A stretch of DNA of 31,953 bases from a virus, in the IMG/VR virus record IMGVR_UViG_3300050821_003171, positions 1 through 31,953 of that record. The stretch is one strand, 5' to 3'. The position numbers and the translations under genes were made by a program. Positions 1-31,953 of this stretch are shown here, piece by piece. How positions within the stretch are numbered: position 1 is the first letter of the stretch; each line of letters begins with the position of its first letter. The notes under the pieces are model-generated. The model saw only the letters and a program-made list of their open reading frames with translations, made no database searches and had not been told where the DNA came from.

Positions 1-62
1 GTAGGAATTACCCTTACTGGGGTAGGAATTACCCTTACTGGGGTAGGAATTACCCTTACTGG
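1..62. repeat. Tandem repeat, 21-bp unit, about three copies
   Basis: The unit GTAGGAATTACCCTTACTGG plus one G repeats with a 21-bp period; two full copies are followed by a third that ends at CTGG. The window starts inside the array, so more copies may lie upstream. 21 bp is a multiple of three: on the plus strand one frame reads VGITLTG repeated and then IRFA and a stop at 76-78, so this could be the end of a plus-strand protein. It could also be an array of protein-binding sites. The inner GGTA/TACC is a weak inverted repeat. The two explanations cannot be separated from this window. Confidence 0.9.
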
Positions 63-87
63 CATCAGATTCGCGTAGGGTACAATC

Positions 88-110
88 GCTGGCGCGGCCA
101 GTGCGCCAGC
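88..110. terminator. Hairpin, possible transcription terminator
   Basis: GCTGGCGC (88-95) pairs perfectly with GCGCCAGC (103-110) around a 7-nt loop. It lies just past the end of the minus-strand gene run and just past the stop of the possible plus-strand repeat frame. A position between two converging transcripts suits a bidirectional terminator, but there is no clear T-tract on either side. Confidence 0.4.
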
Positions 111-139
111 TAGATTGAGTAGCAACCCGCGTCGGTGAA

Positions 140-316
140 TCATGCATATCTCCCGTAAGCCATATATGCGCATCCACCAAATAGGCCACCAACGATTCCG
201 CCGACAACGGTTCCTGGACCTACAAGAATAAAAGTCCCAATTACCGCTACAATAGTAGCTCCAGCAGAAACCCAAAGGGCCAAGTTTGCAGCGTCCTTTT
301 GTGTAAAGGAGGGCAT
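140..316 (-). CDS. Small membrane protein
   Basis: A 58-residue protein starting MPSFTQKDAA. Residues about 13-33 are a hydrophobic helix, and residues 34-50 form a second glycine-rich hydrophobic stretch (GPGTVVGGIVGGLFGG) resembling a glycine zipper. I chose the start at 316 because its ATG overlaps the TAA stop of the upstream gene (TAATG), which implies translational coupling; a longer start at 346 would overlap that gene by 31 bp. Size and glycine content would suit a holin-like or other phage membrane peptide, but no family is recognised and no lysis gene is adjacent. Confidence 0.6.
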   Translation of the reverse strand: MPSFTQKDAANLALWVSAGATIVAVIGTFILVGPGTVVGGIVGGLFGGCAYMAYGRYA

Positions 317-975
317 TAGGTTGCTTTCACGGTGAAGCACCCCCACCCCATTCCGGTGGACATTTTGCTGTCGTGCCGACCGGCGCCAATACCAACTTGC
401 CTTCCAGCACGAACGAGAAGATTCACAACATCCTGTGCCGAAAACATATCAGCATCCCACGTTACGGTGGGTTCGGCGTGCCATTTATCGAAGAACGGTC
501 GCGCGAGAACATCGCTGGAGCCATTAGCGAGCTTTACATGCAAGTCGCGTCGAGTCGGCTCACCATAGATTCTCACAAGCGGCTCTCCGGTGTTCTTGTC
601 AAAACCATCAGGCTCGACAAACACGCAAAGCTTGCCTTTGGACATATGAAAACCGGCAACTTTGCACGCTGAAATCATGGCGCTCCGTAACCCAGATGCC
701 GGGATTCCTAACCAACCCTCTCGGGAATAATGCTTGGCACCTTCATAGATCGCATTGAAGTCTTTTGGCTCACGCTTGGCACCCTTCTTAGAGCGCGATC
801 CGGCCTCTTGATTTGCTATCATCTTATCGCGATTGCCACTTGAGAACGCATTCATCACATATGGCGACGCACCTTCGATTCTTATTTTTGAGCTTTGGAA
901 GTTGAGCGGCGCAATAACCACATTAGTACTTGTAGGCTTCTCAACCTTATCTTTGGCCTTGGTTTTATCTAACAT
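316..975 (-). CDS. Phage protein with RAMP/Cas7-like features
   Basis: A 219-residue protein. The start at 975 follows a strong AGGAGA ribosome site 5 nt upstream; the frame is open further upstream but without a better start. The order of motifs is suggestive: an N-terminal strand (KIRIEGASPYVMNAF), a central 'GIPASGLRSAMISACK' like the IPxSsLRgalR segment of RAMP proteins, then a mixed alpha/beta half ending in a glycine-rich stretch (AGRQVGIGAGRH...GMGWGCF) like the C-terminal G-rich loop of RAMP folds. RAMP proteins are the RNA-binding Cas5/6/7-type fold. No cas genes or CRISPR repeats are present. The fold assignment is inference; a conserved phage protein is a safe call. Confidence 0.8.
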   Translation of the reverse strand: MLDKTKAKDKVEKPTSTNVVIAPLNFQSSKIRIEGASPYVMNAFSSGNRDKMIANQEAGSRSKKGAKREPKDFNAIYEGAKHYSREGWLGIPASGLRSAMISACKVAGFHMSKGKLCVFVEPDGFDKNTGEPLVRIYGEPTRRDLHVKLANGSSDVLARPFFDKWHAEPTVTWDADMFSAQDVVNLLVRAGRQVGIGAGRHDSKMSTGMGWGCFTVKAT

Positions 976-1060
976 TGCTTTCTCCTGTTGATTCTCTAGA
1001 ATGATTTCTCCGCGCCTAATTTTACCCGCCCAAAGGTACGCCGTGAGGAGTACAAAGGGA

Positions 1061-1336
1061 TCATTCTGCGGCACTCCCTCCCTCCCTTACCCGATATAGC
1101 TTGTCTCTCGATTCGATAAAGATCGGTGCTATCTTCTTGTTGATGTTATGCACCGCTGTTCGTAGGCTTATGTCCGATTTACGCTTGAAGAACTTAGACA
1201 TAAGCTGTTCTTGCGATACTCCGTTTCTGCTGCTTTTCATCACCTCATTGAATATGGCTTTCTGGCGTGTGGTTAGATTGTAATCGGCCTCCAAGTTTTG
1301 CATGGGACCTCCACAGTAGGGACATTTAACGCTCAT
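1061..1336 (-). CDS. Zinc-knuckle plus winged-helix DNA-binding protein
   Basis: A 91-residue protein with a CPYCGG knuckle (Cys5, Cys8) and then a helix-turn-helix/winged-helix module (about 22-85). The region 'RTAVHNINKKIAPIFIESRDKLYRV' resembles the recognition helix and wing of OmpR/PhoB-type C-terminal domains. The ATG overlaps the stop of the upstream gene (ATGA). It probably acts as a DNA-binding regulator of phage genes. Only one CxxC pair is present, so metal binding by a monomer would be incomplete. Confidence 0.75.
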   Translation of the reverse strand: MSVKCPYCGGPMQNLEADYNLTTRQKAIFNEVMKSSRNGVSQEQLMSKFFKRKSDISLRTAVHNINKKIAPIFIESRDKLYRVREGGSAAE

Positions 1337-1662
1337 GAGGTCATTTTCATTTCTAAACGAGCGTTTGCTTGGATGTTATTCTGTTCGTTGAATCGCATCC
1401 TGATAACCTCCAACTCGATCTTGGCTAAGTTGGCTACGCGACGTGCTTCTACTATCTTCTCGATATGGTCATGCCAGTCTGGAGAAGCTTTTACGATCTG
1501 CTCTGCCCTGTTTACGGGCATCTCAGGTAGCATAGCTTGGCGCTGTGCCATGATGGCAGATTTCGTTTCCTCCAAAAGCTGAGCAGCAGCCTCTTTACTA
1601 CTCCAATCCTCACCGGCCTCAGCGTAGATTTCGCTTAGTGGTCGATTCTCGCCGTCATGCAT
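1333..1662 (-). CDS. Hypothetical phage protein, helical
   Basis: A 109-residue protein starting MHDGENRPLSEIYAEAGEDW. The start at 1662 follows AGGA 8 nt upstream and overlaps the previous gene by 8 bp. The middle and end are predicted helical, with charged coiled-coil-like sequence (HIEKIVEARRVANLAKIELEVIRMRFNEQ). Proteins of this type sit beside recombination genes in many siphophages, but no function is known to me. It is coupled to the winged-helix gene downstream. Confidence 0.7.
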   Translation of the reverse strand: MHDGENRPLSEIYAEAGEDWSSKEAAAQLLEETKSAIMAQRQAMLPEMPVNRAEQIVKASPDWHDHIEKIVEARRVANLAKIELEVIRMRFNEQNNIQANARLEMKMTS

Positions 1663-1954
1663 TACTGTTATCCTTTTGTATGAGGGATTCGAAGTATTTA
1701 CAGGCGGCGGTATTCTCTGGGATCGAGCGCTCTGCATGTTTATGCATTTGCTTCCAATACAGCGCACATCCTTTAGTTCTGTTACGTCTATCGCCTTTGC
1801 TGTTCTCATACCAGTAACCGTAGTTACTGCACTTACCGCACGTCATGAACGCTGGACCAGTGCCAGCCCAAAACGCCATACCGGGTGGAGTTCGCTGTTC
1901 AGCTTTCTCAAGCTCAAGATTGGGCGCCGTGAGATTCCTCACCAGATTCTCCAT
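1655..1954 (-). CDS. Hypothetical protein with four cysteines
   Basis: A 99-residue protein. Cys39 and Cys42 (CGKC), Cys63 and Cys85 could form a metal or Fe-S site; the layout CxxC-x20-C-x21-C followed by an aromatic residue resembles the small HiPIP-like cysteine proteins common in phages. The start follows the upstream stop at 1958 by a few bases with only a weak GAG ribosome site, so coupling is likely. Confidence 0.65.
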   Translation of the reverse strand: MENLVRNLTAPNLELEKAEQRTPPGMAFWAGTGPAFMTCGKCSNYGYWYENSKGDRRNRTKGCALYWKQMHKHAERSIPENTAACKYFESLIQKDNSNA

Positions 1955-1957
1955 TAC

Positions 1958-2164
1958 TCAGAGTTTTCCATGCTCAAACATAACCCAAATAAAAACCCTG
2001 ATGACCATTGTGAGCATCATTGAGAAAAGAAAACCGAACATGATGGGCATCAAATAATCGGGCGTAAGAGTCGGGAATAACGCCCTCTCCTGTAGAAACA
2101 TACCAGCGGAAATCCCGCTCCATAGGAAAGGCCAACAGGCAACAACTGCGCGGGTGATCTTCAT
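1958..2164 (-). CDS. Small two-helix membrane protein
   Basis: A 68-residue protein with two hydrophobic helices (about 5-23 and 39-62) separated by a short loop containing PTLTPDY. No clear ribosome site precedes it. An overlapping frame starting at 2171 has no hydrophobic pattern and is rejected. Function unknown. Confidence 0.6.
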   Translation of the reverse strand: MKITRAVVACWPFLWSGISAGMFLQERALFPTLTPDYLMPIMFGFLFSMMLTMVIRVFIWVMFEHGKL

Positions 2165-2197
2165 CGTTCAATTCCCGGTTGACTTGTTGTTATTGTC

Positions 2198-2758
2198 CTA
2201 AAATGGCGCCTTCTCAAAAGAAGGTATCTCGTCCCCTATTTCCTCCCTAAAATCAGCGCCAGTCGTTATCATCTTCCGGCCAAGTGTTTGATCGTAAGCC
2301 CTCATGGCTATCTGTGTCATTTCTATGAGCCACTGATCGGTTATGCTCTCGACAATAAAATTGGGATTTGACAGCAGATTGTTCACTACGCCGCAGACAT
2401 AGATATGCTTGTCCTTGTTTTGTGGCGGCGGCGGAACGTAAGGTGCCGGTGGCGCTACGGGCGGTCGCATTGGAGCAGGATTATGCGGCCTCGCTGACGA
2501 TGTAATGCGCGTCGGCGCCGCAGGCTGCGGCTGACCACCATTCATTGACACATACTTGTCGATGTAGTGGTAATCGTTGCCTTGGAACGGCTTGGTCTTA
2601 TAGGATTCGACACGGAGCATATCGCCAGCTTGGACATGACCCCATTGATCGAGCCACATATACCACTGAACGCCGCCATCATCGGTAATCTTGAACGTCT
2701 TGGCGCCTTGTTTAGGAGCGTCCTTTTGGGCAACGGTAATCATAATCGGTGCGGTCAT
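2198..2758 (-). CDS. SSB-like OB-fold protein with acidic C-terminal tip
   Basis: A 186-residue protein. The first 75 residues are beta-rich and read like an OB fold (TFKITDDGGVQWYMWLDQW ... GDMLRVESYKTKPFQGNDYHYIDKYV). Next comes a proline-rich linker (about 78-113) and a helical C-terminal part ending in an acidic segment with EEIGDEIPSF near the end. Single-stranded DNA-binding proteins carry this order: OB fold, flexible Pro-rich linker, acidic tip (DDIPF in bacterial SSB) that recruits replication partners. Here four residues follow the tip. It probably coats ssDNA during phage replication or recombination. Confidence 0.7.
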   Translation of the reverse strand: MTAPIMITVAQKDAPKQGAKTFKITDDGGVQWYMWLDQWGHVQAGDMLRVESYKTKPFQGNDYHYIDKYVSMNGGQPQPAAPTRITSSARPHNPAPMRPPVAPPAPYVPPPPQNKDKHIYVCGVVNNLLSNPNFIVESITDQWLIEMTQIAMRAYDQTLGRKMITTGADFREEIGDEIPSFEKAPF

Positions 2759-3090
2759 GATTGATCCTGTTTCAGTCGAGCGCGAGCGCGGGCTAACGCA
2801 TCACCATAAGTTCGTGGTTGCCCAACGGCAACATCATCCATAATGTGGGGATACCTAGCGCTGAATGATGGCGGCAGAAAACACCACGAGTAACTGAAGT
2901 TGCCAATACCCACCGAGGCCAAACGGTATCCGCTTGCTCTGAAATAACGTGCAAGCAAACAGTCATTAAGGCTAGAGTATGTGTACTCGGTTCTAGAATC
3001 TTGCGATTCGAGCCACTGGATAAGGCCAGCAAGTGAGAGCGCGTTTGGCTTTGTATCTGACTTTCGTTCCCATTTTTGGTTGTAAAGCAT
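2755..3090 (-). CDS. Hypothetical protein, paralogue of the gene at 5682-5987
   Basis: A 111-residue protein starting MLYNQKWERK. It shares a clear pattern with the protein at 5682-5987: MLxxxKWE, then L(I)xWLExxD, then YxY, then CLLAxYxRASGY, then a C-terminal R/GxALxRAxA. This suggests duplication within the phage. The start overlaps the upstream stop (TAATG) behind a GAGAGGA ribosome site. Function unknown. Confidence 0.75.
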   Translation of the reverse strand: MLYNQKWERKSDTKPNALSLAGLIQWLESQDSRTEYTYSSLNDCLLARYFRASGYRLASVGIGNFSYSWCFLPPSFSARYPHIMDDVAVGQPRTYGDALARARARLKQDQS

Positions 3091-3824
3091 TATATCCTCT
3101 CTTCTGTTGTTCTGGTGACGCCTTCCGGCGCTTTCTTGTGGAGTCGATAATAAGACCGCGCCTTTTTTATGATCGCGGCATCAATATCGTCATCCGTTCC
3201 CATATCATGTAGCGCCGCTACGGCGTCAACTACCGTGTAGGTTTCTTTTTCGCGGAGCGACGCCGACCTGCCGATACCCCCGCCGATCTTGACGTGCGTT
3301 TCCCTTTCCGCCCTCGCTGCTTCACGCGCCGCTTTGGCAGCATCTCGACCGGCGCTGTCTGTAGCCACCACAGCAGCTTTGAGGTCAACGCCGAGTTCTC
3401 CACTATCAGAGGCTCCAAGTGCTTCCTGCTCCAGGAGTCTGGCCGCATCGAGCCTTCGTTGAGCATCTTCAGCGATTCGAGCAGCTTCGCGTGCTGCTTC
3501 AATTCTCTTCGCTTCCTCCTTTCTAAGGTACGCCGTGACTCGATCACGTAACCCGCCAAGGACGCTTTCCAGAATGGTTTTTGGCGCCTTGTAGTGTTCG
3601 TTAATTCTCTCCATACTCTCCCTAAGGGGACGGACTTTCTTCGCACGTTCATCCTCCAAATCGGCAACGCATAGCCGTCCCCTATCCATGAGTAGTTTAG
3701 CGGCTCTTGCATCGTCCTCGTTTTCTATGACTGGGTGCTCGCCCAGGAAGGCATTGAGGTCATTAGCGACCTCTTCTGCCGTTACCGCCATATCGGGCGG
3801 TGCGTTGTGGCCAATGTCATTCAC
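3090..3824 (-). CDS. Coiled-coil phage protein with 'NDIGHN' N-terminus
   Basis: A 244-residue protein. The start codon is GTG, sharing bases with the end of the ParB-like gene. The N-terminus (NDIGHNAPP) is typical of proteins near recombination/replication genes in alphaproteobacterial phages. Residues about 75-180 are a long charged helix rich in Ala, Arg and Glu (repeated EAAR units), strongly predicted coiled coil. The C-terminal 60 residues form a small globular domain. The role is unknown; position suggests DNA metabolism. Confidence 0.8.
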   Translation of the reverse strand: MNDIGHNAPPDMAVTAEEVANDLNAFLGEHPVIENEDDARAAKLLMDRGRLCVADLEDERAKKVRPLRESMERINEHYKAPKTILESVLGGLRDRVTAYLRKEEAKRIEAAREAARIAEDAQRRLDAARLLEQEALGASDSGELGVDLKAAVVATDSAGRDAAKAAREAARAERETHVKIGGGIGRSASLREKETYTVVDAVAALHDMGTDDDIDAAIIKKARSYYRLHKKAPEGVTRTTEERI

Positions 3825-4617
3825 CGGGCTTGCGCTCCAGTTTCTTGCCCGCGCTCTTATTGTACGCAGTAATCAACAGCGACTTGATCGCGGTCGAGAG
3901 ATTGTGGCCAGTGATCTCGCGAGCACTCTTGGCTGTCGCCATCAGCTTACCGGGAGTGTACTTCTTGCCAACGCTTTCCCGCAGCCGCTTCCAGTCTATG
4001 TGGCGGCCATACTCAGCTAGGAACTCGCCATAGCCACTGACAATTGCGCCATAGGTAGCGTGCCGATCTTCGCCCCAAGTGGCGCGAACCGTTTTGAGCG
4101 TATCCTCTAGCACTTGCGGACCAAAGCTACGGTACACCCGCAGCAAGGAGGTAACGCAAGAGATTGCCGTATCACTTTCATAGTGCGTACTGACAGCGTA
4201 GCCAGAAGCAACTACGATTTTATTAACGGCCACTTCGTCGGGAACGCCAGCCGTAACGCGCACCTTGAACACCTCCACCGGGGAGAGATTCTTGCGGTGC
4301 GAGTTGATCGCATCGAACAGTTGCGCAGCCCGCTTCGGATCGGTTGCCTCAAACACCTGACACGGCACTCGCTCATTGCCACCGAACTTGCTTTCGATGG
4401 CAACCTTACGGTGATGCCCGTCGATGACGTGGTAGATGCCATCGCCGTTGGGCAGCGTAACCGCGAGCGTGCCGAACATCTCCGGGTCAAGCTCGTCAGC
4501 AATACGCTGCGCGTGCTTGGCGTCAAGGGTGCGCTGAGCCTGTGCCCAAACCACCGAGAGATTCTTACACTGAATCCACTCGATCTTCTCTCTGGTATCG
4601 AATGCCTTAGCTGTCAT
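3817..4617 (-). CDS. ParB/Srx-type nuclease-domain protein
   Basis: A 266-residue protein. The ParB-like signature DGHHR (residues 66-70) sits in 'YHVIDGHHRKVAIE', and the following 'RAAQLFDAINSHRKNLSPVEVFK' fits the ParB/sulfiredoxin fold. ParB domains bind CTP and DNA; phage versions act in partition, transcription or as nucleases. Two ATGs (4617 and 4623) follow one AGGAG; 4617 has the better 8-nt spacing. It overlaps the upstream HTH gene, so the two probably work together, as ParB-HTH partners often do. Confidence 0.85.
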   Translation of the reverse strand: MTAKAFDTREKIEWIQCKNLSVVWAQAQRTLDAKHAQRIADELDPEMFGTLAVTLPNGDGIYHVIDGHHRKVAIESKFGGNERVPCQVFEATDPKRAAQLFDAINSHRKNLSPVEVFKVRVTAGVPDEVAVNKIVVASGYAVSTHYESDTAISCVTSLLRVYRSFGPQVLEDTLKTVRATWGEDRHATYGAIVSGYGEFLAEYGRHIDWKRLRESVGKKYTPGKLMATAKSAREITGHNLSTAIKSLLITAYNKSAGKKLERKPGE

Positions 4618-5452
4618 TGTCATTTCTCCTGCCTAGTTTGATGTAGAGTTCACGGAGCGAGGCGATTGCTTCTTCCAGTTGCTCCATAGCCGAAAGAACC
4701 TCCGCCTTGGTCAAAGACGGTATCTCTGCGTCGGCGCCGCGAGAACAAACCTCGTTGATAACAGCAAGCGTTGTCTCAAAACCCTCAATGTGCTTCTTCA
4801 TCGTCCGAGGATCGCGGCGGACACGCTTTTTCTTGCCCCACATTTCGTGGTCAAGATGTTCGACAAGGGAGTAAGCATTGGCAGTGCTTCGATGCTCGTC
4901 CATCATCTTCAGGGCGCCTAGAACAGCCTCCTTATTCCCACCAGTGAGGTTGGGATTATCGGCAAGCATGATGATAAGGCGCCCTCGACGGTAGCTGGCT
5001 TTGCCAATCCCAATCTTTGCCGCCACCTTGTCCTGACGCAATCCAGTTTCGTTCTCCATCCTAACACCTTCGCGGCAAACATCCGACAGTAACTTACCTT
5101 CAGGTACTTTGATCGCTCGGCTGTCGCTGATTCCCAAGGGATGAACCCTTCTTCCATCTTTATCTTGCACAACTTTCGCGCGCTTCTTGAAGTGATATTT
5201 TACCGTGCAAAGCCGATCATCAATCGTACCAAATCGCTGTCTTGGGTCAGTACGCGGAATCACCCCTTCAGCTACCATCGCATTGCGTATTCTCAGCACG
5301 CTGGCTTTCGATGTATCGGTGATCTTGGCAATCAATAAATCACTGCGGTTCGGATCGAGCTTTAGCTCCGCCTCCACAGCGGCGATCATCTCAGGGGGCC
5401 AAGTGGACGGTCGCCACCCAGCGGTCCACTTCTCCATAGCTGGACTTGTCAT
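4607..5452 (-). CDS. Helix-turn-helix partner of the ParB-like protein
   Basis: A 281-residue protein with two recognisable DNA-binding stretches: a winged-helix-like N-terminal region (about 24-66, 'RSDLLIAKITDTSKASVLRIRNAMVAEG') and a central HTH (about 138-160, 'GLRQDKVAAKIGIGKASYRRGR'). The C-terminus is a helical, probably dimerising segment. The start follows AAGGAG with 9-nt spacing. The second HTH resembles the motif next to ParB domains in KorB/ParB proteins, so the function may be split across two coupled genes. Exact family not recognised. Confidence 0.75.
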   Translation of the reverse strand: MTSPAMEKWTAGWRPSTWPPEMIAAVEAELKLDPNRSDLLIAKITDTSKASVLRIRNAMVAEGVIPRTDPRQRFGTIDDRLCTVKYHFKKRAKVVQDKDGRRVHPLGISDSRAIKVPEGKLLSDVCREGVRMENETGLRQDKVAAKIGIGKASYRRGRLIIMLADNPNLTGGNKEAVLGALKMMDEHRSTANAYSLVEHLDHEMWGKKKRVRRDPRTMKKHIEGFETTLAVINEVCSRGADAEIPSLTKAEVLSAMEQLEEAIASLRELYIKLGRRNDNDS

Positions 5453-5694
5453 TTGAAAGTCTCCTTTTCCTCGTAGGCTTTTCTAGCCTCCTTTAACAGA
5501 TCGAGTATTTGCTGCGTTTCAGCGATTCTCTTGTCTAGCTCCGCTTGCGCTGTAGATTCCCATTCAGGACGACGCAGCAGTTGCTTGACGCGCCGCAGTA
5601 CATCGTCAGCCTTAGTGCCCATCCAGAATAGATCGGCCGATATGCTGAACAGCAGCGGCGCTATGTTGCGATCCCATTCTTCTAGCGAATCCAT
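5449..5694 (-). CDS. Hypothetical small helical protein
   Basis: An 81-residue protein starting MDSLEEWDRN. The start at 5694 overlaps the end of the upstream gene by 13 bp and is preferred to a longer version at 5742. Its second half is a charged helix (AELDKRIAETQQILDLLKEA) with coiled-coil character. The end overlaps the next start by 4 bp. Function unknown. Confidence 0.65.
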   Translation of the reverse strand: MDSLEEWDRNIAPLLFSISADLFWMGTKADDVLRRVKQLLRRPEWESTAQAELDKRIAETQQILDLLKEARKAYEEKETFK

Positions 5695-5987
5695 GCTTTC
5701 GCTCGCTTGAGTGCGGCACCAAAGGTACGCGGCCATTCCCATGCAATATCTTTAAGTCCCTCTGGAATGAGAATATCGGCACTCCCTGTAGATAAACCAA
5801 GCCAATATCCTCCGCAGTGCGCATCGGGATATCCACTCGCCCGAATATACTGTGCTAGCAAGCACGACGTTGGCTCCATATAGCTGTATGCTACTGTAGG
5901 GTCCTTGGTTTCCAACCACGCAATCAGGTTCTCGATCTTAAGCAATTCTTCCGGGGCCAGTTTCTCCCACTTCGGATCAAACAACAT
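5682..5987 (-). CDS. Hypothetical protein, paralogue of the gene at 2755-3090
   Basis: A 101-residue protein starting MLFDPKWEKL. Shared features with the protein at 2755-3090 include MLxxxKWE, LIxWLExxD, CLLAxYxRASGY and the closing AxxxAKAW/ARARL helix. The start follows AAGGAG (8-nt spacing) and overlaps the previous gene. The two copies lie about 2.6 kb apart on the same strand. Confidence 0.75.
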   Translation of the reverse strand: MLFDPKWEKLAPEELLKIENLIAWLETKDPTVAYSYMEPTSCLLAQYIRASGYPDAHCGGYWLGLSTGSADILIPEGLKDIAWEWPRTFGAALKRAKAWIR

Positions 5988-6264
5988 TCGATTTCTCCTT
6001 CTTAGGTGTGAGCATCTTCTGGAAGATGGATATGTCGGTTTTGGTTTCGACTACGGGACGGAAGCGGAATGGCGCAAACCCTTTATGGCCATCCTCACAA
6101 ATCGCTTCCTCTAGATAGATTCCAACATTTTCGTAAATTCTACCCCGCCAGGAAAACAAACGGGGGCCATCAATATCTTTAATCGTATAGATCGCACCAA
6201 GGCTAAGCCTGGGGGCACCGTCAGCATCTATACAAACGACTTTCTGGCCTACCCTAAATACCAT
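5977..6264 (-). CDS. Small SH3/KOW-like phage protein
   Basis: A 95-residue protein. The N-terminal 'FRVGQKVVCIDADG...LGAIYTIKDI' resembles a small beta-barrel of the KOW/SH3 kind, and the C-terminal 'FRFRPVVETKTDISIFQKML' is a hallmark of a phage family I recognise in many siphophages without assigned function. I chose the start at 6264 for its AAGGAG site (7-nt spacing); an upstream start would lack one. Confidence 0.75.
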   Translation of the reverse strand: MVFRVGQKVVCIDADGAPRLSLGAIYTIKDIDGPRLFSWRGRIYENVGIYLEEAICEDGHKGFAPFRFRPVVETKTDISIFQKMLTPKKEKSNVV

Positions 6265-6298
6265 TGTTTTCTCCTTGTTTACAGCAACAGTAATGGAA

Positions 6299-6682
6299 CT
6301 AATTGGTCGATTCAAGAGGCGCAATGGGTATTTTGGTTATTTTTTTCCGAGGCAATTTCACATTCTGATCTGGGTTGTGCAGGTGATGATTATGACCGAG
6401 AATCGAGTGGTAGTGCCTAATCGTGGAATCGAATACCGGGCTTGACCTGCGCTCCGCCTCTATTCTCCTAATACCATGAAGTATAGTTGTATGATCCTTG
6501 TCGAACATTCGCCCTATTGCAGGCATAGAAAAGTTGGTTAAAGTATATATCAAGTAGAACGCAACGTATCTTGCATGAACTATACTTGCATTACGCCTAT
6601 CCGACATGATCGTATGCTCGATAACATTCTCTTTCTCGGCCACCATAGACACAATCATCTCTACTTTACTCATGTCGGCCAT
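6299..6682 (-). CDS. Stand-alone DnaA domain IV protein, copy 1
   Basis: A 127-residue protein. Residues about 20-80 match the DNA-binding domain IV of DnaA: 'RNASIVHARYVAFYLIYTLTNFSMPAIGRMFDKDHTTILHGIRRI', with the signature DHTTxLH. No AAA+ ATPase domain is present. Such fragments in phages may bind DnaA boxes in the phage or host origin. GGAG lies 8 nt before the start. A paralogue is at 7951-8337, on the other side of the structured non-coding region. Confidence 0.85.
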   Translation of the reverse strand: MADMSKVEMIVSMVAEKENVIEHTIMSDRRNASIVHARYVAFYLIYTLTNFSMPAIGRMFDKDHTTILHGIRRIEAERRSSPVFDSTIRHYHSILGHNHHLHNPDQNVKLPRKKITKIPIAPLESTN

Positions 6683-6687
6683 TAGAA

Positions 6688-7179
6688 TTACTCCGCATTG
6701 CTACTTAGGGATGGAGGCCATTCTGTCTCAAACCACCAGCCGCGCAGGATGCGTCCTTTGCCGTCGAAGTTGGTTTCCGGCATTCCTTTGCCCTGAACCT
6801 TCTTGTGGGCCTTCCAGGCTTTCCACTGGTCTGTATCGACCTCCACAAAAACGCTCGCTGGCGGCCTTCCCTGGCCGTTTGTGGTGGGTTGTTCTGGCTC
6901 ATAGTCCTCCCAGCGGCGTCCATTGAGCCAAGTAAGAGCGTGGGCAATGAAGGGGGTGTTGATTTTGTCTGACTCCTGAGCGGCGTATGCTTTGGCGCCA
7001 GCGATAATCTTATCCGCATCTTCCCCGGAATCCACTAGCTTGGTGAACTTTTTTTTCGCTTGAGCTTTCGGGTTTGCGCCTTTGCGTTTTGGATAAGCGA
7101 GCCAGAATTGGTCAAAGGAATCTAGCTTGGCGGTGGTAGCTGCATGTTCGATTTGGCTGCGTGTGGTTTTATAGCCCAT
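6688..7179 (-). CDS. Phage replication protein, replisome-organiser C-terminal type
   Basis: A 163-residue protein. The stretch 'FDQFWLAYPKRKGANPKAQAKKKFTKLV' and the later 'TPFIAHALTWLNGRRWEDYE' are characteristic of the C-terminal half of phage replication initiators/helicase-loading proteins (lambda O/DnaT-like annotations). Here the usual N-terminal winged helix is missing; a DnaA domain IV protein is encoded just downstream and may supply the DNA-binding part. I chose the ATG at 7179 (GAGG 6-7 nt upstream) over the overlapping GTG at 7182. Confidence 0.75.
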   Translation of the reverse strand: MGYKTTRSQIEHAATTAKLDSFDQFWLAYPKRKGANPKAQAKKKFTKLVDSGEDADKIIAGAKAYAAQESDKINTPFIAHALTWLNGRRWEDYEPEQPTTNGQGRPPASVFVEVDTDQWKAWKAHKKVQGKGMPETNFDGKGRILRGWWFETEWPPSLSSNAE

Positions 7180-7181
7180 CA

Positions 7182-7445
7182 CTAGCCTCGCTTATCGAGT
7201 TGGGCGCGAGCCTTCTGGATAGCAATAATGTATGGATCACCAGCAACATCATGCATTTCCTCGTTAGTCAGGTTCCGTAGCATCAGGTCATCGCCAAAGG
7301 CCATCAGGTGGCCACAGCGGATACAAACGGAAATATCTCCGGGCTTGGGCATTTTATCGTCTCCCACGCAGGTGGCGCCGTCCAGTTTGTGACCACAGGC
7401 TGTGCATGGACTTTCAGGAACGGTTCTGTCGCTTCCTACTTTCAT
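7182..7445 (-). CDS. Zinc-ribbon phage protein
   Basis: An 87-residue protein with five cysteines in zinc-ribbon spacing: CTAC (14, 17), Cys26 and CIRC (41, 44), followed by a short helix. The ATG at 7445 has GGAG 7 nt upstream and is preferred over GTG codons further up. It sits between the structured region and the replication genes. Function unknown, probably nucleic-acid or protein binding. Confidence 0.75.
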   Translation of the reverse strand: MKVGSDRTVPESPCTACGHKLDGATCVGDDKMPKPGDISVCIRCGHLMAFGDDLMLRNLTNEEMHDVAGDPYIIAIQKARAQLDKRG

Positions 7446-7950
7446 CTTAATCTCCACCACCTGACCTTGAGTTGTTATGGCCCATGACCGGACATAGGAC
7501 GACCAGCCCCAACTAAATGAGGCTGTTCCTAGTCCGGGGAACCTGACCTTCGAGCGTCAGACCCACTTACGGACGCCAATCTACCGGGGACGGCGATTGG
7601 CTTGGCACCAACTTTTCAGAGCAATTCCCCGCTCTGCTGACTGCCCCATCGCGCCTTTCGGACCGGGGCCGCGCTGCGTCAGGCCCCCCGGTAGCGCATT
7701 GTTATCAGTCGCCCCGGCGTTTCTAACCGCCGACGACTGATCGAATGCCTTAGGTCCACAGGCATATTTTGCCCGCTGACTTGATTTTGTCTTGAATGAT
7801 TGGTATTGGTGAGTTGGTCATGACTGTCTCAGCAGTTATGGCCTGGAGACGCGAAGCGCCTTTCCAGGAGGTCGCCTTTTATAGAGGCGACCTCCTTCTA
7901 TTTAGACACAGATTTGATTGTTCAGCAAGCCGCTACTGATTGTGTTATAG
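7446..7950. ncRNA. Highly structured non-coding region: candidate structured RNA or replication origin
   Basis: No convincing gene in 505 nt. Hairpins follow one another: 7488-7537 (CCGGAC/GTCCGG, then TAGGA/TCCTA past a bulged A, then AGCC/GGCT), 7543-7560 (CTGAC/GTCAG), 7575-7601 (GCCAAT/ATTGGC), 7617-7636 (CAGAGC/GCTCTG), 7663-7691 (CCGGGGCC with a 2-nt bulge opposite), 7704-7741 (ATCAGTCG/CGACTGAT enclosing CGGCG/CGCCG), 7745-7765 (ATGCC/GGCAT), 7819-7840 (CATGACTG/CAGTTATG), 7842-7868 (CCTGGA/TCCAGG enclosing CGC-GAA-GCG) and 7866-7896. It lies between two DnaA domain IV genes. The coding strand of any RNA is undecided. I find no tmRNA, RNase P or group I/II intron signature. Confidence 0.7.
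7866..7904 (+). terminator. Strong hairpin, terminator-like on the plus strand
   Basis: AGGAGGTCGCC (7866-7876) pairs perfectly over 11 bp with GGCGACCTCCT (7886-7896). On the plus strand it is followed by TCTATTT, a partial T-tract; on the minus strand no T-tract follows. This favours a plus-strand RNA ending here, but three bases are shared with the preceding hairpin (7842-7868), so the two may be alternatives. Confidence 0.45.
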
Positions 7951-8337
7951 TCACTCTGGGTCGCTAGGGATTGATTGCGACTCAATGTAAGAGCGGGATA
8001 GCTCCACAATCTTGGTGCGGCTATCAACATATGTTCCGCTGCGTAGCTTCGCCTCTAGTTGATCTATGACAGCGCCCAACTCAGGAATCTCGCGGCGCAT
8101 CTTAGCAACCTTATCTCGACCATGAATAAGCGTAGAATGATCCCTGCCAAGCTCTCTACTGATTCCTGTGGTGCTTTTATGAGCTATCAACCGAATCGCC
8201 AGATAGTAGATTATATGCCTTGGCATAATCACTGAGGCATGTCGTGACTCTCCCAATAGGTCCTTAGCCCCCACCCCGAAATGCTCACCCACGGCCTTTA
8301 CAATGGCGCTGAGGGGTATCTTGGGGGGTTCTGTCAT
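7951..8337 (-). CDS. Stand-alone DnaA domain IV protein, copy 2
   Basis: A 128-residue protein. Residues about 25-80 match DnaA domain IV: 'RHASVIMPRHIIYYLAIRLIAHKSTTGISRELGRDHSTLIHGRDKV', with signature GRDHSTLIH. No ATPase domain is present. The ATG overlaps the upstream stop (ATGA). It is diverged from the copy at 6299-6682, so the two may read different sites or compete. Its stop marks one edge of the structured non-coding region. Confidence 0.85.
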   Translation of the reverse strand: MTEPPKIPLSAIVKAVGEHFGVGAKDLLGESRHASVIMPRHIIYYLAIRLIAHKSTTGISRELGRDHSTLIHGRDKVAKMRREIPELGAVIDQLEAKLRSGTYVDSRTKIVELSRSYIESQSIPSDPE

Positions 8338-8555
8338 TTGGGGTTGGCCGTAAAGAATCTATGGTGCTTGCCGGGGATAGGTTCAACTGTAGTGGAGTCA
8401 AAGCCAAGTTCATCACCAAGCTTAGCCCACGCCCGGTTGGCGTTCTCTTGGGGCGAGTCAAACATGGGCGTCCCGCCGCTCAGGAACATTGCGGGCTTAC
8501 AGGCATCAAGCAGCGTTGATAGCTGTTTGTCGGTCATCTCATACTCGGTGCGCAT
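8334..8555 (-). CDS. Conserved small phage protein
   Basis: A 73-residue protein containing 'LLDACKPAMFLSGGTPMFDSPQENANRAWAKLGDELGFDSTTVEP', a pattern I recognise as a conserved hypothetical in phages of several proteobacteria. GGAG precedes the start by 6 nt and the ATG overlaps the GcrA stop (TAATG). Function unknown. Confidence 0.75.
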   Translation of the reverse strand: MRTEYEMTDKQLSTLLDACKPAMFLSGGTPMFDSPQENANRAWAKLGDELGFDSTTVEPIPGKHHRFFTANPK

Positions 8556-9019
8556 TAGATTCTCCGTTGATAGAATCGCTCAAAGTGTCCCTGACAGAAT
8601 GAGGTCTTACCTACTGTCGGCGCCCCACAGAAGATCACCAACCGATGCTGGCTATCGTCACGACCAATAATGGCGCGGCAGTGGCCAAGGCTGGCATCCA
8701 GAATCGACACCCCCTCAAATAGCGGAATAGCAATAGGCGATTCCACAATAGGGGTGGGCGCCAGCTTAGCGGTTGATCGCGTGTGCGGCGAGTAGTTGAC
8801 TGGCCGCTTGTTGCGGCTGCCCTTGGGGCGGCCTTGTCTCAGGTCTTTTCTCACGGCGAACTCCACGCCTTGGCCCCTCATCCGGTGAACTCTGCCAAGA
8901 ATAGCATTCCTGGTAAATTGTGGACCCAATGCGGCGGCGATTTCTCTCGACGGGATGCCTTCGGCCCATAGCTGAATTAATAATTGTTCGTTGGAGCTAG
9001 TCCAGGTTGGAATCGTCAT
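8555..9019 (-). CDS. gcrA: GcrA-type cell-cycle regulator homologue
   Basis: A 154-residue protein. The N-terminal 50 residues carry the GcrA helix-turn-helix: 'LLIQLWAEGIPSREIAAALGPQFTRNAILGRVHRM', compare TRNAVIGKVHRL in GcrA. A basic linker (GRPKGSRNKRP) follows, and the C-terminus 'FCGAPTVGKTSFCQGHFERFY' matches the cysteine/histidine-containing end that binds RNA polymerase sigma region 2 in Caulobacter GcrA. GcrA acts with sigma70 at promoters carrying CcrM-methylated GANTC. The phage copy could redirect host transcription. Start 9019 is preferred; 9043 is possible. Confidence 0.85.
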   Translation of the reverse strand: MTIPTWTSSNEQLLIQLWAEGIPSREIAAALGPQFTRNAILGRVHRMRGQGVEFAVRKDLRQGRPKGSRNKRPVNYSPHTRSTAKLAPTPIVESPIAIPLFEGVSILDASLGHCRAIIGRDDSQHRLVIFCGAPTVGKTSFCQGHFERFYQRRI

Positions 9020-9200
9020 ATTTTTGACTCTTAGCTCTTTCAAGATCGGCTACGTTCCAATATCGGAAATCTTCAAGCCTCGTGTCTAAGCATACACCCC
9101 CCGCAGTATCTTTCATCAAATAAAGAACTTTTGCTTTCGGTCTGGGGCGTTTTCTGGTAAGATTGCGTTTCAAATACACCACTGTTCCTTGCCTAATCAT
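8997..9200 (-). CDS. Hypothetical small basic protein
   Basis: A 67-residue protein starting MIRQGTVVYLKRNL. GGAGG lies 4 nt before the ATG, which shares bases with the HNH stop (TGATG). It is beta-rich with a basic patch (RNLTRKRPRPKAK) and might be a small SH3-like nucleic-acid binder. Its 3' end overlaps the gcrA start by 23 bp. Confidence 0.65.
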   Translation of the reverse strand: MIRQGTVVYLKRNLTRKRPRPKAKVLYLMKDTAGGVCLDTRLEDFRYWNVADLERAKSQKYDDSNLD

Positions 9201-9553
9201 CAGTCCCTCCATTTAGGAAATATCGGCTCCCCATTGAACCGCCTCCCACCGATAGTCCGTTTGCGTTTCTTAATTCCTACCGCCTTCAGTCTCTTACGAT
9301 ACATGGTAGCTTTCTCAGCTACATCGCCAGCCGTCTTTAGCTTATGACATATATCGCACAACAGTTGGAGATTTGATTCACGATTCTCACCGCCATTGAT
9401 GAGTGCTATGATGTGGTCGAATTGCGGAGTCTTAAGATGCTTGCTGTCGCATTTTTCACAACGGCCATCGGCGCGTGTGAAAACCCTCAGCCGTACCCTT
9501 GCTGGGATAGCTGAATCGTCGGTCTTGCCACGCCATTCCTCTACAGTGCGCAT
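9200..9553 (-). CDS. HNH endonuclease
   Basis: A 117-residue protein. Zinc cysteines are Cys32/Cys35 (CEKC) and Cys66/Cys69 (CDIC); the catalytic core is Asp46-His47 (FDHIIAL), Asn61 (ESNLQLLC) and His70 (CHKLKT). The order and spacing fit HNH nucleases found near phage packaging or replication genes, where they nick DNA or support terminase. It lacks an extra DNA-binding domain, so it is less like a homing enzyme. No good ribosome site is seen. Confidence 0.85.
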   Translation of the reverse strand: MRTVEEWRGKTDDSAIPARVRLRVFTRADGRCEKCDSKHLKTPQFDHIIALINGGENRESNLQLLCDICHKLKTAGDVAEKATMYRKRLKAVGIKKRKRTIGGRRFNGEPIFPKWRD

Positions 9554-9563
9554 TTATTGGCCA

Positions 9564-9653
9564 TTAGCCGCCAATCATAAGCATCAATATGAACACGACT
9601 GCCGGCAAAGCCAGCAATGCGTAGATCATGCATACGAGCCAAACTGGCGGCAT
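9564..9653 (-). CDS. Possible 29-residue membrane peptide
   Basis: The frame reads MPPVWLVCMIYALLALPAVVFILMLMIGG, a nearly complete transmembrane helix when read in short pieces, between two real genes. AGCAGG directly abuts the start codon, leaving almost no spacing, so expression is doubtful. Another single-helix peptide of similar size is at 18827-18925. Confidence 0.4.
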   Translation of the reverse strand: MPPVWLVCMIYALLALPAVVFILMLMIGG

Positions 9654-9665
9654 CCTGCTAATCGC

Positions 9666-9839
9666 TTAGATGTCGTCATCTTCGGCGGCGTCGCTGCCGC
9701 TGATCGTATGACGTTTTGGCATGTCGAAATAGAAAGTCTGCATACCGCCGCCTTGGTGAGTGTTGTTGGCTGTGCGGTTTACCTCGTTCCTGATTTGCGT
9801 GAGCAATAGAATAATCTCGTCAGCCTGTTCTTTCGTCAT
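9666..9839 (-). CDS. Hypothetical 57-residue protein
   Basis: Starts MTKEQADEIILLLTQIRNEV and ends with an acidic tail (SDAAEDDDI). AGGAGA lies 7 nt before the ATG, and ATG and upstream stop overlap (ATGA), so this is a well-supported short gene. The N-terminal half is one amphipathic helix. Function unknown. Confidence 0.65.
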   Translation of the reverse strand: MTKEQADEIILLLTQIRNEVNRTANNTHQGGGMQTFYFDMPKRHTISGSDAAEDDDI

Positions 9840-10114
9840 TTGGTTTCTCCTGCTGTCTGCTCAATAGCGCGAAACGCCGCGTCACCGCAGTGACCCGTGC
9901 CGGCATGAACGCATGAGCCGTCCTTGAGCTTTTGGGCGGGACATTTCTCTAAGCCATGGCAAGCGTATTGCTCAAGCGTCTCCATCAATACCGCGATCAC
10001 TTTCGCGTCGGATTCGATCTTGGCGTCCTGCCGGTCGATTACACGATTAAGGCCGTCGATCATATCGGCGTCAACTTCGGCGTCGGATTCATAGGGCTTA
10101 ATATCATCGCTCAT
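9836..10114 (-). CDS. Hypothetical protein with four cysteines
   Basis: A 92-residue protein. The N-terminal half is a charged helix (GLNRVIDRQDAKIESDAKVIAVLMETLEQY), then Cys52, Cys58, Cys68 and Cys76 with several histidines suggest a small metal site. AGCAGG precedes the ATG by 8 nt. Function unknown. Confidence 0.65.
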   Translation of the reverse strand: MSDDIKPYESDAEVDADMIDGLNRVIDRQDAKIESDAKVIAVLMETLEQYACHGLEKCPAQKLKDGSCVHAGTGHCGDAAFRAIEQTAGETK

Positions 10115-10129
10115 GATTCTGCCTGCTGT

Positions 10130-10333
10130 TCAGGGATTAACCGTGAGTCCATATTTCGCCTGCCAGAGACGAGTGGCGGCCTCGATCATTTCGGCCTCTG
10201 CTATGTGGTAGGAGATCATTCCCTTACGGCGTTCATCAGGGTCGCTCGGCGTGTTGGCCAGGGAATGGGCCTCGAAGATCAGGCGCTTGGTTTCGTAGTC
10301 ATCGGCTAGGACGGCAAGCTGATATTTGTCCAT
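10130..10333 (-). CDS. Hypothetical small helical protein
   Basis: A 67-residue protein starting MDKYQLAVLADDYETKR. The start at 10333 follows 1 nt after the upstream stop; a longer version would overlap that gene by 74 bp. It is mainly helical. No clear ribosome site, so coupling is probable. Confidence 0.55.
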   Translation of the reverse strand: MDKYQLAVLADDYETKRLIFEAHSLANTPSDPDERRKGMISYHIAEAEMIEAATRLWQAKYGLTVNP

Positions 10334-10334
10334 A

Positions 10335-10493
10335 TTATAGCGCCATTTTTCCGGTCGGGGGGCATTCCTCAATGCATTGCCGAACGGCAGTGTAGATTGC
10401 TTCCTCATGTGGCATCCGGTCTCGACTTTTCATCATAAGGCGAACCGCATCGAGCGTTCGGACTGTAAACCTAATCCATTCGTCTTTGCTCAT
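10335..10493 (-). CDS. Hypothetical small protein
   Basis: A 52-residue protein starting MSKDEWIRFTVRTLDAV. The start follows AGGA with 8-nt spacing and is preferred to a TTG further upstream (10607), because another short gene with its own ribosome site occupies that stretch. Helical; function unknown. Confidence 0.55.
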   Translation of the reverse strand: MSKDEWIRFTVRTLDAVRLMMKSRDRMPHEEAIYTAVRQCIEECPPTGKMAL

Positions 10494-10507
10494 GGTTTTC
10501 CTGCTAT

Positions 10508-10615
10508 CTACTGAATAACCCGCCAGTGCAAAATAATGATTGCTGGCGTCGTTGCGGCATCCGGGGTAAGCACCCAGCGGTTGGTTGAACCATAGATCAA
10601 GCTCCAAACACCCAT
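10508..10615 (-). CDS. Possible 35-residue protein
   Basis: The frame begins MGVWSLIYGSTNRW and ends HWRVIQ. It has an excellent ribosome site (GGGAGAGGAAAC then ATG). It overlaps an upstream extension of the next gene's frame, so only one of the two readings can be right; the ribosome site favours this one. Function unknown. Confidence 0.45.
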   Translation of the reverse strand: MGVWSLIYGSTNRWVLTPDAATTPAIIILHWRVIQ

Positions 10616-10633
10616 GTTTCCTCTCCCTACTGA

Positions 10634-10801
10634 TTAACGCACGGTTTCTAGCGTTTGGCGGGCGCGTTCCGCAGCCTTCTGATAGATGCTGGCAAGCGAT
10701 GGCAGACCGTAGGGCTTCAATATCTTGGCGGCCTCCTCAAGCTCGACGGCGCATTGCCTGACCTCTTTGCTCAGAACCTCAATCTTTGTCGAGTCGATCA
10801 T
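10634..10801 (-). CDS. Hypothetical 55-residue helical protein
   Basis: Starts MIDSTKIEVLSKEVRQCAVE. A strong AGGAGG lies 7 nt before the ATG. The whole protein is predicted helical with two segments joined at 'KPYGLPS'. Function unknown. Confidence 0.65.
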   Translation of the reverse strand: MIDSTKIEVLSKEVRQCAVELEEAAKILKPYGLPSLASIYQKAAERARQTLETVR

Positions 10802-10833
10802 CGTAATTCCTCCTGCATTGGACGGTTAACCGG

Positions 10834-10959
10834 CTAAACCTCGCAGCGCGCAAAGCACATGCGGATTTCCGTCCATTGGCTTTCGCCGGGCCACACACGG
10901 AAGCGAACGCGCCTTGATTGGTAAGGGCTGTACCAATAGCGCGAATATATCTCGGTCAT
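10834..10959 (-). CDS. Possible 41-residue protein
   Basis: The frame reads MTEIYSRYWYSPYQSRRVRF at its start and ends in CFARCEV. It is rich in Tyr, Trp and Arg. GGAAC lies about 7 nt before the ATG. It fills the gap between two better-supported genes on the same strand. Function unknown. Confidence 0.45.
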   Translation of the reverse strand: MTEIYSRYWYSPYQSRRVRFRVWPGESQWTEIRMCFARCEV

Positions 10960-10983
10960 TTTAAGTTCCAGTCTGTTCGGCGG

Positions 10984-11151
10984 TTAGTCGGCCTTTGTGA
11001 TTTCGCGATACTCAACGCTGACAAATTCATCCCGCGTCGACTTCTCAGCATAAATTTCCGTAGCGATTTCCTGCGCCTCATCCTCGTTCAGTGCGTCAAC
11101 CGGAACCCAATAAGCGCGAGTTTCCCAAACCTCCACGATATAGCGCGTCAT
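10984..11151 (-). CDS. Hypothetical 55-residue protein, DpnD/PcfM-like
   Basis: The pattern 'YIVEVWETRAYWVPVDALNEDEAQEIATEIYAEK ... FVSVEYREI' when read in pieces is a beta-alpha-beta unit resembling the DpnD-PcfM-like small domain, in which an aromatic first strand is followed by 'VxAxxxxEAxxxA'. Function of that domain is unclear. The ribosome site is weak (AGGA about 10 nt upstream). Confidence 0.55.
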   Translation of the reverse strand: MTRYIVEVWETRAYWVPVDALNEDEAQEIATEIYAEKSTRDEFVSVEYREITKAD

Positions 11152-11167
11152 GGCTGTTATCGTCCTG

Positions 11168-11602
11168 TTATCCGCCAGATGCTGGTGGCACGCATTTCGC
11201 GGACTTTATATCGGTGCGGCTCTTGCGTACCCAACCCCCTCGGACGTAATCGACTGTCTCTCCTTCGTTGGAGTTGTACGACATTGACATTCCGCCGCTG
11301 GGGTATTCTCGGACCTTCCCGGTCGCGCTATCGTAAGAAAGCTGATATGGGCCGCCCCAACTTACCGAGCCGCTGCCGCCACTCTTAAGAATCTGGCGCT
11401 CGTTGTCATCTTTCGGGTCGCGCCATGGATGATCCTCTTCGTATTTTTTGAGGTAGTCCGCATAGACTTGATCGGCGGCCTTGTTTTCCTCAACGGTCAT
11501 GCCGGTTAAGGCGATGCTCCGTGCTTGTTCGCAGGACTCCTTGGTGGCGTGCTGAGACTCATTGACTTTGCCGCCATTCGTCACCGTGATTAGCGTCCAC
11601 AT
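11168..11602 (-). CDS. Hypothetical protein, possibly exported
   Basis: A 144-residue protein starting MWTLITVTNGGKVNESQHA. GGAG lies 6 nt before this ATG; another ATG at 11620 has similar support and would add MLLEIA, giving a short hydrophobic N-terminus. There are two cysteines (one in 'ATKESCEQA', one near the end) that could pair, and a Gly/Ser/Tyr-rich second half. Function unknown. Confidence 0.65.
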   Translation of the reverse strand: MWTLITVTNGGKVNESQHATKESCEQARSIALTGMTVEENKAADQVYADYLKKYEEDHPWRDPKDDNERQILKSGGSGSVSWGGPYQLSYDSATGKVREYPSGGMSMSYNSNEGETVDYVRGGWVRKSRTDIKSAKCVPPASGG

Positions 11603-11634
11603 TGCAATCTCCAAAAGCATCGCATTTCTCCCGA

Positions 11635-12096
11635 TTAACCCCGTGTTAATAGGTTACTGAATCTTCCTTCGCTTTCGCCATCGGAATAATCCCTGAATTC
11701 CGATAGCTTCGGTTTACCGTGTTCAGGGCGAAGAATGTGATATACTCCAGTTCTGGAGGTTTTTTTATCCTCGGCTGTGATGAATATCACTTCCTCGCGG
11801 TCAGGATGCGATGATAATGAGGCACCAAGCTTGTGGCTCTGCGGAATCTCTGGAGCTTTAACCATCCACGCCTCCAAGATCGAAACATAGCGTACAATCT
11901 GCTTATTCTCAAAGATTATTTTGATTGCTTCGATCAAATCATCCTTCTCATCCGGCATCTGTGCTACAATAGGTAAGACAGTGCCATCCTTGGCTATCGC
12001 GATCCACATCGGCGCCACGTAACCTTGAGCGTTGAACATTTCCTTGGCTGAATCGCGCCCGTGTTCAAAGATTCCATTGAGGGTATCTAATTTCAT
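11635..12096 (-). CDS. Conserved hypothetical protein
   Basis: A 153-residue protein. The pattern 'AWMVKAPE...SHPDREEVIFITAEDKKTSRTGVYHILRPEHGKPKL' belongs to a widespread family of unknown function that I have seen in bacteria and phages. GGGGAG lies about 6 nt before the ATG. It follows a terminator-like hairpin in the gap upstream. Confidence 0.7.
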   Translation of the reverse strand: MKLDTLNGIFEHGRDSAKEMFNAQGYVAPMWIAIAKDGTVLPIVAQMPDEKDDLIEAIKIIFENKQIVRYVSILEAWMVKAPEIPQSHKLGASLSSHPDREEVIFITAEDKKTSRTGVYHILRPEHGKPKLSEFRDYSDGESEGRFSNLLTRG

Positions 12097-12106
12097 GCGG
12101 CTCCCC

Positions 12107-12141
12107 TGAAAATTATCAAACGCCCGGCATTGGCGCCGGGC
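12107..12141 (-). terminator. Terminator-like hairpin
   Basis: GCCCGGC (12122-12128) pairs with GCCGGGC (12135-12141) around ATTGGC. Read on the minus strand it is followed by GTTTGATAATTTT, a broken T-tract, directly after the gene ending at 12148. Partial termination is plausible. Confidence 0.55.
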
Positions 12142-12147
12142 AATAAG

Positions 12148-12549
12148 TTAAGCCACCATGCTAGAGGGACGAACTCCGATAACCCGATGGTAAATATGCG
12201 AGCGTTTCTTGTATTTTCGGCTTCCTTGCTGCTTGCCTGTCGCTTTGGATGGCTGAATCCGATAGATGGGATAATCTCCCGGTTCAAATTTGCCACCTTT
12301 ATCGAAGGCAATCAGTTCACTGCGGAGCGCATCCGAAGTAAGATAGCGCACCCACTTACCGTTGTTACGTAGGTAGGTTCGTCCAAGATGAACCCGCGCC
12401 TCAGCAACATGCATTTGGCGCCGACAAGCTATCGCGGCGGCGCAGGAGTCAGGTTTCTTTTTCTTGGCCTTTGATATGTCGCCATCGGTGATATGCAAAA
12501 TCACCGACTTTTTCGCATTGACGACAATCTTCTCGTCAATAATATGCAT
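12148..12549 (-). CDS. Hypothetical basic protein
   Basis: A 133-residue protein starting MHIIDEKIVVNAKKS. GGAG lies 6 nt before the ATG. It is rich in Lys and Arg (SKAKKKKPDS; RKYKKRSHIYHRV), suggesting nucleic-acid binding. The central part 'ARVHLGRTYLRNNGKWVRYLT' looks like a small beta domain. A 3' frame (12093-12311) in the same stretch is a shadow. Function unknown. Confidence 0.65.
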   Translation of the reverse strand: MHIIDEKIVVNAKKSVILHITDGDISKAKKKKPDSCAAAIACRRQMHVAEARVHLGRTYLRNNGKWVRYLTSDALRSELIAFDKGGKFEPGDYPIYRIQPSKATGKQQGSRKYKKRSHIYHRVIGVRPSSMVA

Positions 12550-12570
12550 CAGTGTCTCCAAGATTTAAGC

Positions 12571-12643
12571 CCCTAACGCGCCCCAATCCCGAATGGATCA
12601 GGGCGCTAGGGACGGCACTGAGAACGACCAGGAACTCAGTGCC
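12571..12643 (-). promoter_or_regulatory. Two consecutive leader hairpins
   Basis: GGCACTGAG (12614-12622) pairs with CTCAGTGCC (12635-12643), and CCCTA plus GCGCCC (12571-12583, separated by a 2-nt bulge) pair with GGGCGC and TAGGG (12601-12611). Both lie between the AAA+ gene and the next gene, inside its 5' leader on the minus strand. There is no T-tract, so processing, attenuation or mRNA stabilisation fits better than termination. Confidence 0.6.
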
Positions 12644-12654
12644 ACACGGAGCAG

Positions 12655-14130
12655 TTAGCAAACGCTGCGCTTGATCCGCTTCACGTCATCGTCCATATCA
12701 TCGCATAGCGATGCATTCTGGCGAATCAGTCCTTCGATTCCATCAAGCTTCTCGTCGTTGCCGTGATCATTGCTGACAACCGCATGGAGGCTCTCAGCAA
12801 GTTTCTCGGCATTGCTCTGCTTCTTGTTATCCTTATTGAGCAGGGCCAAATGATTCTTCATCGTCTTGGCCGCTGTGACCAGATCGCTATCGGACAATTT
12901 CGTGTCCTCACGTCCAATCATGCCCAACTTTGCCCGCTCAACACATTCGCGAATTGAGGCAGGAATTTGACCGGCGAGTTCCTTGGAGGCCGCCTTTATA
13001 TCGGTATCGGACACCAACAACTTACCGGCATACATTCGCAGCAGTTTCTCCACGGCGTCTTGTGTCGGCGCTCGCAGTGAAATCACTGCATCCAAACGAC
13101 CGGGCCGCAGAATTACCGGATTGAGCTTTTCTACGAAATTGGTCGTCAGGATCGTCATGACCTTGGCGGTCTTGCTCACGACACCATCAATGATATTGAT
13201 GAGATCGTTGGTCGCTTCGTTACGCTCGGAGGCCACCCGGTCGATATCCTCGGCAAACACGACCGCCGGGGAGTATTGAATCGCGAACTCCAGTCCAGCC
13301 TGAAGGCCCTGGACCTTATCGAGCAGCACAAACGTCACACCGTTCTGCTGTGCCACATTGGCTACCATGCGGGCCGTCAACGATTTGCCGGTGCCATAGG
13401 GGCCTTCGAGCAAGATACCGCGCTTAAACGGCACCTTGTTCTTTCTGCACTCTTCGGGATACTTGAGCGGAACCAGTACGCTGGTGTCGATCTGAGCCTG
13501 AATCTCAGCATCGAAGATCAGCGAGGCTTCCGTGGTATCCTCCAGTCCAGCCAAGAAGCTCGGCGGGTTGCCGAAGTCAATATCGCCACAGTCATCGACA
13601 CTCAGCCGAATCGCCTTACCCTTGTAGATGCTTTCCTCACGAACGAAACGCCGAGCTTCGTTGGCGAGTTCAAGTAGGATATGGCGATCTTTCTTTTTGA
13701 TCTCAGCGCGGACGATGAAGATCAGCTTGCCTTTTGGTCCCCGATCAATCAGAGTATGAATCATCTGATCGACGCCGGGAATCCTAAAGCCACCGAGAGG
13801 GCACTGGATCACATCCTCGTCATTCGGCCCGGTCTTGACCGAAATCATCTGTGGCGGCCGAGGACCAAAGAAGCTTGGCGTAGCAACCGGCGACGCCCAG
13901 CCATAGAGTTTGGCCATAGCCTTCACGAAAGCCACCGCAGCATCCAATGGATAACCCTCGATGATTTCGTGAATCTGGAACGCTTGATTCTCGTCAGCGA
14001 TCTTGCGCTGGAGAGCCTCCACCGCTTTCTCAAGCGGCATATTGCCGGGATCACCGGGCAGCGTAATAGCGCGGCCTTCGTGCTGAATACCAACATCCAG
14101 CTTGTCCCAGTTAACTTTCGGTTCAGCCAT
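12655..14130 (-). CDS. AAA+ ATPase
   Basis: A 491-residue protein. Walker A is GPYGTGKS (243-250), Walker B VVFAEDID (290-297), sensor-1 region ILTTN (327-331) and an arginine-finger-like RPGRLD (342-347). The first 230 residues are a separate domain of unknown type that may recognise substrate; the C-terminal part is the helical lid and a charged tail. The arrangement is like classic AAA proteins (FtsH/CDC48/Bcs1 style) seen singly in large phages. It may remodel phage or host proteins. The start follows the shared leader ACACGGAGAAAGTTA. Confidence 0.85.
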   Translation of the reverse strand: MAEPKVNWDKLDVGIQHEGRAITLPGDPGNMPLEKAVEALQRKIADENQAFQIHEIIEGYPLDAAVAFVKAMAKLYGWASPVATPSFFGPRPPQMISVKTGPNDEDVIQCPLGGFRIPGVDQMIHTLIDRGPKGKLIFIVRAEIKKKDRHILLELANEARRFVREESIYKGKAIRLSVDDCGDIDFGNPPSFLAGLEDTTEASLIFDAEIQAQIDTSVLVPLKYPEECRKNKVPFKRGILLEGPYGTGKSLTARMVANVAQQNGVTFVLLDKVQGLQAGLEFAIQYSPAVVFAEDIDRVASERNEATNDLINIIDGVVSKTAKVMTILTTNFVEKLNPVILRPGRLDAVISLRAPTQDAVEKLLRMYAGKLLVSDTDIKAASKELAGQIPASIRECVERAKLGMIGREDTKLSDSDLVTAAKTMKNHLALLNKDNKKQSNAEKLAESLHAVVSNDHGNDEKLDGIEGLIRQNASLCDDMDDDVKRIKRSVC

Positions 14131-14171
14131 TAACTTTCTCCGTGTTTGTGAACTCTGGCATTTTCGCCCCA

Positions 14172-14207
14172 CTACGGCGTCGGGGTTGGGGGGGGCTGAC
14201 GCCGTAG
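14172..14207 (-). promoter_or_regulatory. Leader hairpin before the AAA+ gene
   Basis: CTACGGCGTC (14172-14181) pairs perfectly over 10 bp with GACGCCGTAG (14198-14207). The loop is G-rich on the plus strand with a run of eight G. It lies between the stop at 14222 and the AAA+ start, one member of the series of gap hairpins in this region. Confidence 0.65.
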
Positions 14208-14221
14208 CAGGCCAAAAACTC

Positions 14222-14770
14222 TTAGTTCAGGGTTTTCGACGGACTCGCCTTGCGAGACTCCAACAGCTTCGCAAGGGGAACACCGCCCTCCTCGATACAC
14301 TCCCGAACCTGCTTGCACATATTCGGGTCGAGAAATTCGTCAGGACGCTTACCGATAAGCCGCTCGGTGGTATCGAGCGCATCAGCAATCACTGTGGGGC
14401 TGATTTCACAGGCAACAGCACCGTTCGCGTCTGGTCCTTCGGGGCAAATCTTGTTGACCAGAATGGCTGCAAACAGTAACGATGTGGGATTCATGTGTCT
14501 GCGGCCGACCTCCACCATCTGATCCGGAGTGGGATTACGATCATTGTGATGCCCAGTTTCATCGCAATCAGAGCAGCCGCCACAGATCAGCGCCAAGGCT
14601 TGGATTGCAGCAACGCATCCGGTGCTTACCATCTGCATCGCTCGTGCTTTGGAGCGGTTGCCCGTTTGGGCGATAAAATCTATGTGTGCCTTTTGCAGAG
14701 TTCGCGAGACTGCCTCAGCGACTTGCTGATCGAAGTCATTGGGATCGTAACGAGGCTCATTATTTCTCAT
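14222..14770 (-). CDS. Hypothetical protein with a cysteine cluster
   Basis: A 182-residue protein. 'CGGCSDCDETGHH' (Cys63, Cys66, Cys69, His74, His75) is a probable metal site in the middle of a mainly helical protein. The start overlaps the upstream gene by 11 bp and follows the shared leader ACACGGAGAAAGACC. It lies directly upstream of the AAA+ gene. Family not recognised. Confidence 0.7.
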   Translation of the reverse strand: MRNNEPRYDPNDFDQQVAEAVSRTLQKAHIDFIAQTGNRSKARAMQMVSTGCVAAIQALALICGGCSDCDETGHHNDRNPTPDQMVEVGRRHMNPTSLLFAAILVNKICPEGPDANGAVACEISPTVIADALDTTERLIGKRPDEFLDPNMCKQVRECIEEGGVPLAKLLESRKASPSKTLN

Positions 14771-15029
14771 GGTCTTTCTCCGTGTTGATTTTATTGCCGC
14801 CCTTCATGCAGAAGAACTCGACTGCATAGGCGAGCCAACGAGGATCGCTTTCTTGTCCTAAAGCCTTGTTGATCCTCGTAATCACAGGCTTTATAATTTC
14901 GTCCATGCAGCGCTGATGAAATGAGCCGTTGGCGATTCTGTATAGCTTGATCGCCTTTTTGATTTCATCTGCGGTGAGAAATTCTGTCGCCCTTACACTG
15001 TGGCTCTTGTCGGTAATTTTCTTTGGCAT
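14760..15029 (-). CDS. Hypothetical small protein
   Basis: An 89-residue protein starting MPKKITDKSHSVRATEF. GGAG lies 7 nt before the ATG. Mostly helical ('LTADEIKKAIKLYRIANGSF', 'IIKPVITRINKALGQ'). The 3' end contains the shared leader of the next gene. Function unknown. Confidence 0.65.
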   Translation of the reverse strand: MPKKITDKSHSVRATEFLTADEIKKAIKLYRIANGSFHQRCMDEIIKPVITRINKALGQESDPRWLAYAVEFFCMKGGNKINTEKDHEK

Positions 15030-15069
15030 CCGGTCACTCCAAAATGCGGGGAGCGAAGCGGGGCACTAC

Positions 15070-15110
15070 ATCCCCTTCTTCTTCTCGAAGAGAAGGAAGA
15101 AGAAGGGGAT
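15070..15110 (-). promoter_or_regulatory. Long gap hairpin with a GAA loop
   Basis: ATCCCCTTCTTC (15070-15081) pairs with GAAGAAGGGGAT (15099-15110), and TTCTC (15082-15086) pairs with GAGAA (15090-15094) around GAA. Four bases (GGAA, 15095-15098) bulge out on one side. The same plan, with different sequence, occurs at 16466-16504 and 18504-18547. It lies in the gap before the gene starting at 15029. Confidence 0.75.
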
Positions 15111-15126
15111 GGTGGAGCGGCATTAT

Positions 15127-15441
15127 TTAGCTTCGCCGCCTTTCCAATGCGGATTCTCGGTAATATCTATCTCGGTCGAGCACTTCCTGAATGTCTCTTG
15201 CGCGCAGCCCGCGAATGTGAGCATAATCAATCTGATACTTGTCACCGAATGGGACCCATTGCAGAACCGGCGGCGAAACACTCACAACAGCGTAAATTGC
15301 TTTACCATCGCCCACCGGGAAATAGATTTTCTGCTCGATAGCGTCGAGCATCTTGGTGGTTTTCTCATGATAGGCGTTAAAGTCGTCGCCTTCATGCCAA
15401 TCCCAATCACCTGGATACGGTGTACTAAGCAGTTTTGCCAT
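15127..15441 (-). CDS. Hypothetical protein
   Basis: A 104-residue protein starting MAKLLSTPYPGDWDWHEGDD. GGAG lies 8 nt before the ATG, and the start overlaps the upstream gene by 17 bp. The core 'IYFPVGDGKAIYAVVSVSPP' plus 'LQWVPFGDKYQIDYAHIRGL' looks like a small beta-rich domain, followed by a charged helix. Function unknown. Confidence 0.7.
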   Translation of the reverse strand: MAKLLSTPYPGDWDWHEGDDFNAYHEKTTKMLDAIEQKIYFPVGDGKAIYAVVSVSPPVLQWVPFGDKYQIDYAHIRGLRARDIQEVLDRDRYYRESALERRRS

Positions 15442-15679
15442 TTGCTTTCTCCATTTTCGCTCGTCTCGTCTCAGCAACCCAATCGTATGATGGGTCGTTC
15501 TGATAATGGGGCCGATTGAATTCGTCTGGGTACTCAACGGTCCGCTGTGCCATTGAATGAGCTTCGGCGGGAGTTAAGCGTCTTTCTGGTGCCCATCCCA
15601 CCAACCCATCATCCTTAGCTGCATAATAGGGATCACTCATACGCCATAGGCGCTTAAGACCCCTGCGTATTCTGCGCAT
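15425..15679 (-). CDS. Hypothetical small protein
   Basis: An 84-residue protein with a basic N-terminus (MRRIRRGLKRLWRM). A GGGGG run lies about 4 nt before the ATG. A later ATG (15640) lacks a ribosome site. The second half has 'YQNDPSYDWVAETRRAKMEK'. Function unknown. Confidence 0.6.
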   Translation of the reverse strand: MRRIRRGLKRLWRMSDPYYAAKDDGLVGWAPERRLTPAEAHSMAQRTVEYPDEFNRPHYQNDPSYDWVAETRRAKMEKANGKTA

Positions 15680-15688
15680 GATGCCCCC

Positions 15689-15967
15689 TTAGTGCTTGTA
15701 GCCAAGCTCATCGAAAGCTTTTATAGCCTCGCTTTTGATAGCCATTAGCGCCAGTTTACGGTCAGCTTCCGCTTTCGAGGTCCACCAATCGCCCCAGGTT
15801 GCGATTCCGATGGTGATCTCGCGCGCCAGCAGCCTGTCGATTTCCACAATCGCTTGCTGCTTTTCGTCCTCACTAAGACCAGTGAAGATAGCGCCATTAT
15901 TCACGAGGCGCTCAATATCGCGACGGAATGGCGATGGCCTTCCGTCATCGTGCATAAATAGTCCCAT
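15689..15967 (-). CDS. Hypothetical protein
   Basis: A 92-residue protein starting MGLFMHDDGRPSPFRRDIER. It follows the shared leader CCACGGAGAACTGCA. Helical, with 'LSEDEKQQAIVEIDRLLARE' in the middle. A rho-independent terminator lies just upstream, so it needs either a promoter in the 30-nt leader or read-through. Confidence 0.65.
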   Translation of the reverse strand: MGLFMHDDGRPSPFRRDIERLVNNGAIFTGLSEDEKQQAIVEIDRLLAREITIGIATWGDWWTSKAEADRKLALMAIKSEAIKAFDELGYKH

Positions 15968-15991
15968 TGCAGTTCTCCGTGGTTAAATTAA

Positions 15992-16027
15992 CTAATAAAA
16001 AGCCCAGGAGGGTTTAATCTCCTGGGC
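15992..16027 (-). terminator. Rho-independent terminator
   Basis: Read on the minus strand, GCCCAGGAG pairs perfectly with CTCCTGGGC around an 8-nt loop (16002-16027) and is followed by TTTTTATTAG (16001-15992). This is the clearest intrinsic terminator in the window and lies after the gene ending at 16051. Confidence 0.85.
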
Positions 16028-16050
16028 ATTGTCGCTACAGTGCGGTATAA

Positions 16051-16425
16051 TTACTGCACAGTCTCGGTGGTTGGCGCCGAAGCCGCAGCAGCGCTTGGCG
16101 GGATAGCCGAGGTTTGGTCGATGTGGAAGAGGTTAAAAGGTCCAACCCGTAAGGACTTTTCACCCTTTTTGACCAAACGGCCCTGGAGAACCCATTTATC
16201 GTAAGTTAAAACGGTTTCTCGCGGCCTCACGTCCTTATAGCCCGCTGCTGTGAAAGTCTCGACGCAGGCAGCATCGTTCTTTGCCATAAAGACGGCCTTC
16301 TCGGCGTCGGTGAGCTTCTGGCGACCGCGACCCTTGGCCTTCACTTTGCGGCCACTCTTGGCCTTCTGAGGCTTGCCAATGCCCATCTGAGAGAGGGCGG
16401 CGATCAACTGTTGGATTTCCGTCAT
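16051..16425 (-). CDS. Hypothetical protein, paralogue of the gene at 19257-19691
   Basis: A 124-residue protein with a basic segment (KSGRKVKAKGRGRQK) then a core 'VLTYDKWVLQGRLVKKGEKSLRVG' followed by 'LFHIDQT'. The protein at 19257-19691 shares TYxxWxxQGRxVxxGxK and LFxxDQT. The core is reminiscent of the W/GRxVxKGEK motif of ArdC-type ssDNA-binding domains, but this is weak evidence. AGCAGGACC precedes the ATG. Confidence 0.7.
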   Translation of the reverse strand: MTEIQQLIAALSQMGIGKPQKAKSGRKVKAKGRGRQKLTDAEKAVFMAKNDAACVETFTAAGYKDVRPRETVLTYDKWVLQGRLVKKGEKSLRVGPFNLFHIDQTSAIPPSAAAASAPTTETVQ

Positions 16426-16465
16426 GGTCCTGCTCCGCGTTGTGGTGGGGGTTGTCGAGGCTCTT

Positions 16466-16504
16466 GATCTTGTCTGTCCTCGAAGAGGACGGACAGACAA
16501 GATC
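16466..16504 (-). promoter_or_regulatory. Long gap hairpin with a GAA loop
   Basis: GATCTTGTCTGTCC (16466-16479) pairs perfectly over 14 bp with GGACAGACAAGATC (16491-16504). Alternatively GTCCTC (16476-16481) pairs with GAGGAC (16485-16490) around GAA, with the outer 10 bp kept and four bases (GGAC) bulged. Same plan as 15070-15110. It lies in the gap before the gene starting at 16425. Confidence 0.75.
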
Positions 16505-16527
16505 AGTTTTCCAGCGGCTTTAGGAAT

Positions 16528-16836
16528 CTAGTTGGACCAGGACGATCTGGCGTGCTGATTCTCATCAAAGAGCGCCTTACAAGCCTCAAATCCTTGAGGG
16601 ATTAAAGGCTCGTATTCCTTGCGCCAATCGCCGTTGAGGATGTAATAGTTGCCATCCTTGATGAGCGCGGTTTCTTGAGGCGTATCGCCACGGAATGGGT
16701 TTTTAACACCAAGCTGCGTAGCGATCTTACCGAACTCAGAGTTTTCATCGTCCTCCTTGTAACTGATGGTAAAACCATCACCATCAGCTTGCAGGCAGTT
16801 AGAAATGCGTTTCCACTTAACTTTAGTTTCACTCAT
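16528..16836 (-). CDS. Hypothetical protein
   Basis: A 102-residue protein starting MSETKVKWKRISNCLQADGD. It follows the leader CAACGGAGAGATCA. 'TALIKDGNYYILNGDWRKEYEPLI' suggests a small alpha/beta fold. It is divergent from the terminase small subunit, whose start is only 36 nt away. Function unknown. Confidence 0.65.
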   Translation of the reverse strand: MSETKVKWKRISNCLQADGDGFTISYKEDDENSEFGKIATQLGVKNPFRGDTPQETALIKDGNYYILNGDWRKEYEPLIPQGFEACKALFDENQHARSSWSN

Positions 16837-16872
16837 TGATCTCTCCGTTGTTTGTGCTATTGTATCAACAAG

Positions 16873-17433
16873 ATGCCCCGTTTGCGCAACATACGCCACG
16901 AGCGTTTCTGTTATGAGTTCATCAAGACTGGCAATCGGCGCCAAGCCTATGAGGCTGTGTACGATCCAGATGGCACACGGTTGCGTCCGAATGTAGCCAA
17001 GACTATGGGCTGGCAGCTATTGAATCTATATCCTGAGGTGCCCAAGAGAATCGAGGAGATTCGCGTCGCCATGCAGAAGAAATCCGATATTACCATCGAG
17101 AAGATTCTCAGCGATTACCAATACGCGCTCGATATAGCCAAGAGCGATGGCAAGCCTGACAGCATTGTTAATGCTGCAACTGCCCAAGCTAAATTAGTTG
17201 GATTATTGAAAGATCGCATTGTTAATGAACCAAGTGAAATCGAGCAAATGGAGAATATCTCTGATATTCTCGAACGAGTAGGGCAAGAGGCTGGCGCTGA
17301 TGTAGCGTTAGCTCTTGCTAAAGCATTTGGCATTGAAGCGCCTGAGCCTAAAACGATAGCTCAGGAGCAGATGGAGCGAATCGCTGACAGCGATTTTGAT
17401 ATTGGAGAACCGCCCACTGGCGCTGTTAACTAA
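16873..17433 (+). CDS. terS: Terminase small subunit
   Basis: A 186-residue protein starting MPRLRNIRHERFCYEFIKTG. The N-terminal DNA-binding helices ('NRRQAYEAVY', then 'AKTMGWQLLNLYPEVPKRIEEI'), the central coiled 'ITIEKILSDYQYALDIAKSDG' and 'AATAQAKLVGLLKDR' fit the terminase small subunit family that marks phage DNA for packaging. The ribosome site is weak. It is the only plus-strand gene between 140 and 19,888, and no large subunit is in the window. Its 3' end overlaps the convergent gene at 17308-17589 by 126 bp. Confidence 0.8.
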   Translation: MPRLRNIRHERFCYEFIKTGNRRQAYEAVYDPDGTRLRPNVAKTMGWQLLNLYPEVPKRIEEIRVAMQKKSDITIEKILSDYQYALDIAKSDGKPDSIVNAATAQAKLVGLLKDRIVNEPSEIEQMENISDILERVGQEAGADVALALAKAFGIEAPEPKTIAQEQMERIADSDFDIGEPPTGAVN

Positions 17434-17589
17434 GCCGCTTTTGGCGCGCATTGTGTCGATGATTTCGAGTCCGAGCCTAGCTCGCGCACAATAACGCTCT
17501 CTGTCCATTCGCGATAAGGCGCTGTAGGTTCGACCATCAAAACTTGCATCTGATGTTGCTACCGCAACTATTTCTTTGGCTGTTGCCAT
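17308..17589 (-). CDS. Hypothetical protein overlapping terS tail to tail
   Basis: A 93-residue protein starting MATAKEIVAVATSDASFDGR. GGAGGG lies 4 nt before the ATG, so it is translated with good likelihood. Residues 1-52 lie outside terS and read as a normal protein ('TYSALSRMDRERYCARARLGLEII'). The last third is antisense to terS and has an odd hydrophobic/basic composition, which suggests the ancestral stop was lost. Confidence 0.6.
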   Translation of the reverse strand: MATAKEIVAVATSDASFDGRTYSALSRMDRERYCARARLGLEIIDTMRAKSGLVNSASGRFSNIKIAVSDSLHLLLSYRFRLRRFNAKCFSKS

Positions 17590-17603
17590 TAATCCCTCCA
17601 TTA

Positions 17604-17635
17604 GGCGACTCGCCCACAGACATAGGCGAGCCGCC
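17604..17635 (-). promoter_or_regulatory. Gap hairpin
   Basis: GGCG-A-CTCGCC (17604-17614) pairs with GGCGAG-C-CGCC (17625-17635): 10 of 11 positions pair, with one A/C mismatch. It lies between the stop at 17656 and the start at 17589. Confidence 0.6.
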
Positions 17636-17655
17636 GACGGGTGCGGTGAATTGAT

Positions 17656-17853
17656 TTACATTGGGTCGGCATCGGTCCAATATGCTGGTAGCCCAAGCAA
17701 ATCTTGGGCCTGCTGCACTTCCGGCGGGATGGCAGCAACATCTTCCGATTCGATGTAAACCGTAACCAGCGCAGCTAAATAACCACGCTGATAATCACCA
17801 TCCGGCGGATCACGCAGAAATCCACGGATAGCTTCGAGAACATAGTTTCTCAT
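17656..17853 (-). CDS. Hypothetical small protein
   Basis: A 65-residue protein starting MRNYVLEAIRGFLRDPPDGD. AGGAGG lies 6 nt before the ATG. The pattern 'GDYQRGYLAALVTVYIESEDV' is common in short phage proteins of unknown function. Confidence 0.65.
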   Translation of the reverse strand: MRNYVLEAIRGFLRDPPDGDYQRGYLAALVTVYIESEDVAAIPPEVQQAQDLLGLPAYWTDADPM

Positions 17854-17896
17854 GCAATCCCTCCTGCCAGCTTATATTTAGCCAGCGGTTTGATGT

Positions 17897-18094
17897 TTAT
17901 CGCTTCTTACGGAATGCCATACGCATCTGCATGGCCTTCTGGCGCTCGCGCAGCCTTTGCTCGTGCTGCGTCAGTTTGGACTCGCTTTTCTTGTGGTAAA
18001 TCGGCCGGTTATTGTTACCGCGACCAATCTTGGCAAGGTGGCGATAGCCTCCGACAGCTTGCCTACGACGCCTTGCGGCAGTTCTCGCGCTCAT
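17897..18094 (-). CDS. Small, highly basic protein
   Basis: A 65-residue protein with about one third Arg, Lys or His (MSARTAARRRRQAVGG; ERQKAMQMRMAFRKKR). It follows the shared leader TCACGGAGAAAATC. It is likely to bind nucleic acid. Family not recognised. Confidence 0.6.
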   Translation of the reverse strand: MSARTAARRRRQAVGGYRHLAKIGRGNNNRPIYHKKSESKLTQHEQRLRERQKAMQMRMAFRKKR

Positions 18095-18196
18095 GATTTT
18101 CTCCGTGATTTATGGTATAGGTGGGGGCATCGGACAACTGGGGTGCATACGAATACGCGTTATTCCGCAGCAGCCTACTTGCTCTCCCCCGATGAA

Positions 18197-18463
18197 TTAC
18201 GCGGCTTTCTTCAAGCCTAGGATGCGATCAGCTTCGCGCTCCAATTCGATTTGTCTACGACTTGGGATATAGCGCCCAACCCAAGGATTTTCCTCATCCA
18301 CATCGGGTTCAGCATACATATCCGGTGGATTTATGGCATATTCGAGGATAATCATTTCCTCGTCGTACTCAATCAACGCATCGACGCGACGACAGTTCTC
18401 AAGAGCGTCGTACATTGGTTCGAGTTCTTCGATCATCAACTCGATAATATCTTCGTGGCTCAT
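18197..18463 (-). CDS. Hypothetical acidic protein
   Basis: An 88-residue, strongly acidic protein (MSHEDIIELMIEELEPMYD at the start). It follows the shared leader ACACGGAGAAAAACGACC. The acidic, probably helical N-terminus and Pro-rich middle would suit a DNA-mimic or protein-binding role, but this is speculation. Confidence 0.6.
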   Translation of the reverse strand: MSHEDIIELMIEELEPMYDALENCRRVDALIEYDEEMIILEYAINPPDMYAEPDVDEENPWVGRYIPSRRQIELEREADRILGLKKAA

Positions 18464-18503
18464 GGTCGTTTTTCTCCGTGTTGAGAGGGCACTACTACAG
18501 CTT

Positions 18504-18547
18504 CCTCCTATTCTTGTTCTCGAAGAGAACAGAACAAGAATAGGAGG
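18504..18547 (-). promoter_or_regulatory. Long gap hairpin with a GAA loop
   Basis: CTCCTATTCTTG (18505-18516) pairs with CAAGAATAGGAG (18535-18546), and TTCTC (18517-18521) pairs with GAGAA (18525-18529) around GAA; five bases (CAGAA) bulge. Same plan as 15070-15110. It lies before the gene starting at 18463. Confidence 0.75.
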
Positions 18548-18561
18548 GGTTTGGCGGTGTT

Positions 18562-18786
18562 TTAGGCTATAGGGTTGTCATGGCCGAGAAGCGTGGCGAC
18601 GCAGTTTTCCGCCCACGGATTCTCGCCGCCGCGAGATCGCAACCAAGCCAAGAGGCTTGGGGCATCGAGTTCGGCAATGTCGAAGCTAGCCCATACGCCA
18701 GCGACGCTTTTAGCGCGAACGTAGATGCCGGTATCCATCGTATTGGCAACACGATCTGGATCAGCAGTTAATTCAACCGCATCCAT
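18562..18786 (-). CDS. Hypothetical small protein
   Basis: A 74-residue protein starting MDAVELTADPDRVANTMDTG. AGGAGA lies 7 nt before the ATG. 'VWASFDIAELDAPSLLAWLRSRGGENPWAE' is a pattern I have seen in small proteins of tailed phages; function unknown. Confidence 0.65.
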   Translation of the reverse strand: MDAVELTADPDRVANTMDTGIYVRAKSVAGVWASFDIAELDAPSLLAWLRSRGGENPWAENCVATLLGHDNPIA

Positions 18787-18826
18787 GATTTTCTCCTGTG
18801 AATTGCGGGCGAAGCCGCTGATTTCA

Positions 18827-18925
18827 CTAGCAAAACATCATCCAAAGGATGATGATGCTGATGGCGACGAAAGTGACGGCGCCACCAGCAACGTAGCCAG
18901 CTATGGCTGATGCGAGTTCACTCAT
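18827..18925 (-). CDS. Short single-helix membrane protein
   Basis: A 32-residue frame beginning MSELASAIAGYVAGGAV and continuing as a hydrophobic helix to the end (SIIILWMMFC). The ATG overlaps the stop of the upstream gene (ATGA), which supports translation. It could be a small membrane peptide such as a holin accessory, but no family is recognised. Confidence 0.5.
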   Translation of the reverse strand: MSELASAIAGYVAGGAVTFVAISIIILWMMFC

Positions 18926-19182
18926 GGGATTGCCTCACATAGCGCGGCTAAAACGTCGCCGTGGCAAGCCAAGGGCTTGCAGAAGCAAACGAGCGTTTTG
19001 CCCTTCAATTCTGGAATTGCGGCCAGCAACTTGGGCTGACCAGCTAAATAGCTCGCATACTTGCGAATCACGTCATCACGCGAGCCATCCTTGCCGATCA
19101 CGAACGGATTGCCCCATTTGCTTGGGCGGCCGATATACACGTCATTCGACGTTGGCTTGTGATTGCGCTTATTCACGACCAT
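18922..19182 (-). CDS. DUF4326 family protein
   Basis: An 86-residue protein. 'NDVYIGRPSKWGNPFVIGKDG' followed by 'LKGKTLVCFCKPLACHGDVLA' is the signature of DUF4326, a short family common in phages and of unknown function; the conserved Cys/His (CFCKPLACHGD) could bind metal. The start follows the leader CCACGGAGAACTGCG. Length is normal for the family. Confidence 0.85.
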   Translation of the reverse strand: MVVNKRNHKPTSNDVYIGRPSKWGNPFVIGKDGSRDDVIRKYASYLAGQPKLLAAIPELKGKTLVCFCKPLACHGDVLAALCEAIP

Positions 19183-19201
19183 CGCAGTTCTCCGTGGGTG
19201 T

Positions 19202-19242
19202 GTCCTTATCCTGCCTCTCACAAGAGAGAGGCAGGAAAGGAC
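19202..19242 (-). promoter_or_regulatory. Long gap hairpin
   Basis: GTCCTT (19202-19207) pairs with AAGGAC (19237-19242), and CCTGCCTC (19210-19217) with GAGGCAGG (19228-19235), enclosing TCACAAGAGA. This is the fourth member of the class at 15070, 16466 and 18504, with a slightly different loop. It lies before the gene starting at 19182. Confidence 0.7.
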
Positions 19243-19256
19243 GTTCGGTGTGGTAT

Positions 19257-19691
19257 TTACGCAACAGGACCGTATTCGGCATCAAGAGCGACGTTGTTCG
19301 CCGGAATGTGTGCCACAGACGCAGCGAGCGCCGCCAGTTCGCTTTTCGGCACACTGTAGGTATCGGTCTGATCGACTGTGAACAGCGATCCTACGCCCTT
19401 TACAAAGGCTTTCGCCTTTTGACCGGGACGAACCTTGCGTCCCTGCTTGAGCCACATGTTGTAGGTCATCACGTCAATTCGCGGCTTCACAGTCAATCCG
19501 AGCTTCTTGAAAGCTCGAATAACGGCGCTATCGTTCTTGATTTGGCGTTCGGTCAAGCCACCGTCGATGGAACGCTTGAATTGCGGCGTGGCTTTCACCG
19601 GCTGCTTCGCAGCCTTCGGCGCTGTATTCGCAACGAGCTTCGAGAGCAGCGTAGCGAGCTTGGCAAGATCGTCGGACTTGATTGCGGTCAT
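19257..19691 (-). CDS. Hypothetical protein, paralogue of the gene at 16051-16425
   Basis: A 144-residue protein. The core 'VMTYNMWLKQGRKVRPGQK' with 'LFTVDQT' matches the protein at 16051-16425; both also have a basic region before the core and an Ala-rich C-terminus. A longer N-terminal part (KLATLLSKLVANTAPKAAK) is specific to this copy. It follows the leader ACACCGGAGAAACCCA. Duplication and divergence are likely; function unknown. Confidence 0.7.
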   Translation of the reverse strand: MTAIKSDDLAKLATLLSKLVANTAPKAAKQPVKATPQFKRSIDGGLTERQIKNDSAVIRAFKKLGLTVKPRIDVMTYNMWLKQGRKVRPGQKAKAFVKGVGSLFTVDQTDTYSVPKSELAALAASVAHIPANNVALDAEYGPVA

Positions 19692-19717
19692 TGGGTTTCT
19701 CCGGTGTTGGCATCGAA

Positions 19718-19779
19718 GTCTGTCTTAAAGAAAGACCTCACAAAGTGAGCGAAGCGTAGGGTCTTTCTTTAAGATAGAC
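19718..19779. promoter_or_regulatory. Very long hairpin between divergent genes
   Basis: GTCTGTCTTAAAGAAAGACC (19718-19737) pairs over 20 bp (one G-T) with 19760-19779. The 22-nt loop holds a small inner hairpin (TCAC/GTGA) and GCGAAGC, a sequence known to form unusually stable DNA mini-hairpins. It lies in the 196-nt gap between divergent minus and plus genes, so it could be a terminator of stray transcripts or a control element. The rest of this gap shows no clear promoter. Confidence 0.65.
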
Positions 19780-19887
19780 GTAGATTGATAGAGTGATCCT
19801 TTCCTTAAGGTTTTCCTTGTGCCGCAGCGGTTTTCGTGGTTTGTTCTGGCAAGGGGAAAGAGGGTTGGAAGATAGGAGATCGCGCGC

Positions 19888-20073
19888 ATGGCGTTTGAGT
19901 ATCCAGACCTGCCATCATGGATGCAGCCGATTCCATATCCGCCAGGGCCGCTCACTGAATACGAGCGCGCCATCATCAACTGCCACCGCCAAACCCAACG
20001 TCGAGTCAACTCCATAGTCATGGAGTTCAAGCAGCGTTATCCAATCGTTTCAAGGTCTACCGATGGATTATAA
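19888..20073 (+). CDS. Hypothetical small protein
   Basis: A 61-residue protein starting MAFEYPDLPSWMQPIPYPPG, Pro/Tyr-rich at first, then helical (LTEYERAIINCHRQTQRRVN). AGGAGA lies 8-10 nt before the ATG. The 3' end overlaps the next plus-strand gene by 11 bp. Function unknown. Confidence 0.6.
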   Translation: MAFEYPDLPSWMQPIPYPPGPLTEYERAIINCHRQTQRRVNSIVMEFKQRYPIVSRSTDGL

Positions 20074-20224
20074 GCCGGTGCAATACATCGACTACCGCAG
20101 CTTATTCAAGCTGCTGGAATCTATGGATCAATCGTCCTACTTGGACGAGGATTGGGTCAAGGCTTACGCCTTGGCTCTTGGATTATCGGGTTTAATATCG
20201 GCTGACTCGATAGAGTCAGAATAG
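20063..20224 (+). CDS. Hypothetical 53-residue protein
   Basis: The frame begins MDYKPVQYIDYRSLFKLLES and ends DSIESE. It overlaps the preceding gene by 11 bp on the same strand, which supports coupled translation; AAGG lies about 8 nt upstream. Near its end, CTGACT/AGTCAG form a small hairpin with two GANTC sites. Function unknown. Confidence 0.55.
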   Translation: MDYKPVQYIDYRSLFKLLESMDQSSYLDEDWVKAYALALGLSGLISADSIESE

Positions 20225-20532
20225 GCTGTTTGTCCTTGCGCGCCCTAGTCTTGAGTAGCCACCATTGCCAAGCTCAACATCACATTGGTTAGCTTACTTA
20301 AGCTAAGTCATTGACAAGTCCGAGCTATATTCTAGCTAAGCAGCTAGGAACGAATCGAGTACAGATCGAGAACGTTCATGCTTTGTACCCTAAAGGGGAG
20401 CCGTACTAGACGCGTAGGAGCGGATTTGCGCGATGGTGCTGACGATTTTTACCCTGTGTATCCAGGCTTACGGTCAAAAAAATATAGAAAAGCAGATTGA
20501 CAAGGACTCTAACGCAGTCTAACTGTTAGAGT
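20225..20532 (+). promoter_or_regulatory. Control region with two operator-like palindromes
   Basis: No gene in 308 nt. One site is TTAGCTTA-CT-TAAGCTAA (20289-20306), followed by TTGACA (20311-20316) and further AGCTA/AGCTAA copies at 20323-20348, including the palindrome CTAGCT-AAGC-AGCTAG. The second is at 20497-20544, described separately. Two GANTC sites lie inside (20352, 20505) and two just before (20204, 20213). It resembles a phage regulatory switch region, but all neighbours are plus strand, so it is not a divergent promoter pair. Confidence 0.6.
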
Positions 20533-20544
20533 ATGAAATCTAAC
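20497..20544 (+). promoter_or_regulatory. Promoter with phased TCTAAC operator sites
   Basis: TTGACA (20497-20502) is a perfect -35 box; a 17-bp spacer puts a weak -10 (TAACTG) at 20520-20525. Copies of TCTAAC lie at 20508, 20518 and 20539, with the inverse GTTAGA at 20525, so TCTAAC-T-GTTAGA (20518-20530) is a perfect palindrome over the -10. Spacings of 10 and 21 bp keep the copies on one face of the helix. A repressor binding here would block the gene starting at 20533, whose mRNA would be nearly leaderless. Confidence 0.6.
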
Positions 20545-20775
20545 ACTGAAGCGATGCAGATTGTAGACAGGCTCCTTCGGACGTTTCCTAGACACCCCCT
20601 GGTTCTAGAAGCCTGTGAGGAGCTAAAGGCCAGAATCGTGGACAATAGGGTAAGGGAGGCCACTGAGGGACCTGTCATCGTTAAGCCGGTTCTCAAGACC
20701 TTTGACAAGACAGCTTACCAGCGGGTCTATATGAGAGCCTACCGGGCTAAAAAATCTACAAAGAAAATTGGGTGA
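20533..20775 (+). CDS. Hypothetical small protein, possible regulator
   Basis: An 80-residue protein starting MKSNTEAMQIVDRLLRTFPR, with a basic C-terminus (YQRVYMRAYRAKKSTKKIG) that could bind nucleic acid. No ribosome site precedes it, and the nearby promoter predicts a very short or absent leader; the first codons include an operator half-site. Function unknown. Confidence 0.6.
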   Translation: MKSNTEAMQIVDRLLRTFPRHPLVLEACEELKARIVDNRVREATEGPVIVKPVLKTFDKTAYQRVYMRAYRAKKSTKKIG

Positions 20776-20778
20776 AAG

Positions 20779-20979
20779 ATGAATGTAGGCATGGATGTAG
20801 TGAAGAAGTTGAGGGAGAGGGTTCCTTGTGGGCAGGTGGGGTGTGCGGAGCGATTTTTGTGTCCTACCTGCTTTTGGCTACGTCTTGCTGTGGATGAAAT
20901 TGAGGAGCTTCAAGCAGAGATCAAAATACTACAAAACCTCCACGGACTCAAGGAGATAGTTCCTTCAGATCGAGTCTGA
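20779..20979 (+). CDS. Small cysteine-rich protein
   Basis: A 66-residue protein. Cys17, Cys22, Cys28 and Cys31 (CPTC) form a probable zinc knuckle, followed by a helix (VDEIEELQAEIKILQNL) that may dimerise. GGTGAAAG lies close to the ATG, 3 nt after the upstream stop. Function unknown. Confidence 0.6.
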   Translation: MNVGMDVVKKLRERVPCGQVGCAERFLCPTCFWLRLAVDEIEELQAEIKILQNLHGLKEIVPSDRV

Positions 20980-20997
20980 GGAAGCTCAGTGTCCTAG

Positions 20998-21141
20998 CTA
21001 CGTTGTACCAGAGGAGTGCAACCGGGGTTCTGGAATCTTCGTCCAGGGTATCGAACCACAGGTCTGTAGGATCGTGAGGCGATTCACGTCCGGGGTGCCT
21101 CCCAGGAGAGTTTTGCAACAATAGAATGCTGGCCTACCCAT
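20998..21141 (-). CDS. Doubtful 47-residue frame, possibly frameshifted
   Basis: The frame starts MGRPAFYCCKTLLGGTPD, its ATG inside the stop region of the gene at 21134-21592. A second frame on the same strand, running to a stop at 20948-20950, reads more like a real protein ('DPTDLWFDTLDEDSRTPVAL', 'LWYNVARTLSFLRLDLKEL') but lacks an ATG. A broken or frameshifted small gene would explain both. No ribosome site is seen. Confidence 0.3.
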   Translation of the reverse strand: MGRPAFYCCKTLLGGTPDVNRLTILQTCGSIPWTKIPEPRLHSSGTT

Positions 21142-21592
21142 CAGTGATCGCCTGTAGAGGGTGAGCGGATTGAAAAAGCTTTGGCCATTGATCTTTTGGG
21201 AAAGCTTTCGCAGCGTATTCTTGAGCGGTGTAGCCGCCAAGTCTTGGATTAGTGGGGTGTCCAGTCGCGTTACCAGACACCCCGCCAGGAGGTTCAAGTG
21301 ACGTGCCAAGCCTCCCGTCGCCGCCAGCCAGGAATTCCAGGGGCGACTTAGACGGCGCCTCAGCACTACATTCCAAGAGCGCCGCTCTCAGACGTGCAGC
21401 TTGCGTTCCACACGTCAGGTCCCGAACAATACGTTTGGCTAGTGAATTGGTAAAGGTCGTCGCCTTGTCCCGGCGCGGCTTATACCAGTCAACTGCGTTC
21501 ACGATCACCGGATGTTCCTTGAGGAACCCGCGAATCTGGCCTTCGACAATCGGGCGGATGATGCGTTCTAGTTTGTTTGCTTTTTCTTCCAT
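21134..21592 (-). CDS. Conserved phage protein of unknown function
   Basis: A 152-residue protein starting MEEKANKLERIIRPIVEGQ. 'QIRGFLKEHPVIVNAVDWY' and 'SLAKRIVRDLTCGTQAARLRAALLEC' form a helical N-terminal domain; the rest is Gly/Pro-rich and probably flexible, ending 'AQEYAAKAFPKDQWPKLF'. The start overlaps the upstream membrane-protein gene by 25 bp. I recognise the type as phage but cannot name the family. Confidence 0.65.
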   Translation of the reverse strand: MEEKANKLERIIRPIVEGQIRGFLKEHPVIVNAVDWYKPRRDKATTFTNSLAKRIVRDLTCGTQAARLRAALLECSAEAPSKSPLEFLAGGDGRLGTSLEPPGGVSGNATGHPTNPRLGGYTAQEYAAKAFPKDQWPKLFQSAHPLQAITDG

Positions 21593-21867
21593 GTTACAAT
21601 CCAAATAAGGCTAGCCATGATGCCCCATACCCCGAGTGCTATTTCGCCGGTAGGAATCGTTATGAGCGCCAGCCATGGCATTAATCCCACCCTGTATAGC
21701 AAACCGCCTAAGTTCATACCCAACAGAATACATGGGTGAACGCTACCCTCATCCACCTGACACGAACCTATTGTAGCAATTATTGCACCTATAAGGCCAA
21801 TCAGAATTGGCCCAATCGTATAAGACAAGATAACAATCAATAGGATAAACATAATGCGTTTAGTCAT
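21568..21867 (-). CDS. Small membrane protein
   Basis: A 99-residue protein with a long hydrophobic N-terminus (residues 5-34, enough for a helical hairpin), a polar loop with Cys36 and Cys46, and further hydrophobic helices (about 62-72 and 75-93), then a basic tail (KKKQTN). The start overlaps the HTH gene stop (ATGA). It may be a holin or superinfection-type membrane protein; no decisive evidence. Confidence 0.65.
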   Translation of the reverse strand: MTKRIMFILLIVILSYTIGPILIGLIGAIIATIGSCQVDEGSVHPCILLGMNLGGLLYRVGLMPWLALITIPTGEIALGVWGIMASLIWIVTWKKKQTN

Positions 21868-22115
21868 AGCTTGAATCCATAATCCTTGGCCGCCGCGACA
21901 TGGAGTTCTCGGCGCTTTTCCTTGGAAAAGTTGAGCGTTGAGGCGATAATGTCCACCCACTCGGGAGATGGCTTTTTAAGTCCTGTAAGCATTTGATTGA
22001 AGTACGGTTGCGAGATTCTGGCACTGGTTGCTACCTCGGATTGGGTAAGCCGGGCCTCGGCAAGCGCGTTGCTCACCGAGGTCCCGAAGTTGGTATTGTA
22101 GGCACGGTTAGCCAT
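21864..22115 (-). CDS. XRE-type helix-turn-helix regulator
   Basis: An 83-residue protein. The HTH is 'LTQSEVATSARISQPYFNQMLTGLKKPS' (about 23-50), a typical Cro/C1-type motif, with C-terminal helices that may dimerise. There is no peptidase or ligand domain. It is a candidate repressor for the palindromes at 20,289 or 20,518, about 1.5 kb away, but nothing in the sequence links them. I preferred the start at 22115 (small overlap with the upstream gene) to 22154. Confidence 0.75.
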   Translation of the reverse strand: MANRAYNTNFGTSVSNALAEARLTQSEVATSARISQPYFNQMLTGLKKPSPEWVDIIASTLNFSKEKRRELHVAAAKDYGFKL

Positions 22116-22884
22116 TGAGGTCGAGAGACGAATCTTTTGGCTTGCTGGCGTCATTTAGGTCTAGCGGCCCCTGTGTTGGAATTGGACCTTTAACGGGAGT
22201 CCCGGTAAGGCCAAAATTGCCAACAAGACCATTCTGGTAATGATAGAACTTATCACCAGAAGCCGCTCTTTGCACGTTGGTATAGGAGGTATTGTCTCTG
22301 GCTCCTGCGGCATAAAGAGAGGTATTCATGGCGTTGGCACGGAAGGAAGCATCTGTCGATGCTGCATCCGGGCTATAGGATGTGGTCTGGGCGTAGGTCA
22401 TTCCCATCCGAGCCGATTGAGCATAGGCGTCGATTCCGCAGCCCATGAAGTTGAACTGCCAACCCAGCTTGGTCTTTTCCTCGATCAGGGTCTTAAGCTC
22501 CTCAGATGTATGCTTGTGCGAGGAATTCTCCTCACCATCGGTCTGGAAGCAGATCACAATCTTGGCGCCCTTGGCCTTCTCCTGGCCTTCAACCGCCTTG
22601 ATGGTGTCGTAGGCACAGTCGATCAAGTTGGTGCCTGAACGAGGCTGATAGTTCTTCTCGTCCAGCTTCGGAGCGCCTTTGATTGGCTTGCAGACGCAAA
22701 TCTTGTCCATGCTCTGGGTGTCGAAGGTAATGAGCGTGAACTCGATATCGGCTGCTTTCTCTTTCTGAAGCGTTTCAACATAGCCGTTGAAACCTTCAAT
22801 CGTAGCCTTCTTGACCGATTCCATTGAACCAGTGCGATCCAGAAGGAAGGTAACCAGTGTTCGTCCGTTTTTGGCCTTAGCCAT
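22108..22884 (-). CDS. VWA-domain protein
   Basis: A 258-residue protein. The von Willebrand factor A domain spans about 7-190; the metal site (MIDAS) is seen as DRTGS (Asp16, Thr18, Ser20) and a second acidic loop 'FQTDGEENSS'. The C-terminal 60 residues are Ser/Gly/Pro-rich and probably flexible. VWA proteins often pair with AAA+ ATPases (MoxR type), and an AAA+ gene is at 12655-14130, though far away. The 5' leader contains a strong GC-rich hairpin. Confidence 0.85.
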   Translation of the reverse strand: MAKAKNGRTLVTFLLDRTGSMESVKKATIEGFNGYVETLQKEKAADIEFTLITFDTQSMDKICVCKPIKGAPKLDEKNYQPRSGTNLIDCAYDTIKAVEGQEKAKGAKIVICFQTDGEENSSHKHTSEELKTLIEEKTKLGWQFNFMGCGIDAYAQSARMGMTYAQTTSYSPDAASTDASFRANAMNTSLYAAGARDNTSYTNVQRAASGDKFYHYQNGLVGNFGLTGTPVKGPIPTQGPLDLNDASKPKDSSLDLNG

Positions 22885-22965
22885 AAGATATTCCTTTGTA
22901 TTGGGTGTATTCCCAAGTAGGAATTATCTATTATTGCTATGTGGGGAAGTCAAGCCTGAAAAGGC

Positions 22966-23022
22966 GACCCCCGCCGGGGGAGGGCAGGCCGGGAGAAACG
23001 GCCTTAAGATTCGGCGGGGGTC
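22966..23022 (-). promoter_or_regulatory. Large GC-rich two-stem structure in the gap before the VWA gene
   Basis: GACCCCCGCCG (22966-22976) pairs perfectly over 11 bp with CGGCGGGGGTC (23012-23022). Inside it AGGCCG (22986-22991) pairs with CGGCCT (22999-23004). On the minus strand the outer stem is followed by GCCTTTTC, so it could terminate transcription before the VWA gene or act as a leader element. No gene is supported in 22885-23092; a plus-strand frame there is unconvincing. Confidence 0.65.
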
Positions 23023-23092
23023 AGTACAACACGGAGAAAAACCCTCGGGGCTTGGGATGGCGGACCCCTCAGGCAGAAAGATTGTATCGCTT

Positions 23093-23359
23093 TTAGAGGT
23101 TGAGTTCAAGCCGATGGAGTTCAGCTTCAATCTGGTCGATGTAGTTGAATCCTACATCGAGATTGCGACGTAAGCTATTTGTCGGTGGCGCTTCTGCTTT
23201 TCCCTCACCGGCAGCTTTGAGGCTCATTCCGTGGATGTTATCGGCAATCTTGCTAATGCGATCACGAATCTCGCGAAGGCGAGAGTTCATGTTCACACCG
23301 CCTTCTGTAAGGCTGGCAGGCGTAGGATTTCTCTCTGCTGTCTGGCCTTGGTAACTCAT
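23093..23359 (-). CDS. Hypothetical helical protein
   Basis: An 88-residue protein starting MSYQGQTAERNPTPASLTEG. AGGAG lies 8 nt before the ATG. The part from residue 24 on is two helices ('NSRLREIRDRISKIADNIHG' and 'GFNYIDQIEAELHRLEL') that could form a coiled coil. It is directly downstream of the tRNA-like gene. Function unknown. Confidence 0.65.
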   Translation of the reverse strand: MSYQGQTAERNPTPASLTEGGVNMNSRLREIRDRISKIADNIHGMSLKAAGEGKAEAPPTNSLRRNLDVGFNYIDQIEAELHRLELNL

Positions 23360-23377
23360 GCTGTAGCTCCTGATGGT

Positions 23378-23473
23378 TGGTTGCGGGCATGGGAGTCGAA
23401 CCCACTATCTTCAGTTTATGAGACTGAAATGATCCCCCGGTCACTGACCGGGTATCCGTTTCACTCGCCCACG
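23378..23473 (-). tRNA. tRNA-Met(CAT)-like gene with D-loop hairpin insertion
   Basis: 96 nt including an encoded CCA. Acceptor CGTGGGC/GCCCGCA has a C1/A72 mismatch, then A73. T-arm GTGGG-TTCGACT-CCCAT; variable loop AGATA; anticodon arm TCAGT-CTCATAA-ACTGA with anticodon CAT and T33; D-stem GTGA/TCAT. The D-loop is 28 nt instead of about 8 because it contains CCCGGTC-AGT-GACCGGG (23436-23452). Position 8 is G rather than the near-universal U. C1/A72 is an initiator-tRNA trait, but the three G-C pairs of the initiator anticodon stem are missing. It starts 8 nt after the synthase gene upstream. Confidence 0.7.
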
Positions 23474-23480
23474 TGCTTCC

Positions 23481-24485
23481 CTACCATAAGGGGTCGCCGC
23501 GCTTATAATCTTTTTTGGCTCTTTTCCCCAGCATCTTGGAATAGTTCTTCGGCGGCATTCCAAAGCCCGGCCGGATCGAGCGTATGTTCAGTTCGGTGAA
23601 CTGCTCGCCTTCTCGTATGTCCTCGATAACATAAAGGCTTCTGCGGAATTGCCGTGATGGATTCGCAGGCTGCTCATGCTCCAGCCCCGCGCTCCAGGCT
23701 TGCTTGACGGCCGTGACCATGCCCGCAAACTCGGCCGGTGTCAGGCTAAACGCATCGTCCTCGCTTGGGGGCGCCAATCGCAGTTTGAGGTGCTTCTCAA
23801 TGATCGCCGCCCCCATCGCGGTCGCCATGATCGGCAACAGATGCCCGCTGCTATGATCGGACAGCCCTACAGGGCACTCTTTGTGGAGCAGTTCGTATAT
23901 CCTATGGACGCGCCACATATCGGCATTGTCGGTATCGGCTGGATACTCGCTGGTGCAATGCAGGAACGCGGAGTTGGGACCAGCCGCCTCGCGCGCTTCT
24001 CTTATTTCTTGGTTGTTGGCGAGGCCCGTCGAGATGATGATTGGTTTATCTGTCTTAGCTGCGTACTCGATAAGATGTAGGTCGGCCACTTCAAAGCTCG
24101 CAATCTTATATGCCGGACAGCCGAGAGATTGGAGTAGGTCGATCCCACTGCGGTCGAACACCGAAGAAAAGATCGTAATGCCTTCGTCATGGGCGACACT
24201 GTATAGCTCCTTGTGCCATTCCGGTGGAGTACAAGCGGATTGATAAAGTTCGTATAGCGTCTTGCCCTGCCATAGACCGCCCTGTACGATGAAGTCCAGC
24301 TTGTTGCAGTTCAACGTCAATGTATCAGCGTTGTAGCATTGCGTCTTGACCGCAGCCGCTCCAGCTTTCTTGGCTTCTTTGATAAGCTGTTTGGCGCGTT
24401 CTAGGCTACCACCGTGATTGCCTGATATTTCACAAACAATATAAGGGAAGGCACACTGAGCGATCTCGGTCTTAGCGATCATCAT
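23481..24485 (-). CDS. pseI: Pseudaminic/sialic acid synthase family protein
   Basis: A 334-residue protein, normal length for the family. The TIM-barrel part shows 'VCEISGNHGGSLERAKQLI', 'AAAVKTQCYNADTLTL', 'LYELYQSACTPPEWH', 'PAYKIASFEVADLHLI', 'PIIISTG', 'HCTSEYPA' and 'GLSDHSSGH'; a C-terminal antifreeze-like SAF domain follows ('RRSLYVIEDIREGEQF'). It condenses phosphoenolpyruvate with a 6-carbon amino sugar to make a 9-carbon nonulosonic acid. The LYELY/TPxEWH segment resembles PseI more than NeuB. The start overlaps the upstream gene by 14 bp. Confidence 0.85.
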   Translation of the reverse strand: MMIAKTEIAQCAFPYIVCEISGNHGGSLERAKQLIKEAKKAGAAAVKTQCYNADTLTLNCNKLDFIVQGGLWQGKTLYELYQSACTPPEWHKELYSVAHDEGITIFSSVFDRSGIDLLQSLGCPAYKIASFEVADLHLIEYAAKTDKPIIISTGLANNQEIREAREAAGPNSAFLHCTSEYPADTDNADMWRVHRIYELLHKECPVGLSDHSSGHLLPIMATAMGAAIIEKHLKLRLAPPSEDDAFSLTPAEFAGMVTAVKQAWSAGLEHEQPANPSRQFRRSLYVIEDIREGEQFTELNIRSIRPGFGMPPKNYSKMLGKRAKKDYKRGDPLW

Positions 24486-24804
24486 CAAGATTACCCGTTA
24501 ATATATTGGTGGCAGTCTTGGCGTATTGAATTTCCATAAACCGCACGGCATATTCATACTGAGAAATGCCAGATATTCTGGCAGCTTCTTTTTGGTCTGG
24601 AGTCAAAAGTTTTGCTAACCGCTGTTCTCTTTTCTCTCGGTGATACCAGTTTTGATTAAGCTGCTCTTTGCATTGCCCTAATTCCTTTTCAAGACTTTCG
24701 ATTCTACTTAGAAGCTTAACAATGTACTTGGCAACCTTGTCGTCGCTTGCCTTCTTTTGTGCGGGCTTGATCCTTTGGTTGCGTTTTTTTATTGCGATTT
24801 TCAT
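24472..24804 (-). CDS. Hypothetical phage protein
   Basis: A 110-residue protein with a basic N-terminus (KKRNQRIKPAQKK), a charged coiled helix, and a conserved-looking end 'LTPDQKEAARISGISQYEYAVRFMEIQ'. That end resembles phage proteins often found near head genes. It overlaps neighbours on both sides inside the sugar cluster, so it is co-expressed with it. Confidence 0.65.
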   Translation of the reverse strand: MKIAIKKRNQRIKPAQKKASDDKVAKYIVKLLSRIESLEKELGQCKEQLNQNWYHREKREQRLAKLLTPDQKEAARISGISQYEYAVRFMEIQYAKTATNILTGNLDDDR

Positions 24805-25190
24805 GATTTCTTATATCCTTTCAACAATTGCTTATCTCGCAGCCGTTGCTGTATTTCCTGTTTTATCTTTTCTCTCTCTATAAAGACTAGGATGGCTTCT
24901 TCTTTAGAATTAACAGTACAATCCCCAGAAAAGCAGTATTTGCCATCTGGGCTATATATTACATAAGATACCGTGCTATCAGTGAGCATCCCGTAGCAGA
25001 CCGGATAAGTTGCCATCAGGAAATAATCTTTACTTGTGGCATACTTTTCAGTTTCTTCGATTTCCGTTACCCATGTAACAATAGGTTCTAGGAATATTTC
25101 TGGCCCTCTTTCAGCGTCTCCGGGGATAAATTCTGCAACGCAGAAGCCGGGAAGGGCTGAGGTTACGAATCTTTGCTTAATGGCACTCAT
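24801..25190 (-). CDS. Hypothetical protein within the sugar cluster
   Basis: A 129-residue protein starting MSAIKQRFVTSALPGFCVAE. AGGAG lies 8 nt before the ATG, which overlaps the aminotransferase stop (ATGA). The first 95 residues look like a beta-rich domain ('FLMATYPVCYGMLTDSTVSY'); the end is a charged helix. Not a recognisable hydrolase or acetyltransferase, so it does not obviously replace PseG or PseH. Confidence 0.65.
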   Translation of the reverse strand: MSAIKQRFVTSALPGFCVAEFIPGDAERGPEIFLEPIVTWVTEIEETEKYATSKDYFLMATYPVCYGMLTDSTVSYVIYSPDGKYCFSGDCTVNSKEEAILVFIEREKIKQEIQQRLRDKQLLKGYKKS

Positions 25191-26302
25191 AGGCTTTCTC
25201 CTGCTATCTTGATGATGCGCTTCATCTTGGATACTTCGCTGGTATTCGGGCGCCACATGCAAATCTCGAAGCTGACCAGTTCCCTGTCCTCCATGCGTTC
25301 GGTCAGTGGACACTGATCGTTGGTTTTGAATAACCTATGCAAAGGTATGGAATAGCCAGCACGTACCGGAAAGCAGTGCTTGTTGAGAAAGGTCACGAAC
25401 GCTTCCCGCTTGCCATCCAATACCCTGCACGCCCAAATGTAATAGACATGCTTGCAGCCCTTCGATTCCACCGGAGGAATCAGGTAGGCCGATTGATTCG
25501 CAGCGTCGGTAAGTTCATCTGCCAGATGGCGCCGATTCTCGATAATGTCGTGCGCCCTATGTAGCTGCGCCGAGGCAATCGCAGCTATTGGCTCCGTCAT
25601 TCGCAGGTTGAGTCCGATGGAGGGGTTTTTGGCAGCCAGTTCTCCATGATTAACTGCGTTTCTAACTCTCTCAGCACTTTCTGCATCGTTTGTCGTAACC
25701 ACTCCTCCCTCTCCAGATTGGATGTGCTTGTGGACGTTGAAGCTAAAGACGCCGTAGTGTCCGATGGTCCCTGCATATTTACCGTTCTCCATTGCGAAGG
25801 GTGATTGAGCGTTATCCTCGATCATGACGATGCCATTATCGTCGCATGTTCTGCGTATCTGCGCTAAGTAGGCGGGGTGCCCGAATAGGTTGGTAACGAT
25901 GATCGCTTTTGGCTTTGTTGTCCAAGAGGTAGGGCTATTGAGAGAATAGCGTACCAAGTCTATGTCGATGAATTTAACACTGGCACCCAATACTTTGGCA
26001 CAGGCCCCAGACGCGGACATAGTGTACGAGGATGCCCAAACTTCATCTCCGGGGCCAATAGAAGCTGCCATGCAACAAGCCAACAAACCCGAGGTAGCTG
26101 AATTGCAGGGTATAGCGTATCGGCATCGAAACGTGTTGGTCCACTCGACGGAGAGGCGGTCAACCCAGTAACCAGCATTATGGATACCGCCAACATAGCC
26201 AGATAGCTGCCGCCCAAGCGCGCGTTGCACATTCCTTCTCTCCTGTGATCCTACCGTGAAGAATTTAGGTAGCCGCTTTAGTGTTGGAGCTTTTCTAGCC
26301 AC
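25187..26302 (-). CDS. pseC: PseC-like DegT/DnrJ/EryC1/StrS aminotransferase
   Basis: A 371-residue PLP enzyme. The pyridine-binding Asp163 lies in 'IEDNAQSP' and the Schiff-base lysine is Lys192 in 'FNVHKHIQSGEGG'. In the pseudaminic pathway such an enzyme aminates C4 of the 4-keto sugar made by PseB. The start is GTG with AAGGAG 8 nt upstream, overlapping the small gene before it. Exact substrate is inferred from the neighbouring PseB and PseI. Confidence 0.85.
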   Translation of the reverse strand: MARKAPTLKRLPKFFTVGSQERRNVQRALGRQLSGYVGGIHNAGYWVDRLSVEWTNTFRCRYAIPCNSATSGLLACCMAASIGPGDEVWASSYTMSASGACAKVLGASVKFIDIDLVRYSLNSPTSWTTKPKAIIVTNLFGHPAYLAQIRRTCDDNGIVMIEDNAQSPFAMENGKYAGTIGHYGVFSFNVHKHIQSGEGGVVTTNDAESAERVRNAVNHGELAAKNPSIGLNLRMTEPIAAIASAQLHRAHDIIENRRHLADELTDAANQSAYLIPPVESKGCKHVYYIWACRVLDGKREAFVTFLNKHCFPVRAGYSIPLHRLFKTNDQCPLTERMEDRELVSFEICMWRPNTSEVSKMKRIIKIAGESL

Positions 26303-26457
26303 CCGGAAATCTCCTTATCGTTTTCGTTGATAGCCTGTAAGATTTTCTTGGCTTCTTTAGGCTTGGCCTTCATGGCTAATGTAAGGAGACTCATCCAGAG
26401 AAAATTATTGCGTGATCGAACCTGAGTGATTTCGTTTATGATGTTCTCAGGCTTCAT
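26278..26457 (-). CDS. Hypothetical 59-residue protein
   Basis: Starts MKPENIINEITQVRSRNNFL and ends EKLQH. AAGGA lies 8 nt before the ATG. It overlaps pseB by 11 bp and pseC by 25 bp, so it is translated within the sugar operon. Entirely helical and basic in the middle (KAKPKEAKK). Function unknown; too small for an enzyme of the pathway. Confidence 0.65.
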   Translation of the reverse strand: MKPENIINEITQVRSRNNFLWMSLLTLAMKAKPKEAKKILQAINENDKEISGWLEKLQH

Positions 26458-27388
26458 TGAGCGATTCCTTGAGTTGTTCTATACTGAGCCATTGATGATT
26501 GGTGTCAGAGGTGTAGGTAAAGTCAGGCGTGACTGGGATTCCAGAGCCGATCTGACCTTGCCATCCAGGATGGGTGATAATGTAGTAATCGCCCATATCG
26601 AGCGTATCGCGCGCCTCATCCCTGGTCAGGAGACACTCATGCAGCTTCTCTCCTGGCCTGATGCCGGTGACTTCCCATGCCGGAGATATGGCCAGCGCCA
26701 AGTCCATGATCTTTACGGACGGAATCTTCGGGATGTAAATCTCTCGCCCGGTCATCTTGGTGTGAGCAAGCCGGACCAGATCGACCGCTTGATCCAGCGT
26801 GATCCAGAACCGCGTCATGCGCGTATCGGTAACTGTCAGTGGCTTCCCGGCGGCGGCAAGAGACTTAAAATAAGGAACAACGCTCCCACGGCTACCCACG
26901 ACATTACCGTAACGTACAACGCTGAAAGCAGTTGCGCCCGCAGCGAGAGCATTGGCGGCAATGAAGATTTTCTCCGCCGCCAGCTTCGATGCCCCGTAAA
27001 GGTTGATCGGGTGGACCGCCTTATCCGTGGACAGGGCGATGACTCGTTTAACTCCGCTGTTGATGGCGGCTCTAACGACATTCTGGGCACCACCGATATT
27101 GGTCGCAACACATTCGGTGGGGTTATACTCCAAAGCAGGCACAATCTTTAGTGCTGCTGCATGGATAACCGTATCAATGTCGTGCATAGCGTATTCGAGG
27201 CGGTCCTGGTCGCGCACATCTCCTAGGAAGAATCGAAAGAATCGCTGCGGGAATCGCCGTGCCATTTCTTCCTGCTTCTGCTCATCGCGCGAATAGATCA
27301 CCACGCGCTCAGGGTTATGGGCTATAATGCGTCGTGCGAACGCATTGCCAAACGAACCTGTGCCACCCGAAATTAAGACTTTCTTCAT
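26447..27388 (-). CDS. pseB: PseB-like UDP-GlcNAc 4,6-dehydratase
   Basis: A 313-residue short-chain dehydrogenase. The NAD(P)-binding GGTGSFG is at 8-14; the catalytic Asp122-Lys123 and Tyr131-xxx-Lys135 lie in 'STDKAVHPINLYGASK'. 'YSRDEQKQEEM', 'HAAALKIVPALEYNP' and 'TNIGGAQNV' are typical of PseB (FlmA), which makes the 4-keto-6-deoxy sugar that starts the pseudaminic pathway. Its ATG overlaps the fusion gene stop (ATGA), so it is probably translated by coupling. Confidence 0.9.
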   Translation of the reverse strand: MKKVLISGGTGSFGNAFARRIIAHNPERVVIYSRDEQKQEEMARRFPQRFFRFFLGDVRDQDRLEYAMHDIDTVIHAAALKIVPALEYNPTECVATNIGGAQNVVRAAINSGVKRVIALSTDKAVHPINLYGASKLAAEKIFIAANALAAGATAFSVVRYGNVVGSRGSVVPYFKSLAAAGKPLTVTDTRMTRFWITLDQAVDLVRLAHTKMTGREIYIPKIPSVKIMDLALAISPAWEVTGIRPGEKLHECLLTRDEARDTLDMGDYYIITHPGWQGQIGSGIPVTPDFTYTSDTNHQWLSIEQLKESLNEA

Positions 27389-29424
27389 GCTGTGGTCCGC
27401 AGCGGCGCCACACCGATGAGCGGAGCATCTATGTAGTCGGAGATGTTGTTGTTCTCCAAAGCCTGATTGATCGTGGTCAAAGCTCGATTGTAAGCAGTGA
27501 GGATGCGCTTAACCTCGTTCTGTTTAATAGCGTAGGAGACATTGTGCGAGGCAATGACTAGCACGCCCCCCTGGATCATCTCCTGCATGAACAGAGCCTT
27601 GATTTCTTCCTTAGTGGCGTTCCTGTGGTCGTGGATATTGATGATTTTGCGTGTCCAGTGGCCGTCTAGTTTGATAACGTCTTGAAGGCCATGGAAAGCA
27701 ATGCTTGGGGCAACTTCAGAATGAATCTCTGCCCCAACGTGATAGAGGTAGCCAATAACATCCTCTTTTTCCATTTTCTTGATTGTAGCTATTGCGGCAG
27801 AAATAGAGAGGGTTTCACCGAACATCGTGCCGGAATAGAAGATGTTGTTCGGTGGTGACATGCGAGCCATTATGTCACGCTTGCCGACGAGGGCCGAAAT
27901 CGGCATCCCATTAGCCATCGCCTTGCCGAAGGTGGCTAAATCTGGTGTTACGTTCCAGTACGCTTGGGCGCCACCGATGTGATAACGGAAGCCGGTAATG
28001 ATTTCATCGAAGATCAGAACGACATTGTGTTCGTCGCAGGCTTCACGCAGGAACTTTAGGTATTCTGGATTGCTGTCCGGTTCGACAATGATCGCAGCGG
28101 CATCGCCAATCCAGCGATTCAGTTCTTCGTCGTTGTAGTTACCGTACTCGAATTTGTGTGATAGAAGCTTGGTGGCCAACGGAATCCCAGCGTCGCGCTG
28201 ACTCGCCGCCATAGACCAATCTGCCCAGCCATGATAGCCGGACAACAGAACGTGGCTCTTGCCTGTATAGGCTCGCGCTAGACGAATGGCAGCAGTGGTA
28301 ACGTCCGTTCCTGATTTGCCGAGTTTGACCGCTTGTGCGCACGGTATAAGTCGGCAGAGGGTTTCCGATAGCTCCGCTTCAAGCTCAGTCGCGAGACTGA
28401 AGGAAATTCCTCGGTCCAGTTGCAGTCGAATTGCGTCATCCACATCAGGATCACGGTAGCCAAGTACAACAGGCAGCACAGCGTTAACCAAGTCAACGTA
28501 ATCGTTTCCGTCAACATCAAAGAGCCTAGCCCCATCAGCATGGCTGCAATAAAGAGGACTATGATCGCGCGGAAACTGAAGGTGAGACTTCGAGAATGTC
28601 TGCGCCCCAAATGGTATAGTCTTGATGGCTCGCTTGAATACTCCCGCAGTCCGCTCAAATGTTCGTGGGGGTAATCGCTCTGTGTTGATTGCTTCAAAGA
28701 ATCGCTCATTGCGGATTCCTGGGTTGAGTTTACGAATCTCGGGATGTTCATCGAGGATGTTGAGTATTTTAAGATAGGGTTGACCACCACAGCGGATATG
28801 CTCCGCTACTGCTTTGCAGAAGTTCCAGTCAGCTTCGGTATCGAGAACCCAGCGCTCCTTATCTAGCCCAGGCAGAGGACACCGTAGATTAGCAGCGCTA
28901 AAGCGATGGCGATTACGAACGATAAACTGAGTAACGCAATCTCGGTCTGTTGGTCGAGTCGCTTCTTCCCAAGCGGCTTCCAAAGCCTTGAAGGTGAAGC
29001 ATTCAACATCGAGTCCATCGGGGTAGCTTGGGGGATCAATGTTTGAGGTGTAATCGGCATTGGTTATGTTCCTAAGCTTGATGACTTCGCCAATAACTTG
29101 AGGGTCAAGGAATGGGCAGTCGCAGGTTAATCTCAAGACTATATCAGCATCATAACGAAGCGCACATTGATAGAATCGGTCCAGCACATCCAGCGCACTG
29201 CCACGAAAGAATGGAATCGCGGTATCTCTACAGTACCCCGCAATAATATTATCCTCTGACAAAGTAGAGGTAGCTATAACGGCTTGGTCGATGCCTTCAG
29301 CTTGGATAAGGGCGTCGTACACCCAATGTAAGACTGGAAGGTTATACTCTCCCATCCTCCGCATAACCTTGCCGGGCACGCGCGTTGAACCCATCCGAGC
29401 CTGCGCAATCGCTAAGACCTTCAT
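27385..29424 (-). CDS. Fusion: SpsF-type cytidylyltransferase + class III aminotransferase
   Basis: A 679-residue two-domain protein. Residues 1-245 are a nucleotidyltransferase of the SpsF/CMP-sugar type (AQARMGSTRVPGKV at 7-20; 'RLTCDCPFLDP' about 98-108). Residues about 262-665 are a glutamate-1-semialdehyde-aminotransferase-like PLP domain: SGTDVTTAAIRLAR (371-384), YHGW (397-400), FDEI (472-475), catalytic Lys501 in FGKAMANGMP. The first domain probably activates the nonulosonic acid with CMP; the second may move an amino group on the sugar. The start at 29424 overlaps the upstream gene by 4 bp. Confidence 0.85.
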   Translation of the reverse strand: MKVLAIAQARMGSTRVPGKVMRRMGEYNLPVLHWVYDALIQAEGIDQAVIATSTLSEDNIIAGYCRDTAIPFFRGSALDVLDRFYQCALRYDADIVLRLTCDCPFLDPQVIGEVIKLRNITNADYTSNIDPPSYPDGLDVECFTFKALEAAWEEATRPTDRDCVTQFIVRNRHRFSAANLRCPLPGLDKERWVLDTEADWNFCKAVAEHIRCGGQPYLKILNILDEHPEIRKLNPGIRNERFFEAINTERLPPRTFERTAGVFKRAIKTIPFGAQTFSKSHLQFPRDHSPLYCSHADGARLFDVDGNDYVDLVNAVLPVVLGYRDPDVDDAIRLQLDRGISFSLATELEAELSETLCRLIPCAQAVKLGKSGTDVTTAAIRLARAYTGKSHVLLSGYHGWADWSMAASQRDAGIPLATKLLSHKFEYGNYNDEELNRWIGDAAAIIVEPDSNPEYLKFLREACDEHNVVLIFDEIITGFRYHIGGAQAYWNVTPDLATFGKAMANGMPISALVGKRDIMARMSPPNNIFYSGTMFGETLSISAAIATIKKMEKEDVIGYLYHVGAEIHSEVAPSIAFHGLQDVIKLDGHWTRKIINIHDHRNATKEEIKALFMQEMIQGGVLVIASHNVSYAIKQNEVKRILTAYNRALTTINQALENNNISDYIDAPLIGVAPLRTTA

Positions 29425-29585
29425 TCTTCGTTTTTCCTCTCGAATTTCTTGCACCAGCCGCCAGCCTTGATGCGGCCCTCAACCACAGCGCAGATCACAG
29501 GCGAGACGTAATGTTTGCAGATCGAGCAGTGTTCCTGCTTTGTACCGTGATCGGTATATTGGACGGAGTATTTAGAGGCTTTCAT
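29421..29585 (-). CDS. HiPIP-like small cysteine protein
   Basis: A 54-residue protein starting MKASKYSVQYTDHGTKQEHC. The pattern CSICKHY-x4-C-x11-GGWCKKF matches the small high-potential-iron-sulfur-like proteins often encoded near phage head genes; four cysteines could hold a 4Fe-4S cluster. It is coupled by 4-bp overlaps to both neighbours. Its role is unknown. Its position inside the sugar cluster is odd. Confidence 0.7.
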   Translation of the reverse strand: MKASKYSVQYTDHGTKQEHCSICKHYVSPVICAVVEGRIKAGGWCKKFERKNEE

Positions 29586-29881
29586 GACCGTGTTCGTTTG
29601 GTAGTTAGCTGCATACTCTTGCACAGGAAGAGGATGCGATTAGCCTCGCGTAGAATCGCATTGTGTGTTTCTATCGTCATCTCTCCTGTAGGACCGCCAT
29701 AGCTGAAGCCAATGATATTCTTGGCGTGTGACTTAATCAGGAGTTGGATTTCGGGGTCGGTGTAGATTCCGAAGGCGGCGTCCAAGGAATCGAGTGGGCG
29801 AACGTCTCGCTCGATAGTCCGGCTAGGCGGCGCGCTTGGAGGCATATTTCTAGGGCGGCCAACCCTTCTTTTGCGTTGCAT
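29582..29881 (-). CDS. Hypothetical phage protein with AT-hook-like N-terminus
   Basis: A 99-residue protein starting MQRKRRVGRPRNMPP, where RKRRVGRPR resembles an AT-hook DNA-binding motif. GGAG lies 8 nt before the ATG. The gene overlaps the 3' end of the oxidoreductase gene by 145 bp in another frame; outside the overlap it reads as a normal protein ('YGGPTGEMTIETHNAILREA'). A shorter start (29845) would reduce the overlap only slightly. Confidence 0.6.
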   Translation of the reverse strand: MQRKRRVGRPRNMPPSAPPSRTIERDVRPLDSLDAAFGIYTDPEIQLLIKSHAKNIIGFSYGGPTGEMTIETHNAILREANRILFLCKSMQLTTKRTRS

Positions 29882-30690
29882 CCGATTGTCTCCTTGCCAT
29901 CTATGCGGTCAATAAAAGCCCGTATTTCCTCTACATAGTTCTGATCGAAGCTGTCGTCTCCGCGATGGACGTATTCACCTAGCGAGGCATTGCGCCCAAC
30001 AAGGTCCATACCAATCCTGTTATTGGCGCCGACAATCCAAGCCTCACGAATCTCAGGCTTGGTTACATAGTCCAAGTGGATGGATGATCGAGCGCCGCTG
30101 TCATGTTGTAGCCAAATGTCGGCTATATCCTCACCGGAACCTGTGACACGAGCGGAAGCCTGTAACACCTTCGCTGGACCCAGTAGGTACAGCGCCAGAT
30201 CAATCTCATGCGACCAGTTGAGGATTACACCGTCGCGGAGGTAGTCGAGCTTGTCGTTCTTCTGCCCCACCACGAAGCTCGCCCATTGAATCTGGCCAAG
30301 AATACCGTTGTCGAGCCACTCCTTGGCTTTCTTAACGCAGGAATGGAAGCGCAGATTGTAGCCAACCATAAATGGATCGCGTCCCATGACCGATCCCAAG
30401 AAGTGACACTTCTCGGTATCTCCTATGGGCTTTTCAACGAAGATCGGTTTCCTGGCAAAGAGGCCTTTAACGAGATGCTCATAATGCAGTGCCGTGGGGC
30501 TGCATATGAGAATAGCATCGGCATTGTTAATTAAGTCTTGTTCATCGTGCATTGCTATGAATGGTGGCGCCGACTTGGGGATAGGATTGCTTGGATCAAA
30601 GGTTAGGACCTTGTGACCAAGCCGCACGAGATTCTGTGCATGGCGCTTTCCAATAGAACCGTGGCCGAGAATCCCGAATGTCTTGGTCAT
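29737..30690 (-). CDS. Gfo/Idh/MocA family oxidoreductase
   Basis: A 317-residue protein. The N-terminal Rossmann motif is 'GILGHGSIGKRHAQNLVRLG'; 'FVEKPIGDTEKC' carries the conserved EKP lysine, and 'NWSHEIDLALYLLGPAK' fits the C-terminal catalytic domain. Such enzymes oxidise or reduce sugar derivatives with NAD(P). In this cluster it probably modifies the amino sugar or the nonulosonic acid. The last 50 residues share DNA with the next gene and look less conserved (SIPWTPPSESTPTPKSNS). Confidence 0.85.
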   Translation of the reverse strand: MTKTFGILGHGSIGKRHAQNLVRLGHKVLTFDPSNPIPKSAPPFIAMHDEQDLINNADAILICSPTALHYEHLVKGLFARKPIFVEKPIGDTEKCHFLGSVMGRDPFMVGYNLRFHSCVKKAKEWLDNGILGQIQWASFVVGQKNDKLDYLRDGVILNWSHEIDLALYLLGPAKVLQASARVTGSGEDIADIWLQHDSGARSSIHLDYVTKPEIREAWIVGANNRIGMDLVGRNASLGEYVHRGDDSFDQNYVEEIRAFIDRIDGKETIGCNAKEGLAALEICLQARRLAGLSSETFAHSIPWTPPSESTPTPKSNS

Positions 30691-31373
30691 TGTGTAAACT
30701 CAGGTATCGTGCCGTCTGGTTTATGAAACGAACGAGTCATGTCTTTCTGTAACAATGTGACCATAACTTGGCAGGCAACGGTTTTACCTAATTCACAAGG
30801 TCCGGTGCCTTCTGCGACGGCAAAGTAGCCGGGGTGACTGAGCCACATTTTGGCGTGGTCATAGACCCAGGCTCGGCATTCCTTTTCGCGAATGGACGCT
30901 TTGGCTGGGGCGTATTCCCAAACCAAAGGTCGGGCGCTGATGTAATCGTAATGGGCGATGTGCCCTTTATCTGCTAGAACACGATTGGCCTCAGCCATGA
31001 TCTGGAACCAAGAATTTGGTTCACAGAGAAACATAAAGTAGCCGAATATCACCAGATCGAAGCTGTTGGCATCAAATGGTATGTGTTGGGCGACCCCCAC
31101 CTGTAGATCGCCACCTAAATCCTTCGATCCTTCTTGGATAGCCATAGTCGAGGGATCAATGCCTCGTACATGACAGTTGTAGAGTCCCTTGAGCTTCATG
31201 AGGCGCCAGCCATTAGCGCAGCCTATTTCCAGTATGGATGTAGGCTTAATTTCGGTGGCTTTTAGTATCGAGAGAACCGGGTCCTTTTCCTTTTGGCCGA
31301 AATCATTGCGATTGCGCATGTAGTAATCATCGCCAGCGCCATGCAGGAATCTCTCGGTTTGGCTAGCGGCCAT
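30687..31373 (-). CDS. SAM-dependent methyltransferase
   Basis: A 228-residue class I methyltransferase. Motif I is ILEIGCANG (47-55), followed by 'VRGIDPSTMAIQEG' (acidic SAM-ribose residue) and 'IPFDANSFDLVIFGYFMFLCE' (motifs III-IV). It lies between the formyltransferase and the oxidoreductase, overlapping both by 4-11 bp, so it probably methylates the same sugar. The ribosome site is GGAAG about 9 nt before the start. Confidence 0.85.
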   Translation of the reverse strand: MAASQTERFLHGAGDDYYMRNRNDFGQKEKDPVLSILKATEIKPTSILEIGCANGWRLMKLKGLYNCHVRGIDPSTMAIQEGSKDLGGDLQVGVAQHIPFDANSFDLVIFGYFMFLCEPNSWFQIMAEANRVLADKGHIAHYDYISARPLVWEYAPAKASIREKECRAWVYDHAKMWLSHPGYFAVAEGTGPCELGKTVACQVMVTLLQKDMTRSFHKPDGTIPEFTQ

Positions 31374-31935
31374 TGGCTTTTCTTCCGAGTGCCATTACAT
31401 CTGCGACAGGAGTTTTCCAGCCGAGCGGGAATCGCGCCATCCATTGCTCTTTGTCTTTGGACCTATGGTAGGTGCCCCCCTCATTAGGGCGGCCTCGGGG
31501 CAGCTTACCTTTGTACTTAAAGTTTTCCCAGAGAATACCAAAGAGATATACGGCGTGGTTCTGCAAGATGCCGTATGATGACTCCAGTGTTCCGATTGGA
31601 TCGAGGGTCATATCAACTGTGCCGTTAAAGATGATCGGTCCAGAATCTATACCATCATCTATGTGATGGATGGAGACGCCATGTGGAGTATTATCAAACC
31701 ACGCCCAGAAATTCGGATCGGCGCCGCGATTCCATGGTAATAGGCTGAGGTGGATGTTTATTATCCGTCCTTTGTATTCGGATAAGTACGGCTCTCTTAT
31801 GATCTCGCGGTGTCCATAGGAGATAACGAAATCGACGTTTGGCCAGTGAATTTTGGAGACGAGAGGAACAACATCATCATCTCGCAAAATATCTGCAAGG
31901 CGCTCTGGGTAGGGCGAAAGCAGCAGAACCTTCAC
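31363..31935 (-). CDS. Formyltransferase-fold protein
   Basis: A 190-residue protein. The catalytic triad of the formyltransferase family is visible: Asn60 and His62 in 'INIHLSLLPWNRG' and Asp97 in 'HIDDGIDSGPI'. The family transfers formyl from N10-formyl-tetrahydrofolate; it includes sugar N-formyltransferases and methionyl-tRNA formyltransferase. It lacks the C-terminal tRNA-binding domain, so a sugar amine is the likely acceptor. The start shown is GTG at 31935; the N-terminus could extend past the window. N-formylated pseudaminic acids are known. Confidence 0.8.
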   Translation of the reverse strand: MKVLLLSPYPERLADILRDDDVVPLVSKIHWPNVDFVISYGHREIIREPYLSEYKGRIINIHLSLLPWNRGADPNFWAWFDNTPHGVSIHHIDDGIDSGPIIFNGTVDMTLDPIGTLESSYGILQNHAVYLFGILWENFKYKGKLPRGRPNEGGTYHRSKDKEQWMARFPLGWKTPVADVMALGRKANGR

Positions 31936-31953
31936 TTGGTTTTCCCATAGTTA

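Follow-up and report, generated by a model that had tools for sequence, protein, structure and literature searches.

What might a phage keep in a stretch of about 500 nt amid its replication genes that holds no credible reading frame? The window analysed here is a virus record of 31,953 bases, and the gap under study covers positions 7446-7950 if the adjoining 92-aa gene starts at ATG (7445, after GGTGGAG), or 7461-7950 if it starts at GTG; the former extent was used for the analysis. Genes in this window are tightly packed, and a gap of 500 nt stands out among them. All ORFs touching it are tiny (59 aa or less) and none is convincing, which bears out the description of the stretch as non-coding in an earlier note on this DNA. 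The same note had placed it between two genes for DnaA domain IV (DnaA-IV) proteins; one of these indeed adjoins the gap, but the other lies two genes away. In transcription order, the block consists of the GcrA-like protein, a 73-aa protein, DnaA-IV, the gap, the 92-aa CxxC protein, P4, and the second DnaA-IV protein, and in the left half of the window almost every gene is on the minus strand. Because a GcrA-like protein is encoded in the window, the virus is probably a phage of alphaproteobacteria. The reading we favour, at a probability of roughly 0.6, is that the gap represents an independent gene for a noncoding RNA on the plus strand, probably specifying a large folded trans-acting RNA, and the positional counterpart of a noncoding RNA gene found in related phages. 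The features concerned are summarized in Table 1.

Table 1. Features in and around the gap, with coordinates in the window, strand and supporting evidence
Feature	Position	Strand	Evidence
Putative ncRNA gene, antisense to the surrounding operon	about 7450-7905	+	no credible ORF; fold z −6.7; plus-strand terminator; helices 7461-7896
Domain I, 11-bp closing helix 7461-7471/7549-7560	7461-7560	+	pair probabilities 0.94-0.97
Domain I, inner helices	7488-7499/7527-7537 and 7504-7511/7518-7525	+	pair probabilities 0.94-0.97
Domain II, multi-branched, 15-bp long-range closing helix 7565-7581/7798-7814	7565-7814	+	pair probability 0.97 on +, 0.00 on −
Three-part hairpin within domain II	7696-7748	+	pair probability 0.93-0.99, both strands
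Hairpin within domain II	7750-7784	+	pair probability 0.93
12-bp CATGACTG hairpin, three G-U pairs on +	7816-7843	+	pair probability 0.98 on +, 0.20 on −
14-bp intrinsic terminator, AGGAGGTCGCC.. stem, tail TCTATTTAG	7866-7896	+	terminator scan; faces against the operon
Second DnaA domain IV protein, 127 aa	6299-6682	−	Bac_DnaA_C, E 1e-19
Replication-initiator-like protein P4, syntenic anchor	6688-7182	−	phrog_270, E 1.6e-23
92-aa protein with two CxxC pairs, other flank of the gap	7182-7460	−	ORF list; no Pfam match
DnaA domain IV protein, 128 aa	7951-8337	−	Bac_DnaA_C, E 2.9e-18; adjoins the gap
GcrA-like protein, in the conserved block	8555-9043	−	GcrA, E 4.3e-17

The gap folds far more strongly than its composition predicts. 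For the plus strand, a fold energy of −200.6 kcal/mol was obtained, compared to −159.2 ± 6.2 kcal/mol in dinucleotide shuffles (z −6.7), and for the minus strand −209.3 compared to −168.0 ± 6.8 kcal/mol (z −6.1); none of 100 shuffles equalled the native value on either strand. In 250-nt steps along the window, strong folding was also reached at 12501, 16001 and 18501-19250, placing the gap among the best-folded stretches, though not alone. All hairpins that had been named earlier are present in the gap sequence. The three-part stem combines ATCAGTCG (7704-7711/7734-7741), CGGCG/CGCCG on its inner side and GCATT/AATGC on its outer side, and a CGCGAAGCG loop is located at about 7851-7859. In the plus-strand ensemble, the closing helices of domains I and II, the 12-bp hairpin and the terminator together span 7461-7896.

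The strand of the putative gene was judged from several features of unequal weight. According to the terminator scan, the gap has a single terminator-like site, located on the plus strand; on the minus side, this hairpin is followed by GGAAAGG and its tail, GGAAAGGCG, is not T-rich. In the left part of the window, no upstream plus-strand gene is annotated that this terminator could serve. Both long-range closing helices (11 and 15 bp) occur with a probability of 0.97 in the plus ensemble and are absent from the minus ensemble. The G-U counts near the helices common to both strands (4 vs 7) do not favour the plus strand, and the strand assignment is therefore carried by the terminator. A promoter scan of the gap gave no sigma-70-type match. 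With an independent RNA gene as the preferred reading, transcription would start on the plus strand at about 7450, opposite to the surrounding operon, the RNA would form two closed domains and further hairpins, and the transcript would end at the intrinsic terminator (7866-7905).

Relatives of the phage were reached via the AAA ATPase, P4 and a ParB-like protein, and three of them (L042, L046 and L068) retain the block of GcrA, DnaA-IV, a RusA-like gene, a noncoding gap and P4. The syntenic gaps measure 474, 441 and 427 nt, respectively, and that of L042 recurs with identical sequence in L047-L049. In all three phages, a G+C-rich hairpin followed by a U-rich tail lies at the DnaA/RusA end of the gap and points against the operon as it does in the window; the hairpin of L042 was flagged by the terminator scan, while those of L046 and L068 were seen in the sequence, the one in L046 being passed over by the scanner. 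The RusA-like gene is located between DnaA-IV and the gap (L042:2994-3380, L046:4183-4545) and is absent from the window, where DnaA-IV adjoins the gap directly. Between L046 and L068, the gaps are 84-92% identical, compared to roughly 50-82% (mostly 60-75%) for the flanking genes. They differ by indels of 1, 1, 1, 1, 4 and 7 nt, which break any frame, and their substitutions lack codon periodicity; thus, it is not a protein that is under constraint. An array of about 22 tRNA genes adjoins the element on the same strand in L046 (5666-9278) and L068 (1304-5599), with tRNA-gene segments mostly 86-89% identical between the two phages. The RNAs of the relatives are not unusually stable (z −1.1 to −1.9 on the strand antisense to the operon). 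Two other candidate gap carriers, L076 and L077, were dismissed, as their P4 is fused into longer coding genes without a gap. L006, whose AAA ATPase makes it one of the closest relatives, was set aside too: its sequence stops short of the gap, and its weak match to the family model R1 is on the unexpected strand.

A search with R1, the covariance model for the family's 3' domain, revealed a fourth copy in the L004 phage record with 43.9 bits (E 5.5e-11). This copy (L097:4186-4321, minus strand; family member L097) is located in a gap of approximately 530 nt between an 83-aa gene and a gene which we take to encode the large terminase (terL), a label read from its translated sequence and not from a database match; the element lies upstream of terL and divergent from it. 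The location beside terL is a second genomic place for the element, which is therefore not tied to replication genes. Overall, a noncoding element of about 420-450 nt with a conserved 3' end occurs in four distantly related metagenome phages, and in three of them its place and orientation are as in the window. The family's 3' domain reads CCCATCGGT..CACCGATCACGCCCCCGGAG..CTCGCGGGGG, and a U-rich tail follows it. The 3'-terminal 120 nt or so align well in all four members and share a bulged G in the terminator stem, while the 5' parts do not align and the four-sequence alignment is unreliable there. Of 21 pairs in the 3' domain, one has changed on both sides, which was equalled by 116 of 500 shuffles, and covariation is too sparse to serve as evidence. 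Model R2 gave weak matches in L023, L011, L008 and G036 (E 0.03-0.08). The RNA family of the relatives is missing from Rfam.

How closely is the RNA of the window related to this family? When phage and plasmid records were searched with the gap by BLASTN, no match was obtained, its exact hairpin pattern did not occur in viral contigs, single-protein searches with DnaA-IV and the CxxC protein yielded no relatives, and neither did a bacterial genome scan with P4. Through these and the following model searches, the window's own RNA was left without a homologue in either sequence or structure. R1 and R2 did not match the gap, even when R2 was searched unfiltered, and R3, a model of the 3' part of the window RNA itself, did not match the relatives; membership by the conserved 3' domain is accordingly not supported. 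What the two have in common is their position between the DnaA-IV/RusA block and P4 (L097, beside terL, differs in this), their orientation, their length, and a terminator-like hairpin at the same end, directed against the operon. It is on position, strand, length and terminator that a possible link between the window RNA and the family rests. We regard the two, the window RNA and the relatives' gene of about 420-450 nt, as positional counterparts that may share common descent.

An antisense RNA at this site could also act in cis. As an OOP-like regulator, the plus-strand RNA would pair with operon mRNA continuing through the gap and so tune the downstream replication genes; its position and strand resemble those of lambda OOP (PMC5869508), and it would be perfectly complementary to any such minus-strand mRNA. 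However, the terminator stem in the window ends at 7896 and leaves about 50 nt up to the DnaA-IV stop (7951), so that coding sequence is not overlapped, a structured RNA of about 430-460 nt far exceeds OOP, and the family member of the L004 phage sits beside terL, outside the replication operon. We therefore consider such a regulator unlikely, although it is the strongest competitor of the favoured reading. Still less probable is a cis-regulatory leader or processing element of the operon mRNA on the minus strand, for instance as a leader of the 92-aa gene and P4. That strand carries all nearby genes and itself folds well (z −6.1), but the terminator tail is on the plus strand, the closing helix of domain II is predicted on the plus strand only, and one member of the relatives' family lies outside such an operon leader.

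The earlier note had treated a structured replication origin as an equal possibility to a large RNA. Such an origin would be recognised by the DnaA-IV proteins, and the flanking DnaA-IV and initiator-like genes would fit, but the scan returned no exact DnaA box and one with a single mismatch, no iterons were seen, the cumulative GC skew has its minimum near 15-19 kb and no extreme at the gap, and a family member is found beside terL, outside the replication block. This weakens the origin to the least probable of the readings considered. An unremarkable hairpin-rich spacer, in a phage rich in intergenic inverted repeats, is hardly more credible: several other intergenic hairpins and folded stretches do exist in the window, yet a 500-nt gap is unusual here, it combines long-range helices with a terminator, and a gap is kept at the same place in relatives. 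Between the two options of the earlier note, the large structured RNA is thus the better one in view of the plus-strand terminator, the coherent fold and the syntenic, conserved ncRNA-like element, although not as a GOLLD, ROOL or OLE RNA by Rfam. The favoured RNA gene would most likely act in trans as a structured RNA, as is thought for GOLLD- and ROOL-type phage RNAs, and not in cis on the replication genes.

Several other features of the window were recorded. Near-perfect intergenic inverted repeats, several of them about 40 nt long, are found at 15069-15111, 16465-16505, 18504-18547, 19202-19242 and 19712-19785, several of them with TTCTCGAAGAGAA-type centres and without a clear T tract on either side. 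They lie near a repeated TTTCTCCGTG motif (CACGGAGAAA on the minus strand) ahead of start codons and are perhaps processing or pausing sites. The second strongly folded stretch (18501-19250), with dE of −25 on the plus and −30 on the minus strand at 18501, overlaps ORFs. Genes of the sugar-nucleotide type occupy 23481-31935 (NeuB-like, DegT aminotransferase, cytidylyltransferase/aminotransferase fusion, oxidoreductase, methyltransferase, formyltransferase), which looks like a phage-carried surface-sugar or DNA-modification pathway.

With regard to known RNA families, Rfam at gathering threshold gave no match in the window to tmRNA, RNase P, group I or group II introns, GOLLD, ROOL or OLE, and ARAGORN together with Rfam detected neither tRNA nor tmRNA. 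The comparison with the GOLLD, ROOL and OLE models that had been proposed was run and returned nothing at E ≤ 10 in the gap and nothing at E ≤ 0.5 in the four relatives. Below the gathering threshold, matches were at chance level; the best of these, Betaproteobacteria-1 RNA (RF02932; 27.9 bits against a cut-off of 49.4), was on the minus strand, owed its score mainly to one hairpin, and was taken as chance.

GOLLD, ROOL and OLE RNAs form homo-oligomers (14-, 8- or 2-mer); ROOL is longer than the window RNA, and lambda OOP is several times shorter. GOLLD is a large phage-encoded RNA of ornate fold and unknown function, often encoded near tRNA islands, with a conserved 3' and a less conserved 5' region and many members above 800 nt (PMC12286853). 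The relatives' family resembles it in its conserved 3' and divergent 5' part and in the adjoining tRNA array of two phages, whereas the putative window RNA would be about 430-460 nt long and has no Rfam match. Proximity to a tRNA island is frequent but not universal for GOLLD and ROOL; no tRNA was detected in the window or in the G012 stretches searched, and approximately 22 tRNAs lie beside the element in L046 and L068. ROOL is a large structured RNA of phages and prophages, also often near tRNA islands (PMC12286853); the putative window RNA would share the large structured fold in a phage but, again, has no Rfam match. Lambda OOP is made leftward from pO, overlaps the 3' end of cII and ends at the terminator tO; like the putative window RNA, it is an antisense RNA with its own terminator, situated between a gene for a replication initiator and a regulatory gene upstream (PMC5869508). 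It differs in its coding overlap, which the window RNA lacks, and the relatives' family has a member elsewhere in its genome. It is a tentative and rather doubtful suggestion that phages of about 75 kb, probably of alphaproteobacteria, carry an undescribed class of large trans-acting GOLLD-like RNAs, with a conserved 3' domain, a fast-changing 5' domain and a tRNA array as neighbour, of which the window would hold a highly diverged and more ornately folded member. Few RNAs of unknown function are as striking as GOLLD and ROOL, and the gap adds a further candidate, whose fold and terminator predict clearly what stranded RNA-seq and chemical probing should show. The syntenic family, which changes more slowly than the adjacent proteins, offers another, smaller system for asking what role large phage RNAs play in infection.
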